From Aureimonas ureilytica DSM 18598 = NBRC 106430 (GTDB lineage: Bacteria > Pseudomonadota > Alphaproteobacteria > Rhizobiales > Rhizobiaceae), in assembly GCF_000382705.1 (NCBI RefSeq), contig NZ_ARQE01000001.1, positions 1 to 64,000 of the forward strand: DNA of 64,000 nt, in the 5' to 3' direction. Positions 1 through 64,000 of the stretch are shown one piece after another. The translations under genes and the position numbers were made by a program. The first letter of the stretch is position 1, and every line of letters starts with the position of its first letter. The notes beneath the pieces were generated by a model. That model was not told the DNA's origin, ran no database searches, and was given only the letters and a program-made list of their open reading frames with translations.

Positions 1-16
1 GGGTGGAAAGGCGACT

Positions 17-50
17 GTCCGCTTTCCGCCGACCGAGGCAGAAAGCGGAC
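17..50. terminator. Inverted repeat downstream of bdcA
   Basis: A perfect 10-bp inverted repeat (GTCCGCTTTC at 17-26, its complement at 41-50) with a 14-nt loop lies just past the bdcA stop codon on the minus strand. There is no clear U-run, so it may be a transcript-end hairpin or part of an upstream island feature. The position fits a terminator, but the call is tentative. Confidence 0.35.
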
Positions 51-78
51 CATTTCCTCACTGGTTGAGGGAGAACTG

Positions 79-792
79 CTAAGCGCCGAAGGCCCCGTCT
101 ATCGTATGCATGGCCCCTGTCACGAAGCCAGCCTCTGGACCGGCGAGCCAGGCGACCATGGCGGCGACCTCTTCGGGCCGGCCGTGGCGTTTGATCGCCA
201 TGAAGCCGTGCATGAGGTCCCGCATCGGTCCGTCCGCCGGGTTGGCATCGGTGTCGATGGGGCCGGGCTGCACGATGTTGATCGTGATGCCGCGTGGCCC
301 GAAATCGCGGGCTAGACCCCGGGCCAGCCCCTGAAGGGCCGACTTGCTCAGCGCATAGGAGGCCATGCCGGGCACGGGCATGCGGTCGCCGTTCACCGAG
401 CCGATCACGACGATCCGCCCGTCCGACGGCATGTGTCGCGCCGCCTCGACCGAAGCATGGTAAGGCGCATGGACGTTGACACGGAACAGGCGGTCGATCT
501 CGTCCGGGTCTTGGTCCAGCGCATCGCCGAAGATCGCGAAGCCGGAATTGACGATCAGGACGTCGAGCGGACCGCTTTCGCGCACGGTCGCAATCACCGC
601 GTCCCGGTCGGCGCTGTCGGTTCGAAGGGTACGGCTTCCGGTCTCGGCAGCCAGCACCTCGGCCGCGGCCTGTGAGCCGCTATAGGTAAAGGTCACGGCC
701 GCGCCGTCGGCTGCAAAGCGCCGCACGATCGCGGCGCCGATCCCGCGGCTTCCACCCAGAACCAGAACCGTCTTGCCTTGAAACGTCGTCAC
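79..792 (-). CDS. bdcA: SDR-family oxidoreductase, BdcA-like
   Basis: A 237-residue short-chain dehydrogenase/reductase. The N-terminus has the Rossmann motif GGSRGIG (about residues 11-17), followed by the NSG variant of the NAG motif, the catalytic YxxxK (YALSK) and a PGPID loop. From memory it is very close along its length to Escherichia coli BdcA (YjgI), reported to influence biofilm dispersal and to bind c-di-GMP. I start it at a GTG (790-792) because AAGGAGG lies 5 nt upstream and the protein then begins at the fold; the open frame runs further upstream but would overlap bdcR. It is divergent from bdcR, as in enterobacteria. It sits on an integrated island, so acquisition by transfer is likely. 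The substrate is unknown. Confidence 0.85.
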   Translation of the reverse strand: MTTFQGKTVLVLGGSRGIGAAIVRRFAADGAAVTFTYSGSQAAAEVLAAETGSRTLRTDSADRDAVIATVRESGPLDVLIVNSGFAIFGDALDQDPDEIDRLFRVNVHAPYHASVEAARHMPSDGRIVVIGSVNGDRMPVPGMASYALSKSALQGLARGLARDFGPRGITINIVQPGPIDTDANPADGPMRDLMHGFMAIKRHGRPEEVAAMVAWLAGPEAGFVTGAMHTIDGAFGA

Positions 793-865
793 GTCCGCCT
801 CCTTGAGGAATAACTTAGGAGTCGCTACATAAATATGGGCCTTTAGGCCGTCAACGAGTTCTGTA

Positions 866-1459
866 ATGTCTAATACAAAAATACCCCGGTCCCGCGGACG
901 GCCCCGCGGCTTCGACACGGAGCAGGCGGTCGCGGTCGCCGCCGATCTCTTTCGCGCCCGCGGCTTCGATGCCGTAAGTGTTGCCGATGTCATCGATGTT
1001 CTGGGCATCAAGCCGCCGAGCTTCTACTCGGCCTTCGGCAGCAAGCAGGGGCTCTACGCACGGGTGCTGGAACGCTACGCAGCGATGGGAGCAATCCCGC
1101 TCGACGATATCCTGAGACAGGACCGTCCCGTGGCAGACAACCTGACGGCGCTGTTGGATGCAGCAGCCCACCACTATGCCGCCGATCCGGAGACAGCCGG
1201 TTGTCTTGTGGTGGAAGGCACCCGCTGCAACGATGCGCAGGCCCGCGAGGCGGCTCTGGCCTACAACCTTGCCGTGGAAACACAGATCCGGGACCACATT
1301 GCGAAGCGCCATGCAGCGGAAGCGGCGGTCCTGACGGACTTTGTGGCGACGACCCTGTTCGGCCTGTCGGCCAAGGCACGCAGCGGCCACCGTCTCGACC
1401 AGCTTCGCACGACGGCACGCCTAGCGAGTTCGGCGATCCGGTCCGCGCTGATGGAGTAG
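866..1459 (+). CDS. bdcR: TetR-family transcriptional repressor, BdcR-like
   Basis: A 197-residue TetR regulator. Residues about 15-60 form the helix-turn-helix domain with the family-typical FDAVSVADV and PSFYSAFGSKQGLY stretches; the rest is a helical ligand and dimer domain. It resembles E. coli BdcR (YjgJ), the divergently encoded repressor of bdcA, and the arrangement here is the same: the 73 bp between the two starts (793-865) should hold both promoters and the operator. Autoregulation and repression of bdcA are inferred from that layout. The inducer is not known. It lies on the island with the Qat genes. Confidence 0.82.
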   Translation: MSNTKIPRSRGRPRGFDTEQAVAVAADLFRARGFDAVSVADVIDVLGIKPPSFYSAFGSKQGLYARVLERYAAMGAIPLDDILRQDRPVADNLTALLDAAAHHYAADPETAGCLVVEGTRCNDAQAREAALAYNLAVETQIRDHIAKRHAAEAAVLTDFVATTLFGLSAKARSGHRLDQLRTTARLASSAIRSALME

Positions 1460-1533
1460 GCTCGGTTCGAACGACCGCTTTTGATCGCCGTGTGTAACGA
1501 AGTGGATGTCTGCGAAGGGTCGAAAGCAGCGGT

Positions 1534-2096
1534 TCAGCGCGACCGCGCGTCGGCGACGATTCGGCTGACGGTGGGCTGCGACACCCCGTAGAGCCGCGCC
1601 ATGTCCGCCGCCGTTCGCCGGCCCGACACGACGCTCTCAACGATCTCGCGACGTTGAGCCGCTGTGAGCTTCGGGCGCCGCCCGCCGACGCGTCCCTCGG
1701 CTCGAGCCTGACGGAGACCGGCAGAGGTTCGCTCGCGGATCATGGCGCGCTCGAATTCGGCGAAGGCGCCGATCATGTGCATGAGCATCCGCCCCGGAGC
1801 GGTTGAAGTGTCGATGGCCTCGGTGAGGGAACGGAAACTCGCGCCGGCCGCCTCGACCCGTTCCATGACAGTCAAGGCATCCTTAAGGGACCGCGACAGG
1901 CGGTCGAGTTTCCAGACTACGAGCGTGTCGCCCGGCCGCAGGTGATCGAGGAGGCGTTGAAGCTCCGGGCGGTCCCAGCGGCCGCCGGACGCGACCTCCT
2001 CGAACACCCTTTCGCACCCAGCCTCGCGCAGCGCGCCCGCTTGGCCATGGTGGACTGATCGTCGGAGGTGGATACGCGGGCGTAGCCGAGGAACAT
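1534..2096 (-). pseudogene. Small serine resolvase/invertase, frameshifted
   Basis: A Tn3-type resolvase/DNA invertase of about 187 residues split by a one-base frameshift. The start (ATG at 2094-2096) encodes MFLGYARVSTSDDQST with the catalytic serine; the rest, in another frame from about 2046 down, carries GDTLVVWKLDRLSRS, the FAEFERAMIRERT helix and a C-terminal helix-turn-helix (GVSQPTVSRIVADARSR). Adding one C in the GGCC run near 2043-2046 restores a continuous frame. Either the gene is dead or the base call is wrong. Such enzymes resolve transposon cointegrates or invert DNA; here it is probably a relic of an earlier mobile element in the island. Confidence 0.75.
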
Positions 2097-2268
2097 GGTA
2101 CGGGATGCCTTTCGCAAACGGCCGTTTCCCCATGCGATCGGCAGGGTGCGGTCGCGTCGGGCGTTCGGCCTTTCACAATCCTCTTTCGCTGGCGGCGCAT
2201 CTTGCAAGAGGTTTGCGAAGCCCCTCTTCGATGCGAAGGCAGGCCGTCCTACTCATCATTCGGATGAG

Positions 2269-3000
2269 CTACTTCTCGGCCACAATCTTCCGGAAGTTCG
2301 ACACAAGGCGCGACTGGACCTCTTCCCGACTTGCGTTCCAAAGCTGGGCAAGCCCCTCCACGGTTGCCCAGGCATCCCATGGCTTAGTAGGTTGTCCCTG
2401 GTACTGCCCGAATGGCCCGTCGGATTCCGTGAGGACCCGATCCCAAGGCATCGCACGCACGGCTGTCCGTCCACGCTCCCCGAGCAGCACGCTTGGGCCG
2501 ACGGAGAACCAGCAGCCCATTTCAGCGGCACGCTCCACTTGGCGTTTCGTGCCCACGAACCAATGCAGGATCGGGCGGCCGGCGCTTGGCTCGGCCTCCA
2601 GGGCGTCAAGCACGCGGTCGATGGCGCCCCTACTGTGCATGGACATCACCCGCCCACCTGCGAGCGAGCACATTCGGAGGATGTCCCGCAACACCCCGAG
2701 CTGGGCATCCATCGTGTCGCGGTGCTCCCGCGATCCGTCGAGCCCAATCTCCCCAACGTAGTCCGTTCGGGGCAGCAGGCGCTCGAACAACGGCAACTCC
2801 CGGGCTCGCGCGGCGGCGAGTTCCGGATGCAGTCCGAGCGCCGTCTTGATCCTGCTTCCGTCGGGCGCCAGCGCTGCGGTGCCCTCGAACGCGCTGGGAA
2901 CAGTCGTCACCGACAGGACGTAGAGGCGCCGTGTGATGCACTCCGCGACCATTCCCGACGGATCGGGATACAGGTCGAGATGGCAGTGCAAGTCGATCAA
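2269..3000 (-). CDS. qatD: Qat anti-phage system TatD-like nuclease QatD
   Basis: A 243-residue TatD-family metal-dependent hydrolase. It opens with the metal-binding HxH (DLHCHLD, residues 3-9) and carries GLHPE, GEIGLDG, a histidine in MHSRG, HWFVGT and the acidic TESDGP motif, in TatD order. The chosen start is a TTG (2998-3000) overlapping the qatC stop as TTGA, which implies translational coupling; the open frame extends upstream only inside qatC. It is the last gene of the four-gene operon. In known Qat systems (described by Gao and co-workers, 2020) the TatD component is needed for phage resistance, and the DNase activity here is inferred from family. Confidence 0.88.
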   Translation of the reverse strand: MIDLHCHLDLYPDPSGMVAECITRRLYVLSVTTVPSAFEGTAALAPDGSRIKTALGLHPELAAARARELPLFERLLPRTDYVGEIGLDGSREHRDTMDAQLGVLRDILRMCSLAGGRVMSMHSRGAIDRVLDALEAEPSAGRPILHWFVGTKRQVERAAEMGCWFSVGPSVLLGERGRTAVRAMPWDRVLTESDGPFGQYQGQPTKPWDAWATVEGLAQLWNASREEVQSRLVSNFRKIVAEK

Positions 3001-4268
3001 GGCCAGGCGATCGCGTCGAGGAACGCCTTCACCTCCGCGGTGCCCCTGCGCACCACGTCGACATGGCCACGCCGCAAGTCCGGATCCGTCGGGAGCGGGC
3101 CTGCCTCGCTTGCCCAACGTGCCACGTCGCGGCGCTCAAGCGTCGCCGCCGCGAACCTCGCCGCCGCCACGTCCTCGTTCGACGCGTGTTCGGAAAGGTC
3201 GTTCGCCCAGTAATCCGTACCGTCCCGCATGCCCGCTGCCTCGAAGGAAGCCCGGCGTATAAGGCATGGCACGCAGCGACCGCAATGTTGGTTGAGGCGT
3301 TTTCCCTTCCCACACGAATAGGAGCGGTGCGCGAGCTCGTGGATAAGTTCGTCTCGGCATTCGGCAAGCATCTGCCCCTTAGTCTTGAGGGCGTAGGGCG
3401 TGCGAATGCGCGCAGGCAGGCCTACTCCGTCGAGGACACGTTGGAGGGACGAGATGAAGTGCGGGTGCGTCGTCCGCGTGCTGAGGCTCGCCATGCGCCG
3501 ATGCGTCAGCGGCGCGTTGATCGAGATCAGTCCGTTCTCGGGAACGAAGAGGTCGACCGGCGCCCCATCCCGGGCGAGCGACGCCGCCGCCACGGCCCCG
3601 TAGCCGAGGAACAGCATGGATCGTGCCCGTGACGACGGTTCGTACGGCTGCCGCCAGCGCTCCGAGGCACGCGCCGAGAAACGTTCAGCGTCCATGCCGA
3701 TCAGCCCTGCCAAGGTGCGCTGGACCGACCCCTCCTTCGGCGACGCCTGGCTGACGAGGAGGGGCCTCCGGCCTTCCGCGCGTAGGTCGAGCGCGCCAAT
3801 CAGGCTGTCGAGGCCGCCGGAGAACAGGCATGCGCAATCCCGGTCTGTCGGCCGGTCTGCGACGGCCGGAGGGCGTGCGCCCCCGCCGCGGAACCTGACG
3901 CTCCATATATCGCTCGAAAGGAAGCGAAGAGTGTCCTCGATCGCCCCGGCCTGGGCCGCCCACGGCTCGGGATCGGCAAGCTCGACCTCCAGCGCGATCA
4001 TGCGCGTCCAGGAGTCGGCTGCTTCCTTGCGGATGACGAAACGGTCGGCGGCATGGACCGCCAGGGCGATGGAGAGGAAGTCCCACGCCAGGACCGACGG
4101 GGTTCTCGGGAGTGCGGCCGCCGCTTGGTTAAGCGTGCCGCCGAGGCCGGCGAGTTCAGGGCGACCGATGTGATGCAAGGCAACGCCGACGTCGCCGTGG
4201 GCGACCGCGGCCGTCGCGCGCATGGCATTCGGCGTGGCGAGCACGCGGGTAGGGATGCGGGTCACCAT
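2997..4268 (-). CDS. qatC: Qat anti-phage system QueC-like protein QatC
   Basis: A 423-residue protein whose middle resembles QueC, the 7-cyano-7-deazaguanine synthase. It has the N-type ATP pyrophosphatase loop LFSGGLDS (148-155) and a four-cysteine zinc site (C319, C329, C332, C335), the QueC spacing. The N-terminal 140 residues and the tail are extra relative to QueC, which separates it from a housekeeping queuosine gene. The start overlaps the end of qatB by 7 nt and the end overlaps qatD. In the Qat system it is proposed to make or attach a deazaguanine-like modification; the chemistry here is not established. Confidence 0.9.
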   Translation of the reverse strand: MVTRIPTRVLATPNAMRATAAVAHGDVGVALHHIGRPELAGLGGTLNQAAAALPRTPSVLAWDFLSIALAVHAADRFVIRKEAADSWTRMIALEVELADPEPWAAQAGAIEDTLRFLSSDIWSVRFRGGGARPPAVADRPTDRDCACLFSGGLDSLIGALDLRAEGRRPLLVSQASPKEGSVQRTLAGLIGMDAERFSARASERWRQPYEPSSRARSMLFLGYGAVAAASLARDGAPVDLFVPENGLISINAPLTHRRMASLSTRTTHPHFISSLQRVLDGVGLPARIRTPYALKTKGQMLAECRDELIHELAHRSYSCGKGKRLNQHCGRCVPCLIRRASFEAAGMRDGTDYWANDLSEHASNEDVAAARFAAATLERRDVARWASEAGPLPTDPDLRRGHVDVVRRGTAEVKAFLDAIAWP

Positions 4269-5116
4269 GTCGAGATCTCCTCGAGCGCGACCTGCACGGT
4301 CCGCGCGACCAACGCGGACATCCGCTGTCCGCTAAGGACAGCTCCCGCGGCGACCAGGATCGGAGCGCCGACCAAGTCGACAACCTCTTTCACGAGAGAG
4401 CGGATGTCTGCCTCCCGTTGTGCCGCCGCCACGGGGCCGATCGCGGCCAGGGCCTTGCCGGCGTCGCCTGCGACCTGCGTGAACACGAGCTCTGCCACGA
4501 AGGCCAGGGTGGCGGTCTGCACCGCCTCGGCGTCGAGCGCGGCGGGATCGAAGGCCCCCGCGTTGCCTAGCGCTTCCGCGACGGCTACCTCCATCGAAAG
4601 GCGGGCTGTTACCTCGTCAATGATGCCGGCCGGCATGAACGCGTCGACGATCGCCGCGACTGCCACGTCCAAAGGCTGTCCCGCGAGTTCGCGGATGTCG
4701 ATCTGGCCGGCCTCGGGCGGTTCTCCCGCGCCGGCGCGCGCGAGGCCCGCCAGCGCGGATCCACCGGTGCGCGCTGCCCGTGCGACGCGCCGGGCTCCGG
4801 CTGGACCGCCCCCAACGGACTTGTTTGCCCATCGGCCCAGGGCCGCCCTGGCATCCGCACGATCGTTCGACGCCCCGAACCTACTCAGCGCCATCCGGAA
4901 GGGGCGGAACCGAGCAGGCTCGGCAACCTCCTCCACCTCTTCTCCGTCGACGACGTCGTCGGCCAGCGGGCCGGGGTCGTCGTCCTCCGGCTCGGGGACG
5001 GGATCTTCCGGAAGAGGATCCGGTAGCGGCGGAGGTGGTGCTGGGTCTTGGTCGGCCCATGGCGGAACGAGGGGAGCCGCCGGAGGAGCGTCAGGCTTAG
5101 AGCGCGAGGTTCCCAT
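4262..5116 (-). CDS. qatB: Qat anti-phage system protein QatB
   Basis: A 284-residue protein. The first about 70 residues are rich in proline and acidic residues and look disordered; the remainder is alanine-rich and probably helical, including a stretch near residues 130-230 that could be membrane-associated or packed helices. I see no catalytic motif. Identification rests mainly on position between a KAP ATPase and a QueC-like protein in the conserved qatA-B-C-D order. The ATG overlaps the qatA stop (TGATG); a GTG one codon earlier is also possible. The biochemical role of QatB is not known. Confidence 0.8.
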   Translation of the reverse strand: MGTSRSKPDAPPAAPLVPPWADQDPAPPPPLPDPLPEDPVPEPEDDDPGPLADDVVDGEEVEEVAEPARFRPFRMALSRFGASNDRADARAALGRWANKSVGGGPAGARRVARAARTGGSALAGLARAGAGEPPEAGQIDIRELAGQPLDVAVAAIVDAFMPAGIIDEVTARLSMEVAVAEALGNAGAFDPAALDAEAVQTATLAFVAELVFTQVAGDAGKALAAIGPVAAAQREADIRSLVKEVVDLVGAPILVAAGAVLSGQRMSALVARTVQVALEEISTW

Positions 5117-6882
5117 CACTTGGTCTCCAGCATGCCGGTCTTGCGAAGGAGGAACTGAATCCCCTTGGTCATCTCGCCGGTGTTGAGGCTGCCAATGAAG
5201 GCCTTGAGTTCCGTCTTGGTCTCCGGAAGTGCCTCCGCGATCATCAAGGCGCCGTAGAGGCCCGGGACCGCCGAGGTCCAGTCGGCTTCCCGCATGGTCG
5301 CCACCAGCCCGGACATGACGGCGCGCTTGTCGTCAGGCGTCAGGCCGGCGACGATCCTCTTTCCGACCGGGGACGCGATGCCGTCGATCTTGAGCAAGGC
5401 ATCGATGGCGGTTCGGGCCGCTTCGCTGATGTCCGAGCGTGCCCGCGCCGGTGCCATGACGTCGCGGCTGAGGAAGACGGCCGGCCTCAGTCTCTCGGCG
5501 TTCTCGAACGGCGGGTCGAGCTTTCGCCACTCCTCGACGAAATCGGCATGCGGCTCCCACTCTTTGGGCAACGGGGACGGCTTGGCCTTATCCTTGCCGC
5601 CCGGCAGGAGGACCTTCTCGACGTCCTTTCCATCCATGATGAGCTGGAACAGCGCGAGCGTTGCCGGACCGTCGGTGCAGCGCTCGAAGATGGCGAGCTT
5701 CGCCAAGGTCGCGAAGTCGACGTTCATCTGCCGTTTCGCGGCCAGGGTACGCCGGAGCGACACGGCGTTGAGAAGCCGCTTCACGATGCGGGGGTTGCCC
5801 TGGATCTTCGGCGCCGACGCCATCATCGGCGCCAGCCTGTCGGCGATGGCGAGGTTGTCCAAGAGGTCGGGAGGGTTTCCCGCGAGTCCTGCGATCTCGG
5901 CCTTCTCGAATGTCTCGTTGCGCCATCCTTCTTGCAGTGCGGAAAGGAGCCGCTCTTGCACGGCGGGCAGGCGGTCGGGCGCGGCTAGGCCGACGAAGAG
6001 CGAGTACATGTAGGCTCGCAGGTCCTCCGCCCCGACCCTCGGTACGCGCATCGGCACCTGGATGACCTTATCGAGATAGTCGCGCACGTGGGACGCGTTG
6101 GGATCGTCGAAGTGCTTCGCGACCGAATGGCGGATCATATCCTCGTCGGCGGCGATGACGAACGCCGTCTGAGGCATGAACAGGAACAGCCGGATCGCCT
6201 CAAGCGTGCCGATCGCGACGTCGGGAAGGCATCGGTCAAGGTTGTCGACGAAGACGACCAACGTCGTCTCTAGCCCCTCTAGCAAGGAGCCGAACTCCTC
6301 GCGGAAGGCCACGATCTCCTTTGGCGGCGTCCGCTTCTCGGCGGGCTTGATCAGTTCGCCGAGCCCCTTCCGAGCCTCGGCCGCGTCCTCCTTAGCCGTA
6401 CCGTATTGCTCCTCGGTCAGACCGCCCGCAAGAGCCGAGGACACTGCGGCGCCCGCCCTCGTCAGGAGGCCCGGGGGGATGCCGAGGGCCATCCCGACGC
6501 CGAAGTCGGCGATCATCCCCAAACCACGGAAGTAATTGACCCGTCCCGCGAACTCCTTCGCCTTCTCGACAAGGGTCTTCTTCTCCTCCGCCAACGCGAG
6601 AAGCTCGGTGGCGACCACCTCCATCAGGGCGGCACGCGCGTCGTCGAATCCTTGGTACATCCAGGCGTCGAACCTGACGACGACGGCAGCCGCGTCCCCG
6701 TCTCTCGGGGCGGGCAGGCGTGCCTCGACGAGCTTCAGCACGGTCGACTTTCCCGTGCCCCACGTTCCGAACACGCCGATCGAGATGGGCAACAGGGATG
6801 GAGTGGTCGCGAGGGTGGCGATCTGGTCCGCCACCTCGGTAAAGTTCAGGAAGTCCTGCTCGCTCTCGCTGTCGCGCCACAT
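5116..6882 (-). CDS. qatA: Qat anti-phage system KAP-family P-loop ATPase QatA
   Basis: A 588-residue KAP-type P-loop NTPase. Walker A is GTWGTGKST (residues 39-47) and the KAP Walker B is VVFVDNLDRC (about 209-218). A hydrophobic, glycine-rich insert around residues 115-150 fits the membrane-associated segment found in many KAP ATPases. It is the first gene of the qatABCD operon, with overlapping stop/start signals to qatB. Family knowledge suggests a regulatory or sensing ATPase for the complex. The ATG at 6880-6882 lies about 35 nt below a perfect TATAAT box. The length and order match known Qat loci. Confidence 0.9.
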   Translation of the reverse strand: MWRDSESEQDFLNFTEVADQIATLATTPSLLPISIGVFGTWGTGKSTVLKLVEARLPAPRDGDAAAVVVRFDAWMYQGFDDARAALMEVVATELLALAEEKKTLVEKAKEFAGRVNYFRGLGMIADFGVGMALGIPPGLLTRAGAAVSSALAGGLTEEQYGTAKEDAAEARKGLGELIKPAEKRTPPKEIVAFREEFGSLLEGLETTLVVFVDNLDRCLPDVAIGTLEAIRLFLFMPQTAFVIAADEDMIRHSVAKHFDDPNASHVRDYLDKVIQVPMRVPRVGAEDLRAYMYSLFVGLAAPDRLPAVQERLLSALQEGWRNETFEKAEIAGLAGNPPDLLDNLAIADRLAPMMASAPKIQGNPRIVKRLLNAVSLRRTLAAKRQMNVDFATLAKLAIFERCTDGPATLALFQLIMDGKDVEKVLLPGGKDKAKPSPLPKEWEPHADFVEEWRKLDPPFENAERLRPAVFLSRDVMAPARARSDISEAARTAIDALLKIDGIASPVGKRIVAGLTPDDKRAVMSGLVATMREADWTSAVPGLYGALMIAEALPETKTELKAFIGSLNTGEMTKGIQFLLRKTGMLETK

Positions 6883-7314
6883 GATTCGGATTGCCGCTCG
6901 GGAATCTAGGTTCGATGATTATACACAACCCACACTCGTAAGCAGCGTGTCGTTTGATCCGTTCGATGCCGTTGCGACAATCAGTTCTTTGTGTTGCAGG
7001 GAATCGTTGGGTCGTCCGTTGCGACTCAGGGGTGTGGCACCACAAGGAAGTTGCTCCATCCCTCTGACTAGCTGACCCTCAGTTGCGGAAGGCTACGGCC
7101 GTCCCCGTTTTCCAGCCCGAACGGGCCGAAGCCGAAGGCGGAGCAGGCGGAGGGGCGCAGCGCCCCTCAACTGGCGCCGAAGGTGCCCCGGAGCCTGTGC
7201 GTCAACGGGGGCGACCGGGTCGTCGGTCACCGACCGTTCACCTGATTCCTTGACCCGAAACGAACGGACCACGCGGTAGGCAACTGTCACGAGCAACAAC
7301 GTGACGGCGAACCA
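6883..7314. other. Divergent gene-free region between qatA and the cytosine methyltransferase
   Basis: A 432-bp stretch with no supportable gene. The first about 180 bp (6883-7065) is less GC-rich than its surroundings and carries the likely qatA promoter. From about 7085 it becomes very GC-rich and contains an 8-bp inverted repeat with a one-base centre (AGGGGCGC at 7151-7158 and GCGCCCCT at 7160-7167). It must hold promoters for both flanking transcription units. I could not identify an operator. Confidence 0.6.
6918..6923 (-). promoter_or_regulatory. Probable -10 box of the qatABCD promoter
   Basis: On the minus strand the sequence reads TATAAT, a perfect sigma-70-type -10 hexamer, 35 nt before the qatA ATG in an otherwise GC-rich genome. 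A matching -35 box at 16-18 nt is weak, so the promoter may need an activator or be low strength. Confidence 0.5.
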
Positions 7315-8646
7315 ATGCGGGCAATCGATCTCTTCTGCGGTGCCGGGGGCATGTCCCTCGGTCTGACACGGGCTGGCTTCCAGATCGTCCAGGGGTACGA
7401 CGCGAACGAGAAGGCCCTGAGGGTCCACGGCGCGAACCTCCGCCGGCCGCTCGATCGGCTTTTCAAGCGCGACCGCCACCGGAAGGCGGACCTTGCGGAC
7501 CTCCTGACGATGGCGCCCACCATCGCCGCCCTGGAGCCCGACATCATCGTCGGCGGCCCGCCGTGCCAGGACTTCTCCTCGGCCGGCAAGCGTCAGGAGG
7601 GACGCAACGCGTCCCTGACGCTCGGCTTCGCCGTGGCGATCATCACCGCAAGGCCCGCGTGGTTCGTCATGGAGAACGTTCCCCGCGCCCGGAAAACGAA
7701 GACGTACGCGAAGGCGCGCGCCCTGTTCGTCAAGGCCGGCTACGGACTGACGGAAGTCGTACTCGACGGCAGCCGCTACGGCACGCCGCAGATGCGCAAA
7801 AGATTCTTCGCCGTGGGAAGGCTCGGGGAGGCCGACGGCTTCCTCACGTCGGCCATCGCCGAGGCCGCCTCTCCCCGTCGCATGTCGATCCGCGATGCCC
7901 TCGGCGACGACGTGGGCGTTCACCCGGGCGGGGACCATCCGCCAGAGGCCCGCGCATTCTTCATGCGGCCCTACACAGGGCATTCGGGCGTCCGGTCGAT
8001 CGACCTCCCGTGCCCAACGCTCCTGCGCAGTGCGCATGAGGGACCGCAGAACTGGTACACGGACCACGAGCGCGACATGGCGCCGTCGGCACTCGTCGAC
8101 CCGCTGCCGATGGATGTCCTTTCCCGCATCCAGGGCTTCCCCGCGGACTGGGACTGGCTCGACATCCCGGCGACCAGGCAGAGGATGTTGATGATCGCCA
8201 ACGCGGTCCCCCCTCCGTTGGCGGAGGCAGTCGGGCGGGTAATCCTCGCACGCGAACGGGGCGAGTCGATCCCGACGACGGAGAAGGCATTCGACGCCTG
8301 GCTCCAGAAGGGTCGCAGGGGTCTTACCGGGCAGTCCCTTCGGAACCGGCGGCTGCACCTGAAGCAGGCACGGAAGCTGTTGGGCGGTCGAATCCTTGCG
8401 GACCTCGACGCCGAGCTGGCGCTCCTGGAGCGCGCCGAAGGTTTCTCGACGCTGTCGACGAACGCGAAGTCGGACCTGCGGCGCGCATTGCGCTCGCATG
8501 CCAAGTGGCGCGCGGAGGTTGCCGCGAAGCGCAAGGCTCGGGCCGAGGCAAGGCTTGAGAAGCTGCGCACGCCTGTCCCGCGCCGCCCGCTCGGCGCGCC
8601 TGTCCGCGTTCCGGCGTCGGCGGCATTCCTCGAAGCGGCCGAGTAG
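7315..8646 (+). CDS. DNA (cytosine-5) methyltransferase, apparently without restriction partner
   Basis: A 443-residue C5 methyltransferase. Ordered motifs are visible: I (DLFCGAGG, residues 5-12, SAM binding), IV (GGPPCQDFS with catalytic Cys84), VI (ENV, 120-122), VIII (QMRKRFF, 159-165) and X (NAVPPP, about 296). The target-recognition region lies between VIII and X. The last 110 or so residues form an unusual basic, helical tail rich in Arg, Lys and Ala that the core family does not need. It is divergent from qatA. No endonuclease gene is visible nearby, so it may be orphan, protective, or paired with a gene outside the window. Specificity cannot be read from sequence. Confidence 0.88.
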   Translation: MRAIDLFCGAGGMSLGLTRAGFQIVQGYDANEKALRVHGANLRRPLDRLFKRDRHRKADLADLLTMAPTIAALEPDIIVGGPPCQDFSSAGKRQEGRNASLTLGFAVAIITARPAWFVMENVPRARKTKTYAKARALFVKAGYGLTEVVLDGSRYGTPQMRKRFFAVGRLGEADGFLTSAIAEAASPRRMSIRDALGDDVGVHPGGDHPPEARAFFMRPYTGHSGVRSIDLPCPTLLRSAHEGPQNWYTDHERDMAPSALVDPLPMDVLSRIQGFPADWDWLDIPATRQRMLMIANAVPPPLAEAVGRVILARERGESIPTTEKAFDAWLQKGRRGLTGQSLRNRRLHLKQARKLLGGRILADLDAELALLERAEGFSTLSTNAKSDLRRALRSHAKWRAEVAAKRKARAEARLEKLRTPVPRRPLGAPVRVPASAAFLEAAE

Positions 8647-8666
8647 GGCCCGGGTCGCCGAACCCC

Positions 8667-8742
8667 CACCCGGTCCTTCGGACCAGCTCCACCCCTCCCC
8701 GCGGGGAGGGGTTCACGCCCCTCGCAGGGGCGTTGCCGGGTG
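8667..8742. terminator. Branched palindrome between converging methyltransferase and recombinase genes
   Basis: Three adjacent hairpins (8672-8684; 8691-8712 with 10-bp arms ACCCCTCCCC and complement; 8717-8731) are enclosed by an outer repeat (CACCCGG at 8667-8673, CCGGGTG at 8736-8742). The genes on both sides end here, so a bidirectional terminator is likely, although there is no long U-run. The cloverleaf-like layout also resembles mobile extragenic palindromes. Confidence 0.5.
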
Positions 8743-8759
8743 CGGGCGGGTCGCGCCGG

Positions 8760-10445
8760 CTACGCCGACGCTCTCCGCCCGCGCATCTTCGCAAGGGTAC
8801 GGAGGTTGCGGGTCTCCTCGTCGGGGTCGGGTGTGTCATCCATGCCGACGAACCCGGACGGGTCCGTGTCGTCGTTGAGCCACATCTGCCAAGCCAGCAT
8901 GTGGCGGGCGCCGACGATCGCGGGCACGTCCTCGGCGGGGACGCCCGGCCGCGGGGTGAGGTACGCGAGCACCCCCAAGTCGGGATCGAATCGAACCTCG
9001 GCCACAAGTTGGCGAAGCTGTTCGGCGAGACGCGTCCTGATCGCGTGCCGGTCGTCGCCCTCCGCTTCCTCCATCGCCCGTGACAGGTCCACGGCCTCAC
9101 CGAGACGGGCGCGTAGGCCGGGGTCGGCGGCGGCCGTCGCGGCGGCCTTCTCGGCCTCGCGGAGCTCGCGCTGGATGGTCTTGGCCTCCTCGCCGAGCGC
9201 CCGGTAGCGGTCGGCCGCCCCGTCGTCCCCGTCCTCGACCAGTCCGAGGAGGCGCTTGCGGCGGCCCTCGACCTCGACGAGGCGAGCGCCGAGGATGGTC
9301 ACGCGATCGGCCTCGGCGGTGGGCTGCGCGCCGCGGAGGACCGCCCCTGCGTCGAGGTAGGCCAGCCCCCGGAGGAGGCGGCGTTCGATGCGGTCGGCAC
9401 GCCACCTCGTGCCGTTCTCGCACCCCGCGCCGCGCCGTTGCGTGGCGCACTCGAAGTACGTCCCGCCCTTCGGTGGCGGTCCCTTGTCGATCACGTACAT
9501 GGACCCGCCGCAGCGGGCGCACTTGCCAAGCCCGAGGAGAAGGTGAGCGACGCCGCGTCCCCGTCGACCGGCTGCGATGCGGCGGCCCTTCGATGCCTGC
9601 CGGGCCCGCCAGTAGGTCTCCTCGTCCACGACGGCGGGGTAGTAGCCCCTGATTGGGTTGCCCTCGGGCTGGCGGTTGCCGCCGCGGTGGGTGCCCGAAT
9701 GCGGCTGGTACTCGCCGAGCGCGAGGCGTCCGCTGAGAATCTTGGCGACGGTGGACGTCTGCCAGCCGATGCCGCCTCGCCATGTCGGGGTTCCGGCCGC
9801 GTTGAGCCGAGATACGATCTGCCGTTGCCCGTAGCCCTCGATCGCCATGTGGTAGATGCTGCGCACGATCTCGGCGCGGTCCTCGCGGAGGACGAACTTG
9901 CCGTCCTCGATCGCGATCCACTCGGGACAGCGCAGCGTGAGGGGCCGGCCCTCATCGCGTGCCGCGGCCTTCTTCCTTGCCCAGGCGGCCCCAACTCGCT
10001 CTCCCTTCGTCCGGGACTCCTCGTGGGCGCGAGCCATCACTGCGATCGACACGATCAGCGGCGTCCAGTCCGTGCGCAGGCGCTCCTCGGAGTAGACCTG
10101 ACCGTCGGAGAGAGTCACAACAATGACTCCCGCGCGGATCAGGTCGAACAGCCGCGCCGCGGCATCCAGAACAGCCTCTCGGGACAGACGGTCCAAGGAC
10201 TCGACCACTAAGTACGAGCCGTGCGGGACCTCCCCCGCCTCAACCAAAGCAAGGAATCGCTTGAGGGCGCCGATGTCCCGGTGAGCGCCCTTGTACGCAG
10301 ATATGCCCAGGTCCCGGAGGCTGTCGTCCAACTCCAGCCCGCGAGCCTGGCACCAGTCCCTCGCCCTAGATAGCTGACGACGGAGTGAGTCGCCGCGTGC
10401 CTGCTCCGGCGACGAGAAGCGTATGTAGCTGAAAGCCTTGGGCAT
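8760..10445 (-). CDS. Large serine recombinase (island integrase)
   Basis: A 561-residue large serine recombinase. The N-terminal catalytic domain (about 1-150) has YIRFSS with nucleophile Ser11 and ESLDRLSRE near residue 84; then come a Recombinase domain (about 190-300), a zinc ribbon (CARC near 306, further cysteines by 345) and a coiled-coil C-terminal region (about 390-470). I start at ATG 10443-10445 (MPKAFSY); the frame stays open about 80 codons upstream but only antisense to comM. The gene begins about 45 bp from the comM junction, the usual place for an integrase beside its attachment site. It should catalyse integration and, with a directionality factor not seen here, excision. Confidence 0.9.
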   Translation of the reverse strand: MPKAFSYIRFSSPEQARGDSLRRQLSRARDWCQARGLELDDSLRDLGISAYKGAHRDIGALKRFLALVEAGEVPHGSYLVVESLDRLSREAVLDAAARLFDLIRAGVIVVTLSDGQVYSEERLRTDWTPLIVSIAVMARAHEESRTKGERVGAAWARKKAAARDEGRPLTLRCPEWIAIEDGKFVLREDRAEIVRSIYHMAIEGYGQRQIVSRLNAAGTPTWRGGIGWQTSTVAKILSGRLALGEYQPHSGTHRGGNRQPEGNPIRGYYPAVVDEETYWRARQASKGRRIAAGRRGRGVAHLLLGLGKCARCGGSMYVIDKGPPPKGGTYFECATQRRGAGCENGTRWRADRIERRLLRGLAYLDAGAVLRGAQPTAEADRVTILGARLVEVEGRRKRLLGLVEDGDDGAADRYRALGEEAKTIQRELREAEKAAATAAADPGLRARLGEAVDLSRAMEEAEGDDRHAIRTRLAEQLRQLVAEVRFDPDLGVLAYLTPRPGVPAEDVPAIVGARHMLAWQMWLNDDTDPSGFVGMDDTPDPDEETRNLRTLAKMRGRRASA

Positions 10446-10490
10446 CGGTAACCGTCCGTCGGGTTCGATGCTGTTAATGTAGCATACCTT
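10446..10490. mobile_element. Right attachment junction of the island in comM
   Basis: Homology to comM begins abruptly at about 10489 (codons for LLMVGPPGSGKS), whereas the DNA just to the left belongs to the integrase leader, with an in-frame TAG at 10480-10482. The crossover therefore lies at about 10480-10491, at the comM Walker A codons. The exact core cannot be set without the left junction, which is outside the window. Confidence 0.65.
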
Positions 10491-11382
10491 GCTGATGGTC
10501 GGCCCGCCCGGATCGGGCAAGTCCATGCTGGCGCAGCGCCTGCCCTCGCTTCTGCCCCCGCTCGGGCCGCGCGAGCTGCTCGACGTCTCCATGATCGCCT
10601 CGGTCGCGGGCGAGCTTTCCGAAGGCCGCCTGTCGGCCCGCCGCCCGTTTCGCGCCCCGCACCATTCCGCCTCCATGGCCGCCATGGTGGGCGGCGGGCA
10701 GCGCGCCCGGCCGGGCGAGGTCTCGCTCGCCCATCACGGCGTCCTGTTTCTGGACGAGTTGCCCGAATTCACGCCCGCCGTTCTCGACTCGCTGCGCCAG
10801 CCGATCGAAACCGGCGAAAGCGTCATCGCGCGGGCCAATCACCGCGTCACTTATCCCGCCGCGTTCCAGCTCGTCGCCGCCATGAACCCGTGCCGCTGCG
10901 GCATGGCCGGCGAGCCCGGCCATCAATGCGCGCGCGGCCCCCGCTGCGTGTCGGACTATCAGGCCCGCCTGTCCGGCCCGCTGCTCGATCGCATCGACCT
11001 GCGCGTCGACGTGCCCGCCGTCACCGCGCTCGACCTGATCCAGCCCGGCCCCTCAGAAGATTCCGTCACCGTGCGCGCCCGCGTCGAGGCCGCACGCCTT
11101 CTCCAGAGCCGTCGCTACGAGGCGCTCGGCCTGCCCGCCGGCACCACCAACGCCCGCTGCCCGCCCGACCGGCTCGAACAGGCCGCTGCGCCCGACCAAG
11201 CGGGCGTCGCCCTCCTGCGCGACGCCGCCGAGCGCATGCGCCTTTCGGCCCGCGCCTATCACCGCGTCCTGAAAGTGGCTCGCACCATCGCCGATCTCGC
11301 CGGTGCCGAGACGATCGGCCGCCCGCATCTCGCCGAAGCCCTGTCCTATCGCAGCCTGCCGGAGCGGTTGCAGGCGGCTTGA
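10489..11382 (+). pseudogene. comM: ComM/YifB Mg-chelatase-like AAA+ ATPase, 3' fragment
   Basis: About 297 codons of the C-terminal part of ComM (YifB), a hexameric AAA+ helicase that aids branch migration in natural transformation. It begins at Walker A (VGPPGSGKS) and contains PHHSAS, Walker B (GVLFLDELPEF), the arginine-finger region and the Mg-chelatase C-terminal domain (KVARTIADLAG). The N-terminal Lon-like domain (about 200 residues) is missing because the island is inserted directly upstream. A TTG at 10489 is the first codon of the remnant and an in-frame stop precedes it, so the product, if any, would be inactive. Intact ComM is about 500 residues. Confidence 0.88.
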
Positions 11383-11387
11383 GAGGG

Positions 11388-11572
11388 TGGCGGGGCTGCC
11401 GCCCCGTGCCCCGCCCGGGAAAGACTTCCCGGACCCTTCCTTCCTTTTGGGAACCTTTCCGAGATCGGGGAGGGCCGTTGGCCCTCCCCGATCTCGGACA
11501 CAGCTCCAAGAGAAGAGGGGTTCAGGGGAAATCATTTCCCCTGACGGGGTGCAGGGGCAGCGCCCCTGCGTC
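11388..11572 (+). repeat. Mosaic palindromic repeat, copy 1
   Basis: About 185 bp made of five ordered hairpins: 11392-11405, 11415-11432, 11459-11497 (18-bp perfect arms starting CCGAGATCGG), 11523-11543 (10-bp arms CAGGGGAAAT) and 11551-11569. It fills the space between the comM remnant and the PfkB gene, which converge, so it can act as a terminator for both. An inverted copy lies at 15026-15211. Order, lengths and linkers match, and the arms of the fourth hairpin differ by a compensatory pair, which indicates selection for structure. Confidence 0.85.
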
Positions 11573-11577
11573 TCCCC

Positions 11578-12579
11578 TCACGCCCCCAGCAGCGCCCGCG
11601 CGCCGGGCAGCTCGACCAGCGGCGCCTGCGGGCGGGGGCCGATCTGGGTGATGATGTGGCCGGCGGCGAGCGCGCCGAGCGCCGCGCTGGTTTCGTGGGG
11701 GAGGCCGGCGGTGTAGCCGCGCAGGAAGCCGCTGGCGAAGAGATCGCCCGCGCCGGTCGTGTCCACCAGCGCCTCGACGGCGGTGGCCGGGTAGGCCTTG
11801 GCCTCACCGTTCTCGACCACGACGCAGCCGTCCGGCCCGCGCGTGACGATGGCGAGGCGCTTGGTGTCCTCGCCGATCCGGCGGAGGGCCTCGTCCAGAT
11901 TTTCGGTCTCGTAGAGGGCGAGGGCTTCGGCCTCGTTGGCGAAGACGATGTCGACCGTGCCCGAGCGCATGAGATCGAGGAACTCGGCGCGGTAGCGGTG
12001 GACGCAGAAGGAATCCGACAGGGTCATGGCCATCTCGCGCCCGTTGCGATGGGCGATTTGGGCGGCCTGGAGAATGGCGTCCTTGGCGCGCGGCGGGTCC
12101 CAGAGATAGCCTTCGAAATAGGTGACGAGACTGTCGGCGACGACGGCCTCCTCGATGTCCTCGGGGCCGAGTTCGACGCAGGCGCCGAGATAGGTGTTCA
12201 TGGAGCGCTCGCCATCGGGCGTGACGAGGATCATGCAGCGGGCGGTGGGCGGCCCCCCTACCAAGGGTGCGGTCTGGTAGTGGACGCCGAGCGCGCGGAT
12301 GTCGTGGGCGAAGATCGTGCCGAGCTGGTCGTTCGAGACCTTGCCGAAATAGGCGCCGCGCCCGCCGAGCGAGACGAGGCCGGCGGCGGTGTTGGCGGCG
12401 CTGCCGCCCGACATCTCGATGGCCGGGCCCATGCGGTCGTAGATGGCGAGGGCGCGGTTCGCGTCCACCAGCGTCATCGCGCCCTTCTCGATCTCCGCAT
12501 CGCGCAGGAAGGCGTCGTCGGTGCGCGACAGGATGTCGACGATGGCGTTGCCGATCGTCAGGAGGTCGAAACGGGACAT
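11578..12579 (-). CDS. PfkB-family carbohydrate/nucleoside kinase (adenosine kinase-like)
   Basis: A 333-residue ribokinase/PfkB-family enzyme. It has the N-terminal GNAIVD and GGSAANTA segments of the family (about residues 10-65) and the C-terminal signature DTTGAGDLFASGF (about 268-280) with the catalytic Asp and anion hole. The closest annotated relatives in alphaproteobacteria are usually called adenosine kinase, which would make AMP from adenosine and ATP, but substrate cannot be assigned from these motifs. It stands alone, convergent with comM and divergent from the CysZ-like gene. Confidence 0.85.
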   Translation of the reverse strand: MSRFDLLTIGNAIVDILSRTDDAFLRDAEIEKGAMTLVDANRALAIYDRMGPAIEMSGGSAANTAAGLVSLGGRGAYFGKVSNDQLGTIFAHDIRALGVHYQTAPLVGGPPTARCMILVTPDGERSMNTYLGACVELGPEDIEEAVVADSLVTYFEGYLWDPPRAKDAILQAAQIAHRNGREMAMTLSDSFCVHRYRAEFLDLMRSGTVDIVFANEAEALALYETENLDEALRRIGEDTKRLAIVTRGPDGCVVVENGEAKAYPATAVEALVDTTGAGDLFASGFLRGYTAGLPHETSAALGALAAGHIITQIGPRPQAPLVELPGARALLGA

Positions 12580-12683
12580 GGGCAGAGTTCTTCGCGCAAA
12601 GGAGTGGAGCCTCGCGCCTTATCGCATTGCCGCGAAGCCGAGGCCATCCCATCTTTGGGCGGCGCCCCCTCTGGAGCCTGCCG

Positions 12684-13463
12684 ATGATCCTGCGTGCCGC
12701 CTTTCTCGCCCTTCGGGATGTGTTCTCGCCGCCCTTCCGCGCCGTGTTCTGGAAAAGCCTGGGGCTGACGGCCGTGGTGCTGGTGGCGCTCTGGTTCGCG
12801 GTGCGCTGGCTGTTCCAGACGGTGGCGATCCCCTTTTTCGAGGGCTTCGCGCCGGACATGCCGGCCTGGGTGAACAATGCCGAGACGTTTGCCGGCTGGG
12901 CGGCGGGGCTGCTTCTGGCGCTGCTTCTCGCCTTCCTGATCGCGCCGGTCAGCGCGGTGATCGCCGGCCTGTTTCTGGACGACGTGGCCGAGGTGGTAGA
13001 GCGCGATCAATATCCGGGCCTGCCGGTCGGCCGCGCCCTGCCGCTCGGGCGAAGCGTCGTCCTGTCCTTGAAGTTCTTCGGTGTGGTGATCCTCGGCAAT
13101 CTCCTCGCCTTCGCGCTTCTGCTCGTCCCGGTGGTGAATTTCGGCGCGTTCTTCGTGGTGAACGGCTATCTCCTCGGGCGCGAATATTTCGAGTTCGCGG
13201 CGCTGCGCTATCGCTCGGAAGAGGAGGCCAAGGCGCTGCGCAACCGGCATGGGGCGACGATCTTCCTCGCCGGTCTCGTGCTCGCGGCCTTCCTCGCCGT
13301 GCCGATCCTCAATCTCCTGACGCCGCTCTTTGCCGCCGCCACCATGGTGCACCTCCACCAGCGCATTTCGCAGCGGGAAACCTCGCCCGAGTTCACCCGC
13401 CTGGGCGCGTCGCCCCCGGCGGGAGAGGTTGCGGCCCGGGCGGAGCATCCGGCAGGGCGATGA
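12684..13463 (+). CDS. CysZ/EI24-family membrane protein
   Basis: A 259-residue integral membrane protein of the EI24/CysZ (DUF540) family. Hydrophobic segments fall at about residues 24-45, 75-100, 130-165 and 200-225, with the family's conserved polar stretch after the second segment (FLDDVAEVVE). CysZ mediates sulfate uptake for cysteine synthesis in E. coli, but many alphaproteobacterial members are uncharacterised and no cys genes are nearby. The ATG at 12684 is chosen over longer open frame because it begins at the family N-terminus (MILRAAFLALRDVFSPPFR). Its last 71 bp overlap the 3' end of the convergent nth gene. Confidence 0.78.
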   Translation: MILRAAFLALRDVFSPPFRAVFWKSLGLTAVVLVALWFAVRWLFQTVAIPFFEGFAPDMPAWVNNAETFAGWAAGLLLALLLAFLIAPVSAVIAGLFLDDVAEVVERDQYPGLPVGRALPLGRSVVLSLKFFGVVILGNLLAFALLLVPVVNFGAFFVVNGYLLGREYFEFAALRYRSEEEAKALRNRHGATIFLAGLVLAAFLAVPILNLLTPLFAAATMVHLHQRISQRETSPEFTRLGASPPAGEVAARAEHPAGR

Positions 13464-14433
13464 GCGGGGCCGGCTGGTCGCACCATTTCTCGTCGGCCTG
13501 GCAGAGGTCGGCGATGATGCAGTGCTCGCAGTCGGGCTTGCGCGCCTTGCACACGAAGCGCCCGTGCAGGATCAGCCAGTGATGGGCGTGGCGCAGGAAG
13601 CCCTCGGGAATGATCCTGAGGAAGCCCTCCTCCACCGCTTCCGGCGTCTTGCCGGGCGCGATCTTGATGCGGTTGCCAATGCGCAGGATGTGCGTGTCGA
13701 CCGCCAGCGTCTCCTCTCCGAAGGCCGTGTTCATGATGACATTGGCCGTCTTGCGCCCGACGCCGGGCAGCTTCTCCAGGGCCTCGCGCGAGCGCGGCAC
13801 CTCGCCGCCATGCTCGTCGCGCAGCATTTCGGACAGGCGCTGAACGTTCTTGGCCTTGGTGCGGAAGAAGCCGATCGTCTTGATCGCCTGGCGGATTTCG
13901 TCCTCGCCAAGGGCCGCCATGGCTTGCGGCGTCGAGGCGCGGGCGAAAAGGCCGCGCGTCGCCCGGTTGACGCCGGCATCCGTCATCTGAGCGGAGAGCA
14001 CGACCGCGACGAGCAGCGTGAAAGTGTTCACATGCTCCAGTTCCGAGGTCGGATGCGGGCGCTGCACGGCGAAGCGGCGGAAGATTTCGGCGATCGCGTC
14101 GGGCGAATAGGGGATGGGAGGCTGCGCCGCCTCGGCCTTGCGGCGCGTCGCCACCGCCACGCCGGCACCGGCCTTGGCGGGAGCGGCGGCCTTGGAAGCG
14201 CGCGTCTTCGCGATGCTTGTTTTGGTCGCTTTGATGCTGACCGAACCCGTCTTGGGCGTTCTGGTCTTGGGCGCACCCGCCCCGGCGGATATGTCGGCCC
14301 CCCTCCCCGCCGGCTTGCGGACCGTCTTCGCGGCAGCGCCTTCGGCGCTCGCGCCCTCTGCGACGCGGGTTTTCGTCGCGCCGGGCTTCGCCTTGCGCGC
14401 GGGGGCTTTCGGGGACGCGTCGCTGTCTGCCAT
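13393..14433 (-). CDS. nth: Endonuclease III (DNA glycosylase/AP lyase), long N-terminal tail
   Basis: A 346-residue protein. The C-terminal about 215 residues are endonuclease III: helix-hairpin-helix LPGVGRKTA with the catalytic lysine, AVDTHILR with the catalytic aspartate, and the [4Fe-4S] ligands C-x6-C-x2-C-x5-C. It removes oxidised pyrimidines and nicks at abasic sites in base excision repair. The first about 110 residues are a low-complexity Ala/Lys/Thr/Pro tail, probably disordered and DNA-binding. Start ATG is 14431-14433 (MADSDAS); longer starts collide with the divergent DUF2244 gene. A second Nth-like gene lies at 44156-44983. Confidence 0.9.
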   Translation of the reverse strand: MADSDASPKAPARKAKPGATKTRVAEGASAEGAAAKTVRKPAGRGADISAGAGAPKTRTPKTGSVSIKATKTSIAKTRASKAAAPAKAGAGVAVATRRKAEAAQPPIPYSPDAIAEIFRRFAVQRPHPTSELEHVNTFTLLVAVVLSAQMTDAGVNRATRGLFARASTPQAMAALGEDEIRQAIKTIGFFRTKAKNVQRLSEMLRDEHGGEVPRSREALEKLPGVGRKTANVIMNTAFGEETLAVDTHILRIGNRIKIAPGKTPEAVEEGFLRIIPEGFLRHAHHWLILHGRFVCKARKPDCEHCIIADLCQADEKWCDQPAPLIALPDAPPGPQPLPPGATRPGG

Positions 14434-14525
14434 GATCGACCTTCGGAGCGGAGCGGCGGAACGGCGCCGGGGGCCGCTCGGACCGCCATTTCTTGGAACG
14501 AATCCAGCGTGGGAGGCAAGAGCCG

Positions 14526-15017
14526 ATGACGACACGCCCAGCGCAGGACGCCGACGCGCCGCTCTTCGAGGCCCTGCTCGTGCCCTACCGCTCGCTCGGG
14601 CGGCGCGGCTTCCATGTCACCATGGCGCTGTTCGGCGGCGCGAGCCTCGTCTCGGGCCTCGCCTTCCTTGCCAACGGCGCCTGGCCCATCGTCGGCTTCT
14701 TCGGGCTCGACGTCCTCCTCCTGTGGATCGCGCTGCGCGCGTCCTTCCGCTCCGCCCAGGCGCGCGAGGAAGTGTCGGTGTCGCGCACCGACCTGTCGAT
14801 CCGCAAGATCTCGCCGCGCGGCGCCGTCAGCGAAACCCATTATTATCCCGGCTGGAGCCGCTTCCTCGTGCGCCGCCATCCCGAATTCGGCGTCACCCAT
14901 ATGAGCGTCACCGGAGAAGGCCGCGCCACTGAACTCGGCGCCTTCCTCAACCCCGACGACCGCGACAGCTTCGCCAAGGCCTTCGGCCAGGCGCTGGCGG
15001 ACGCCCGGCGGGGGTGA
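14526..15017 (+). CDS. DUF2244 membrane protein
   Basis: A 163-residue DUF2244 protein common in alphaproteobacteria. Two closely spaced transmembrane segments (about residues 30-50 and 53-70) precede a soluble domain of about 90 residues containing the family stretch HYYPGWSRFLV. The function is unknown. It is divergent from nth with 92 bp between the starts and is followed directly by copy 2 of the palindromic repeat. The ATG at 14526 is the first start giving the family N-terminus. Confidence 0.82.
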   Translation: MTTRPAQDADAPLFEALLVPYRSLGRRGFHVTMALFGGASLVSGLAFLANGAWPIVGFFGLDVLLLWIALRASFRSAQAREEVSVSRTDLSIRKISPRGAVSETHYYPGWSRFLVRRHPEFGVTHMSVTGEGRATELGAFLNPDDRDSFAKAFGQALADARRG

Positions 15018-15025
15018 AAGCGTGA

Positions 15026-15211
15026 GACGCAGGGGCGCCGCCCCCGCACCCCGTCAGGGGACATGATGTCCCCTGAACCCCTCGTTCGTTTGACATGTGT
15101 CCGAGATCGGGGAGGGCCAATGGCCCTCCCCGATCTCGGAAAAACGTTCCAAACGAGAGGAAGGGTCCGGGAACTCGTTCCCGGGCGGGGCTCGGGGCGG
15201 CAGCCCCGGCT
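15026..15211 (-). repeat. Mosaic palindromic repeat, copy 2 (inverted)
   Basis: The inverted copy of 11388-11572, with the five hairpins in reverse order: 15029-15047, 15055-15075 (10-bp arms CAGGGGACAT), 15101-15139, 15167-15184 and 15194-15207. It lies between the convergent DUF2244 and cNMP-binding genes. Hairpin lengths equal those of copy 1; the hairpin at 15055 has C:G where copy 1 has A:T, with both arms changed together. Confidence 0.85.
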
Positions 15212-15709
15212 CTATTCCTCGCCGCGCGGCTCGCCGGGCGTGTCGTCTTCGTCGTCGTAGTCGAAGATGTCCTCGAGGGCGAGGATGCGGCTGGCCATGG
15301 CGAGGAAGTCGTCGCGGATGCGCTGGTGCATGACGACGGCGATGTCGGGATATTCCTGCAACATGCGGCGGAAGAGCGGGCGGGAAATGCGGATGAAGTC
15401 GCAATCGGTCGCGGTGACGGCCGAGGACGGGCGGCGCGTGTCGGCCATGAGGGCCATTTCGCCGAGCAGCGTGCCGCGCCCGACGGTCATGGAAATGCGG
15501 CGCCCCTCGCCCTCGCCTTCCACGAGATGAACCTCGCCGGACGCCACGACGAAGCCGGCATCGGCGCGCGCTTCGGCGCGGAAGAGGATTTCGCCCGCCC
15601 GAAGGCTGCGATGCTCGGCGCCGAAGGCCAGAAGGCGCAACTGGTCGCGCGAGAGCTCCCGAAACAGGGGCACCTCGCTCAAAACCTCCATGTCGCTTTC
15701 CAGGCTCAT
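15212..15709 (-). CDS. Cyclic nucleotide-binding domain protein without DNA-binding domain
   Basis: A 165-residue protein consisting mainly of one cNMP-binding domain (about residues 10-125), with the beta-barrel residues GEMALMADTRRPSSAV resembling the phosphate-binding cassette. There is no helix-turn-helix, unlike Crp/Fnr. The C-terminus is strongly acidic (DIFDYDDEDD). The start at ATG 15707-15709 gives a compact domain; ATG 15689-15691 is an alternative and the frame also opens further upstream. It is codirectional with the response regulator upstream (204 bp apart). The role is unknown. Confidence 0.75.
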   Translation of the reverse strand: MSLESDMEVLSEVPLFRELSRDQLRLLAFGAEHRSLRAGEILFRAEARADAGFVVASGEVHLVEGEGEGRRISMTVGRGTLLGEMALMADTRRPSSAVTATDCDFIRISRPLFRRMLQEYPDIAVVMHQRIRDDFLAMASRILALEDIFDYDDEDDTPGEPRGEE

Positions 15710-15912
15710 GCCACGCGGTTCGCTTCTCCCGCGCCACGCGGCGGTGCGCGGGGGCGGGTCTCGAGGACGGGAAACAGTCGGCGGCCAGGGAGACCGCGCT
15801 CGTTTCTCCGACATCGCAAGAAATGCGACGGGACGAAAGCCCCAGCCGCACCGGCCGGGGCCGATTGGGGGTCAAAGCCCCGCTCGACGTTTCCCGAAGG
15901 CCACAGATGCCT

Positions 15913-16596
15913 TTACGGCATGAGCTTGTAACCACCAGACTCCGTGACGATCAGCCGGGCATTGGAAGGCTCGGGCTCGATCTTCTGGCGCAGGCGATAG
16001 ACATGGGTTTCGAGCGTGTGGGTGGTGACGCCCGAATTGTAGCCCCAGACCTCTTCGAGCAGGACATCGCGCGTCACGACGCGGCGATCGGCCCGGTAGA
16101 GATAGCGGATGATCGCGGTTTCCTTTTCGGTCAGCCGGATCTTGCCGCCCTTGTCGTCCACGAGAACCTTCTGGCTCGGCTTGAACACATAGGGGCCGAC
16201 CTGGAAGGTCGCGTCTTCCGACTGCTCGTGCTGGCGCAGCTGGGCGCGGATGCGGGCGAGGAGGACGGCGAAGCGGAAGGGCTTGGTGACGTAGTCGTTG
16301 GCGCCCGCCTCGAGACCGAGGATCGTGTCGGCGTCGGCGTCCTGACCCGTCAGGATGATGATCGGCGCCTTGAAGCCGGACTTTCGGAGAACCCGCACCG
16401 CCTCGCGCCCGTCCATGTCCGGCAGGCCGACATCCATGATGACGAGATCGGTGAGACCGCCGCGCGCCGCGTTGATGCCCTTGGTCGCGTTGTTCTCCTG
16501 GGAGACGATGAACTCCTCATGGAGGGACAGCTGATCGACGAGGGTGGTGCGGAGATCGTCGTCATCGTCCACGATCAGAATGCTGCGTGCGCTCAT
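15913..16596 (-). CDS. OmpR-family response regulator, possibly CenR/Otpr
   Basis: A 227-residue response regulator. The receiver domain (1-120) has the acidic cluster VDDDDD, the phosphoacceptor Asp in LVIMDVGLPDMDG, and the TG/KPF residues; the C-terminal winged helix (about 130-227) ends with the HTLETHVYRLRQKIE recognition helix. From memory it resembles the rhizobial regulator called Otpr in Brucella and CenR in Caulobacter, an essential envelope regulator, but I do not assign the symbol. No sensor kinase is adjacent. ATG 16594-16596 is chosen because it starts the receiver fold. It is divergent from an L,D-transpeptidase gene, which fits an envelope role. Confidence 0.87.
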   Translation of the reverse strand: MSARSILIVDDDDDLRTTLVDQLSLHEEFIVSQENNATKGINAARGGLTDLVIMDVGLPDMDGREAVRVLRKSGFKAPIIILTGQDADADTILGLEAGANDYVTKPFRFAVLLARIRAQLRQHEQSEDATFQVGPYVFKPSQKVLVDDKGGKIRLTEKETAIIRYLYRADRRVVTRDVLLEEVWGYNSGVTTHTLETHVYRLRQKIEPEPSNARLIVTESGGYKLMP

Positions 16597-16675
16597 GAAG
16601 GGGTCCTGTTCAGATGACGATGCGGTCGGATTGCCATATTTCACCGGGTTCCGTTTGAAACAATTTGTGAGCGCT

Positions 16676-17236
16676 ATGTCGTTTTTTCCAGTCCGCCCTC
16701 GCAGGAAAGCGCGCAAATCCCCTCAGATTCTGGTGCGCACCCTGCCGGGCGCCCCCCAGAAGGGGATTTTCCAGTTCGGATCGTTGCGGCTTCGCTGCGC
16801 GCTCGGCAAGGGCGGCGTCACGAGCGGCAAGCGCGAGGGCGACGGCGCGACGCCGCTCGCCTCGATGCGCCTTCTTTCGGCCTATCGGCGGCCGGGCGGG
16901 CGCGGCGGCCCGCGCTTCGCGCTGCCGACGCTGCTCACCCATCCCGATGCGGGCTGGTGCGACGCGCCGGGCCACGGCGCCTATAATCGCCCGGTGCGCC
17001 TGCCCTTTCCGGCGAGCGCGGAGCGGATGCGGCGCGAGGACCGGCTCTATGACGGGGTCGTGGTGCTCGACTGGAACGTGACGCGCCGCGCCCGAGGGCT
17101 CGGCAGCGCGATCTTCCTGCATGTGGCGCGGCCGGGCTTCGCGCCGACGGAAGGCTGCGTCGCGCTCACGCGGCGCGATCTCGACCGGCTGGCCCCGCAC
17201 TTGAGGCGCGGCATGCGACTGACGGTCCGACGATAG
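16676..17236 (+). CDS. L,D-transpeptidase (YkuD) family protein
   Basis: A 186-residue protein with a YkuD catalytic domain. The active-site pattern is seen near the C-terminus: His in IFLHVARPGF and the catalytic Cys in APTEGCVAL (about residue 160). Related enzymes form 3-3 crosslinks in peptidoglycan or attach proteins to it. The N-terminus is basic (RPRRKARK) and lacks a convincing signal peptide from the start used (16676), so either export uses another route or the start is wrong. It is divergent from the response regulator with only 79 bp between starts. Confidence 0.78.
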   Translation: MSFFPVRPRRKARKSPQILVRTLPGAPQKGIFQFGSLRLRCALGKGGVTSGKREGDGATPLASMRLLSAYRRPGGRGGPRFALPTLLTHPDAGWCDAPGHGAYNRPVRLPFPASAERMRREDRLYDGVVVLDWNVTRRARGLGSAIFLHVARPGFAPTEGCVALTRRDLDRLAPHLRRGMRLTVRR

Positions 17237-17279
17237 GGCGGAACCTCGCGCGGTCTGGACCTTTTCCAAGGTTGAGACG

Positions 17280-19643
17280 ATGCGACGGAGATCGGCCATG
17301 GAACGCAGCGAGCAACAACCCTTCCCGGTTGTCGAACCCTATGACGAGCCGACCGGCGGCTGGGGTTCGGTCAAGTCGTTGGCGGAAAAGAGCATGGCCG
17401 AAGGGCTCGCCGTCTCGACCATCTGGAACACCTTGTTCAAGCAGAACAAGCCCGACGGCTTCATGTGCGTGTCCTGCTCCTGGGCCAAGCCCGCCGACAG
17501 CCACGCCTTCGAATTCTGCGAGAACGGCGCCAAGGCGACGATCTGGGAGCAGACCAAGAAGCGCACCGACCGCGACTTCTTCTCGCGCCACCGCGTCAGC
17601 GAGCTGCTCGACTGGACCGACCACGATCTGGAGAAGCACGGCCGCCTGACGAGCCCGATGCGCTACGACGCCTCGCTCGATCAATATGTGCCGGTGACCT
17701 GGGAGAGCGCCTTTCGCGAGATCGGCGCCGAGCTGAACAAGCTCGACCCCAAATCCGTGATCTTCTACGCCTCGGGCCGGGCCTCGCTGGAAACGAGCTA
17801 CATGTACCAGCTCTTCGCCCGGGTCTACGGCTCGGCGAACCTGCCCGACTCGTCGAACATGTGCCACGAATCGACCTCGGTCGGCCTGCCCTTGTCGATC
17901 GGCTCGCCGGTCGGCACGGTGCAGTACGAGGACTTCCAGAAGACGGACATGATGTTCTTCTTCGGCCACAACACGGGCACCAACGCGCCGCGCCTTCTTC
18001 ACCCGCTCCAGGAAGCGCGCAAGCGCGGCGTGCCGGTCTATACGTTCAATCCGGTCGAGGAGCGCGGTCTCGTGCGCTTCAAGAACCCGCAGGCGCCGAC
18101 CGAGATGCTGTCCCCCGACGAGGGGACGAAGATGTCGACGGAATATTTCCAGCTGCGCTGCGGCGGCGACATCGCGGCGATGACGGGCATCGCCAAGGCC
18201 GTGCTGGCGCTGGACGATGCGGCGAAGGCGTCCGGCGCCCCACGCGTTCTCGATGTCGAGTTCATCGCCGAGCACGGGCACGGGTTCGAGGAATTCGAGG
18301 CCTATCTGCGCGCGGCCGACTGGAGCGAGATCGAGCGCTGCTCGGGCCTGAAGCGCGAGGATCTGGAAGAGGTCGGGCGCGTCTATGCCCGCTCCAACGC
18401 CGTGATCGCGCATTACGGCATGGGCCTGACGCAGCACCGGCACGGCGTCCAGAACGTGCAGATGCTGGTGAACCTCCTGCTGATGCGCGGCAATATCGGC
18501 AAGCCGGGCGCGGGCATCTCGCCTATCCGAGGCCATTCCAACGTGCAGGGGCAGCGCACGGTCGGCATCACAGAAAAGCCGGAACTCGCCCCGCTCGACA
18601 AGTTCAAGGCCTTCTACGGGTTCGAGCCGCCGCGCGAGAAGGGCAAGGCGACGGTGGAGGCCTGCGAGGGCATTCTCGACGGTTCGGTGAAGGCCTTTAT
18701 CGGCCTCGGCGGCAATTTCTCGCGCGCCGTGCCGGAAACCGAGCTGATCGAGAAGGCGTGGCGCAAGATGCGCCTGCATGTGCAGATCTCCACGAAGCTG
18801 AACCGCAACCATCTTCTGCCGGGCGAAGTCACCTATATCCTGCCCTGCCTCGGGCGCATCGAGCGCGACACGCAGGCGACCGGCGACCAGACCGTGTCGA
18901 TGGAGGATTCCACCGCCTGCATCCACGGCTCCAAGGGCTGGCGCCCGCCGGCTTCGCCCGAGCTTCTGTCCGAGCCCAAGATCGTCGCCGAACTCGCCAA
19001 GACCACTGTGCCCGGCCGCTCCACGATCCCGTGGGACGATTGGGTGGCCGATTATTCGCGCGTGCGCGACGAGATCGAGCGCGCCTATCCCGACGACTTC
19101 AAGGACTTCAACGCGCGCTTCCTCCAGCCCGGCGGCTTCCACCGCGACCTGCCGGCCTGCAAGCGCGTGTGGAAGACGGAGAGCAAGAAGGCGAACTTCC
19201 TGGTGCCGGAGGGCTTCGACACCGACCCCGACATCGATGTCGAGGGCCGCGACGTCTTCAAGCTGATGACGCTGCGCTCCAACGACCAGTTCAACACGAC
19301 GGTCTATGGCTATGACGACCGCCTGCGGGGCATTTCCGGCTCGCGCATGGTGCTTCTGATGAACGCCGAGGACATGCAGCGCCTCGGCCTGCGCGATCAG
19401 GACCTGATCGATCTCGAAACCCATGCGGACGATGGCGTCGAGCGGCGCGTCGAGGGCTTGCGGGTGCATTCCTACAAGCTGCCGAAAGGCGATGTCGGCG
19501 GCTATTATCCCGAGCTGAACAAGCTGATCCCGCTCTGGCACCACGAGAAGACGGCGCATGTTCCCGCCGCCAAATCCGTGCCGGTGCGCGTGTCGCGCAG
19601 CAAGGGCGAGACGGGCGCGACGCGCGCCGCCGAGCCGGCCTGA
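17280..19643 (+). CDS. FdhF/YdeP-family molybdopterin oxidoreductase
   Basis: A 787-residue molybdopterin-binding oxidoreductase of the YdeP/FdhF type. An N-terminal cysteine group (MCVSC near residue 62, FCENGAKA about 15 residues on) may hold an Fe-S cluster. The metal-ligand position is cysteine (SNMCHESTS, near 195), not selenocysteine. RGHSNVQGQ and the C-terminal molydopterin dinucleotide domain (about 660-760) follow. YdeP is linked to acid resistance in E. coli; the substrate is unknown. No fdhD or small subunit is adjacent. ATG 17298, preceded by GGAG, is an equally good start and would remove six residues. Confidence 0.85.
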   Translation: MRRRSAMERSEQQPFPVVEPYDEPTGGWGSVKSLAEKSMAEGLAVSTIWNTLFKQNKPDGFMCVSCSWAKPADSHAFEFCENGAKATIWEQTKKRTDRDFFSRHRVSELLDWTDHDLEKHGRLTSPMRYDASLDQYVPVTWESAFREIGAELNKLDPKSVIFYASGRASLETSYMYQLFARVYGSANLPDSSNMCHESTSVGLPLSIGSPVGTVQYEDFQKTDMMFFFGHNTGTNAPRLLHPLQEARKRGVPVYTFNPVEERGLVRFKNPQAPTEMLSPDEGTKMSTEYFQLRCGGDIAAMTGIAKAVLALDDAAKASGAPRVLDVEFIAEHGHGFEEFEAYLRAADWSEIERCSGLKREDLEEVGRVYARSNAVIAHYGMGLTQHRHGVQNVQMLVNLLLMRGNIGKPGAGISPIRGHSNVQGQRTVGITEKPELAPLDKFKAFYGFEPPREKGKATVEACEGILDGSVKAFIGLGGNFSRAVPETELIEKAWRKMRLHVQISTKLNRNHLLPGEVTYILPCLGRIERDTQATGDQTVSMEDSTACIHGSKGWRPPASPELLSEPKIVAELAKTTVPGRSTIPWDDWVADYSRVRDEIERAYPDDFKDFNARFLQPGGFHRDLPACKRVWKTESKKANFLVPEGFDTDPDIDVEGRDVFKLMTLRSNDQFNTTVYGYDDRLRGISGSRMVLLMNAEDMQRLGLRDQDLIDLETHADDGVERRVEGLRVHSYKLPKGDVGGYYPELNKLIPLWHHEKTAHVPAAKSVPVRVSRSKGETGATRAAEPA

Positions 19644-19649
19644 CAGAGC

Positions 19650-19683
19650 GCGCCCCGCCCTCTCGCGAGAGCGGGCGGGGCGC
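19650..19683 (+). terminator. Hairpin after the YdeP-family gene
   Basis: Arms GCGCCCCGCCC (19650-19660) and its complement (19673-19683) enclose a further self-complementary centre, 7 nt after the stop codon, followed by TTGTG. It is a strong stem but has a poor U-run. It lies between two convergent genes. Confidence 0.55.
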
Positions 19684-19737
19684 TTGTGACTTGGCGGAGC
19701 GTGCGCCACGCTTCGCCGGGTCGCTGGCCGGGCGAGG

Positions 19738-20631
19738 TCAGAACCCGGCGTGGGTCTCGCTCGCGCGGCCCGCTTCCGCGCCGACATGGGCGGGGAGCGA
19801 CAGCCGGGCCGGCGCGCCGCCCGCAAAGGAGCGCAGCGTCACCACGAGATGATCGCGCGCGAAGCCGCTTTCGCCGCGCCGCGACAGGCCCGGCAGGCCG
19901 TGCGGCGAGATCACCGTGATCTCGGCGCAGGATTCCCCGCTGCGCGAGGCCATGTCGAAGCTCACGCGGTCGCCCGCGCCGTCGCGCAGCATCTCGCAGG
20001 CCTGCGTCAGGGCCAGGAAATTTTCGCCCAGCGCCGGCTGCACCCGCCCTTCGCGCCCGAAGGGGCGGAACAGCGTTCGCGTGTGAAGGAGGTCGTCGGC
20101 GGTCATGTTGGCAAAGCGCAGGCGCAGCGTCGGGTCGAGCAGCATGATGCCGTAGGGCAGCGGGTCCCACAGCTCGCTCAGCGTCGCGCCGTCCAGCTCG
20201 CCGCCGCCCTGCAGCGCGAGGCAGGTGCGGAAGGCCGGGAGGAGGGTCGGCATCGCGGCGGCCAGTCGCCGCTGCGCCTCGCCGGCGGAACGGCCGCCAT
20301 CGGCGCGGTTCGACCAGAGCTCGATCCGCCAGACGCCGTGAAGGGTCCGCGCCAGGGTCAGCGAGGCGGCGGAGGACGGCGGCACCGCATGAGGCGAGGC
20401 CATGAAGTCGGTCGCCCCGGACACCGCGCTCCACGGATTGAGACGAATCGTCGGCGCGCCGCTGTGATGAGGGTGGAAGGCGATGTGGCAGCCGCCGGGC
20501 GCCAAAGGCTCGGCCAGGGCGTGGGCGACCTTGCCCCACAGCCGGACCTCGAAGGTCGCCTCTCGCATCGCATCCGAGAGGGAAGCGAGGCACAACTCGG
20601 GCTCGAACGGGACAGTCGCGAAATGGCTCAT
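19738..20631 (-). CDS. PAS-like domain protein of unknown function
   Basis: A 297-residue protein. The central part (about residues 155-230) resembles a PAS domain of the kind found in LuxR-type regulators (LPYGIMLLDPTLRLRFAN), and the C-terminal 60 residues fit the rest of that fold. No helix-turn-helix, kinase or GGDEF domain follows, so it looks like a sensor lacking its output, either a stand-alone adaptor or a shortened regulator. ATG 20629-20631 (MSHFATVPF) is preferred; the open frame runs 63 codons further upstream into the rpmI promoter region. The ligand is unknown. Confidence 0.6.
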   Translation of the reverse strand: MSHFATVPFEPELCLASLSDAMREATFEVRLWGKVAHALAEPLAPGGCHIAFHPHHSGAPTIRLNPWSAVSGATDFMASPHAVPPSSAASLTLARTLHGVWRIELWSNRADGGRSAGEAQRRLAAAMPTLLPAFRTCLALQGGGELDGATLSELWDPLPYGIMLLDPTLRLRFANMTADDLLHTRTLFRPFGREGRVQPALGENFLALTQACEMLRDGAGDRVSFDMASRSGESCAEITVISPHGLPGLSRRGESGFARDHLVVTLRSFAGGAPARLSLPAHVGAEAGRASETHAGF

Positions 20632-20935
20632 GAAAACAATCGATTCCACAAGCTCGTTAGCTGCACAACGAGGGGACCACACTCTTGAGACGATAAGATG
20701 GGTTATTGGGATATTTTGGCTTGAAAAGTGATCGACACGACCCAGGCAACGATTGGGGTTGCATCCCGTGCGCCTCGCCTTTATAAGCCGCCCGTTCGTA
20801 TGAACCGGCCGGCAGGGCATGCCGTGCCTGTTCGAATGCTGACGCGACCTTCGAGATCCTTCGATGCGTGGCTGGCACGACCCTGCAAGGGGGCGGCGTC
20901 CGGCCTGTTCGCGGTCCTATACCCAGGAGAGCAAA
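20632..20935. other. Divergent leader region upstream of rpmI
   Basis: 304 bp without a gene. The first about 120 bp is relatively AT-rich and should hold the promoter of the PAS-like gene on the minus strand. The right half holds the rpmI promoter (20759-20787) and a leader of roughly 140 nt. An L20-type autoregulatory leader is possible but I could not define a structure. Confidence 0.5.
20759..20787 (+). promoter_or_regulatory. Sigma-70-type promoter of rpmI-rplT
   Basis: TTGCAT (20759-20764) and TATAAG (20782-20787) are separated by exactly 17 bp, about 150 bp upstream of rpmI, on the correct strand and in a region without coding capacity. This is a close match to the housekeeping consensus and fits a highly expressed ribosomal operon. 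Confidence 0.65.
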
Positions 20936-21136
20936 ATGCCCAAGATGAAGACCAAGTCGGCCGCCAAGAAGCGGTTCCGCATGACCGCCTCGGGCAAGGT
21001 CAAGGCGGGTGCCGCCGGCAAGCGCCACGGCATGATCAAGCGCTCCAACGACTTCATCCGCAACGCGCGCGGGACGATGATCCTCAGCGAAGCCGATACG
21101 AAGATCGTCAAAGTCTACATGCCCTACAACCGCTAA
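20936..21136 (+). CDS. rpmI: 50S ribosomal protein L35
   Basis: A 66-residue, strongly basic protein with the L35 pattern [15 protein letters not shown] at the N-terminus and KRHGMIKRS in the middle. It is a large-subunit ribosomal protein. AGGAG lies 6 nt before the ATG. rplT follows after 40 bp, as in most bacteria; infC, often the first gene of this operon, is not here. Confidence 0.97.
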
Positions 21137-21176
21137 GCGGTTCGAAGGCCTCACGATTTTTTAAGGAGACAAGATC

Positions 21177-21596
21177 ATGGCACGCGTCAAGCGGGGCGTT
21201 ACGTCCCACGCCAAGCACAAGAAGACCCTGAAGGCTGCCAAGGGCTTCTACGGTCGTCGCAAGAACACGATCCGCGCCGCCAAGGCTGCGGTGGACCGCT
21301 CCAAGCAGTTCGCCACGCGCGATCGCCGCGCCAAGAAGCGCAACTTCCGCGCTCTCTGGATCCAGCGCATCAACGCTGGCGTGCGCGAGCACGGCCTGAC
21401 CTACGCGCGCTTCATCGACGGTCTGAACAAGGCCGGGATCGAAGTCGACCGCAAGGTCCTGTCGGACATCGCGATCCACGAGCCCGAGGCCTTCACGGCC
21501 CTGGTCGAGCAGGCCAAGACGGCGCTCGCCTACATCAAGGACGGCCAGTTCCCGGGCGCTTACGAGCGCGCCGTGGGCGAGAAGCAGGCCGCCTGA
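21177..21596 (+). CDS. rplT: 50S ribosomal protein L20
   Basis: A 139-residue L20, with the typical [16 protein letters not shown] start, the [10 protein letters not shown] basic helix that threads into 23S rRNA, and the [19 protein letters not shown] core. It is required for early assembly of the large subunit and in many bacteria represses its own operon. AAGGAG sits 9 nt before the ATG. A strong hairpin terminator follows the stop. Confidence 0.97.
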
Positions 21597-21630
21597 TCGG
21601 CGCTTGAGCGCTTTTCCAGACGCCTTTCCA

Positions 21631-21665
21631 AAGGCCCGCCCGGCATCCGCCCGGGCGGGCCTTTT
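21631..21665 (+). terminator. Intrinsic terminator after rplT
   Basis: A 13-bp GC-rich stem (AAGGCCCGCCCGG at 21631-21643, complement at 21651-21663) with a 7-nt loop, followed by TTTT overlap, about 35 nt after the rplT stop. It is a good Rho-independent terminator separating rpmI-rplT from pheS. Confidence 0.8.
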
Positions 21666-21845
21666 CGCGTGGCGCGCCGGCATCGCGCGCTTTGCGGGCC
21701 GAAGGCTTGCGTCGCCCGGTCCGCGCTTCTAGGAAGGCGGCTGAAACGCGTTCGCGCCGCCCGCCCTGCCATAGAGCGCATCCCGGCGCGCCCCAGCCTG
21801 CCCGGCGCGGTTTGCCCCGCGCCCGTTCCAAGGAGTTCAACGGCC

Positions 21846-22928
21846 GTGACGGATCTCGACCAGCTCGAACGGCGCTTCGGCGAGGATATCGACGCCGCTT
21901 CCGACGAGGCCGCGCTGGAGGCCGTGCGCCTCAGCGCGCTCGGCAAGAAGGGCGAGATTTCCGAGCTCCTGAAAGGGCTCGGCAAGATGAGCCCCGACGA
22001 GCGCCGCGACCAGGGCCCGCGCCTCAACGGCCTGCGCGACCGCGTCCAGGCCCGCCTCACCGAGAAGCGCGACGCGCTGGCGGAGGCTGCCATCTCGGCG
22101 CGCCTCGCCGCCGAGCGCCTCGACGTCACGCTGCCGCTGCGCTCCAGCCCCCTGTCGCGCGGGCGCGTCCATCCGATCAGCCAGGTCGTGGACGAGATCA
22201 CCGCGATCTTCGCCGACATGGGTTTCTCGATCGCCGAAGGGCCGGACATCGAGACCGACCATTACAATTTCACCGCGCTGAACTTCCCCGAAGGCCATCC
22301 GGCGCGCGAGATGCACGACACGTTCTTCCTCCAGGCGCCCGAGGGCGGCGAGCGTCGCCTGCTGCGCACGCACACCTCGCCCGTGCAGATCCGCACGATG
22401 GAGGCGCAAAGGCCGCCGATCCGCATCGTCATCCCCGGCAAGACCTACCGGCAGGATTCCGACGCGACCCACACGCCGATGTTCCACCAGGTGGAAGGGC
22501 TCGTGATCGACAAGTCGGCCAATATCGCCAACATGAAGTGGGTGCTGACCGAGTTCTGCAAGGCCTTCTTCGAGGTGCCCTCGCTCCGGATGCGCTTCCG
22601 GCCGAGCTTCTTCCCCTTCACCGAGCCCTCCATGGAGGTCGACATCCAGTGCGACCGCTCCGGTTCCGAAGTGCGCTTCGGCGAGGGCACGGACTGGATG
22701 GAGATCCTGGGCTGCGGCATGGTTCACCCCAACGTCCTGCGCGGCGTCGGGCTCGACCCCGACGAGTATCAGGGCTTCGCCTGGGGCATGGGCATCGACC
22801 GCATCGCCATGCTGAAATACGGCATGCCCGATCTGCGTGCCTTCTTCGACGCCGACTCGCGCTGGATCGAGCATTACGGGTTCCGCCCGCTCGACCTGCC
22901 GACCCTGTTCGGCGGCCTTAGCAGCTGA
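21846..22928 (+). CDS. pheS: Phenylalanine-tRNA ligase alpha subunit
   Basis: A 360-residue alpha subunit carrying the catalytic core. The N-terminal coiled coil (1-100) binds tRNA; class II motif 2 ([23 protein letters not shown]) and motif 3 ([17 protein letters not shown]) are intact. The start is GTG at 21846 with AAGGAG 12 nt upstream; the frame is open earlier but the product then exceeds the family length of about 360. A short protein gene lies between it and pheT. Confidence 0.95.
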
Positions 22929-22993
22929 GCTGACGGGGGCGGTTCGTCCGCCCCGGCAAACTAGACATCGCAACCCGACGAGAACAGGACGCC

Positions 22994-23407
22994 ATGGCCC
23001 GGACCGCCGCAGACACCGCCCGCTTCGCCGTCGTGGAGACGATTTCGGTCCTGGCCGGGGGCGTGATCGGCACGCTCGCCACGGCCCTGTTCGGCTGGCT
23101 CTTCCTGTCGCTCGACTTTGCCGGCATCGCCACCTCGCCGGGATTCTACGTTCTCGGCGTGGTGACCGTGGCGCTCTTCGCCCTGTTCTACGCCAAGCTG
23201 CCGGGCACGCCGGCGACGCTTCTGTCGCTCGGCGTCGGCGTTGCGCTGCCGGTCGTGATCGTGCGCTTCGCCTTCGACCGTTCCGACACGTTCGCGACGC
23301 TCGTCGTGCTTGAACTCGCCTTCGCCATCGTGGCGCTGTCGGTCTACCGCTTCGTCCATGCCAGCGGCCTCGTGCGCCGCGCCGCCGACGCGGCGGACGG
23401 GCGCTGA
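22994..23407 (+). CDS. Small four-helix membrane protein between pheS and pheT
   Basis: A 137-residue hypothetical protein with four probable transmembrane helices (about residues 14-38, 48-66, 72-92 and 100-122) and a basic C-terminus. I do not recognise the family. It sits in the same direction between pheS (65 bp upstream) and pheT (61 bp downstream), so it is almost certainly co-transcribed with both synthetase subunits. Whether the placement has functional meaning is unclear. Confidence 0.75.
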
Positions 23408-23468
23408 TCCGAGCCCTTCTTCTTTCGCCGCATTTCCCGCCGCCGTTTCCAATTCCGTTAGGCCCGTC

Positions 23469-25886
23469 ATGAAGTTCACCCTGTCCTGGCTGAAGGACCA
23501 TCTCGACACCGACGCCACGCTGGAAGAGATCGCCGAGCGCCTGACCTCGATCGGCCTCGAGGTCGAAAGCCTCGACACCAAGGCGGCGCTGCGGCCCTTC
23601 ACCATCGCCCGCGTGCTCGACGCCAAGCGCCACCCGGACGCCGACAAGCTCCAGGTGCTGAGCGTCGATGCCGGCCCGGACGTCAACGGCGGCAAGCCGC
23701 TCCAGGTCGTGTGCGGCGCGCCCAACGCCCGCGCCGGGCTCGTCGGCGTTCTCGGCCTGCCGGGCGCCTATGTGCCGGGCCTCGACGTGACGCTCGGCGT
23801 CGGCAAGATTCGCGGCGTCGAGAGCTTCGGCATGATGTGCTCGGAGCGCGAGCTCGAACTCTCCGACGAGCACAACGGCATTATCGACCTGCCCGAGACC
23901 GCGCCGGTCGGCACCGCCTTCGCCGACTATGCGGGCCTGTCCGATCCGGTGATCGAGATCAACCTGACGCCGAACCGCCCGGATGCGACGGGCGTCGCCG
24001 GCATCGCGCGCGATCTGGCCGCCTCCGGCCTCGGCCGGCTTAAGACGCCCGCCGTCGAGCGCATCGAGGGCGAGGGCGACTGCCCGGTCGCGGTGCATGT
24101 CGAGAGCGCGACCTGCCGGGGCTTCGCGCTGCGGCTCGTGCGCGGCGTCAAGAACGGCCCCTCGCCCGAGTGGATGCAGAAGCGCCTGCGCGCCATCGGC
24201 CTTCGCCCGATCAACGCGCTGGTGGACATCACCAATTACATCACCTTCGACCGGGGCCGCCCGCTTCACGTGTTCGACGCGAAGAAGGTGACGGGCGACC
24301 TCACCGTGCGCGCGGCCAAGCCCGGCGAGGAACTCGCAGGGCTCAACGGCAAGACCTACACGCTCGATCCGAGCGTCTGCGTCGTCGCCGACGAGCATGG
24401 CGCCGAGTCGATCGGCGGCATCATGGGCGGCGAGGCTTCGGGCTGCGACGAGACCACCACCGACGTTCTCATCGAATCGGCCAATTGGGAGCCGATCGAC
24501 ATCGCCCGCGCCGGCCGCTCCCTGGGCATCATCACCGACGCGCGCTATCGCTTCGAGCGCGGCGTCGATCCGTTCCTGATCGAGCCGGGCCTCGATCTGG
24601 CGACCCGCCTCGTGCTCGACCTGTGCGGCGGCGCGCCGACGCGCCGCACCGTCGCCAAGCTCGCGCCCTTCGAGCCCCGGCAGTTCGACTTCCCCTTCAC
24701 CGAGGTGAAGCGCCTGACCGGCCTCGAGGTCGAGACCGACAGGCAGATCGCGCTTCTCGAAACGCTCGGCTTCACCGTGGAGCGCGAGGGCGAGGCGCGC
24801 GCCCGCGTCACCGCGCCGTCCTGGCGGCCGGATATCGAGGGCAAGGCCGATCTCGTGGAAGAGGTCATGCGTCTCGTCGGCGTGGACCATATCGAGCCGC
24901 AGCCCTTGCCGCGCCTGTCCGGCGTCAACGGGCGCATCCTGACGCAGGCGCAGCTGCGCGACCGCGCCGCGCGCCGCACGCTCGCCGCGCGCGGGCTCAA
25001 CGAGGCCGTCACCTACTCGTTCCTGTCGGCCTCGGCGGCCGAGGCCTTCGGCGGCGGCACGCCGGCGCTGAAGCTCGAAAACCCGATCGCGGCCGATCTT
25101 TCGGACATGCGCCCCTCGCTTCTGCCGAACCTTCTTCAGGCGGCGCAGCGCAACGCCCAGCGCGGCTTCGGCGACACGGCCCTCTTCGAAGTCGGCGCGA
25201 TCTACCGCTCCGTCGAGCCGGACGGGCAGCGGCGCGTGGCGGGCGGCGTGCGTCGCGGCACGGCGGGTCTCGGCGGCGCGGGCCGCGACTGGAGCGGCCA
25301 TGCGGCCCCGGTCGGCGTGTTCGACGCCAAGGCCGACGCCATCGCCGCGCTGGAAGCGATCGGCGTTCCCGCCGAGCGGCTCCAGTTCGAGACGCCGGCC
25401 AGCGACTGGTATCACCCCGGCCGCTCGGGCCGCATCAAGATGGGGCCGAAGACGGTTCTGGCCGAGTTCGGCGAGTTCCATCCGCGCGTTCTGAAAAGCC
25501 TCGACCTCAACGGCGCCTATGCCGGGTTCGAGGTCTTCCTGGACGAGGCGCCCGAGCCCAAGCGCAAGGCGACGCGCACCAAGCCGGTGCTGCAACTGTC
25601 GAGCTTCCAGCCGGTGCGGCGCGACTTCGCCTTCGTGGTGCCGTCCGAAGTCGAGGCGATCAAGCTCGTGCGCGCGGCCGAGGGCGCCGACAAGAAGCTG
25701 ATCGGCGAGGTCCGCGTGTTCGATATCTTCGAGGGCGCGGCGCTCGGCGAAGGGCGCAAGTCCATCGCCATCGAGGTGACGCTGAAGCCGGCCGACCGCA
25801 CCCTGACCGACGAGGATCTCGACGCGGTGTCGAACAAGATCGTCGCCGCCGTCACCAAGGCGACCGGCGGCACGCTGCGCGCCTAA
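23469..25886 (+). CDS. pheT: Phenylalanine-tRNA ligase beta subunit
   Basis: An 805-residue beta subunit. In order: a tRNA-binding OB fold (about 40-150), B3/B4 editing domain (about 210-380), B5 domain (about 400-475), the inactive class II-like core (about 490-690), and a C-terminal ferredoxin-fold anticodon-binding domain (about 712-805, starting near [14 protein letters not shown]). Length is normal. ATG 23469 begins [12 protein letters not shown], the family start. It pairs with pheS as an (alpha-beta)2 enzyme. A terminator follows. Confidence 0.95.
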
Positions 25887-25894
25887 AGCCATCC

Positions 25895-25920
25895 AAGGCC
25901 CGCCCCGCGCGGGCCTTTCT
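25895..25920 (+). terminator. Intrinsic terminator after pheT
   Basis: Arms AAGGCCCGC (25895-25903) and GCGGGCCTT (25909-25917), a 5-nt loop and a following TTTCTTC tract, 8 nt after the pheT stop. It ends the pheS-pheT operon. Confidence 0.75.
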
Positions 25921-25940
25921 TCATTTCGGGAGGCATAGCC

Positions 25941-26930
25941 ATGTTGCGTTGGGGCATTCTGTCGGGCGCGAAGATCGCGCGCGAGCAGGTCATTCCGGGG
26001 ATCGTGAAGGCGGAAGGCTGCGTGCTGTCGGCCATCGCCAGCCGCGACCTGTCGCGGGCGGAGGACCTCGCGCGGCATTTCGGCGCGCGCCACGCCTTCG
26101 GCTCCTACGACGCGCTTCTGGCAAGCCCCGAGGTGGACGCGGTCTATATTCCCCTGCCGACCAGCCAGCATGTGGAATGGGCGCGCCGCGCGATCGAGGC
26201 CGGCAAGCATGTTCTGGTGGAAAAGCCGCTGGCGCTGCGCGCCGAGGACATCGAGCCGCTGATCGCCGCCCGCGACAGAGCGGGCGTGGAGGTGGCCGAG
26301 GCCTTCATGGTGCGCTACCACCCGCAATGGGCGCTGGTGCGCGACTGGATCGCGCAAGGGCGCATCGGGCGTCTGCGCCACGTGCAGGGCGCCTTCTCCT
26401 ATTACAATGTCGATCCCGCCAACATGCGCAACCAGATCGAGCTCGGCGGCGGCGCGCTGCCCGATATCGGCGTGTATCCGGTCGTGACCACGCGGCTCGC
26501 CACCGGCACGGAAGCGCTCTCGGCCCGCGCGACGATCGAGCGCGACCCGACATTCGGCACCGACATGTTCGCCGACTGCTCGGTGGACTTCGCGGATTTC
26601 CGCCTGAGCTTCTACGTGTCGACGCAGATGGCGGCGCGCCAGACCATGGTGTTCCACGGCACGGACGGGTTCATCGAGGTGGACGGCGCCTTCAATGCCG
26701 GGCTCTACGCCCAGAGCGCCGTGCATTGGCACGACCGCTCGCATGGCCGCGCGGAAACCGCCCGCTTCGGCGCGGCGGACCAGTACCGGCTCCAGGCCGA
26801 AGCCTTCGCGCGGCGCGTGGCGGGCGGCTCGGACCCCCTGTTCTCGCTGGAGGAGTCGATCCTCAACCAGCGGGTGATCGACGCCTTCTACCGCTCGCAC
26901 GAGGCGGGCGGCGGCACCGTGGCGGTCTAA
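25941..26930 (+). CDS. Gfo/Idh/MocA-family NAD(P)-dependent oxidoreductase
   Basis: A 329-residue dehydrogenase. The N-terminal Rossmann fold (1-120) contains GILSGAKIA and the family motif EKPLALRAED with the lysine that contacts the cofactor; the C-terminal alpha/beta domain (about 130-329) has GGGALPDIGVYPV, typical of the family's substrate-binding part. Substrates in this family are mostly sugars and inositols; nothing here identifies one. AGGAGG-like GGGAGG precedes the ATG. The stop codon lies in the first of three 10-bp tandem units. Confidence 0.85.
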   Translation: MLRWGILSGAKIAREQVIPGIVKAEGCVLSAIASRDLSRAEDLARHFGARHAFGSYDALLASPEVDAVYIPLPTSQHVEWARRAIEAGKHVLVEKPLALRAEDIEPLIAARDRAGVEVAEAFMVRYHPQWALVRDWIAQGRIGRLRHVQGAFSYYNVDPANMRNQIELGGGALPDIGVYPVVTTRLATGTEALSARATIERDPTFGTDMFADCSVDFADFRLSFYVSTQMAARQTMVFHGTDGFIEVDGAFNAGLYAQSAVHWHDRSHGRAETARFGAADQYRLQAEAFARRVAGGSDPLFSLEESILNQRVIDAFYRSHEAGGGTVAV

Positions 26931-26950
26931 GGCGGTCTGAGGCGGTCTGA
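26921..26950. repeat. Three tandem 10-bp units at a gene end
   Basis: GGCGGTCTAA followed by two copies of GGCGGTCTGA. The first unit holds the stop codon of the oxidoreductase gene, and because the period is 10 bp the three units place a stop in all three forward frames. Confidence 0.8.
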
Positions 26951-27079
26951 GGCGGAGCCCTCAAGCGAAGCCCGCCGCTCGCAAGCCCCGGTCCATCCCT
27001 TTGCCTTAGTTTCGGCCGATCCGTCCGGCTTGGCTCTGGCCACCGGCGCGTGGCCGGTGCCGGCCCGGAGGGTTTTTGG

Positions 27080-28192
27080 ATGAAGCTTGGATCTCGCCCA
27101 CGCCTGTCGCTCGCCGCGCTCGGGGTCGTCTCGGCGCTCGCCGGCCCGGCCGCGGCGCAGCCGGCCGCCAAGGATCTGTTCGGCGCCGAGACGAGCCCCA
27201 GCGCCGGCCCGGCCCAGAGCATCGGCTTCTATTCCAAAGGGTGTCTCGCCGGCGGCATGGCCATGCCCAAGGACGGGCCGACCTGGCAGGTGATGAAGCC
27301 CTCGCGCGACCGCGCCTATGCCCATCCCGCCATGATCCGGCTGCTCCAGCGCCTGTCGGCCGACGCCAAGCGGGAGGCCAACTGGCGCGGGCTTCTGTTC
27401 GGCGACATGGCGCAGCCGCGCGGCGGCCCGATGAAGGACGGCCACGCCTCGCACCAGATCGGCCTCGACGCCGACATCTATCTCACCGAAATGCCGACGC
27501 GCCGCCTGAGCCCGCACGAACGCGATACGATGCCCCTGCCCTCGGTGATCGACAAGCGCACCAATCGGATCGACCTGTCGCGCTGGCGGCCGGAGATGCT
27601 GAAGCTCATCCGCACCGCCGCGCAGGAGCCGGAGGTCGAGCGCATCTTCGTGCATCCCGGCATCAAGGAGCAGCTCTGCAAGACCGCCGGGCGCGATCGC
27701 GGCTGGCTCAACAAGGTGCGCCCGATGTTCGGGCACGACTATCACTTCCACGTCCGCATGGAATGCCAGCCGGGCTCGCCCAACTGCAAGCCGCAGGAAT
27801 CCACCGGCTCGGGCGATGGCTGCGACAAGCTCGACTGGTGGTTCAACGTGGCGCTGCGCCCGCCGCCGCCCAATGCCAAGCCTTGGAAGAAGCCGCCTCC
27901 GATCTTCCTGTCGGCCCTGCCCAAGGCCTGCAACGCGGTTCTGAACCAGCCGGCGGGGAAGGGCGGCGCGGTGATGGCCGCCTCGCCCGCGCCGAGCCTC
28001 CCCGAGCCGAGCCTGGCTCCGCCACCGCCCGCCGCTGCCCTTGCCCCGGCCCCGGCCGCGATGGCGGACGAGTTCGACGACGGCTCGCAGCGCGCGCCCG
28101 CCTTCGCGCCGCAGCCCTCCGCCAGCGCGCCGGCCGCTTCGCCCTCGCCCGCCAAGGCGCTGCCCATGCCGCGCTTCCGCCCGGCGAACTGA
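27080..28192 (+). CDS. mepA: Penicillin-insensitive murein endopeptidase
   Basis: A 370-residue MepA-type peptidase that cleaves D-Ala-mDAP crosslinks in peptidoglycan. There is a signal peptide with a hydrophobic core ending near AAAQP (about residue 28). The zinc site is visible as HASHQIGLDADIYL and HDYHFHVRMEC, and paired cysteines are present (for example near residues 47, 194 and 234). After the domain (ends about 300) comes a Pro/Ala-rich tail of about 70 residues, longer than in E. coli MepA. GGAGGG precedes the ATG. It acts in the periplasm. Confidence 0.9.
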   Translation: MKLGSRPRLSLAALGVVSALAGPAAAQPAAKDLFGAETSPSAGPAQSIGFYSKGCLAGGMAMPKDGPTWQVMKPSRDRAYAHPAMIRLLQRLSADAKREANWRGLLFGDMAQPRGGPMKDGHASHQIGLDADIYLTEMPTRRLSPHERDTMPLPSVIDKRTNRIDLSRWRPEMLKLIRTAAQEPEVERIFVHPGIKEQLCKTAGRDRGWLNKVRPMFGHDYHFHVRMECQPGSPNCKPQESTGSGDGCDKLDWWFNVALRPPPPNAKPWKKPPPIFLSALPKACNAVLNQPAGKGGAVMAASPAPSLPEPSLAPPPPAAALAPAPAAMADEFDDGSQRAPAFAPQPSASAPAASPSPAKALPMPRFRPAN

Positions 28193-28202
28193 AGGGAGCG
28201 TT

Positions 28203-28229
28203 CGAAGGCGCGGTCTGGCCGCGCCTTCG
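28203..28229 (+). terminator. Hairpin after mepA
   Basis: Eleven-bp arms (CGAAGGCGCGG at 28203-28213, complement 28219-28229) with a 5-nt loop, ten bases after the mepA stop. No U-run follows directly; a CTTTTT lies 22 nt on, so termination strength is uncertain. Confidence 0.45.
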
Positions 28230-28314
28230 CACCGGCGCGCGCCGCCACCGTCTTTTTCCCGGCATCCTGCGATGCTATGGCTCGGCGTCTTCAAACGATT
28301 GAAATCGGTCCGGC

Positions 28315-29337
28315 ATGACTCCGACTCACGAATCCGCCGAAACGCTGAAGTTTCCGATCCTGATCGGCGACATCGGGGGCACCAATGCCCGGTTCGCCCT
28401 TCTGGTCGACGCCTTCGCCGAGCCGCGCCCCTTTCCGGTGGTGCAGACGGCCGACTTTCCCAATATCGACGACGCGATCCAGGCCTGCGTCCTCGACAAG
28501 ACCTCGATCCAGCCGCGCTCGGCGGTTCTGGCGCTGGCCGGGCCGATCCGGGGCGAGGAGATCGAGCTGACGAACTGCCATTGGGTGGTGCGTCCCCGAA
28601 AGCTGATTTCCGATCTCGGCTTCGACGAGATCATCCTGGTCAACGATTTCGAGGCGCAGGCGCTCGCCGTGTCCGCCCTGCCGGAAGCCGGCCGCGAGGC
28701 GATCGGCCATCCCGGCACGATGGGCGAAGGGGCGCGCGTCGTGCTCGGCCCCGGCACCGGGCTCGGCGTCGCCGGCCTCGTGCGGGCCAAGCGCATGTGG
28801 ATTCCCGTGGCGGGCGAAGGCGGGCATATCGACCTCGGCCCGCGCACCGCGCGCGACCTCGCGCTCTGGCCACATCTGGAGACGATCGAGGGCCGCGTTT
28901 CGGCCGAGCAGGTCCTGTGCGGGCGCGGCCTCGTCAATCTCTACAACGCGCTCTCGCGCGCCGACGGGCGCGAGCCCGAGCCGCATACGCCCGCCAGCGT
29001 CACGGCGGCGGCCGGGGCGGGCGACGCGGTCGCGCGCGAGGCGATCCAGCTCTTCGGCACCTATCTCGGGCGCGTCGCGGGCGATCTCGCCCTCCTCTTC
29101 ATGGCGCGCGGCGGCGTCTATATCGCGGGCGGCATTTTCGGCCATATCGCGCCCTTCGTGGACAAGGCCGCCATGCGCGCCGCCTTCGAGGACAAGGCGC
29201 CCCATTCGGCGCTTCTGCGCGAAGTGCCGCTCTTCGCCATCACCCTGCCGCTCGCCGCTCTCGCGGGTCTGGCCACCTTCGCCCGCGCGCCCCGCTTCTA
29301 CGGGCTCGAGACCGTCAACCGCCGCTGGCGGCGGTGA
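28315..29337 (+). CDS. glk: Glucokinase
   Basis: A 340-residue ATP-dependent glucokinase of the bacterial Glk family. Visible are the phosphate-binding loop [12 protein letters not shown] (about 16-27), the catalytic region [11 protein letters not shown] (Asp near 111) and [10 protein letters not shown] (about 143-152). It makes glucose 6-phosphate for the Entner-Doudoroff or pentose phosphate routes. Glk stands between mepA and an ABC exporter, all in one direction, with 84 bp before the latter. Confidence 0.92.
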
Positions 29338-29421
29338 GACACGCTTCGCACCGCCGCCCGGTAGGCAGGGGCGGCGGCAACGGCTATAGAGCGAGCCGAC
29401 GATGAACCGGCCGGCCGATCC

Positions 29422-31236
29422 TTGACGAAGACCAGTCTTTCCCTGTCCGAACCCCGCGAGCGGGGCGAGGCCCTGACGCTCCTGCGCCGCGTGATCGCCG
29501 AGAACGGGCGCGAGCATGTCGGCGGCTATGCCGTGGCTGTCCTCTGCCTCGTGGTCGTGGCGCTGACCACGGCCTTCATGGCCTGGGTGATGCGCGACGT
29601 GATCGACGAGATCTTCGTCGCCGGCAACCGGGCCGTGCTGTTCACGCTGCCGATCGCGATCTTCCTCGCCTTCTTCCTGCGCGGCATCGCCTCCTATGGG
29701 CAGGGCGTCATCCTGGCGCGGATCGGCAACGACGTCGTGGCGCGCTACCAGCGCCGGCTCTTCGCCCATCTGACCGAGCTTTCGGTGGACTTCTTCGGCG
29801 ACACGCGCTCGGCCCAGCTCGCCGCGCGCATCAACCAGAACGTCTCGGGCGTGCGCGACACGCTGAACCTCACCGTCACCTCGCTGGCGCGCGATCTTCT
29901 GACCCTGATCTTCCTGATCTTCGCCATGGTCTGGCAGGACTGGGTCCTGTCGCTGATCGCGCTCACCGCCGGCCCGCCGATCGCCATCATGATCTCGCGC
30001 CTGTCGCGCAAGCTGCGCAAGGCGACGCGCCAGTCGATCGACCTCAACTCGCGCGTCCTCGGCTCCATGCAGGAAGCGGCGCAGGGCATTCAGGTGGTGA
30101 AGGCCTTCACCATGGAAAAGCTCCTGCGCGCCCGCACGGACGACCTGATCGAAAAGGCCGAGGAGCGCTCCAACCGCATCGCCGTCATCACCGAGCGCTC
30201 CGGCCCGATCACCGAGACGGTGGCGGGAATCGCGGTCGCCGCCGTGATCGCCTGGTCGGGCTATCGCTCCATCGTCTACGGCTATTCGCCGGGCTCCATG
30301 TTCGCCTTCATCACGGCGCTGCTTCTGGCCTACGACCCGGCTCGGCGCCTCGCCAAGCTCCAGGTGCAGATGGAGCGCGCGCTGGTCAACGTGCGCATGA
30401 TCTACGAGATCCTCGACGAGACGCCGCGCCAGCCGGACGCGCCGGGCGCCAAGGCCCTCACCGTTTCGGGCGGCGAGATCCGCTTCGAGACCGTCTCCTT
30501 CGGCTACCATGCCGACGAGCCCGTCCTGCGCGATCTTTCGCTGGTGGCCCCCGCCGGCAAGACCACGGCGCTGGTCGGCGCGTCGGGCGGCGGCAAGTCC
30601 ACGATCATCGCCCTGATCGAGCGCTTCTACGACACGTCGGCGGGGCGCATCCTGATCGACGGAACGGATATCGCGACCGTCACCAAGCAGTCGCTGCGCC
30701 AGTCGATCGCCTATGTGCCGCAGAGCCCGACCCTCTTCGAGGGCTCGATCCGCGACAATATCCGCTTCGGCCGGCCGGAAGCCTCCGACGCCGAGGTCGA
30801 GGAGGCCGCGCGTCAGGCGCAGGCCGAGGAGTTCATTCTCGCCCAGCCGCTCGGCTACGAGACCCCCGTCGGCGAAAACGGCGTGACCCTCTCGGGCGGC
30901 CAGCGCCAGCGCCTGTCGATCGCCCGGGCGCTCGTGCGCAACGCGCCGATCCTGCTTCTCGACGAAGCGACCTCGGCGCTCGACACGCGCTCCGAGGTGC
31001 TGGTGCAGCGCGCGCTCGAAACCGCGATGCGCGACCGCACCGTGGTGGTCGTCGCCCACCGCCTGTCCACCATCGTCGGCGCCGACCAGATCCTCGTCGT
31101 GGATCGCGGCCGGATCGCGGAAAGCGGCACGCATTCCGAGCTCCTGGCCCGGCCGAACGGCCTCTATGCCCGCCTGCACGGCTTCCAGGGCGCGGCGGAC
31201 GCATCGGAAACGAGAGAACCGGAGACCTTGCCATGA
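29422..31236 (+). CDS. MsbA-like ABC exporter, fused transmembrane and ATPase domains
   Basis: A 604-residue half-transporter. Six transmembrane helices occupy about residues 30-320, followed by the ATPase domain with Walker A (GASGGGKST, about 387-395), Q-loop (YVPQSPTLF), signature LSGGQRQ (about 490-496) and Walker [13 protein letters not shown]. It dimerises to export a lipid, peptide or drug; MsbA-type lipid A flipping is one possibility, but substrate is not readable. The start is a TTG (29422) because no in-frame ATG precedes the first helix. Its stop overlaps dapB by 4 bp (ATGA). Confidence 0.88.
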
Positions 31237-32048
31237 GCGAGCCGATGAAGCTGGTGATCCTCGGCGCTGCCGGTCGCATGGGCCGCACGCTGGTGCGCGT
31301 CGTCAAGGAAACCGAGGGCGCCAGGGTCTTCGCCGCCATCGAGCGCGAGGGATCGCTGGCGCTCGGCAGCGATTGCGGGGAACTCGCCGCGAGCGGGCAT
31401 CTGGGCGTTCGGGTTTCGAGCGATCTCGGTGCCGCGCTCGATGGCGCGGACGGCGTGATCGACTTCACCGCCCCCGCCTCCAGCGTCGCGGTGGCCCGCG
31501 AAGCGGCGCGGCGCGGTCTCGTCCACGTCATCGGCACGACCGGCTGCTCGGCCGAGGACGACGCGGCGATTGCGCAAAGCGCCAGCGCCGGCGCGCGGAT
31601 CGTGAAATCCGGCAATATGAGCCTCGGCGTCAATCTCCTCGCCGTTCTTGCCGAACAGGCGGCACGCGCGCTCGGACCCGATGCGTTCGACATCGAAATC
31701 CTGGAAATGCACCACCGCCACAAGGTGGACGCGCCCTCCGGCACGGCGCTGCTCCTCGGCGAAGCGGCGGCGGCGGGTCGCGCGGTGGCGCTGAAGGACA
31801 CGTCCGTGCGCGTGCGCGACGGGCATACCGGCGCGCGCGAGGCCGGCACGATCGGCTTCGCGACGCTGCGCGGCGGCTCGGTGGTCGGCGAGCATCAGGT
31901 GATCCTGGCCGGCGAGGGCGAGCGCATCGAGCTCGGCCATCGCGCCGAGGACCGCGCCATCTTCGCGCGCGGGGCGGTGCGCGCCGCGCTCTGGGCGCGC
32001 GGCCAGGCGCCGGGCCTTTATTCCATGCGCCACGTTCTCGGCTTCTGA
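31233..32048 (+). CDS. dapB: 4-hydroxy-tetrahydrodipicolinate reductase
   Basis: A 271-residue DapB of the lysine and meso-diaminopimelate pathway, reducing 4-hydroxy-tetrahydrodipicolinate with NAD(P)H. The N-terminal nucleotide-binding loop is [11 protein letters not shown] and the signature with catalytic residues is [16 protein letters not shown] (His-His and Lys). Length is normal. The ATG overlaps the exporter stop, implying coupled translation, and gpmA follows after 63 bp. Confidence 0.95.
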
Positions 32049-32111
32049 CGCGGCGGTCCACAGCTTATCCCCACCTCGTCCCCATCTCGTCCACCAAGGG
32101 AGTTCGCCTTC

Positions 32112-32732
32112 ATGTCCCGCACCCTCGTGCTCGTCCGCCACGGCCAGAGCGACTGGAACCTCAAGAACCTCTTCACCGGCTGGCGCGACCCGGACCTGAC
32201 GGACCTCGGCGTGAAGGAAGCGAGCGCGGCCGGTCAGCGCCTCAAGGCGGCCGGCCTCCATTTCGACATCGCCTTCACCAGCGCCCTGTCGCGCGCCCAG
32301 CGCACGCTGAAGCTCATCCAGGCCGAGCTCGGCCAGGAGGACCTGGAGACGATCCGCGATCAGGCGCTGAACGAGCGCGACTATGGCGATCTGTCGGGCC
32401 TCAACAAGGACGACGCCCGCGCCAAGTGGGGCGAGGAGCAGGTCCATGTCTGGCGCCGCTCCTACGACGTGCCCCCTCCGGGCGGCGAGTCGCTGAAGGA
32501 CACGGGCGCCCGCGTCTGGCCCTATTACATCCACCGCATCCAGCCGCATGTTCTCAACGGCGGCACGGTGATCGTCGCCGCGCACGGCAATTCGCTGCGC
32601 GCGCTGATCATGGCGCTGGACGGCCTGACGGGCGAGGAGATCGTCGCGCAGGAACTCGCGACGGGCGTGCCCATCGTCTACAAGCTGAACGCCGATTCCA
32701 CGGTGGCGTCCAAGGACGTTCTGGCGGGCTGA
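32112..32732 (+). CDS. gpmA: 2,3-bisphosphoglycerate-dependent phosphoglycerate mutase
   Basis: A 206-residue glycolytic mutase interconverting 3- and 2-phosphoglycerate. It has the phosphohistidine loop [10 protein letters not shown] (His near residue 10), the [10 protein letters not shown] segment and the second histidine in [10 protein letters not shown]. The 206-residue form is the short alphaproteobacterial type. AAGGGAG lies 11 nt before the ATG. The neighbours dapB-gpmA are codirectional. Confidence 0.94.
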
Positions 32733-32846
32733 GCGACGGCGCGGGCGGGGGTCGCGCCCCGCCTCGCCTCCGCCGCGTCAAGATGGCGCTTGCGGGACGC
32801 AAATTTGCGGCTGATGCTGACGGCCTTCCCTGGAAGGAGGTATCTC

Positions 32847-33269
32847 ATGCGCCGCGCTTTCCTTGGACTTCTCGCCCTCGCAGCGCTCGCCCTGCCTGGG
32901 CTGGCCGCCCCGGCGCTCGCCGACGACGCGGGCGACGCGCGGGCCGCGATCGGCGCGCAGCTCGACGCCTTTCGCGCGGACGACGGAGCGCGGGCCTATT
33001 CCTATGCCGCGCCCAACATCCAGCGCCTGTTCCCTTCGCCCGACATCTTCATCGGCATGGTGGCGAAGGCCTATCCCGCCGTGCATCGGGCCCGCAACGT
33101 CACCTTCGGCCCCTTGAAGCCGGAAGGCGCGGGGCTTCGGCAGGAGGTCTTCCTGTCGGACACCGACGGTCAGAGCTGGATCGCCAGCTACACGCTGGAG
33201 CGCCAGCCCGACGGCTCCCTGAAGATCACCGGCTGCCAGATGCGCAAGGGCAGCGATATCGGCGCCTGA
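32847..33269 (+). CDS. DUF4864 secreted protein
   Basis: A 140-residue protein with a signal peptide (hydrophobic core LLALAALALPGLAAP, cleavage probably after ALA near 25) and a single DUF4864 domain with an NTF2-like pattern (QLDAFRADDGARAYSYAAPNIQRLF). Function is unknown; probably periplasmic. AAGGAGG sits 6 nt before the ATG, which decides the start. It is codirectional with gpmA and convergent with the aldo/keto reductase gene. Confidence 0.82.
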   Translation: MRRAFLGLLALAALALPGLAAPALADDAGDARAAIGAQLDAFRADDGARAYSYAAPNIQRLFPSPDIFIGMVAKAYPAVHRARNVTFGPLKPEGAGLRQEVFLSDTDGQSWIASYTLERQPDGSLKITGCQMRKGSDIGA

Positions 33270-33291
33270 GGGGCGGACCGAAGTCCGCCCC
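33270..33291. terminator. Bidirectional hairpin between converging genes
   Basis: Nine-bp arms GGGGCGGAC (33270-33278) and GTCCGCCCC (33283-33291) with a stable CGAA-type tetraloop, directly between the DUF4864 and aldo/keto reductase stop codons. It lacks a U-run. Confidence 0.5.
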
Positions 33292-33309
33292 CTGCGCTCT
33301 CCGCAGCCC

Positions 33310-34326
33310 TCAGGCGCGATAGGCGCCCTGGCGCTCCAGCATCCAGCCGGGATATTCGGCCGGCAGGCGCGACACGGCGTCGAGCTTGGCGAGATCGCCC
33401 GCATCGAGCTCGACCTTCGTCGCCGCGATATTGTCGGCGAGCTGCTCCGGCCGCTTGGCGCCGATGATGACGCTGGTGACGACGTCCTGATGCAGGAGCC
33501 AGCTAAGGGCGACCTGCGCCACGGTGCAGCCCCGGCTTTCCGCCACCTCGCGCATGGCCGCGATCACGGCGCTGCCGCGCGTGCGATCCACCGGCGGGAA
33601 GTCGAAGGTCGCGCGCCGCCCGTCCGCCGCCTTGCCCTCGCCGTCGTATTTGCCGGAGAGATAGCCGCCCGCAAGCGGGCTCCAGACCATGAGGCCGATG
33701 TCTTCCGACCGGAGCATGGGCGCGATGTCGCGTTCGAGATCGCGGCCGACCAGCGTGTAATAGGCCTGAAGCGACAGGATCGGCGCCAGGCGGCGCATCT
33801 CGGCGATGCCGACCGCCTTCATCACCTGCCAGGCCGCCCAGTTGGACAGGCCGAGATAGCGCACATGCCCATGGCGCACGAGCGTGTCCAGCGCCTCCAG
33901 GGTTTCCTCGATCGGCACGGCCTTGTCGAATCCGTGGATCTGGTAGAGGTCGATATGGTCCAGCCCGAGCCGCCCGAGGCTCTGCTTGCACTGGGAAAGG
34001 ATATGGGAGCGCGAGGCGCCGCGCGCGTTCGGGCCCGCGCCCATGGGTCCGAGCACCTTGGTCGCGATCACGACATCGTCGCGCGCGACCCCGAGATTCT
34101 TCAGCGAGCGGCCGAGAATGCGCTCGCTCTCTCCGCCCGCATAGACATTGGCCGTGTCGATGAAATTGATGCCGGCGTCGAGCGCGGTCTTCACGAGCGC
34201 GTCGGCCTCGCTCTGGCCGAGCTGCCCGATCTGGCTCCACATTCCCTCGCTACCGCCGAAGGTCATGGTGCCCAGGCACAGTTCCGAGACGAAAAGGCCG
34301 CTCCGGCCGAGTGAACGCATCCGCAT
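33310..34326 (-). CDS. Aldo/keto reductase
   Basis: A 338-residue NADPH-dependent aldo/keto reductase with a TIM-barrel fold. The catalytic tetrad is recognisable: Asp in FIDTANVYAGGESE with Tyr, Lys in VIATKVLG, and His in LYQIHGFD; the cofactor site is near VIIGAKRPEQL. It reduces aldehydes or ketones; substrate is unknown. It is divergently transcribed from an AraC-family regulator, and a direct repeat in the spacer may be the operator. This layout recalls YqhC control of aldehyde reductases in E. coli. Confidence 0.88.
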   Translation of the reverse strand: MRMRSLGRSGLFVSELCLGTMTFGGSEGMWSQIGQLGQSEADALVKTALDAGINFIDTANVYAGGESERILGRSLKNLGVARDDVVIATKVLGPMGAGPNARGASRSHILSQCKQSLGRLGLDHIDLYQIHGFDKAVPIEETLEALDTLVRHGHVRYLGLSNWAAWQVMKAVGIAEMRRLAPILSLQAYYTLVGRDLERDIAPMLRSEDIGLMVWSPLAGGYLSGKYDGEGKAADGRRATFDFPPVDRTRGSAVIAAMREVAESRGCTVAQVALSWLLHQDVVTSVIIGAKRPEQLADNIAATKVELDAGDLAKLDAVSRLPAEYPGWMLERQGAYRA

Positions 34327-34392
34327 GGCGTGTCTCCTGTGGGAAGTTTCGATGGGGTCGAAGCTAGGGCGCGAAGACCTGGGAGCGCGACG

Positions 34393-34426
34393 CCGATCCT
34401 CTCAAGCTCTTGCCCGATCCTCTCAA
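34393..34426. promoter_or_regulatory. Direct-repeat operator candidate for the AraC-family regulator
   Basis: CCGATCCTCTCAA occurs twice (34393-34405 and 34414-34426) with a 21-bp period, two helical turns, in the 151-bp divergent spacer. AraC-family proteins commonly bind direct repeats with such spacing on one face of the helix. A partial third match is at 34882-34892 inside the regulator gene. Confidence 0.6.
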
Positions 34427-34477
34427 AGCGTGCGGGCGGCGGATGCGCGCGGCGCGCCGCTGGCGTAGACAGGGGGC

Positions 34478-35374
34478 ATGACCACGCTCGCCGACCTCGC
34501 CCCGCTTCTCGAACGGCAGTTCCTGCGCTTTGGCCGGGAAACCCCGATGGACGGCTTGCTGCTCAGTCTCGCGCGCGAGCCGAGCGGCCTGATCCGCTCG
34601 GTCTATCGCCCCTCCTTCTGCCTGGTGGTGCAAGGCGCGAAGGTCTCGATGCTCGGGTCCAACGCCTTTCGCTACCGCGCGGGCGACGGGCTCATCGCCT
34701 CGCTCGACGTGCCCGTGACGGCGCGCATCACGCAGGGCACGCCGGACGCGCCCTATCTGGCGCTGAGTCTGGCCATCCCGCCCCAGGAGGTCGCGACGCT
34801 TCTCGCCGAACAGGCCGAGGCGCTGGACGCCGCACCCGGCGTGGAGGCGCTCGGGGTCGGGCGGGCGGACCCGGCCTTGTTCGATCCTCTCAGGCGACTT
34901 CTGGAGCTGCTCGACAACCCGCGCGACCGGCCGGTTCTGGAGCCGCTCGTCCGGCGCGAGATCGTGTGGCGGCTCCTGCAGGGAAGCTTGGCGCCCCTCC
35001 TGCGCCAGATCGGGGCGAAGGACAGCCAGACGGCGCGCGTCGCGCGCGCCTGCGCCTTTATCCGCGCCCATCATGCCGAGCCGCTGCGCGTCGCCGATCT
35101 GGCGCGGCTGGCGGGCATGAGCGTGTCCGGCTTCCACCGCCATTTCAAGGCGGCGACCACGCTCTCGCCCGTGCAGTTCCAGAAGCAGGTGCGCCTTCAG
35201 GAAGCGCGGCGCCGGCTGATGGCGGCCGAGGAAGTGGCGAGCGTCGGCTATGCGGTCGGCTACGAGAGCGCCTCTCAGTTCAGCCGCGACTATCGCCGCC
35301 TGTTCGGCGCGCCGCCCGGCCGCGACGGCGCGGCGATCCGCGCCCGCCTCGTGCCCGAGCCGGCCCTTCCCTGA
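34478..35374 (+). CDS. AraC-family transcriptional regulator
   Basis: A 298-residue regulator with an AraC_N-type N-terminal domain (about 20-175) and a C-terminal double helix-turn-helix (about 200-290), including the first recognition helix ADLARLAGMSVSGFHRHFK and the conserved SPVQFQKQVRLQEARR linker and VGYESASQFSRDYRRLFG motif. It probably senses an aldehyde-like compound and activates the divergent aldo/keto reductase gene; that link is inferred from position. Confidence 0.88.
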   Translation: MTTLADLAPLLERQFLRFGRETPMDGLLLSLAREPSGLIRSVYRPSFCLVVQGAKVSMLGSNAFRYRAGDGLIASLDVPVTARITQGTPDAPYLALSLAIPPQEVATLLAEQAEALDAAPGVEALGVGRADPALFDPLRRLLELLDNPRDRPVLEPLVRREIVWRLLQGSLAPLLRQIGAKDSQTARVARACAFIRAHHAEPLRVADLARLAGMSVSGFHRHFKAATTLSPVQFQKQVRLQEARRRLMAAEEVASVGYAVGYESASQFSRDYRRLFGAPPGRDGAAIRARLVPEPALP

Positions 35375-35469
35375 TCTCACCGGGCGCCGACCGCGCCCGC
35401 CAAACGGATGTCACCGAGTTGCGGCAGGGTGCCGCGCGGATCGAGGGTTCCGGAAACAAGAGGATCGAC

Positions 35470-36411
35470 ATGGACAGCGAAGACCTGAAGCGCGACGCGG
35501 CGGCCGGAAGCCAGACGGCGGCCGACTGGCTGCGGGCCGAGATCGAGGATTCGCTGGACGAGGATTACGAGCTGGAGCTTTCGCCCCCGGACCTCACGGG
35601 CGAACTCGCCAAGGTCTACAAGAGCGCCCATCCCCAGGCGCTCGACCGGCTCGGCTATTTCCGCGAGCTCCTGCGCCTCCAGTCGGAGCTGATCAAGCTG
35701 CAGAACTGGGTCGCCCATCGCAAGGAAAAGGTCGTCGTCCTGTTCGAGGGCCGCGACGCGGCCGGCAAGGGCGGCGTCATCAAGCGCATCTCGCAGCGGC
35801 TCAATCCGCGCATCGTGCGCGTCGTCGCGCTGCCCGCGCCGAGCGACCGCGAAAAGACGCAATGGTATTTCCAGCGCTACGTGCCGCATCTGCCGGCGGG
35901 CGGCGAGATCGTCCTGTTCGACCGCTCCTGGTACAACCGGGCCGGCGTCGAGCGCGTCATGGGCTTCGCCAAGCCCGACGAGGTCGAGCAGTTCTTCGAG
36001 GACGTGCCGGAATTCGAGCGGATGCTGGCGCGCTCCGGCATCCGGCTCGTCAAATACTGGTTCTCGATCACCGACGAGGAGCAGCAGATGCGCTTCATGA
36101 TGCGCATCCACGATCCCTTGAAGCAGTGGAAGCTCTCGCCGATGGACCTTCAGTCCCGCGTGCGCTGGGAGCAGTACACCAAGGCCAAGGAGGACATGTT
36201 CGCCCGCACGAGCATTCCCGAGGCGCCCTGGTACATCGTGGAGGGCAACGACAAGAAGCGCGCCCGCCTCAACTGCATCAGCCACCTCCTGAGCCTCATC
36301 CCCTACGAGGACGTGCCCTACGAGGAGATCACCCTGCCCGAGCGTGTGTTCAACCCGGAATACGAGCGCCAGACGCTGCCGAGCGAGCTCTACGTGCCGC
36401 AGCGCTACTGA
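35470..36411 (+). CDS. ppk2: Polyphosphate kinase 2
   Basis: A 313-residue PPK2-family enzyme transferring phosphate between polyphosphate and nucleoside diphosphates. It has Walker A GRDAAGKGG (about 98-106), Walker B-like DRSWYNRAGVERVMGF with the catalytic Asp and Arg, and the lid residues following. A single domain of this length is typical of class I PPK2. ATG 35470 (MDSEDLKRDA) is preferred as earlier starts run into the AraC gene frame. It is a stand-alone gene closed by a hairpin. Confidence 0.92.
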   Translation: MDSEDLKRDAAAGSQTAADWLRAEIEDSLDEDYELELSPPDLTGELAKVYKSAHPQALDRLGYFRELLRLQSELIKLQNWVAHRKEKVVVLFEGRDAAGKGGVIKRISQRLNPRIVRVVALPAPSDREKTQWYFQRYVPHLPAGGEIVLFDRSWYNRAGVERVMGFAKPDEVEQFFEDVPEFERMLARSGIRLVKYWFSITDEEQQMRFMMRIHDPLKQWKLSPMDLQSRVRWEQYTKAKEDMFARTSIPEAPWYIVEGNDKKRARLNCISHLLSLIPYEDVPYEEITLPERVFNPEYERQTLPSELYVPQRY

Positions 36412-36492
36412 CGGGCAAGGGGCGATCCCTCGCCCGCCCGAAACCCGAACGCCCGCAGACAGCCTTGAGGGCTGAGTGAGCAGGAGAGCCGG

Positions 36493-36522
36493 ACGCGGAT
36501 CGGGCACCCCGATCCGCGTTTC
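36493..36522 (+). terminator. Intrinsic terminator of ppk2
   Basis: Twelve-bp perfect arms (ACGCGGATCGGG at 36493-36504, complement at 36508-36519), 3-nt loop and TT. It lies 80 nt after the ppk2 stop on the correct strand. Confidence 0.65.
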
Positions 36523-36528
36523 GCGACC

Positions 36529-36571
36529 GAGCCCGGCGGCCGGGCCGCGAGAAGGACCGGCCGCCGGGCTC
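36529..36571 (-). terminator. Hairpin after the autotransporter gene
   Basis: Fifteen-bp perfect arms (GAGCCCGGCGGCCGG at 36529-36543, complement at 36557-36571) with a 13-nt loop, 17 nt past the autotransporter stop on the minus strand. There is no U-run. Confidence 0.55.
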
Positions 36572-36588
36572 GAAGCCTGCGAAGGCGC

Positions 36589-39500
36589 TTACCAGGAGAC
36601 GCGCAGCGTGCCGGACACGCCCTGGGCCGTCAGGTTCTCCCGGATTTCGGCGTCGTAGGCCGCCGTGAACGACACGTTCTCGCCGCGCGCGACTTCCAGC
36701 GACAAGCCGCCGACAAGGGCGCTGCGACCGATGTCCACGCCCGCCACCGGAAAGCCGACGCCCAGAAGCTGCTGCCGGCTCGTCTGCGTGACCTCGATCA
36801 GGTCGGCGCGATAGCCGAGACTGGCGGTCGGCCGCACCAGAACGCCGCCCTCGAAGGTGAAGTCGCGCGTCAGCCCCAGGGAGGCGGTGACATGGGCTTC
36901 CTCGAAACTGCGCTGGTCGGTCGAGAGGGCGAAGGCCGAGCCCGCCTCGCTCGTGCCGTCGCGGCGAAAGGTGCGATAGCCGGCGCCGAGCGTCGGCAGA
37001 ACCGTGGTCTCGCCCAGAGCGAAGGCGCGCGAGATGCGCCCTTCCACGAAGCCGCCGACGCCCTTGTCCCGGCTCGTCAGGCCGGACGTGCCACCAAGAC
37101 CGAGGCCGACCGAGCGCGCCGTGTCGATCTCCCCGTAGGACAGGCCGGCGGAGCCGCCGTAGTCGAACCCGTTCCTGCCGAGCGATCCATAGAGAGCGCC
37201 CGAATAGGTCTCCACGTCGGCCGAACCGGCCGCATAGGACTGGACCTCCTCGCGGCCGATGCGGAACGCGCCGCCCACCCGGCCGTCGTCGATGCCCCGT
37301 TCGATGCCGAACGTGCCGCCATAGCCTTTCACGCGATAGGCCGACACATCGGAATAGGAGGTGTCGCCAAGGGTCCAGAGGCGCGTCGCCCCGGCCTGCG
37401 TTCCGCCATGAAGCGCATCGGTGGTCTGGCGCATGGCGATCTGGTCGGCCAGGCGGCCGACCGAGCGAACCGCCGTCTGTCCCGCATCCACATGCACCCG
37501 GCCCGTGGCCTGTTCGAGACCGCGCTGGAGACTCCCGGCGTCGGCAAGATAGAGCGAGGTGAAGAGGCCGGCGGCAGCGGAGGAGGGCCGGACGCCCGCC
37601 GCCGGGCGGAGCGACTGGATCGCCTGACCGAGCGAGCGCGCATTGGCGCTCTGCGCCAGCCCGAGCGCGGCGAGATTGGCGTAGTCGGCGGGCGTCGCGA
37701 CCAGCGAAAGCGTCTGCTGGCCATAGAGCAGGTCGAAGCGCGAGCCCGGCAGAAGGCCGGCGGCAGGCTGCGCCAGTCCGGAGAAGGACCCGGCGATCCG
37801 ACCGTTCTCAAGCTGCACGAAGGCGAAGGATTGGCCGAGCGTGGGCGTGAACCGGTTGGTGGCGGAGCCGGTGATGCCGCGAAGAACCGGCTGCAGGATG
37901 CCGCTGGCGGTGAAGGTCCGGTTCTGCCCGGCGACCGCGATGCGGTCAAAGCCGCCCGCGCCGACCACGGGAGCCGCGCCGTCGATCTCGATCCGGGTCG
38001 TGGCCGTGCCGGTCAGCGTGAGATTGCCGTTCACCGTCAGGAGGCCGGGCGAGCGTCCGGGCGAGAGCGTGCCGTCCACCAGGACATTGCCGTTGACGAG
38101 GCCGTTGCCCGACAGGCGAGCGTCCTTGAAGACATGCAGGTTGGATGTCGTCAGGCGGCCATCCACCAGAAACTCGCCGCCGGCGACATCGGCACCGCCG
38201 CCGAAGCGGGCGTCTCCGAGAAGCTCAAGCGTGCCGCCCCCTTCCTTTCTCAAGGTGCGGTCGCTCTGCACCGGCAGGGTCCAGACCGTGCGCATACCCG
38301 GCGTCTGGCCGGTGCCCACGACATAGGGACCCTTGATGGTCGGATCGAGCGTGGTGGGCCCCGAGTTCAACGCGCGATCGAGGCGCAGGAAGCCGCGCCC
38401 GTAAATGGCGTCCGTGCCGCGATCCCCGAGATCCTCGGCCGTTTCCAGAAGGATGTTGGTGATCTGGGCCGGCGTATAGGTCGGAAAGGCCTGAATGAGA
38501 ACCGCCACCGCGCCCGCCACGTGCGGCGTGGCCATGGAGGTTCCCTCCAGCGCCTTGTAGCTGTCGGTCGAAACGGTGGAATAGATGTTGCGCTGCGTCT
38601 CGTTGCCGGCGCCGCCGGGCGCGGCGATGCACCATTCGGCCGCCACGCCGCATGTGTTGGAATAGTCGGCGATCTGCTTGTTGGCGTCGGTGGCGACGAC
38701 CACGAGAATGCGACCGCGCTGGATGCCGTCCTGCGCCTCGGCCTTGGCCAGAGCCGTCGCGTTCATGTCCGAGAAGTCGGCGGTGTCGGACCCCGTATAG
38801 ATCTGCGCGCCGGACGAGTTCGTCCGCGACGCGTTGCCGGGCGCGATAAAGGGAAACAGGCCGATGCCGGACGGGCTTTCGGCGGCGATGGGCGCACCCT
38901 GTCGATCGTTGCCCGCCGCGATCACCAGAATCTGGCCGGCCTTCAGCGAGGCGCGAACGGCGGTCGCTTCGCTGTCCAGCGAGCCGGTGTTCCAGGTCTT
39001 GTCGCCCGGGCTCAGACTGGGGCCGAAGGAGCCGTTGATGACGCGAACCCGATCCTCTTCGGGAAGATCCTTGCCGTTCTGGGTCGCGAGATAGGCGATG
39101 GCGGCCGTGGGGTCGGAACCGAGACCGCTTATGGCCGCATCGCAGGCATTGGGATCGCGAAGAACGGCCGGCCCGCACGTCGCCAGTTGGGCGGCGTTGT
39201 ACTGGACGCCCTTGATCGTGAAATTACCGCCTTCGTCGATCTCGTTCTTATAGAGATCGGCCAGATAGGGCAGAGACCCGACGCTGAGCAGCTTGACGCC
39301 GGGGGCGATACCCTGCATCCCCGCGCCGTCGGCGGCCGCTCCGATAATGCCCGCCACGTGGGTTCCGTGACCATCGGGGTCCTCGGTCGCGTTGCCCCGC
39401 ACGAAGCCGGCGCTCACGTCGTCCTGATCGATGGCCTGGCGCGGATCGAACCAGTGCAGCAAGGACATGGAACGGGCGTCGAGCCGTCCGGCGAATTCGG

Positions 39501-40032
39501 GATGGACGGAGCCGTCCGGCCGACGGTCGATGCCGGTGTCCACCACCGCGACCGTGACGCCCTTGCCCGTCAGGCCGCGTGCCACCGCCACGTCGTCTCC
39601 GATGGCGCCGAGACCCCAGTTGCGCTGGAATTCGGTCAGCGTGGCGAGATCGACATTCGGCTGCGCGCCGGGCGGCAGGGCGCGTGAACCTTCGAGGACC
39701 GGCCCAGGCGTAGAGGACGCCATGCCGAGCCGTGCGTGGTCGAGGCCGAGCGCGACCGCACGCGTCAGTCCGTCTTCGAGCGCGGGGCGAAGGCGCCTGG
39801 CTTCGCTCAGCACGGCCTCGCCGCGAAACGGCGTCAGCCGCGCGTTCTCATAGGCGGTGGCCAAGAGCGAGGCGTCGCCGGAGGCCGCTGCCTTCGACAG
39901 GGCTCGTGAGAGTTCGGGCGAGACGACCGCCGCCGCATCCTGCGCGCGGGCCGGAATGGCGGCGGCGGGCGCCAGGGCGGTGGCGGACAAGAGAGCAACC
40001 ATCAGGCTGCGGGCGGCGATCTGGCGTGACAT
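36589..40032 (-). CDS. Subtilisin-family (S8) autotransporter serine protease
   Basis: A 1147-residue type V secreted protease. A signal peptide covers about the first 32 residues. The S8 protease domain has Asp in VVDTGID (about 164), His in HGTHVAGI (about 224) and Ser in GTSMATPHVAGA (about 498). Residues about 610-720 form autotransporter-associated repeats (GGGTLELLG, GNLTLTG) of the passenger beta-helix, and about 860-1147 the outer-membrane barrel, ending in an aromatic residue (VSW). It should be displayed or released at the cell surface. The ATG at 40030-40032 gives a clean signal peptide; an earlier in-frame ATG would add 26 residues. Confidence 0.9.
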   Translation of the reverse strand: MSRQIAARSLMVALLSATALAPAAAIPARAQDAAAVVSPELSRALSKAAASGDASLLATAYENARLTPFRGEAVLSEARRLRPALEDGLTRAVALGLDHARLGMASSTPGPVLEGSRALPPGAQPNVDLATLTEFQRNWGLGAIGDDVAVARGLTGKGVTVAVVDTGIDRRPDGSVHPEFAGRLDARSMSLLHWFDPRQAIDQDDVSAGFVRGNATEDPDGHGTHVAGIIGAAADGAGMQGIAPGVKLLSVGSLPYLADLYKNEIDEGGNFTIKGVQYNAAQLATCGPAVLRDPNACDAAISGLGSDPTAAIAYLATQNGKDLPEEDRVRVINGSFGPSLSPGDKTWNTGSLDSEATAVRASLKAGQILVIAAGNDRQGAPIAAESPSGIGLFPFIAPGNASRTNSSGAQIYTGSDTADFSDMNATALAKAEAQDGIQRGRILVVVATDANKQIADYSNTCGVAAEWCIAAPGGAGNETQRNIYSTVSTDSYKALEGTSMATPHVAGAVAVLIQAFPTYTPAQITNILLETAEDLGDRGTDAIYGRGFLRLDRALNSGPTTLDPTIKGPYVVGTGQTPGMRTVWTLPVQSDRTLRKEGGGTLELLGDARFGGGADVAGGEFLVDGRLTTSNLHVFKDARLSGNGLVNGNVLVDGTLSPGRSPGLLTVNGNLTLTGTATTRIEIDGAAPVVGAGGFDRIAVAGQNRTFTASGILQPVLRGITGSATNRFTPTLGQSFAFVQLENGRIAGSFSGLAQPAAGLLPGSRFDLLYGQQTLSLVATPADYANLAALGLAQSANARSLGQAIQSLRPAAGVRPSSAAAGLFTSLYLADAGSLQRGLEQATGRVHVDAGQTAVRSVGRLADQIAMRQTTDALHGGTQAGATRLWTLGDTSYSDVSAYRVKGYGGTFGIERGIDDGRVGGAFRIGREEVQSYAAGSADVETYSGALYGSLGRNGFDYGGSAGLSYGEIDTARSVGLGLGGTSGLTSRDKGVGGFVEGRISRAFALGETTVLPTLGAGYRTFRRDGTSEAGSAFALSTDQRSFEEAHVTASLGLTRDFTFEGGVLVRPTASLGYRADLIEVTQTSRQQLLGVGFPVAGVDIGRSALVGGLSLEVARGENVSFTAAYDAEIRENLTAQGVSGTLRVSW

Positions 40033-40578
40033 CGGTTTCCTTGGGAGCGGCAGGACGGGTGAAAGAAAGGGTCTGAATCCGCCGCCATTCGAGCGGCAGG
40101 TGAAGGGCAAGAGGGGGCGTCCCGCCGCGCCCCTGTCGGGACAGGCAGCGGCGCATCCCCACTTGCGGAAGCGTGGCGGGCAGCGTTGCTCGATCCGAGC
40201 GCAAGGATGCGCCCGGCTCGAATGGGGACTATCGAATTCTCAGGCGGAAAATACGGTTACATTCCCTAGGGGAATTTAGGCTTTTTGCAATCAGAATTCG
40301 ATTTAAGATCCTATTTATCAATATAAAATCCGAGAATTCGCAATGATTTCCTGAGGAATCATTCGTCTCATCCTCCCGAAAATCCATCGCCATTCGAATG
40401 CACCCGCATCAATTCCGGGGCTCCGAATGGAAAGCCCCCAAGACCGGCAGGTGCGAATTGCCGGACTGTCGCTCGGAACGGGTCCGAAACGTCTGGCATG
40501 GCCGCTCGCCCTCACCCTTGGCAGGGGCTCCGAAGGGTTGACCGGGCCCGCCGGCCGGCCCGCCGGCGCCCGACGGCT
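40033..40578. other. Gene-free AT-rich stretch upstream of the autotransporter
   Basis: About 546 bp without a convincing gene. The part from about 40225 to 40420 is markedly AT-rich against the surrounding GC-rich DNA and contains palindromes: ATTCCC-TAG-GGGAAT (40261-40275) and an imperfect dyad at 40342-40363. These could be regulator sites for the autotransporter, whose promoter must lie here, or a remnant of foreign DNA. A 64-codon minus-strand frame (40318-40515) lacks support. Confidence 0.5.
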
Positions 40579-40899
40579 TCAGCGGCTGTAGGTGTAGGTC
40601 GCGATCTTGCAGACGTTGATATTGCGTTTCATCAGGACGTCGCCGTCCTCGAACACCGCCTTGAAGTCGTAGCGGCAGCTTCCGCTGCCGTCGTCGATGT
40701 CGATATTGAACGTCTCGCCGTCCTCGATCATGTCGGCGCCGAGAATGTCCTCCTCCCAGTCATCCGTGCTGGTGACGGACGCATAGAAATGCGTGAGCGT
40801 CTCGCCGGTCTGGTTTTCGATATCGACGCGGCGGTCCGCGGCCCGGGCGCCGACCGAGAGCCCGAGCACCAGCGCCAAGCCGATGGAGAATGTTCGCAT
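40579..40899 (-). CDS. Small secreted protein of unknown function
   Basis: A 106-residue hypothetical protein. A signal peptide (MRTFSIGLALVLGLSVGARA, 20 residues) precedes an acidic, beta-rich mature domain containing two cysteines (in SCRYDF and NVCKI) that could form a disulfide. The pattern VDIENQTGETLTHFYAS resembles small periplasmic beta-sandwich proteins, but I do not recognise a named family. AGGGGG about 7 nt before ATG 40897-40899 supports the start. It stands alone between gene-free regions. Confidence 0.75.
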   Translation of the reverse strand: MRTFSIGLALVLGLSVGARAADRRVDIENQTGETLTHFYASVTSTDDWEEDILGADMIEDGETFNIDIDDGSGSCRYDFKAVFEDGDVLMKRNINVCKIATYTYSR

Positions 40900-41597
40900 T
40901 GCCGACCCCCTTCCAAGAAACCTGCCCGCATGTTCGATGGGCGGCGCGGCGTGTCCAGCCGGCCTGAAGCGTCTGGGACGAAGCGATGGCAGTGTGGGAC
41001 GCTTTCGCGCGCGGGCGTTGGGCCACGACCCTGCGGCCTGCGCCGCCGGACATTCGGGCGCCTGGTTTCGGGAGGCGGCCGGAGCAGGGCGCCGCGCTCC
41101 GCGCGCTCCGCGCGAACCCGCTGCCTCACCCGCGCCGGCCGCCCCGCCCTGGTGGCGATCGGCCGGCCGCAGCTTGCGGACGTGGATTGAGCGTCCGGCC
41201 CCGAGGAGCAGAGCGGCGCGAGGACGACGGTCATCGGGCATCGGGCACTCGCGGATCATGTCGGCGACGACCCGGATGCCACGATCTCCCGCAAGAAAGG
41301 CCCTGCGTGTCGCTGGACCGCCTGAAACGATCGATGTCGATCAGGACGACCGCGACAGAGGTTTTCGAAGATCCGGCCGATTGTTCCTGTCTGCGGCACG
41401 GAGCGGAGCGAGTTGTCGAACATCCGGCCCACCGCTTCGTCTCCTCTTGGCGTTCATTACGGACGGAGATGTTCGCAATCTTGTAAAGCTCGTCCGCCTG
41501 CGCCTTTCTGGCGCAGCGAATACAGGTCCGTGTTCCGGCTTTTTTAATGGTAGGCACATAATGTTCGGCCTTCGTAGATTTACCATTCAGAGGCAGA
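40900..41597. other. Gene-free stretch before the chemoreceptor
   Basis: About 698 bp in which I find no supportable gene on either strand. Short frames exist but have no recognisable motif, ribosome-binding site or codon pattern; the minus-strand frame over 41231-41707 runs into the chemoreceptor gene antisense. It may be decayed coding DNA. The promoters of both neighbours must be inside it; the last 100 bp are less GC-rich. Confidence 0.5.
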
Positions 41598-42668
41598 ATG
41601 CGTTCCTTCTGGAAAACCCCGTCGTCCCCCATGGGCGAACTCGAGGATCTTCGTGAATTCACGGATATCCTGAATGAAACGGGTGGTGTCGGCCTCTGGA
41701 ACTGCACGATGCCATCAGGCGATCCGGGCGATCCGACCAGTTGCTGGCGCTACTCGAACGAGTATCGCCGCATCCATGGCTACCGTGACGAAACGGATTT
41801 TCCCAACATCATGGCAAGCCTGGTCGAGGGTTTTCATCCCGACGACGCCGGAAGGGCATTGGGAGCGTTCGGGGAATATCTGAAAGGCCCCGAGGACGGC
41901 TCCCGCTTCTCGATCGAGTATCGGGCGCGCCACAAGGCGGGCCATTACATCTGGCTGCTCGTGACCGGCGGATGCAAGCGCAACGCCGAGGGCGTCGCCG
42001 TGCGGGCGGCGGGGACGGTGACGGACATCACCCGAATGAAGTCCGGCCAAACGGACATGGAAGCCTTGCTGCGCCATCAGGCGAGCGCCGTCGAGACGGC
42101 GACGAGCGCCGTGGTGCAGATGACGAGCAACATTCGACAGAATGCGGACAACGCGTCGAGCACGATGCAGATCGCCGACGCCGCCGCGACGAACGCGCGT
42201 CGCGTGAGCGAAGTCGTTCGGCAGGCCGTCGATGCCATCCAGGAGATCACGGACAAGATCCGTGTCGTGCAGGAGATCGCCCGCCAAACCGATCTCCTGG
42301 CCCTGAACGCCGCCATCGAAGCGGCGCGGGCGGGCGCGCATGGCAAGGGCTTCGCCGTTGTCGCCTCGGAAGTGCGCAAGCTGGCCGAACGCTCGCAGGA
42401 CGTGTCGAAGCAGATCGGCGGTCTGTCGATGTCCACGTCGTTGATCTCGCGAGACGCGGGCGCCATGCTCGAAAAGCTCGTTCCCGAAATCCGCAAGACG
42501 GCGGAGTTGATCGGAGAGATCACGGCCGCCTGCCGCGAGCAGACGATCGGGGCCGAACAGATCAACGACGCCATGCACAAGCTCGGCAATGGCTACGATC
42601 CCGTCACCGCCGGACAGGGGCAAAGCCCTGCCGAAACGGGTCGCCCCAAGCGCTACGCCCGGGCCTGA
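41598..42668 (+). CDS. Cytoplasmic PAS-domain methyl-accepting chemotaxis protein
   Basis: A 356-residue soluble chemoreceptor. A PAS domain covers about residues 20-140 ([16 protein letters not shown] through [10 protein letters not shown]), and the rest is the MCP signalling hairpin, whose tip [21 protein letters not shown] (about 230-250) contacts CheA and CheW. No transmembrane helix or HAMP is present. It likely senses an internal ligand or redox state. No che genes are nearby. The start at 41598 is the first ATG; ATG 41631 ([10 protein letters not shown]) is possible. Confidence 0.87.
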
Positions 42669-42693
42669 CCGGAGGCTTCGCGCCTTCAAAGCC

Positions 42694-42726
42694 GCGCAGG
42701 ACGCCGGAGCCTCCCGCGTCCTGCGC
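42694..42726. terminator. Hairpin between chemoreceptor and SDR genes
   Basis: Eleven-bp perfect arms (GCGCAGGACGC at 42694-42704, complement at 42716-42726) with an 11-nt loop, between two convergent genes. There is no U-run; it is probably a shared stem terminator. Confidence 0.5.
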
Positions 42727-42801
42727 CCCGATCGGGGAAAGACCCGCTCGCGATGGTCTGCCCCTGACGGGTCGCGGCGAAACCCGACCTTCGAGGCTTC
42801 G

Positions 42802-43548
42802 TCACCACCGGACCGGAACGAGCTCGCCTGCGGGCGAGGAAGCGTAGAAGCCGGCCGTCGGGCCGTAGGCATGGGTGGTCGCCAGGGCGACGGCGGGTCG
42901 CGCGCCCACCTCCGGCGCGTGGCCGGCGCCGTTGCCGGTCATGTCGGTCGCGGTGAGACCGGGATCGACCGCGTTCACCTTGATCCCCTCGCTCGCCAGT
43001 TCCTTGGCGAGCTTGACCGTCAGCATGTTCAGCGCCGTCTTCGAGGCGCAGTAGCCGCCGAGGCCGACCGTCCAGGTCTCGCTGCGCAGGTCGAGCGCGT
43101 CGCCGAGGGAGCTGAGGCCGCTGCTCATCATGACGATCCGCGCCCCCTTCGATCGGCGGAGCAAGGGCAGGAAGCGCTGTGTCACCCGCAGGGCGCCGAG
43201 GACATTGGTCTCGAACATCCGGCGGATCTCGTCGAGCGGCTCGGCTTCCAGCGAGGGGGACGAGGCGAACATGAGGCCGGCATTGTTGACGAGAACGTCG
43301 AGCCGCCCCTCCGCGTCTTCGAGCACCGCCACGGCCGCCGCCACGCTCGCATCCTCGGTGACGTCGAGGAGTACCGATCGCACATCGAGGCCCTCGCCCC
43401 GCAACGCCCGCGCGGCCGCCTCGCCGCGCCCGGCATCCCGGCAACCCAGCCAGACCCTGTGGCCCTCTGCTGCGAGCTGACGCGCGATCGCAAGGCCGAT
43501 GCCTTTGTTGCCGCCGGTGACGAGGGCGATGCGGGGAGCTGTTGTCAT
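42802..43548 (-). CDS. SDR-family NAD(P)-dependent oxidoreductase
   Basis: A 248-residue short-chain dehydrogenase of the carbonyl-reductase type. It has the cofactor loop TGGNKGIG (about 11-18), NNAGLM and the catalytic Tyr-x3-Lys (YCASK), plus VDPGLTATDM. ATG 43546-43548 with AGGAA upstream gives the family N-terminus. It lies 55 bp downstream of a MarR regulator in the same direction, with a palindrome in the gap, so regulation by that MarR protein is likely. The substrate is unknown. Confidence 0.87.
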   Translation of the reverse strand: MTTAPRIALVTGGNKGIGLAIARQLAAEGHRVWLGCRDAGRGEAAARALRGEGLDVRSVLLDVTEDASVAAAVAVLEDAEGRLDVLVNNAGLMFASSPSLEAEPLDEIRRMFETNVLGALRVTQRFLPLLRRSKGARIVMMSSGLSSLGDALDLRSETWTVGLGGYCASKTALNMLTVKLAKELASEGIKVNAVDPGLTATDMTGNGAGHAPEVGARPAVALATTHAYGPTAGFYASSPAGELVPVRW

Positions 43549-43586
43549 GGCTGGTTTCCTGGTTGGGAACGTCGCCATGCCAATAC

Positions 43587-43599
43587 TACGAACTTCGTA
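43587..43599. promoter_or_regulatory. Palindromic operator candidate between MarR and SDR genes
   Basis: The 13-bp perfect palindrome TACGAA-C-TTCGTA lies in an AT-rich 55-bp gap directly upstream of the SDR gene. MarR dimers bind palindromes of this size. It could let the SDR gene be transcribed separately from marR and be repressed by it. Confidence 0.5.
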
Positions 43600-43603
43600 T
43601 AAT

Positions 43604-44053
43604 TCAAACGTCGGAGTTTTCGATCTTTCGGGCGAGGCGAACGAACTCGGCCCGCTCCTCCGTATCGAGCGACACGAGCATGGCCCGGCACGAGGCCTCG
43701 TATCCCTTGACATAGGCGGCGACGGCCTCCTCGCCCTTCGCCGTGATCGACAGCGCCACGGTCCGCCGGTTCGCCTCCGACCGCTCGCGCCGGGCCATGT
43801 CCCGCCGCACGAGGCGATCGACCGACGAGGACATGGTGGTCAGCGCGACATGGAGATTTCGGGCGGCGTCGCCGAGCGTGCATCCGGAGTGATCGTTCAC
43901 GAACAACAGCGTCTGGATGTCGAGGGCGGTCAGCGAACGCTCCAGCGCGGTCGCGGCTTCCGCGACCTTGAAGCGGCGGGTGAATCGCTCGAAGGCGAGC
44001 GTCAGTTGTTCGACCTGTTCGGCGGTGGGCTCTGTCATGGCCGTTTGAAGCAT
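43604..44053 (-). CDS. MarR-family transcriptional regulator
   Basis: A 149-residue MarR-type winged-helix protein. The DNA-binding region runs about 55-110 (LGDAARNLHVALTTMSSSVDRLVRRDMARRERSEANRRTVAL), with flanking dimerisation helices. ATG at 44038 (MTEPTAEQV) is an alternative start five codons in. It is upstream of and codirectional with an SDR gene, which it probably represses. The ligand is unknown; MarR/SDR pairs often respond to phenolics or electrophiles. Confidence 0.85.
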   Translation of the reverse strand: MLQTAMTEPTAEQVEQLTLAFERFTRRFKVAEAATALERSLTALDIQTLLFVNDHSGCTLGDAARNLHVALTTMSSSVDRLVRRDMARRERSEANRRTVALSITAKGEEAVAAYVKGYEASCRAMLVSLDTEERAEFVRLARKIENSDV

Positions 44054-44155
44054 CTTCCGACGGGCGAGGCTACCGGCGTGCCACGTCTTCGGCCGAAGTG
44101 AAGGCGCTGGCCCGGCCGGATGCGCCGTTCACGAGGGCCTCCCCGCGGCCCTTCC

Positions 44156-44983
44156 TCAGGGCGCGGCGGGTGCCGGCCCGCCGCCGGTGGCGGAGAAATA
44201 TCGGCAGAGATCGTTGAGGAAGCAGGTCTCGCAGCGCGGGCGGCGGGCGAGGCACACGCTCTTGCCGAACTGGATCAGCCAGAAATGCCCGTCGCGGCGC
44301 GCCCAGTCCGGCGTGTCGCGCTCCAGCGCGGCGGCGGTCTTGTCGGCGGTCTTCTCGGCCGTGAGGCCGGTGCGGTTGCAAACGCGGAAGACATGCGTGT
44401 CGACGGCGATCACGTCCTCGTCGAAGGTGAAGCTCATGACGATGTCGGCGCATTTGCGCCCGATGCCGGGCAGGCTCATCAGGCCTTCGCGCGTCTGCGG
44501 CACGATACGGTCGTGCTCCTCGATCAAGGCGTGGCACAGGCGCCGGATGCTGCGCGCCTTCATGTTGTAGAGGCCGCAGGGCTTGATGGCGCGGGCGATC
44601 TCGGCCTCGTCCAGCGCCAGCATCGCGTCGGGGGTCGTGGCGAGCGCGAAGAGCCCGCGCACGGCGGCGGCGGTGTTGACGTCCCGGCTCTGCGCCGACA
44701 GGAGGCAGGAGACCACCGAGCGGAACGGATCGGGCTGGTCCTTCGGACCCTTGGCCGATGGCGTGCGGCCGGGCATGTGCGCGGCGAGCCGGCGAAAGGC
44801 CTCCTCGCGCTCAGGCGCGCTCAAGGGGACGGGATCGACTGAAGGGGCGAGGTCGGCGGCCGGCGCATCCGCCGGGCGAGTGGCCGCGCGGGCGCCCGCA
44901 CCGGCCGCGCGTCTCGGGGTGCGGGGCGGTGCGCCCTTCGCTCTTGCCGCCGCGCCTCGCGCCTCGCCCGCCGCCTTCGCCAT
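44156..44983 (-). CDS. Second endonuclease III-type DNA glycosylase
   Basis: A 275-residue Nth-family protein, paralogous to the gene at 13393-14433. It has the helix-hairpin-helix LPGIGRKCADIV, AVDTHVFRVCNR with the catalytic Asp, and [4Fe-4S] ligands in CLARRPRCETCFLNDLC (C-x6-C-x2-C-x5-C). The lysine after the hairpin is kept (RK), so AP-lyase activity is possible, but the next residues differ (CADIV rather than TANVI). A Pro/Ala/Arg-rich tail of about 60 residues precedes the domain. GGGAGG 8 nt before ATG 44981-44983 supports this start. Confidence 0.85.
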   Translation of the reverse strand: MAKAAGEARGAAARAKGAPPRTPRRAAGAGARAATRPADAPAADLAPSVDPVPLSAPEREEAFRRLAAHMPGRTPSAKGPKDQPDPFRSVVSCLLSAQSRDVNTAAAVRGLFALATTPDAMLALDEAEIARAIKPCGLYNMKARSIRRLCHALIEEHDRIVPQTREGLMSLPGIGRKCADIVMSFTFDEDVIAVDTHVFRVCNRTGLTAEKTADKTAAALERDTPDWARRDGHFWLIQFGKSVCLARRPRCETCFLNDLCRYFSATGGGPAPAAP

Positions 44984-45095
44984 CGCGTCCGCCTCCCGAT
45001 CACGAGGGGAGGACGTGGAGCCGGCCAAAGAGTTCCGGCCCGCGACGATCCGGCGGGGGCGGGCCGGCCAGGGTGGGCCGGTTGGGACGGGCCGA

Positions 45096-45989
45096 TCAGC
45101 CGCTCTTCAGGCCGAATTCCCAGCCGAGCATGGCGCGCTTGCGGGTGAGGCCCCAGTGATAGCCGGTGAGCGCGCCGGACTTGCCGACGACGCGGTGGCA
45201 AGGCACCACGAAGCTGAGCGGGTTGCGCCCGACCGCCGCACCGACGGCGCGCGAGGCCGTGGGCTGGCCGATGTCGCGGGCCACCGTCGAATAGGTCTCG
45301 GCCGCCCCCAGCGGGATGTCGAGCAGCCGCTGCCAGACCCGCACCTCGAAATCCGTGCCGATCAGGACGATGCGCAGGGGCTGGTCGGCGCACCAGCGCT
45401 CCGGCGAGAAGACGCGCGCCACATGCGCCGCCGCGCCCTCGTCGTCGCGCTCGGCGCGGGCGCGCGGCCAGCGCCCGAGCATGTCGGCGAGCGCATGATC
45501 GTCGCCGCCCCGATCCTCGTCGCTGAAGGCGAGCCCCGCGAGCCCGCGCTCGGTCCAGGTGGCGAGCGTGCGGCCGAAGGGGCCGTGCGCGAACCCGTAG
45601 AGCAGGGTCATGCCCTCGCCCTTGCTCTTGTGCGTGCCCGGGCTCACCGCCTCGTGCTTGACGAAGAGATCGTGCAGCCGCGAAGGGCCGCTGAGCCCCA
45701 CCTCGATCGAGGCGTCGAGAAGCGGCAGGCCCTCGGCGAGAAGGCGGCGGGCGTGATCCAGCGTCACCGCCTGCAGAAAGGCCTTGGGGCTGAGCCCCGC
45801 CCAGCGCGCGAGCGCCGCTTCCAGTTCGCCGACGCTCGCGCCGACGCCCTCGGCGACCTCGGCCAGACTCGGCTGGACCTGATACTCCCGCGAGATGAAC
45901 TCGATCGTCCGGCGCACCAGCGGATAATCGGCGGGCGGGGCCAGTTCCCGGAAGGTCGTATCGCCGGGAATGCGGGCAAGAGCGGTCAT
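45096..45989 (-). CDS. Ada-like AraC-type HTH/O6-methylguanine-DNA methyltransferase fusion
   Basis: A 297-residue protein with an AraC-type helix-turn-helix (about 20-115) fused to a methylated-DNA-cysteine methyltransferase (about 195-295). The active centre is PCHRVVG with the alkyl-acceptor cysteine near residue 265; the preceding YSTVARDIG and recognition helix are intact. The N-terminal zinc-binding Ada domain that senses methylphosphotriesters is absent, so it repairs O6-alkylguanine and may regulate, but not by the classic Ada switch. AAGGA before ATG 45987-45989 decides the start. Confidence 0.88.
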   Translation of the reverse strand: MTALARIPGDTTFRELAPPADYPLVRRTIEFISREYQVQPSLAEVAEGVGASVGELEAALARWAGLSPKAFLQAVTLDHARRLLAEGLPLLDASIEVGLSGPSRLHDLFVKHEAVSPGTHKSKGEGMTLLYGFAHGPFGRTLATWTERGLAGLAFSDEDRGGDDHALADMLGRWPRARAERDDEGAAAHVARVFSPERWCADQPLRIVLIGTDFEVRVWQRLLDIPLGAAETYSTVARDIGQPTASRAVGAAVGRNPLSFVVPCHRVVGKSGALTGYHWGLTRKRAMLGWEFGLKSG

Positions 45990-46079
45990 GGCGCGGGTTC
46001 CTTGGTCTCGCACGACCATGCCCCTGCCGCCCGCGCACCGCCACCCGTTTTCCCGCCCTATGCGTCACCCTGGCCTTGG

Positions 46080-46119
46080 AAAAAGACGAAGGCGCCGGGG
46101 GATCGTCCCGACGCCTTCG
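46080..46119 (-). terminator. Intrinsic terminator of the TonB-dependent receptor gene
   Basis: On the minus strand a stem with 8-bp arms (complements of 46112-46119 and 46087-46094), extended by further pairing inside, is followed by TCTTTTT. It starts about 40 nt past the receptor stop codon. This is a typical Rho-independent terminator. Confidence 0.75.
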
Positions 46120-46159
46120 CACCCCGCCCGGCTGGAGAGACCCCGGGCGGTTGGGCGTG

Positions 46160-48328
46160 TCAGAACCGGTAGCGCACCGAGCCGATGACGTTGCGCTCGG
46201 GCTCCTTGTAGCAGAAGCCCGAGGAGCAGATCTGCGTGTCCTCGTCGAAGAGGTTGGTGGCGTTCACCTGGAAGCGCAGGCCCTCGACGCTGGGCACATC
46301 GTAATGAGCCGTGGCGTCGATGAAGACGCGCGCGTCGTTCTCGAAGCTGTTGGCGTCGTCGCCGAAGCTCTTCGACAGGTATCGAAGCCCGGCCCCGAAG
46401 CCGAGCCCCTCCAGCGCGCCCGTCTGGACGGTGTAGTCGCCCCAGAGCGAGACGGTGTGGCGCGGCGTGGAGGAGAGCGTGTTGCCGGTGGTGGTCTGCG
46501 TCCCCTCGACGATCTCGACATCGGTATAGGCGTAGGCGAGCGTGACGTTCAGGCCGTCGAGAAGCGTCGCCGTGCCCTCTAGTTCGACGCCGCGCGAGCG
46601 CAGCTTGCCGCGCTGCACCTGCTCGTTGGTGCCGGTCAGAGGGTTGACGTCGAAGAAGACGCCGTTCCGCTGGTCGATGCTGAACACGGCGGCGGTGAGA
46701 AGCGTGCTCCAGCCGGGAAGGGCGTATTTGACGCCCGCCTCGGCCTGCTCGGCCTCGGTCGGCACGAAGGCCGCGCCCGTGCGGCTCGTTCCGATATTGG
46801 GCGTGAAGGCGGTGGAATAGCTGACATAGGGCGCAATGCCGCTGTCGAAGAGATAGGACAGGCCGGCGCGGCCGGACCATTGGGCGTCGCGCTGTTCGGG
46901 CGCATCGGTGAGCGCGCCCGGCGCGCCGGAGGCCGTATCGGTCCACACCCAGTCGTGCCGGCCGCCGAGCGTCAGCGTCAGGCGGTCATAGGCGATCTCG
47001 TCCTGAAGGTAGAGGCCGAGCTGGGCCTGTTCCTGATCGGCGGCGACGGAATAGGCGGGCGTGGCGATGGGGCTCGCATAGACCGGCGCGGAGAAGCGCA
47101 GGGTGGAGGCCGAGCCGTAGCCCTCCAGATTGGTATAGAGCGCGTAGGACGCGTCGACGCCGCCGAGCAGCGTGTGCTTCAGCGGTCCCGTCTCGGCTTC
47201 CACCTGAAGCTGCGTGTCGGAGACCGCGCCCTTCAGCGTCTGCTTCACATTGCCCGAGCCGCGCGGCACCAGTCCGTTGACCGGGCCGCCGATCGCATAG
47301 GCATATTCGCCATAGACATCGAGCGCCTGATAGCGCGCCTTCTGGCGGAAGGTGACGCCATCCCCGAGCTTCTGCTCCAGCTCGAAGCCGATGCGCCCCT
47401 GCGTCTGGTCGAGATCGTTGAAGGACGGATCGCCCGCCGCGACGTCGGTCACGCGGTTGTTCTCGTTGACATAGGCGAAGGTGCCGCCCGAGCGGGAGCG
47501 TTGCAATTCGCCCAGAATCGTCAGCGACGTGTCGCCGTCCGGCGCGAAGGTGATGGCCGGCGCGACGCTCAGCCGATCGTCGGAGGCGAAGGGATAGTCG
47601 GTGTCGCCGTCGCGTCCGACGGCGGTCAGGCGATAGAAGACGCCCTGCGACGACCCGAGCGGGCCGGAGGCATCGCCGTTCAGCTGGATGCGGCTGTTGG
47701 ACCCGACCTGCGCCTCGATTTCGCGCGCGGCAGCCATGGTCGGCCGCTTGGAGCGCAGGTCCACGATGCCGCCGGCATTGGACGAGCCGTAAAGGCCGGC
47801 CGCCGGCCCTTTCAGGATGGTCAGACCTTCCAGCCCGTAGGGCTCGATGTCGAAGGTCGAGAAGCCGTTGTTGAACTCTCGCAACCCGTCGCGGAAGAGG
47901 CCCGTGTAGGTGGCGGGCAGGCCACGGATGAAGAAGGCGTCGAAGCGCGGGTCCAGCCCGTAGGCGCCGATGCGAACGCCCGGCGTGTAGCCCACCGCCT
48001 CCTGCAGCGTCTGCGGATTGCGGTCTTCCAGCTGCTCCTCGGTCACGACGGACACCGACTGGGGCACGCGCACGAGCGGCGTGTCGGTCTTGGTGGCCGC
48101 GCGCGTCGTCCGGGCGACATAGCCTTCCGTCTGGAAGCCGCTGGCCGAAGCGCCGGCGACGCCGCCGCCTTGCGCCGTCAGCCCCTCGCCCGCTGCGCCC
48201 GAACCCTCCACGGTCACCGTGTCGAGCACGACCGTCTCCTGCGCGCCGGCCGGCCCGGCCAGAAGCGAAAGCGTCAGCGCGCTGGCGGTGGCGGCGAACC
48301 GAAGACGGGAACGGAGGGTCGAACGCAT
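46160..48328 (-). CDS. TonB-dependent siderophore receptor (FhuA/FiuA type)
   Basis: A 722-residue outer-membrane receptor. A signal peptide (to about residue 30, PAGAQE) is followed by a TonB-box-like VVLDTVTVEG, the plug domain (about 75-180, with RVPQSVSVVT and GPAAGLYGSSNAGGIVDL) and a 22-strand barrel ending YRF. The plug pattern places it with ferric hydroxamate (ferrichrome-like) receptors. A RirA-like box upstream predicts iron control. No ABC uptake genes are adjacent. ATG 48326-48328 gives a clean signal peptide; an earlier ATG would add nine residues. Confidence 0.9.
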   Translation of the reverse strand: MRSTLRSRLRFAATASALTLSLLAGPAGAQETVVLDTVTVEGSGAAGEGLTAQGGGVAGASASGFQTEGYVARTTRAATKTDTPLVRVPQSVSVVTEEQLEDRNPQTLQEAVGYTPGVRIGAYGLDPRFDAFFIRGLPATYTGLFRDGLREFNNGFSTFDIEPYGLEGLTILKGPAAGLYGSSNAGGIVDLRSKRPTMAAAREIEAQVGSNSRIQLNGDASGPLGSSQGVFYRLTAVGRDGDTDYPFASDDRLSVAPAITFAPDGDTSLTILGELQRSRSGGTFAYVNENNRVTDVAAGDPSFNDLDQTQGRIGFELEQKLGDGVTFRQKARYQALDVYGEYAYAIGGPVNGLVPRGSGNVKQTLKGAVSDTQLQVEAETGPLKHTLLGGVDASYALYTNLEGYGSASTLRFSAPVYASPIATPAYSVAADQEQAQLGLYLQDEIAYDRLTLTLGGRHDWVWTDTASGAPGALTDAPEQRDAQWSGRAGLSYLFDSGIAPYVSYSTAFTPNIGTSRTGAAFVPTEAEQAEAGVKYALPGWSTLLTAAVFSIDQRNGVFFDVNPLTGTNEQVQRGKLRSRGVELEGTATLLDGLNVTLAYAYTDVEIVEGTQTTTGNTLSSTPRHTVSLWGDYTVQTGALEGLGFGAGLRYLSKSFGDDANSFENDARVFIDATAHYDVPSVEGLRFQVNATNLFDEDTQICSSGFCYKEPERNVIGSVRYRF

Positions 48329-48385
48329 GGAGACGGGCCTGAACTGTGTCGGCACCCCTCGCGCCGATCGTCCGGTCCTTGCTAA

Positions 48386-48414
48386 ATAAACTTGATTACA
48401 TGAGTCAACTTATT
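48386..48414 (-). promoter_or_regulatory. RirA-type iron-responsive operator upstream of the receptor
   Basis: An imperfect AT-rich dyad contains TGA (48393-48395), nine bases, then TCA (48405-48407), matching the TGA-N9-TCA core of rhizobial iron-responsive operators. It is 65-80 bp upstream of the receptor ATG, in an isolated AT-rich patch likely to be the promoter. Repression by RirA under iron sufficiency is inferred. Confidence 0.6.
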
Positions 48415-48588
48415 GCCCGGACGGGCCTCTGCCTGTGAACAAGCGCCGCAAAGCCCTTCGCAGCGGGAAAACGGGACGTGTCCTCGCGCCGGTCGCCGCC
48501 GGCGGAAAAGGCCGCCGGCTTGCGGCTTTGCGGGCAGAGATGCAGCGCGGCCACAGGTTCTGGAGCGATTCCAGAGAGTTGGGGACCG

Positions 48589-49392
48589 TCAGCCCTCCAG
48601 CCGGACGATCACCGGCACATGGTCGGACGGGCGGTCCCAGCCGCGCGCCTCGCGCAACACGCGCACGTCGCGCACCATGGCCGGAAGCGTGTCCGAGCCC
48701 CAGACATGGTCGAGGCGGCGGCCCTTGTCGGCCCCGTCCCAATCCTTGGCGCGGTAGCTCCACCACGTGTAGAGCTTCTGCGGCACGGGGATGTGATGGC
48801 GCACGAGATCGCGCCAGTTGCCCTCATTCAGGATGCGGATCAGCCCCTCCGTCTCGATCGGCGTGTGCGAGACGACCTTCAGGAGCTGCTTGTGGCTCCA
48901 GACGTCCTCCTCGTAGGGCGCGATGTTGAGATCGCCGACGAGGATGGAGGCGACGCCGGGCTCGGCGTCGGCGCGCATCAGGCGCATCTCCTCCAGGAAG
49001 TCGAGCTTGTGGCGGAACTTCGGATTGATCTCCGGGTCCGGTTCGTCGCCGCCGGCCGGAACGTAGAGATTGTGGATGCGCAGGGGCGTGCCCAGCGCCT
49101 CCACCCGCACCGACAGGTGGCGCGCGTCGCCGATCGCGCAGAAATCCTGGCGCAGGATGTCGTGGAAGGGCAGGCGCGAGATCGTCGCCACGCCATGGTA
49201 GCCCTTCTGCCCGTGCAGGGCGACGTGCTCGTAGCCGAGGGCGCGGAACGCCTCTTCCGGGAAGAGCTCGTTCGGGCACTTGGTTTCCTGCAGGCACAGG
49301 ACATCGGGCGCTTCCCGGCGCAGGAACTCCTCCACGATCGGCAGGCGCAGGCGCACCGAATTGATGTTCCAGGTGGCGATGGTGAAGGACAT
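48589..49392 (-). CDS. xth: Exodeoxyribonuclease III
   Basis: A 267-residue Mg-dependent AP endonuclease/3' exonuclease of base excision repair. Motifs are intact: ATWNINSVR (metal and Asn), QETKC (Glu), the catalytic Tyr in NLYVPAG, GDLNIAP (Asp/Asn) and SDHVPVIV (Asp-His pair). ATG 49390-49392 begins MSFTIATWNINS, the family start. In many Rhizobiales xth follows lolA and ftsK; here all three share the minus strand but are separated by other genes. Confidence 0.95.
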   Translation of the reverse strand: MSFTIATWNINSVRLRLPIVEEFLRREAPDVLCLQETKCPNELFPEEAFRALGYEHVALHGQKGYHGVATISRLPFHDILRQDFCAIGDARHLSVRVEALGTPLRIHNLYVPAGGDEPDPEINPKFRHKLDFLEEMRLMRADAEPGVASILVGDLNIAPYEEDVWSHKQLLKVVSHTPIETEGLIRILNEGNWRDLVRHHIPVPQKLYTWWSYRAKDWDGADKGRRLDHVWGSDTLPAMVRDVRVLREARGWDRPSDHVPVIVRLEG

Positions 49393-49595
49393 GGGCAGCT
49401 TTCGCAGGGTCGGCGGGCTGGGAAGGGCTCGCGAGCGACACGAAAGCCCCTGACGGGACGCGCTCCGAGCGGGTCCCCTCGGCTCTAAGCGATGCGCCCT
49501 CGCCTCGCAAGGCAACGGATCGGCGCTCCCATGCGTTGACGCCGCGCGACGGGGCCGGCACTCGGCCGGGCGGGTTGCGAGGGGAGCGGCAGGTC

Positions 49596-50477
49596 ATGTT
49601 CGAGGGCTTCGAGACGCGCGAGATCGCCGGCGAGGGCGCGACGCTCTTCTGCCGCATCAAGGGATCGGGCGCGCCGCTTCTGCTGCTCCACGGCTATCCG
49701 CAGACCGGCGCCATGTGGGGGCCGGTCGCCGAACAGCTGGCCGAGCATTTCACCACGATCGTCCCGGATCTGCGCGGCTACGGCCGCTCCAGCGCGCCGG
49801 AATCCTCGGGCGGCGAGAACTATTCCAAGCGCCACATGGCGCGCGACATGATCGCCCTGATGCGGGCGCTCGGCCATGAACGCTTCTCGCTCGCCGGCCA
49901 CGACCGGGGCGGGCGCGTCGCCTATCGCCTGGCGCTCGACCATCCCGAACGCGTCGAAAAACTGGCGCTTCTCGACATCCTGCCGACCGTCGAGATGTGG
50001 GAGCGGGTGGACGCCGGGCGGATGCTCTCCTCCTACCATTGGGCCTTTCTGGCGCAGCCCAACCCCATGCCCGAGCGGCTGATCGCGAGCGATCCGGTCT
50101 TCTATCTCGACCACACGCTGGCGAGCTGGACGCGGGACAAGTCGACCGCCGCCTTCGCGCCGGAAGCGCTCGCCGAATATCGCAAGGGCTTTTCGCGCCC
50201 CGGCGGCGCGCACGGCCCCTGCGAGGACTATCGCGCCGGGGCGACCATCGACCCGGCCGACGACGAAGCCGACCGGCAGGCCGGGCGGCGCATCACCTGC
50301 CCGACGCTGGTTCTCTGGGGCACGGACGGCACGCCGGCGCGAAGCGGCGACCCGCTCGCCATCTGGCGCGACTGGGCCGACGCGGTCGAGGGACAGGCGA
50401 TCGAAGCGGGGCATTTCCTCGTGGAGGAAGCCTCGCAGCCGGTGCTCGACGCGCTGATGGCCTTTCTTCGAAAGTAG
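49596..50477 (+). CDS. Fluoroacetate/haloacetate dehalogenase-type alpha/beta hydrolase
   Basis: A 293-residue alpha/beta hydrolase. Residues match those I recall for the Rhodopseudomonas fluoroacetate dehalogenase, all at a constant offset of seven: nucleophile Asp103 in GHDRGGR, carboxylate-binding Arg104 and Arg107, acid Asp127, halide-pocket His148, Trp149 and Tyr212, and base His273. HGYPQ supplies the oxyanion hole. The enzyme would hydrolyse haloacetates to glycolate and halide in the cytoplasm. Epoxide hydrolase is the alternative, but the HW/Y halide set favours dehalogenation. ATG 49596 begins the fold. Confidence 0.85.
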   Translation: MFEGFETREIAGEGATLFCRIKGSGAPLLLLHGYPQTGAMWGPVAEQLAEHFTTIVPDLRGYGRSSAPESSGGENYSKRHMARDMIALMRALGHERFSLAGHDRGGRVAYRLALDHPERVEKLALLDILPTVEMWERVDAGRMLSSYHWAFLAQPNPMPERLIASDPVFYLDHTLASWTRDKSTAAFAPEALAEYRKGFSRPGGAHGPCEDYRAGATIDPADDEADRQAGRRITCPTLVLWGTDGTPARSGDPLAIWRDWADAVEGQAIEAGHFLVEEASQPVLDALMAFLRK

Positions 50478-50529
50478 GCTCCCCCTCCCCTTCGCCGCTG
50501 GAAGCGCGAAATCCGCGCTTGCCAATCGT

Positions 50530-50545
50530 ATAAGTCGATGCTTAT
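50530..50545. promoter_or_regulatory. ArsR-type operator dyad
   Basis: ATAAG-TCGATG-CTTAT is an inverted repeat of 5-bp arms in the promoter of the ArsR-type gene, 9 nt before its ATG. ArsR proteins commonly bind such AT-rich dyads over their own promoter. No Shine-Dalgarno sequence is visible, so the transcript may be short-leadered. Confidence 0.5.
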
Positions 50546-50553
50546 GTATCGAC

Positions 50554-50868
50554 ATGAGCGAGGACGATATCTTCAAGGCCCTTTCGGACCCGACGCGGCG
50601 CGCGATCTTCGAGAAGCTCGCGGGTGGACGGCTGAACGCCAGCGCCCTGCGCGAGGGCATGGCGATCAGCCAGCCCGCCATGTCGCAGCATCTCTCGGTG
50701 CTGCGCGGCGCGGGTCTGGTGCGCGAGGAGCGGCAGGGGCGCTTCGTCCATTACGAGGTGGACCCGGCGGGGCTCGGCTGCGTGGCGTCCTGGCTCGCGA
50801 AATACCGCGCCTTCTGGCCGGCGCGCGTCGACGATCTCAACGCGCTTCTGAAGGAGATGGACCAATGA
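50554..50868 (+). CDS. ArsR-family transcriptional regulator
   Basis: A 104-residue winged-helix regulator (FKALSDPTRRAIFEKLA, then SQPAMSQHLSVLRGAGLV recognition helix and a beta wing RQGRFVHYEVDP). No metal-binding CxC motif is present, so it belongs to the non-metal ArsR group that is typically encoded with SRPBCC proteins. Its stop overlaps the SRPBCC start (ATGA). It probably represses its own two-gene operon. Confidence 0.9.
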   Translation: MSEDDIFKALSDPTRRAIFEKLAGGRLNASALREGMAISQPAMSQHLSVLRGAGLVREERQGRFVHYEVDPAGLGCVASWLAKYRAFWPARVDDLNALLKEMDQ

Positions 50869-51254
50869 GCGACGGGCGGGACGGTGCGGCACCGCGGGGT
50901 GAGACACAGGAGGACGAGCCGCACGAGGGCGGGGGGGCGCTGGACCTCACCTACGATCTCGACGCGCCGCCCGCGAAGGTCTGGCGGGCGCTCAGCATCC
51001 CCGCCTTTCGCGAGCGCTGGCTGCCGGATGTCGCCGATCCCGAGCCGGACGCCGGCTCCGTGGTGCCGGGCGAGGCGCTGCGCTACCGGCTGCGCGAGAG
51101 CGAGCCGCCCTTCGAGACCAGCGCCGTCACCTTCCGCATCAGCCCCAACGAGACCGGCGGCACGCGCCTTCGCATTCTCCACGAGCGCGGCAAGGCGGCG
51201 CCTCCCCTGATGGCGGCGAACACCAACCAAGCGGCCCGCGCCCGCGTGGCCTGA
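50865..51254 (+). CDS. SRPBCC (AHSA1-like) domain protein
   Basis: A 129-residue protein with a short N-terminal acidic segment and a START-like fold (about residues 28-115, [29 protein letters not shown]). Such domains bind hydrophobic ligands; those paired with ArsR regulators have unknown substrates. The domain is slightly shorter than typical AHSA1 proteins (about 150), ending soon after RLRILHERG. Translation is coupled to the regulator by a 4-bp overlap. Confidence 0.8.
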
Positions 51255-51402
51255 CGCCTTCCCGTCGGGCTCCGTCGCTTCGGCGCCCGCCAAGGCCATT
51301 TCGAGAATGGAAGCCTGCTGGCCGATCCGGTTTCCGCCGGACGGGTTCTCCACGCCTGGCTCTTCCCCGCTTCCCCCAATCCAGATCCAAAGGAATTCGC
51401 CC

Positions 51403-52026
51403 ATGCGCGAAGCGATGCAACTCGTCCCCATGGTGGTCGAGCAATCCAACCGGGGCGAGCGCGCCTTCGACATTTTCTCGCGCCTCCTGCGCGAGCGCGT
51501 CATCTTCCTCAATGGCGAGGTGAACGATCAGGTCTCGGCGCTGGTCTGCGCGCAGCTTCTGCTTCTGGAGGCGGAAAACCCGAAGAAACCGATCCATCTC
51601 TACATCAACTCGCCGGGCGGCGTGGTGACGAGCGGGCTCGCCATGTACGACACGATGCAGTTCATCGAGGCACCGGTTCACACGCTCTGCATGGGCACGG
51701 CGCGCTCCATGGGCTCCTTCCTCCTGATGGCGGGCGAGGCGGGCGAGCGCTGCGCCCTGCCCAACAGCTCGATCCATGTCCACCAGCCGCTCGGCGGCTT
51801 CCAGGGACAGGCCTCCGACATCCTGATCCACGCCGAGGAAACGCGGAAGGTGAAGCATCGCATGACGCGGCTCTATGCCGAGCATTGCGGCCGCACTTAC
51901 GAGGAGGTGGAGCGCAAGCTCGACCGCGACTGCTTCCTATCGGCCGAGGAAGCGCTCGAATGGGGCTTGATCGACCGGATCGTGGATAAGCGCGTGGCCA
52001 CGACGCGCGCCGCGGGTTCGGCCTGA
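51403..52026 (+). CDS. clpP: ATP-dependent Clp protease proteolytic subunit
   Basis: A 207-residue ClpP serine protease. The catalytic triad is present: Ser in [12 protein letters not shown], His in IHVHQPLGG and Asp in [12 protein letters not shown]. It forms a 14-mer working with ClpA or ClpX. The gene is not next to clpX or tig, so it is probably an extra copy besides the main ClpP; Rhizobiales often have several. Start ATG 51403 lies 8 nt after AAAGGA. Confidence 0.93.
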
Positions 52027-52034
52027 CGCAGCGC

Positions 52035-52286
52035 CTACCAGACGCGCCCGTAGCCCCCGCCCGGCACGACGCCGCCCACATAGAACGGGTCGTCGTAGAG
52101 ACGCGCACGCCGATCGACCTGCCGTGCGAGGTCGATGCGCTGGAGGCAGGCGGCAAATGCGTCCGTGCCGCGCCGGAAGCCATAGTCGGCGCAGCGCGCC
52201 TCGTCGGCCGCGCGCCGCGTTTCGGGCGTCACGGTGGTGCAGCCGGCCACCAGAAGCACAGGCAGAACAAGCAGGATCGGACGCAT
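52035..52286 (-). CDS. Small putative lipoprotein
   Basis: An 83-residue protein with a lipoprotein signal (LLVLPVLLVAGC, acylated Cys at about residue 16) and a short mature part containing two cysteines (RCADYGF, AACLQRIDLA), ending in a Gly/Tyr-rich tail. The mature pattern recurs in many small alphaproteobacterial lipoproteins of unknown role. It ends 8 bp from the convergent clpP stop. Confidence 0.75.
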   Translation of the reverse strand: MRPILLVLPVLLVAGCTTVTPETRRAADEARCADYGFRRGTDAFAACLQRIDLARQVDRRARLYDDPFYVGGVVPGGGYGRVW

Positions 52287-52460
52287 CGTGACGGACTCCT
52301 CGGCGAGGCCTCGGCGTCCCCTCCGTGGGAGGACGCCTCGCTCTTCCCAAAGCTCGACGACGGGTCCGAGGTTCCCGGCCCCCGAACGGCGCCGGCAACG
52401 CGCGGAGCGCCGCGCCCTTCCCCTCGTTGTTGGCGCGCGTTGTCGGCGCCCAGGCGCGCC

Positions 52461-53117
52461 TTAGCGCTTGCCGCCGGTCTGGCCGGTGGCGATCTGCGAA
52501 TAGGGGATGGTGAAGAGATCGTCCTTCACCGATGCGCCGTCCTGGACATTGTAGACCATGACGGTGGTGTCCTTGCCCTGCGCGTCGCGGATCGTCCATT
52601 GGCGCAGGTCGTAGGTCGTCGGGTCGAACATCATGGTAATGCGCGACGTGCCGAAGACCGACTTGTCGCCCATCACGATCGTGGTGAGGTCCGCCCCTTC
52701 CTTCACGCTCTGGATATTGGCGGCCGACAGGTCGATGCGCTGGTCGAGCAGGAGCTTCAGCGGCGTCTTGGACAGGGGATAGAGGTCCCAGGTGTTGAGC
52801 TTGCGGTTGTTCACCGCGACCTGGGAGCCGTCCGAGATGACGCGCACGGGCGAGCCGGAATAGTCGAAGCGGATCTTGCCGGGGCGCTCCAGATAGAACG
52901 TGCCCTCGGTCTGATTGCCGGCCGCGTCGAACTGGACGAACTGGCCCTTCATGGAGCGCACGCCCGAGAAATGGTCGGCGACGCGCTGGGCCGTGGCCGT
53001 CGCATTGGCCGCCTGCGCGAAGGCCGGGCCGGCGGTCAAGGCGGGGCCGAGCGCGGCGCCGAGAAGCAGCGTGGCGGTCAGTCCGGCCTTGGCGATCCGG
53101 GAAAAGCTCGTCGTCAT
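52461..53117 (-). CDS. lolA: Outer-membrane lipoprotein carrier protein LolA
   Basis: A 218-residue periplasmic chaperone that carries lipoproteins from LolCDE to the outer membrane. A signal peptide ends near PAFAQA (about 36). The mature half-barrel shows the family features MKGQFVQFDAAGNQTEGTFYLERPGKIRFDY and a hydrophobic lid region. AAGGAA 8 nt before ATG 53115-53117 supports the start. In related genomes it is adjacent to ftsK and xth; here 2.5 kb separates it from ftsK. Confidence 0.92.
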   Translation of the reverse strand: MTTSFSRIAKAGLTATLLLGAALGPALTAGPAFAQAANATATAQRVADHFSGVRSMKGQFVQFDAAGNQTEGTFYLERPGKIRFDYSGSPVRVISDGSQVAVNNRKLNTWDLYPLSKTPLKLLLDQRIDLSAANIQSVKEGADLTTIVMGDKSVFGTSRITMMFDPTTYDLRQWTIRDAQGKDTTVMVYNVQDGASVKDDLFTIPYSQIATGQTGGKR

Positions 53118-53364
53118 GTCCGTTTCCTTGTTCGTCTCGTCGCGCGCCGCGCCGGGGACGGCCCCTCCCCGTGGCGCTTCGCCTCTCTCGTTCCTTCGCG
53201 TCCCGTCTAGCCCATCGCTCTGGCGGCAATGCGGCACGGGCGCTTCGGTGTCCTGGTTTCGAAATGGCGTGGAACAGGCCCGATGCCAAGGCCGGATCGG
53301 ACGGTTGATGAACCGCCCGGCGACATGAGAGCGTTTCTCAGAGGGTCACATGCGATGCCTGCCG

Positions 53365-53775
53365 TTAAAGCTGCGCGCCCAACGCGGCCCAGGCGGCCAT
53401 TTCGCCGTCGGCGATCGTCAGCGAGACGCGCCAGCGCTCATCGCGGCGCAGGATGTAGACATGCTCCCATTGCGCGATCAACGTGTCCGCCTCGCCGAGC
53501 ATCCGGTAGGCCATGCGCGCCTCGGCGACATCCGGGAAGAGCTCGGAGGCCGACAGCAATTCGCCCGAGGGTCGCACCACGCCTTGCCGGCGATAGAAGT
53601 CCATCAGCGTGACGCAATGGTCGCGAAACGCCTCGCGCGGCATCGCGAAATTGCCGCCGGGCGAGGGAAACAGGCCGACCGGCTCCCAAAGCTCGCTCAG
53701 CGCCTCGGCGTCGCCCCGCGCGAACGCGTCCACGTAGTCGGCGAAGAAGGCCGCGATTTCGTCCTGAAAGCTCAT
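53365..53775 (-). CDS. NTF2-like/SnoaL-like domain protein
   Basis: A 136-residue protein with a cone-shaped NTF2-like fold pattern (FFADYVDAFARGDAEALSELW, then a beta-rich half ending RWRVSLTIADGEM). These proteins are small isomerases, hydratases or ligand binders; the function here is unknown. ATG 53773-53775 starts the first helix; the frame opens further upstream into the ParD-like gene. It is 35 bp downstream of that gene in the same direction and may share its transcript. Confidence 0.72.
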   Translation of the reverse strand: MSFQDEIAAFFADYVDAFARGDAEALSELWEPVGLFPSPGGNFAMPREAFRDHCVTLMDFYRRQGVVRPSGELLSASELFPDVAEARMAYRMLGEADTLIAQWEHVYILRRDERWRVSLTIADGEMAAWAALGAQL

Positions 53776-53810
53776 GACCGTCCGGCCCCGCGTGCGCTCG
53801 ATGCCATTCG

Positions 53811-54017
53811 TCAGGCCGCCGTGGCGGACGGATGGGCGGCCTCCGCCGCCTCCATCTGCGCCTTGACGATCTCGTTGAAGGCCAAGGTGGGATTGGCCTC
53901 GGCGAGCATCCCCATCTTCATCCAGAACTCGGCCTGCGCGTTGATCGAGCGGCACATGACCGCGCTCGCCCGCCGGACCTGTTCGTGCAGATCGTCATCG
54001 ATTTTCACGAGACCCAT
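53811..54017 (-). CDS. ParD-like ribbon-helix-helix protein (antitoxin-type), no toxin visible
   Basis: A 68-residue protein matching the ParD-like family: MGLVKIDDDLHEQVRRASAV, SINAQAEFWMKMG and NPTLAFNEI. The N-terminal strand and two helices form a DNA-binding dimer fold. GGGAGG 5 nt before ATG 54015-54017 decides the start (an ATG four codons earlier is possible). An AT-rich dyad lies just upstream, fitting autoregulation. No ParE or other toxin gene is adjacent; the neighbour downstream is NTF2-like. Confidence 0.78.
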   Translation of the reverse strand: MGLVKIDDDLHEQVRRASAVMCRSINAQAEFWMKMGMLAEANPTLAFNEIVKAQMEAAEAAHPSATAA

Positions 54018-54331
54018 ATTGCCTCCCATCCTATATGAATCGTTTATGATCCATATATAGGCGCGTCAAGCGTGGCCTGAGGCCGCGTTGCAGTTGTCAG
54101 CGGTCGCGGGCACCCCGCGCGAATGCCGGGGAGATCGAAGCCGTTGACCGAGGCAACCGTCCCGTTCCGCTGCGACCATCGCCTCCCTGACAGGACACGC
54201 CTCCGGTCTTCGTTCGGATAAAGGCAACCATCGCCCGCGCTCGGGCTTGCCCGAAGCTTTCCGGCCCAATTCGTTAGCCAGGACATTAACCGCGCGCGTC
54301 TATACCTTGGTCGGGTTGATCGGAGGGGCGG
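54018..54331. other. Divergent region between the ParD-like and GGDEF genes
   Basis: 314 bp without a gene. Near 54031-54060 is an AT-rich dyad; the rest is mixed composition with no obvious element. It should carry the diguanylate cyclase promoter, which I could not locate. Confidence 0.5.
54031..54060. promoter_or_regulatory. Dyad upstream of the ParD-like gene
   Basis: A 30-bp dyad whose outer arms are CTATAT (54031-54036) and ATATAG (54055-54060) with inner ATC/GAT pairs (54039-54041 and 54048-54050). It lies 14 bp above the start codon, overlapping the likely -10 region, as expected for an autoregulatory ribbon-helix-helix operator. Confidence 0.5.
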
Positions 54332-55453
54332 ATGTTCGTCGGCTTACAGAGGGTCGGTGATTGGCTTCTGCGACTCGGGAGGGAAGAGGATTCGTTTCTC
54401 CGCTCCGCGCTTGTTCGAACCCTTGTCGACGATACGTGGCTTGCCCTTTCGACGATCGCATTGACCCAGATCGGTTGGGCGATGGTGATCGCGACGACCG
54501 GCAATTTCCTTTTCCTGCTTTTCATGCCCATCGATCTCGCGCTCTGGGTGGGACGCCGACGCCTCAGGCACCGCATCGTCCTTCCGCGTTCGGCGGAAAT
54601 CGAAACCGCGGGTGCAACGCTTGCCCTTCTCAATGTCGGCTGGTCGGTTCTGGTCGCCACGCAGGTCATCCTTCTCCTGCAGGCCGGCAACCTTCGCGCG
54701 CTCGTTCTGGGCATGATGTTGTCGGTCGGGGAGCGGAGCTATACGAGCACGCTTTACGCCGGGTTCCCTCGGCTGACCCGCGCTTGCGCCGCCATTTCCA
54801 CGCTGGCGCAGATGATCGGCTTGTGGTTGGCGTTCAACCCGCAACTCGTGCCCATGGTGCCGATGGCCGTGGCGCTCAGCCTGGCGTTCCTGCTCCTGGG
54901 GCGCCGCGCGCACGCGACTCTTCTGGAGGCCGTCAAGGCGCGGCAGATCGCCCACCGTCAATCGCGTCTGGACCCGCTCACCGGCCTCGGAAACAGGCTG
55001 GCCAAGCTGGAACGCCTCGAGGCCATCTGCGAAGCGGCCGGCGCGGGCGAGCGGTTCGGCAGCCTCCTTTATATCGATCTCGATGGGTTCAAGCTCGTGA
55101 ACGACCGGTTCGGCCATGCCGTCGGCGATCGGGTGCTGGTGGAGGTCGGACGCAGACTGTCGGCCTGTCTGCGAAAGCACGACATCGCCTGCCGAACGGG
55201 GGGAGACGAGTTCGCCGTTCTGGTGACGGCGATGGACGAATTCTCCCTGCGGCACCTCGCCTCGACCATCGTGTCCTCGGTTCAGGAGCCGATCGCGATC
55301 ACCGAGCAAACCAGCGTCAATGTCGGCGCGAGCGTCGGCATCGCCACCACGTCGCCCGAGACGACCTCTCCGGCCTGTCTGATGGAAACGGCCGACGCCG
55401 CCCTCTACGACGCCAAACGAAGCGGCAAAGGACGCTTCGTCATCGCCTCGTGA
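54332..55453 (+). CDS. Membrane-anchored diguanylate cyclase (GGDEF)
   Basis: A 373-residue protein. The N-terminal 200 residues hold five or six transmembrane helices without a named sensor domain; the GGDEF domain spans about 210-370, beginning at DPLTGLGNR, with DLDGFKLVNDRFGH and the intact active site RTGGDEFAVL. It should make c-di-GMP from two GTP. No RxxD inhibitory site is obvious before the active site. It is a single gene, and a second GGDEF protein lies at 62712-63950. Confidence 0.9.
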   Translation: MFVGLQRVGDWLLRLGREEDSFLRSALVRTLVDDTWLALSTIALTQIGWAMVIATTGNFLFLLFMPIDLALWVGRRRLRHRIVLPRSAEIETAGATLALLNVGWSVLVATQVILLLQAGNLRALVLGMMLSVGERSYTSTLYAGFPRLTRACAAISTLAQMIGLWLAFNPQLVPMVPMAVALSLAFLLLGRRAHATLLEAVKARQIAHRQSRLDPLTGLGNRLAKLERLEAICEAAGAGERFGSLLYIDLDGFKLVNDRFGHAVGDRVLVEVGRRLSACLRKHDIACRTGGDEFAVLVTAMDEFSLRHLASTIVSSVQEPIAITEQTSVNVGASVGIATTSPETTSPACLMETADAALYDAKRSGKGRFVIAS

Positions 55454-55578
55454 CGCCGATCGGACGTCCGGCCTCGGTGGCGAGCGGCCGGACCGGCATA
55501 GGCGCGCAGTTCGGCACCGAACGAGCATGTTCGGCACGACGGGAAGGGTCCGGGCGCGTCTCGACGAGCCCCAAACGC

Positions 55579-55606
55579 AAAAACGGGCGCGATCGCTCGC
55601 GCCCGT
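55579..55606 (-). terminator. Intrinsic terminator of ftsK
   Basis: On the minus strand a perfect 10-bp stem (complement pairs 55597-55606 and 55583-55592) with a 4-nt loop is followed by TTTT (55579-55582). It starts 50 nt past the ftsK stop. Confidence 0.8.
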
Positions 55607-55655
55607 CCCGTGTTCTCGAAGCTCGCGCCCTTTGCCGGGCGCGCCGCCCTCGCCC

Positions 55656-58600
55656 TCAGGCGTTGTCCGTCGGCACCAGGATCTCGCGCTTGCCGGCGTG
55701 GTTGGCGGGGCCGACGATGCCCTCGCGTTCCATGCGCTCGATGATCGAGGCCGCGCGGTTGTAGCCGATCTGGAGGCGGCGCTGGACGTAGGAAGTGGAG
55801 GCCTTGCCGTCGCGCAGGACGATCGCCACCGCCTGGTCGTAGAGATCGGCGCTTTCCTCCATGCCGCCCGCCGAGCCGCCGGACGCGGCGGCCGGAGCCT
55901 CCTCGTCCTCGTCCTCCAGGATGGCGTCGAGATATTCCGGCACGCCCTGCGTCTTCAGGTGCTTGACGATCTCCTCCACCTCGTCGTCGCCGACGAAGGG
56001 GCCGTGGACGCGCTGGATGCGACCGCCGCCGGCCATGAAGAGCATGTCACCCATGCCGAGCAGCTGCTCGGCGCCCTGCTCCTGCAGGATGGTGCGCGAG
56101 TCGATCTTCGAGGTCACCTGGAAGGAGATGCGGGTCGGGAAGTTGGCCTTGATCGTGCCGGTGATGACGTCGACCGAGGGGCGCTGCGTCGCCATGATGA
56201 CGTGGATGCCGGCGGCGCGGGCCATCTGCGCGAGGCGCTGGACGGTGCCTTCGATGTCCTTGCCGGCCACCATCATGAGGTCGGCCATCTCGTCGATGAT
56301 GACGACGATATAGGGCAGCGGCGCGAGGTCGAACTCCTCCGACTCGAAGATCGGCTCGCCGGTCTCGCGGTCGAAGCCCGTCTGAACCGTGCGCGAGATC
56401 GTCTCGCCGCGCTCCATGGCGGAGGCGACGCGGGCGTTGAAGCCGTCGATGTTGCGAACGCCCACCTTCGACATCTTGCGGTAGCGGTCCTCCATCTCGC
56501 GGACCGTCCATTTCAGCGCCACCACGGCCTTCTTCGGATCGGTGACGACCGGAGCCAGAAGATGCGGGATGCCGTCATAGATCGAGAGTTCGAGCATCTT
56601 CGGGTCGATCATGATCATGCGGCATTCGGCCGGGGTCATCCGGTAGAGAAGCGACAGGATCATCGTGTTGATCGACACCGACTTGCCCGAGCCGGTGGTG
56701 CCGGCCACGAGCAGATGCGGCATCTTGGCGAGATCGGCGATGACCGCCTCGCCGCCGATCGTCTTGCCGAGCGCCAGCGGCAGCTTGGCCTTGGAGCCGG
56801 CGAACGTGTCGGAGCCGATCATCTCGCGGAAATAGACGGTCTCGCGGCGCTGGTTCGGCAGCTCGATGCCGATCGCGTTCTTGCCGGGGATCACGGCGAC
56901 GCGCGCGGCGATCGCCGACATCGAGCGGGCGATGTCGTCGGCGAGGCCGATGACGCGGCTCGACTTGATGCCGGGCGCGGGCTCCAGCTCGTAGAGCGTG
57001 ACGACCGGGCCGGGGCGCACTTCGATGATCTCGCCCTTCACGCCGAAATCGTCGAGCACGCCTTCGAGCAGCCGCGCGTTCTCCTGCAGGATCTCGGGCG
57101 TCAGAGAATTGTCGCGGTTGCGCGGCTTGGGCGGGGCCAGAAGCTCGATCGGCGGCAGGATGAACTCGTCGTTGAGATCGGGATGCCCAAGCTCGGCAAG
57201 GCGGGCGCGCGAGGACTGGCGCGACAGCATCTCGGCCGCCGGCTGCATCTGGACGCGCGCCGGACGGGCGTCGATCGCGCTGGCGCGCGGAGCCATGGGG
57301 GCCTGCGGCGCGACGCGGGGCTGGGGCGCGGGGGCGCGGGGGGCCTCCGGCTCGGCGCGCTGCGTGGCGCGCTTCAGGCCCGGAAAGGCGACGATGTTGT
57401 TGGCGATGAAGCCGCGCCAGCCGCCCGGCTCCTCGGGCTCCGGTTCGGGCTGGTAGCGCCGGTCGGCCTCGATGGCGAAATCGTCTTCGTCCTCTTCGGC
57501 GGCGATGCGCTCTTCCAGCGTCGGGCGGCGCTCGTCGCCGAGAGCGGCATGGGTCTCGAGTTCGAAGGGCGCCTCGTCCTGCTCGTCCGCATAGCGCGCG
57601 TCGTCATAGCGGGCCGCGTCGTCATAACGGGCTTCCTCGGCGTAGCGGACCTCGTCCTCGTAGGCGTCGCGATAGGCGGCGTCCGTTTCCATCGCCGCCG
57701 CATGGGCGTCCGGCTCGGCGACGCGCGCGGCTTCGGCCGCGGCGGCAAGGGCGGCCTCGCGCTGCGCCATCTTGTAGGAGCCGTTCCAGTCCGAGCGGCC
57801 ATGGCGCACCGTGGCGCGGCTCGTGTCCACCGTGCGGCGGGCCGGCGCTTCGGGCGCGTCGAACACCGGCGGGGCGCTCGGCGCGGCGCGCGTGGCGGAG
57901 GGGCGGGCGGCGGCGGGCGGCGCGGACGGGGCGGCGGCGCGGGGCGCGGGCGCGGCGGCCTGCGGCACGAAGCCCTCTTCGGCCTCGTGAGGCTCGAATT
58001 CCAGCGGCTCGTCGAACATCGGCGGCTCGTCGAAGCGCGGCGGCTGGACGACGCGGGCGGCGCGGGTTTCGCGGGCCGGCGGCGGGGCGTCCTCGGCGTC
58101 CACCGCGCGCAGCGCCTCGCGCAGGCGCGCTTCGGGCGCGGGCGGCATCAAGGGCGCGTCGCGGTCCCAGTCGCGATGGGCGAAGGGATCGTTGCGGCGG
58201 CGACGCGCTTCGGCGAGATCGCCGACGCGACGGCCGAGCGCCGAGCGCGCGGAATAGAGCCAATGGCTGGCGGCGCCCGCCAGAAGCTGCATCGCGCCTT
58301 CGCGCTCGTCCTCGTCGTGGCGCATGCCGCGATGGGGCTCGGTCTCGTAAGCGTCGGAATAGGTGTCGGAGGGACGAGCCACCAGACCCGCGCCGTTCAG
58401 AACGCACCAGCCGGCGGGCAGCGCGAAGAGCGCGGCCAGCACCACGCCGAGCGAGCCCTGCGGATAGGAGCCGGTGACGAGGGCGGGCACCTTGAGAACG
58501 AGATCGCCGACGACGCCGCCGAGGCCGATCGGCAGCGGCCAGCCGGCCGGCGCCTGGAGGCAGCCAAGCGCAGCGCTGGCGAGCGCCATGCCGCCGAGCG

Positions 58601-58928
58601 CCCACCAGGCGCGCGCGCTCGTGTGGCCGACGCGCCGGCCGATCACGAGAAGCAGCCCGCGCGAGGCGAGAAGCAGCGGCAGGAGAACCGCGCCGAGGCC
58701 GAGAAGCTGCATGGCGAGATCGGCCGCCACGGCGCCGGAGGCGCCGGCGAGATTGCGCACCGGATTGCCGTTGGCGTAGCTGAGCGAGGGGTCGTCCACC
58801 GTCCAGCTGGCGAAGGACACGGCGAGCCAGACGGACGCGGCCAGAAGCGCCAAGCCCATCAGCACCTGTGCCGGGCGGCCGAGCCGGCCGGTGCCCTCTT
58901 CCCTTGCGTCGATCGATGCCATCGCCAT
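55656..58928 (-). CDS. ftsK: DNA translocase FtsK
   Basis: A 1090-residue septal DNA pump. The N-terminal membrane domain (about 20-190, four or five helices) is followed by a Pro/Ala/Glu/Arg-rich linker (about 230-560) and the RecA-like motor with Walker [12 protein letters not shown] (about 740-750) and Walker [14 protein letters not shown]. The C-terminal gamma winged helix (about 1020-1085, [23 protein letters not shown]) reads KOPS-like sequences and activates XerCD at dif. Start ATG 58926-58928; the second ATG (58922) is also plausible. A terminator follows. Confidence 0.95.
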
Positions 58929-59193
58929 GCCCTTGAGCCCTGAAGTCTGGCGGGGAAGGCCCCGCTTAAGCCTGCTTGTTCGCGCCTCTTTCGCGGAGGC
59001 ACGGCCTTGATCGGGCAAGGTAAACAAAGCTGGTTAAAGCGCATTTAACCCTCTTGGCCACGTGCGCTTTCGCCCCTCCCTTGCTCAGCCGAAACACCGC
59101 GCGAGCGTCCCTCTTGCCGGCACCGTGATGGAACCGTGGGCGCGCGGCCGACATATCCGACCAGTTCCATTCCAAGCGAGAAGGACAGGACCC

Positions 59194-59505
59194 ATGGAGA
59201 TCAGGCACGAGGATTTGGGCCGGGGCGGTTTGTTCGTGGCGGGCGAAGGCGAGGACCGGGCGGAGCTGACCTATGCGCCGGCCGGCATCCAGAACTCCCT
59301 CATCTTCGATCACACCTATGTTCCCGAGCACATGCGCGGCCAGGGGATCGCCGAGAAGCTGGTGGACCACGCGGTCGGCTATGCCCGCGAAAAGGGCATG
59401 ACCGTGGTGCCCGCCTGTTCCTATGTGCGCTCGCTGTTCCAGCGCCATCCCGAGCGCTACGGCGACGTCGCGGCGGCCGAGGAGAAGCCGATCGGCCGCA
59501 TCTGA
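59194..59505 (+). CDS. GNAT-like N-acetyltransferase (YjdJ type)
   Basis: A 103-residue protein of the short GNAT subfamily (Gcn5-related, YjdJ/NATD1-like). The acetyl-CoA loop is MRGQGIAEKLVDHAVGYARE (about 49-68), followed by VVPACSYVRSLFQRHPERY, the typical end. The substrate is unknown. AAGGA upstream of ATG 59194 supports the start. It is divergent from ftsK with 265 bp between starts and convergent with amtB. Confidence 0.9.
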   Translation: MEIRHEDLGRGGLFVAGEGEDRAELTYAPAGIQNSLIFDHTYVPEHMRGQGIAEKLVDHAVGYAREKGMTVVPACSYVRSLFQRHPERYGDVAAAEEKPIGRI

Positions 59506-59579
59506 CGCGGCGCGCCGCGCGCCTGCCGCGCGAGGGCGTGGGGGCACGTGCCGCGCGGGGGCGCGTGGCACCGAACGCG

Positions 59580-59615
59580 AAAAAGGGCAGGCGGATCGCT
59601 CCGCCTGCCCTTTTC
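59580..59615. terminator. Bidirectional intrinsic terminator
   Basis: A perfect 15-bp stem (AAAAGGGCAGGCGGA at 59581-59595, complement at 59600-59614) with loop TCGC gives a T-run on either strand. It serves both the GNAT gene and the convergent amtB gene. Confidence 0.88.
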
Positions 59616-59644
59616 ATGACCGGGGCGAACCCGGAAGCCGCCGA

Positions 59645-61033
59645 TCAGGCGTGGTAGGCCGCCTCGCCATGCGAGGTGATGTCGAGGCCCTCGCGCTCGG
59701 CTTCCACGGTCGGACGCAGGCCGATCACGGCGTCGACGATCTTGTAGAGGATCGCCGAGACGATGCCGCCATAGACCACGGTGATGAGCACCGCGACGGC
59801 CTGGGAATAGACCTGCGCGCCCATGGTGACGCCTTCCAGATAGCCGCCGCCGCCGAACGCGGTGGAGGCGAAGACGCCGGTGCCGATCGCGCCGACGATG
59901 CCGCCCACGCCATGGATGCCGAACACGTCGAGCGAGTCGTCGTAGCCGAACTTCGGCTTCACCACCGCCACGAAGAAGTAGCAGGCGGCCGACGAGATCG
60001 CGCCGAGGACGATGCCGCCGATCGGGCCGACCGCACCGGCCGCCGGGGTCACGGCGACGAGGCCGGCGATGATGCCCGACACGGCGCCGAGCATGGAGGC
60101 CTTGCCGCGCAGGAGAGCCTCGATGAGCACCCAGGCGACGGTGGCGCCGGCGGTCGCGGTGAAGGTGTTGATCATGGCGAGCGCCGCGCCGCCATTGGCC
60201 TCGAGGTTGGAGCCGGCGTTGAAGCCGAACCAGCCGACCCAGAGGATCGAGGCGCCGACCATGGTCAGCGTCATCGAGTGCGGGGCCATGTTGTCACGGC
60301 CGAGACCCGTGCGCTTGCCGACCAGGAACGAGCCGACGAGGGCCGCGATGCCGGCATTGATGTGGACGACGGTGCCGCCCGCGAAGTCGAGCGCGGCCAC
60401 GCCCCCGGCATGGGCGCCGGTGAAGATCAGGCCGTTCGCGTCCCAGACCATGTGAGCGACCGGGAAATAGACGATCGTCACCCAGAGGATGGTGAAGAGG
60501 ACCACCGCGCCGAACTTGATGCGCTCGGCAAACGCGCCGACGATCAGCGCCGGCGTGATGCAGGCGAAGGTCATCTGGAAGGCGATGAAGACATATTCGG
60601 GGATCACGACGCCCTTGGTGAAGGTCGCGGCCATCGTGTCCTTGGTGATGCCGGCCAGGAACAGCTTGCCCGTGCCGCCCCAGAAGGCGCTCGTCGAGCC
60701 GCCAAAGGCGAAGGAATAGCCGTAGGTCACGTACATGATCATGACGATGGCGGTGATCGTGACGCACTGCATCAGCACCGAGAGCATGTTCTTGGCGCGA
60801 ACGAGGCCGCCGTAGAACAGGCCGAGGCCCGGCAGGATCATGAACAGGACGAGGAGCGTCGACACCAGCATCCAGGCGACGTCGCCCTTGTCCATGACGT
60901 CGGCGGCGACGGCGGCCGCGGCGGCCGGCACCTGTTCGGGGGCCGGCGCGATGCCGGTCTCCTGCGCGAAGGCGACGACCGGAAGAAGGCTTGCCGCGAG
61001 GAGCGCCGGAGCGATGGATTTCACAAAACGCAT
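59645..61033 (-). CDS. amtB: Ammonium transporter AmtB
   Basis: A 462-residue inner-membrane ammonium channel with a signal-like N-terminus (to about residue 24) and eleven transmembrane helices. Pore residues are recognised in HMVWDANGL and DFAGGTVVHINAG (the first pore histidine) and in FGIHGVGGIVGAIGTG (the second). ATG 61031-61033 is chosen; the frame extends seven codons upstream. It is cotranscribed with glnK, 17 bp away, whose product blocks the channel under nitrogen sufficiency. Confidence 0.95.
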   Translation of the reverse strand: MRFVKSIAPALLAASLLPVVAFAQETGIAPAPEQVPAAAAAVAADVMDKGDVAWMLVSTLLVLFMILPGLGLFYGGLVRAKNMLSVLMQCVTITAIVMIMYVTYGYSFAFGGSTSAFWGGTGKLFLAGITKDTMAATFTKGVVIPEYVFIAFQMTFACITPALIVGAFAERIKFGAVVLFTILWVTIVYFPVAHMVWDANGLIFTGAHAGGVAALDFAGGTVVHINAGIAALVGSFLVGKRTGLGRDNMAPHSMTLTMVGASILWVGWFGFNAGSNLEANGGAALAMINTFTATAGATVAWVLIEALLRGKASMLGAVSGIIAGLVAVTPAAGAVGPIGGIVLGAISSAACYFFVAVVKPKFGYDDSLDVFGIHGVGGIVGAIGTGVFASTAFGGGGYLEGVTMGAQVYSQAVAVLITVVYGGIVSAILYKIVDAVIGLRPTVEAEREGLDITSHGEAAYHA

Positions 61034-61050
61034 GGTTCTCTCACAGCCCC

Positions 61051-61488
<438 letters not shown>

Positions 61489-61491
61489 CTA

Positions 61492-61508
61492 TCCAAGATG
61501 CGTGCCAA
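61492..61508 (-). promoter_or_regulatory. Sigma-54 promoter of glnK-amtB
   Basis: On the minus strand TTGGCACGCATCTTGGA matches the -24/-12 consensus (TGGCACG-N4-TTGCW) at all but one position (TTGG for TTGC). It is about 100 bp upstream of glnK. NtrC-activated expression in nitrogen limitation is expected from other proteobacteria; I could not identify NtrC sites with confidence. Confidence 0.75.
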
Positions 61509-61599
61509 TTGAGCGACGGCCGGATTTTCGCCAGATTTGTGCGGCGCGAAAGCGCTTTCTGCCACTCGTCTGCTCAGGCCTGGGTTTCTGAGCTCTGAA

Positions 61600-61624
61600 C
61601 ACATGCCGAAAATTTCGGCATGTG
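61600..61624. terminator. Palindrome between tesB and glnK
   Basis: A perfect 25-bp inverted repeat (12-bp arms CACATGCCGAAA and complement, one central base) 24 nt after the tesB stop on the minus strand. No U-run follows. It may end the tesB transcript or be a protein-binding site upstream of the glnK promoter. Confidence 0.5.
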
Positions 61625-61647
61625 CCTGCCTTTTGGTCGCGACGGAT

Positions 61648-62517
61648 TCAGGCTTTGGGCTCGCGCGGGCGGATCAGCCCTTCCTGTGCCACGGAGGCGA
61701 CCAGCGTTCCGTCGGCCGAGAACAAGGAGCCGCGCGTCAGACCTCGCCCACCGGACGAGGATGGGCTGTCCTGCGCGTAGAGATGCCACTGGCTGACGCG
61801 CAGCGGGCGGTGGAACCACATGGCATGGTCGAGGCTCGCCGCCTGGATGCGCTCGTCGAAGATCGACAGGCCATGGGCGAAGAGCGAGGTGTCGAGAAGG
61901 GTCATGTCGGAGAGATAGGCCATGACGGCGGCGTTGAGCGCGGGATCGTCGCCGATATCGGCGGTGACGCGCACCCAGATGCGCTGCTCGGGGGCGAGCT
62001 TCTCGCGCGTCAGATAATGATCGGTCGAAACGGGGCGGAACTCCACCGCGCGCGGGCGCATCCAGTAGCGCCGGATCGGCTCGGGCGCGTGGCGCAGGAT
62101 GTCCTGGCCGAGGCTCTCGCCCGAGGGCAATTCGTCCGGGCCCGGCACGACCGGCATCGCGATCTGGTGGTCGAGCCCCTCCTCCTCGCGCTGGAACGAG
62201 GCCGAGAGGGTGAAGATCGCCTGCCCGTGCTGGATCGCGGTGACGAGCCGTGTCGAGAAGGAGCCGCCGTCGCGCAGCCGCTTGGCCTCGTAGATGACGG
62301 GCACGCGCGGGTCGCCCGGCCGCATGAAATAGCCATGCAGCGAATGCACCTGCCGGTCGGGCGCGACGGTGCGCTGGGCGGCGACGAGCGCCTGCGCGAT
62401 CACCTGCCCGCCGAAGATGCGCTGCCAGCCGACATCCGGGCTGGTGCCGCGAAACAGGTTTTCCTCGAGCCGTTCCAGATCGAGCGTCGATACGAGCTTC
62501 GCCACCAGATCCTTCAT
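61648..62517 (-). CDS. tesB: Acyl-CoA thioesterase II
   Basis: A 289-residue double hot-dog thioesterase hydrolysing acyl-CoA. The first hot-dog has GGQVIAQALVAAQRT and HSLHGYFMRPGDP; the second carries the catalytic-type Asp, Thr/Ser and Gln region (SLDHAMWFHRP, GRGLTRGSLFSADG). Length agrees with E. coli TesB. GGAAGG before ATG 62515-62517 supports the start. The order tesB-glnK-amtB is common in proteobacteria. Confidence 0.92.
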   Translation of the reverse strand: MKDLVAKLVSTLDLERLEENLFRGTSPDVGWQRIFGGQVIAQALVAAQRTVAPDRQVHSLHGYFMRPGDPRVPVIYEAKRLRDGGSFSTRLVTAIQHGQAIFTLSASFQREEEGLDHQIAMPVVPGPDELPSGESLGQDILRHAPEPIRRYWMRPRAVEFRPVSTDHYLTREKLAPEQRIWVRVTADIGDDPALNAAVMAYLSDMTLLDTSLFAHGLSIFDERIQAASLDHAMWFHRPLRVSQWHLYAQDSPSSSGGRGLTRGSLFSADGTLVASVAQEGLIRPREPKA

Positions 62518-62711
62518 ATGCGTCCCTTCCTGCAAGCCATGCCGTCTGGCGGCGAGGCCCCGCGTCGCGCGGCGCCGGCCGTTTCTGTGGCGTTCCTTAT
62601 GCGACAAGAGGCGGGCGGCCGAAAGGGCGAGGGTTTTACGCCCGGCTTTTGGCGAGCCGGGCCTTTCGCGAGGACGCCTTTTCGCGAGAAGGGGTTTCCG
62701 CGAGGTCGGCG

Positions 62712-63950
62712 TCAGGCCGCGCGTTCGAGGCCGCCGCCGCGCTGCTTGGCTCGGTAGGAGGCGGCATCGGCCGCGCGCAGCATGGGCTCGAGCTCCGCCC
62801 AGGCGGCCGGATCGACGCGGTAGCCGTAGCTGAATCCGATCCGCACGGGCGTGTCGCCGAGATCGTAGGGCTCGCAGAGGAACTCGACCAATCGCATGGC
62901 GAAGGCTTCCGCCTGTTCCGGATGATCCAGCCTCGGCTGGAGGATCACGAATTCGTCGCCGCCGGTGCGGATCGCGATGTCCCGCTCGCCGAGAAAGGCG
63001 TGGAGCCGGTCGGCGACGCGCCGCAGAAGCTCGTCACCCGCCGCGTGGCCCCAGCGGTCGTTCACGGTCTTGAAGTCGTCGAGATCGAAGCAATGCACCG
63101 CCGCGAAACCCTCCCCGCCGCCCGGAAACCAGAGCGCGGCCTCCTGAATGGCGAGGCGGTTGGACAGGCCCGTCAGGGCGTCGGTGCGGGCGAGATGCGC
63201 CATCTTCATGCGCAGCTCGATCTCCTCGGCGGACACCGCGTAGAGGTGGCGCACGCTCTCGAAACTACCGCCCAGGAAGAACAGGAAGATCACGCCCAGA
63301 ATGCGGTCGGGCGTGCCGCCGAAGGTCAGGGCGGACACGGCCGCCGGAAAGGCGGCGATCAGGAGCGCGGCGATGGCGAGCTTGGGGCGCAGGAAGATGC
63401 GCGCCGCGACGCCCGAGCAATAGCCGAAGACGAGGCCGGTCGCGAGCATGTGGAGCGTGGCGTCCGACTGGGCGAAGAGGCCCGCCGACAGGGCGCCGAC
63501 CGAGGAGGCCATGGCGCAGGTCGTCGCCCCATGCCCCAGTTCCCAGACCCGCGCCTCCTCCAGCGTGGCGGCCCCCTGGCCGAGACGGCGGCGATGCAGG
63601 CCGACGAGCGTCACCTTGGCGGCCGAGGCCAGGCCCCCGAGACAGGTCGCGGTCAGGATCGTGAGCGAGCCGAGCGCCGCATGGGCATAAAGACCGACCG
63701 CCAGAATCGTCAGCCCCATGATCGAGCTGGGAATCATGCTGAAGGCGAGCCCGGCGACGAGCGTGGTGTAGAGGCCGCTCGATTCGGGCCGGATGGCGAT
63801 CGAGCCATGGGGAAGCCGCGAGCGCCCCTTCCTCAGGACGCGACCCAGCAGCCCAAAGGACAGCCGGTCGACCCGGCCCCGCGCATCACTGGTCACGCCT
63901 CTATGCCGCCCTTCGTTGACGTTGCGGGAGATGATTTCGGGCTTCTTCAA
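62712..63950 (-). CDS. Membrane-anchored diguanylate cyclase (GGDEF)
   Basis: A 412-residue protein with a cytoplasmic N-terminus of about 60 residues, five or six transmembrane helices (about 60-215) and a GGDEF domain (about 240-405) starting at TDALTGLSNR, with DLDDFKTVNDRWGH and the intact active site RTGGDEFVIL. It should synthesise c-di-GMP. The N-terminal membrane part has no named sensor domain. ATG 63948-63950 is the longest start; the window ends 50 bp upstream, so the promoter is only partly visible. Confidence 0.88.
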   Translation of the reverse strand: MKKPEIISRNVNEGRHRGVTSDARGRVDRLSFGLLGRVLRKGRSRLPHGSIAIRPESSGLYTTLVAGLAFSMIPSSIMGLTILAVGLYAHAALGSLTILTATCLGGLASAAKVTLVGLHRRRLGQGAATLEEARVWELGHGATTCAMASSVGALSAGLFAQSDATLHMLATGLVFGYCSGVAARIFLRPKLAIAALLIAAFPAAVSALTFGGTPDRILGVIFLFFLGGSFESVRHLYAVSAEEIELRMKMAHLARTDALTGLSNRLAIQEAALWFPGGGEGFAAVHCFDLDDFKTVNDRWGHAAGDELLRRVADRLHAFLGERDIAIRTGGDEFVILQPRLDHPEQAEAFAMRLVEFLCEPYDLGDTPVRIGFSYGYRVDPAAWAELEPMLRAADAASYRAKQRGGGLERAA

Positions 63951-64000
63951 GCGAAGGTCAACGGCAAATGTTGCGGAAGATTATTACTAAGTCCGTCAAA

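Follow-up and report, generated by a model that had tools for sequence, protein, structure and literature searches.

The qat operon, its identification, and its mobile element

The window analysed here is a 64,000-nucleotide stretch from Aureimonas ureilytica (contig NZ_ARQE01000001.1). Four overlapping open reading frames (ORFs) on its minus strand span positions 2269-6882 and are read in the order qatA-qatB-qatC-qatD. They encode a KAP-family P-loop NTPase (qatA, 5116-6882, 588 aa), a protein with the N-terminus MGTSRSKPDAPPAAPLVPPWADQ (qatB, 4262-5116, 284 aa), a QueC-like enzyme (qatC, 2997-4268, 423 aa), and a TatD-family nuclease (qatD, 2269-3000, 243 aa). The TGA stop of qatA and the ATG start of qatB have one nucleotide in common (TGATG, 5118-5114), qatB runs 7 nt into qatC (4268-4262), and TTGA (3000-2997) contains both the qatC stop and the TTG start of qatD. 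Longer starts given by the ORF lister for qatB (GTG at 5119) and qatD (TTG at 3117) were judged unlikely; the starts at 5116 (MGTS) and at TTG 3000 were preferred because both fit the relatives. The initial annotation had described four overlapping minus-strand genes in the qatA-B-C-D order, and the ORFs, the junctions, and the family models agree with it, all three overlaps being seen where it placed them. Its further claim that these overlaps imply a fixed stoichiometry was over-stated; they suggest translational coupling instead.

The top PADLOC and NCBIfam match of each protein is its own Qat model, with PADLOC E-values of 2.1e-173 for QatA, 1e-33 for QatB, 1.2e-99 for QatC, and 2.3e-87 for QatD. 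QatC (331 bits against a cut-off of 280) and QatD (320 bits against 230) also pass in NCBIfam. The QatA and QatB equivalogs are likewise the best matches, yet they score below their cut-offs (382 bits against 600 and 61 bits against 100, respectively), and the operon has thus diverged from the sequences behind those two models. The protein first described as unassigned and QatB-like matches three PADLOC QatB models in addition to the sub-threshold NCBIfam model, which supports its placement.

QatA carries the Walker A motif GTWGTGKS and the Walker B motif VVFVDNLDRC and matches Pfam KAP_NTPase (1.5e-46); the DNLDR form of Walker B is found in 51 of the 85 loci with a QatA match. QatC has its PP-loop, SGGLDS, at residues 150-155, with D63 present, the motif STRTTHP at 263-269, in which T264 and T266 correspond to T278 and T280 of P. 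aeruginosa, and zinc cysteines at Cys319, 329, 332, and 335. Its matches to solved chains are clear but distant (PDB 9vlk_A, 2.6e-58; 9zee_B, 8.7e-52). QatD contains HCH (5-7), GEIGLD (83-88), HSR (122), HWF (146), and ESDGP (192), with matches to PDB 3gg7_A (5.7e-76) and 9xsn_A (1.3e-57). Inspection of these motifs bears out the earlier statement that the catalytic residues of A, C, and D are intact. Judged from sequence, the A-B-C-D order, the four families, and the motifs exclude a chance explanation and identify the cluster as a complete QatABCD operon, i.e., another copy of a known phage-defence system. That the operon works is likewise an inference from sequence, and the phrase "should be functional" went too far.

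The MGTS N-terminus of QatB is encoded at 5116-5105, and its Gly2 is the presumed acceptor glycine. The tail motif is P18/W20, and the match to the solved QatB chain (PDB 9zee_A) is weak (2.9e-9). An MGTS-started QatB is present in 83 of 88 loci; to be counted, a frame upstream of qatC had to begin with ATG, GTG, or TTG plus GTS codons and stay open for 150 codons or more. The apparent invariance of M1-G2-T3-S4 in alignments A4 and A5 is by construction of this search; P18 is nearly invariant in the MGTS-started QatBs of the same alignments. The search returned no such QatB for five of the 88 loci, one of which has just 835 bases preceding its qatC match (L082) and four of which have more room (L035, L067, L084, and L105), nor for one locus (L180) in a second sample of 19.

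The qat operon has a serine recombinase and an orphan C5-methyltransferase as neighbours and lies at one end of an element of about 42-44 kb inserted in comM, which makes precise the original placement of the operon on an island. The C5 cytosine DNA methyltransferase (7315-8646, plus strand; Pfam DNA_methylase, 4.8e-41) is divergent from qatA. The large serine recombinase (8760-10445, minus strand; 561 aa, MPKAFSYIRFSS...) is presumed to be the integrase of the element; its Pfam domains (Resolvase, Recombinase, and Zn_ribbon_recom) were scored on a longer ORF, 8760-10685, and the start codon was placed afterwards. The right end of the element and its junction with comM (10474-10497) consist of TTAATGTAGCATACC at 10474-10488, an imperfect inverted repeat of the left end (14/15, by eye), and a CTGATG core at 10492-10497, the ends having been defined by comparing both ends of the element in three genomes with four intact comM genes. 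The 3' part of comM/yifB, encoding a Mg-chelatase-like ATPase, follows at 10498-11382 on the plus strand (TIGR00368 positions 211-499 at 10480-11352). The gene is cut just ahead of the Walker A codons, and the rest of it (TIGR00368 positions 4-216) lies elsewhere in this genome, on contig C3. Downstream of qatD is a small serine resolvase (1534-2133, minus strand; Pfam Resolvase, 9.3e-40).

Three other Aureimonas species carry the block from 2250 to about 10490 at >99.9% identity and with every qat gene unbroken; the comM genes of those three species are 68-86% identical. Variation in the shared block is greater at the edge with the small resolvase (85-89% identity per 250-base bin in L039 and L041, 100% in L040). 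The >99.9% identity indicates that the whole block moved recently. We considered the C5-methyltransferase as a Qat component and rejected it, as it lies beside Qat only in three near-identical Aureimonas copies (88 loci, tblastn 1e-8); it is carried with Qat on the element and is not a part of Qat.

Readings of the cluster other than phage defence

The cluster might merely resemble Qat, its QueC-like gene being a housekeeping or queuosine-related one, and Pfam indeed gives QatC no domain besides QueC. However, the tree refutes this: the window QatC falls inside a QatC clade, apart from nine canonical QueC sequences including the host's own (SH-aLRT 99), and the initial assignment of the gene to Qat is upheld. 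The canonical QueC motif is of the YPDC type (PMC13329287), and this is absent from the window QatC, which has STRTTHP in its place. With the four Qat families also present in order, we give this explanation almost no credence. It is more conceivable, though still unlikely, that the operon, as cargo, is silent or in decay and retained through hitch-hiking alone. Because the whole block moved recently, the integrity of the qat genes does not in itself show selection for function; nevertheless, the four frames are whole in the copies of four species, and the residues known to be essential are intact in the window. Finally, the main role of Qat could be to counter plasmids or elements that compete with its own, or to stabilise that element, rather than to act against phages. 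The element carries a MobA_MobL relaxase and Qat adjoins its recombinase, but phage restriction is what has been published for Qat operons (PMC13279940, PMC13329287). We consider this role very unlikely.

The queuosine pathway and the QatC substrate

Synthesis of CDG, the proposed QatC substrate, requires QueE. The host's queC, queD, and queE lie side by side (G000:C8:217025-218786), so CDG is available in the host. QatC might deazaguanylate Gly2 of QatB with this host-made CDG, as Cap9 does the CD-NTase in type IV CBASS, and Libby et al. describe Qat in this way (PMC13329287). QatC and Cap9 are alike in fold, ATP site, and the requirement for an N-terminal Gly (PMC13279940), and the pathway frequently accompanies Qat: among 49 genomes with Qat, namely the window's own plus 48 named ones, QueC exceeded the cut-off in 42, and a convincing QueE was found in 41 by reading of the matches, one being split over two contigs. 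On the other hand, the Tyr/Asp pair that binds CDG is Thr/Thr in QatC, substituting Tyr/Asp there abolishes defence, and a crystal grown with CDG showed none (PMC13279940). Moreover, neither QueC nor QueE was found in 14 of the 62 Qat-bearing genomes searched for both. Host-made CDG as the group joined to QatB thus appears possible but rather unlikely.

A sample of 297 genomes from the family, 15 Qat-bearing and 282 without Qat, bears on the same point. All 15 have an MGTS QatB, SGGxDS, STxTxHP, the zinc cysteines, and a QatD match, and in 11 of them neither QueC nor QueE was found. One of the nearest QatCs to that of the window in the tree belongs to Kaistia dalseonensis, which yielded no convincing QueC, QueD, or QueE; across the genus Kaistia, the QueC search was positive in 0 of 14 genomes. 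Qat showed no association with QueC (4/15 with Qat vs. 85/282 without; Fisher p = 1.0), nor was it significantly associated with a lack of QueE (1/15 vs. 72/282; p = 0.13), the QueE search being imperfect in that 17 of 89 QueC-bearing family genomes gave no QueE. Our claim is therefore that Qat is independent of the pathway, not that it avoids it. Taken as gene content, genomes that have Qat with its motifs intact and in which QueC and QueE were not found argue against host-made CDG as the substrate. A gene that is present need not be active, and where the pathway is missing Qat may do nothing or run on a scavenged precursor.

Our preferred reading, which we regard as quite probable, is that the comM integrative element carries, as cargo, a complete QatABCD operon for phage defence, in which QatC would modify Gly2 of QatB with a group other than host-made CDG. 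In the P. aeruginosa and E. coli Qat operons, QatB and QatC form a complex with ATP in its site, Gly2, the Thr pair, and the PP-loop are needed, and QatBC alone suffices against lambda (PMC13279940). The residues known as essential in published Qat are present in the window operon. By this scheme, QatB and QatC would form a 1:1 complex, the initiator Met of QatB would be removed, and the disordered QatB tail (MGTS...PW) would place Gly2 in the QatC active site. QatC, with ATP, would then activate a carboxylate and join it to Gly2, a modification that may arm the QatBC complex, while QatA, as a DNA-binding KAP ATPase, and QatD, as a TatD nuclease, would broaden the phage range. The intactness of QatA and QatD matters less, since QatB-QatC is the minimal unit against some phages (PMC13279940). 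We infer the modification itself, the phage trigger, and, because intact Qat is often present where the queuosine pathway was not found, a joined group other than CDG from the host pathway.

The window operon itself is one more, recently mobile, Qat copy. Other Qat loci lie on plasmids of Actinomycetota and Deinococcota (L032, L033). The reaction catalysed by QatC is a question left by PMC13279940, and the persistence of Qat in many genomes where no CDG pathway was detected makes the substrate question testable with a single knock-out strain.

Related enzyme-partner pairs and comparison with known systems

A sister clade of QatC-like enzymes is encoded directly behind a gene for a Met-Gly-starting protein (MGH; 16 loci, e.g., L199 and L200), in genomes of the window's family and of Rhodobacteraceae type. 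The enzyme of this module is about 575-670 aa long, with SGGxDS, ATRTTHP, and an extra C-terminal part. Its partner gave no PADLOC or Pfam match in the three cases tested and no match in plasmids, phages, or viral contigs (one single-sequence query each). When its profile was compared with that of QatB, the probability was 0.4%, and no relation is claimed. On a haloarchaeal plasmid, an MGT-started neighbour lies beside a QatC relative. A further group of QueC-like proteins of about 460 aa (L026-L030, with similar ones in L206-L208) was rejected as another N-terminal-glycine pair: the product of the first gene in L206-L208 begins with MSDG or, from GTG, with MRDG, and the enzyme there has SDGxDS or SNGxDS for SGGxDS and lacks the Thr motif, and in L026-L030 SGGxDS and the Thr motif were looked for and neither was found.

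The MGH loci suggest a wider theme of a QueC-like enzyme with an N-terminal-glycine partner. We propose, tentatively, that the QatC class attaches a group other than host CDG to the N-terminal Gly of a partner, QatBC being one of several such pairs (MGTS, the MGH two-gene module, and the MGT pair of the haloarchaeal plasmid). If the MGH module is what it appears to be, N-terminal glycines paired with QueC-like enzymes would be a general design, and the module would offer a second, smaller system for finding the chemistry.

Compared with published QatABCD (PDB 9zee/9zef, 9vlk/9vll), the window operon shares the gene order, the four families, the MGTS start and P/W tail motif of QatB, the PP-loop, Thr pair, and zinc cysteines of QatC, and the TatD residues of QatD. 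It differs in the distance of its QatC and the weak match of its QatB to the solved chains, in QatA and QatB scoring under the NCBIfam cut-offs, and in adjoining a C5-methyltransferase on a comM element. The MGH module likewise places a QatC-like enzyme with SGGxDS directly behind the gene for a Met-Gly-starting product, but its enzyme is longer and carries ATRTTHP, its partner has no detectable relation to QatB, and no QatA or QatD match was found in the three loci read more widely. Canonical QueC shares the fold (PMC13279940), SGGxDS, and the zinc site; in contrast, QatC forms a separate clade, and the host's own QueC is encoded elsewhere, in the queCDE cluster. Cap9 of type IV CBASS is also QueC-like and also requires the N-terminal Gly of its partner, but it has Tyr/Asp for CDG binding (PMC13279940) where the window QatC has T264/T266. 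The type IV CBASS partners CD-NTase and Cap10 are absent among the ten window proteins scanned around qatC, which are instead QatA, QatB, QatD, the methyltransferase, recombinases, the comM part, an SDR, and a TetR protein.

The Qat operon and its family identity

The initial annotation described four overlapping minus-strand genes, and an ORF check of the window recovered all of them in place: qatA (6882-5116; PADLOC QatA, 2.1e-173; Pfam KAP_NTPase), qatB (5116-4262; PADLOC QatB, 1e-33; no Pfam model passing), qatC (4268-2997; PADLOC QatC, 1.2e-99; Pfam QueC) and qatD (3000-2269; PADLOC QatD, 2.3e-87; Pfam TatD_DNase). Neighbouring genes overlap by 1 (A/B), 7 (B/C) and 4 nt (C/D). Their assignment to Qat holds for every protein, both in PADLOC and by the NCBIfam Qat models, which rank first for each; the curated NCBIfam cut-offs are passed by QatC and QatD and missed by QatA and QatB. 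Among solved structures, the window QatC matches the QatC chains 9vlk_A (2.6e-58) and 9zee_B (8.7e-52), QatB matches the solved QatB 9zee_A at 2.9e-9 and 9vll_A at just 0.049, and QatD has PDB matches in 3gg7_A and 9xsn_A. No sequence relative of the window QatA was found in the PDB at E up to 0.1.

The catalytic residues of QatA, QatC and QatD, initially described as intact, are all there. QatA has the Walker A motif GTWGTGKS and the Walker B motif VDNLDRC (DNLDR being the commonest Walker B form, in 51 of the 85 loci with a QatA match), and QatD carries the TatD residues HCH, E, H, H and D. For QatC, nine aligned sequences have invariant columns that include, in window numbering, D63, S150-G151-G152-D154-S155, S263-T264-T266-H268-P269, T296-K297, C319, C329, C332 and C335. 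Counted along a pairwise alignment with the solved chain, T264 and T266 correspond to T278 and T280 of P. aeruginosa QatC, which are essential and stand where QueC and Cap9, the QueC-like enzyme of type IV CBASS, have the Tyr and Asp that bind CDG (PMC13279940), a product of the queuosine pathway. The N-terminus of the window QatB is MGTSRSKPDAPPAAPLVPPW, and the protein has the N-terminal glycine and P/W tail, both of which are needed (PMC13279940).

To gather relatives of QatC, five aligned QatC sequences served as the query against GTDB genome contigs; the best 80 of 535, together with eight plasmid loci, gave 88 loci, 83 of which have an MGTS-started QatB frame upstream of qatC. A tree of 73 proteins was built by quick search with SH-aLRT support, row L146 being left out owing to a misread frame, and in it the window QatC sits among 45 QatC, nearest to L042 and to L044 from Kaistia dalseonensis. 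As for clustering with housekeeping queC, the window QatC groups with QatC, and a split with support 99 sets all QatC and QatC-like proteins apart from the canonical QueC, nine sequences that include the one of the host; QatC as a single clade has support 92. Rows L033 and L034 sit on long branches; the tool also warns that the meeting of the long branches of a group of 460-aa QueC-like proteins with those of QueC may be a false join. The initial finding stands, and the operon as such is ordinary; the value of the finding is that it leads to the question of the QatC substrate and to a sister module.

The element inserted in comM

Contig C1 of a 5.09-Mb genome begins with the window. Here comM (yifB) is split, its 3' part beginning where the block ends on the recombinase side, its 5' part lying on contig C3; the gene is whole in four genomes of the genus. 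The integration site of this large serine recombinase element (window 10474-10497 and G000:C3:542894, G000 being the window's genome) is common to Aureimonas species, and comM is also a known insertion site of AbaR islands in Acinetobacter. Ends from three genomes, compared by eye, place the insertion core CTGA within codons just before the comM Walker A and show short imperfect inverted repeats, GGTGTGCTACATTAA and TTAATGTAGCATACC, at the element ends.

Window positions 1-1522 are identical to the final 1522 bases of C3, so C3 probably runs on into C1 within the element; alternatively, the shared stretch is a repeat. If C1 and C3 do join through these bases, the element is ~42 kb long in the window's genome. 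A single contig carries both halves of comM in A. flava and in A. psammosilenae, with ~44 kb between them, and the stretches of these two species align over 45.7 kb, comM flanks included, at 98.9% identity. Against these two, the window's genome aligns over 18.5 kb at the left (98.6%) and 9.8 kb at the right (97%), these being alignment lengths; identity is patchy over the 14.7 kb between the shared ends (3.4 kb at 99.6% and three shorter pieces at 76-91%), so the middle of the element differs.

The block from 2250 to about 10490 has just 3 to 6 base differences from A. flava, A. endophytica and A. psammosilenae, and the adjoining comM is 68-86% identical to theirs per 250-base bin. A near-identical block beside a diverged comM points to recent horizontal transfer. 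The Qat genes of these three species have 0-1 amino-acid changes each and no stops. A scan of ten cargo proteins on C3, three of them without a match, found among others CrcB, a CLC channel with DUF190, a SLAC1-type channel, a sigma factor and a molybdopterin oxidoreductase; the C3 cargo also includes a MobA_MobL relaxase, so the element looks at least mobilisable. On a Deinococcus radiodurans plasmid, an Eco29kI-family restriction endonuclease gene (L032:2367-3020) lies just upstream of the Qat operon and a recombinase gene lies downstream.

Qat and the queuosine pathway

QueD and QueE make the CDG on which QueC acts (PMC13329287), and the genes for all three adjoin one another in the host at C8:217025-218786. 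Among 297 genomes drawn from the host's family, QatC is above cut-off in 15, QueC above cut-off in 89, and QueE present at E <= 1e-15 in 73 (up to ten candidates scored per genome). The 15 Qat genomes have QueC in four cases, QueE in one (the window's own) and neither in 11; with all candidates scored, no QueE was found in the other 14 beyond one 32-bit partial match. Since QueE without QueC occurs in 0/297 genomes, a missing QueC is a fair proxy. Completeness of the 11 genomes is at least 93% in nine, 83% in G244 and 85% in G252. All 15 Qat genomes have the MGTS QatB, SGGxDS, STxTxHP, the zinc cysteines and a QatD match, in loci that are short, so that QatA mostly falls outside. Fisher tests of Qat against the pathway genes gave p = 1.0 for QueC and 0.13 for QueE.

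A further search covered 49 genomes, namely the window's own and 48 named genomes behind the 80 loci. QueC is above cut-off in 42 of them, and alignment A3 gives some QueE match in 46. A match was counted as real if it ran from the model start and exceeded 80 bits, or if, as in G328, the gene was divided between two contigs; our reading of the matches on these terms left QueE in 41 and judged it missing in G298, G300, G302, G308, G322, G326, G336 and G341. QueD is absent in 7 of the 30 genomes searched for it. Nothing convincing was found for QueC, QueE or QueD in G300 (Kaistia dalseonensis), G302 (Nioella nitratireducens) and G308 (a Chloroflexi MAG), and QueC is present with QueE not found in G298, G322, G326, G336 and G341. 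One of these is A. psammosilenae, whose canonical QueC lies at G298:C33:350777-351427 (L201); neither QueD nor QueE was found in its genome, including the 6 kb beside QueC, so either QueE was missed or its QueC is an orphan. QueC was found in 0/14 Kaistia genomes at E <= 1e-10, and the same 14 gave no real QueE (three partial matches, 33-37 bits). In Nioella's family, QatC is above cut-off in 4/295 genomes, with QueE in none of the four.

Altogether, 62 different Qat genomes were tested for both QueC and QueE (49 + 14 - 1, G280 and G298 having identical coordinates and being counted once), and 14 have neither. Judged by gene presence, Qat is independent of the CDG pathway and is not avoiding it, a pattern that does not by itself establish that Qat is active in the genomes lacking the pathway. 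Such genomes may import a precursor. The acid that QatC would use is probably not host-made CDG.

A sister module and other QatC-like neighbourhoods

At 17 loci (L019-L022 and L024 in the host's family; L183-L192, L194 and L195 in Nioella's), an open frame of 575-671 aa encodes a QatC-like protein whose score with the QatC model, 180-225 bits, falls below the 280 cut-off. In 16 of these the gene directly upstream encodes ~260 aa starting MGH, from ATG or TTG, the start lying 2-21 codons after the preceding stop in 13 loci and 55-140 codons in three; no MGH frame was found within 1.5 kb upstream in L024 or the shorter L196 (401 aa). The enzyme frame of L020 and L192 has a stop. Alignment A6 of the partners has 16 rows from 15 distinct loci, one of them represented twice, and omits the near-copy L187. 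Its rows fall to 28% identity with the first, and all keep M, G, H, L and P at the N-terminus, an invariance that is partly by construction for M and G, as starts were chosen by MG, and not for H, L and P.

The enzymes of this module carry SGGxDS (15/16), ATRTTHP (14/16) and an extra C-terminal part, and the 14 of 16 placed in the tree group as a single clade with support 99, next to QatC (84). The partner had no match in PADLOC or Pfam (3 of 16 scanned), and a profile comparison detected no relation to QatB. Three loci read more widely contain genes resembling recombinases or an integrase (named by eye) and gave no match to the window QatA, QatB or QatD. Minus-strand examples of the module are L199:8136-10740, L200:7354-10028 and L198:7867-10516. 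A nearby qatA is present for just 34.3% of the QatC cluster, and a nearby qatD for 33.6% (PMC13329287), which leaves room for modules such as the MGH pair. The sections of PMC13329287 consulted on this point hold no description of such a module, nor is one apparent from titles or abstract openings of the Qat, deazaguanylation and QueC-like/CBASS literature.

An archaeal QatC-like gene on a Halolamina plasmid (L209:2997-5266) has SGGLDS and TTRTVHP, and is preceded by two small genes, the first of which, two places upstream, starts MGTA. Four-gene plasmid clusters (L206:3279-6982, L207:3279-7012 and L208:3264-7006) encode a ~185-190-aa protein that starts MSDG or MRDG, the product of the first gene, a ~460-aa QueC-like enzyme with SDGxDS or SNGxDS (SGGxDS and the Thr motif are missing), an XRE/ImmA-IrrE-type regulator and a ~205-aa protein, the last being PADLOC PDC-S70 in L206 and L208, the two scanned. 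Annotated nearby are an AbiEii-type toxin gene (L206), a Shedu gene (L207) and a Lit-like exclusion gene (L208). In the few lineages compared, the Thr motif and the Met-Gly protein occur together or are missing together.

QatBC is the minimal unit against some phages, with the glycine, PP-loop and Thr pair required (PMC13279940). QatC of the window operon would adenylate a carboxylic acid and pass the activated acid to Gly2 of QatB; the armed QatBC would then stop phage, with QatA and QatD likely extending the range. Cap9 of type IV CBASS modifies its partner at the N-terminus by joining a 7-deazaguanine to it (PMC11996544).
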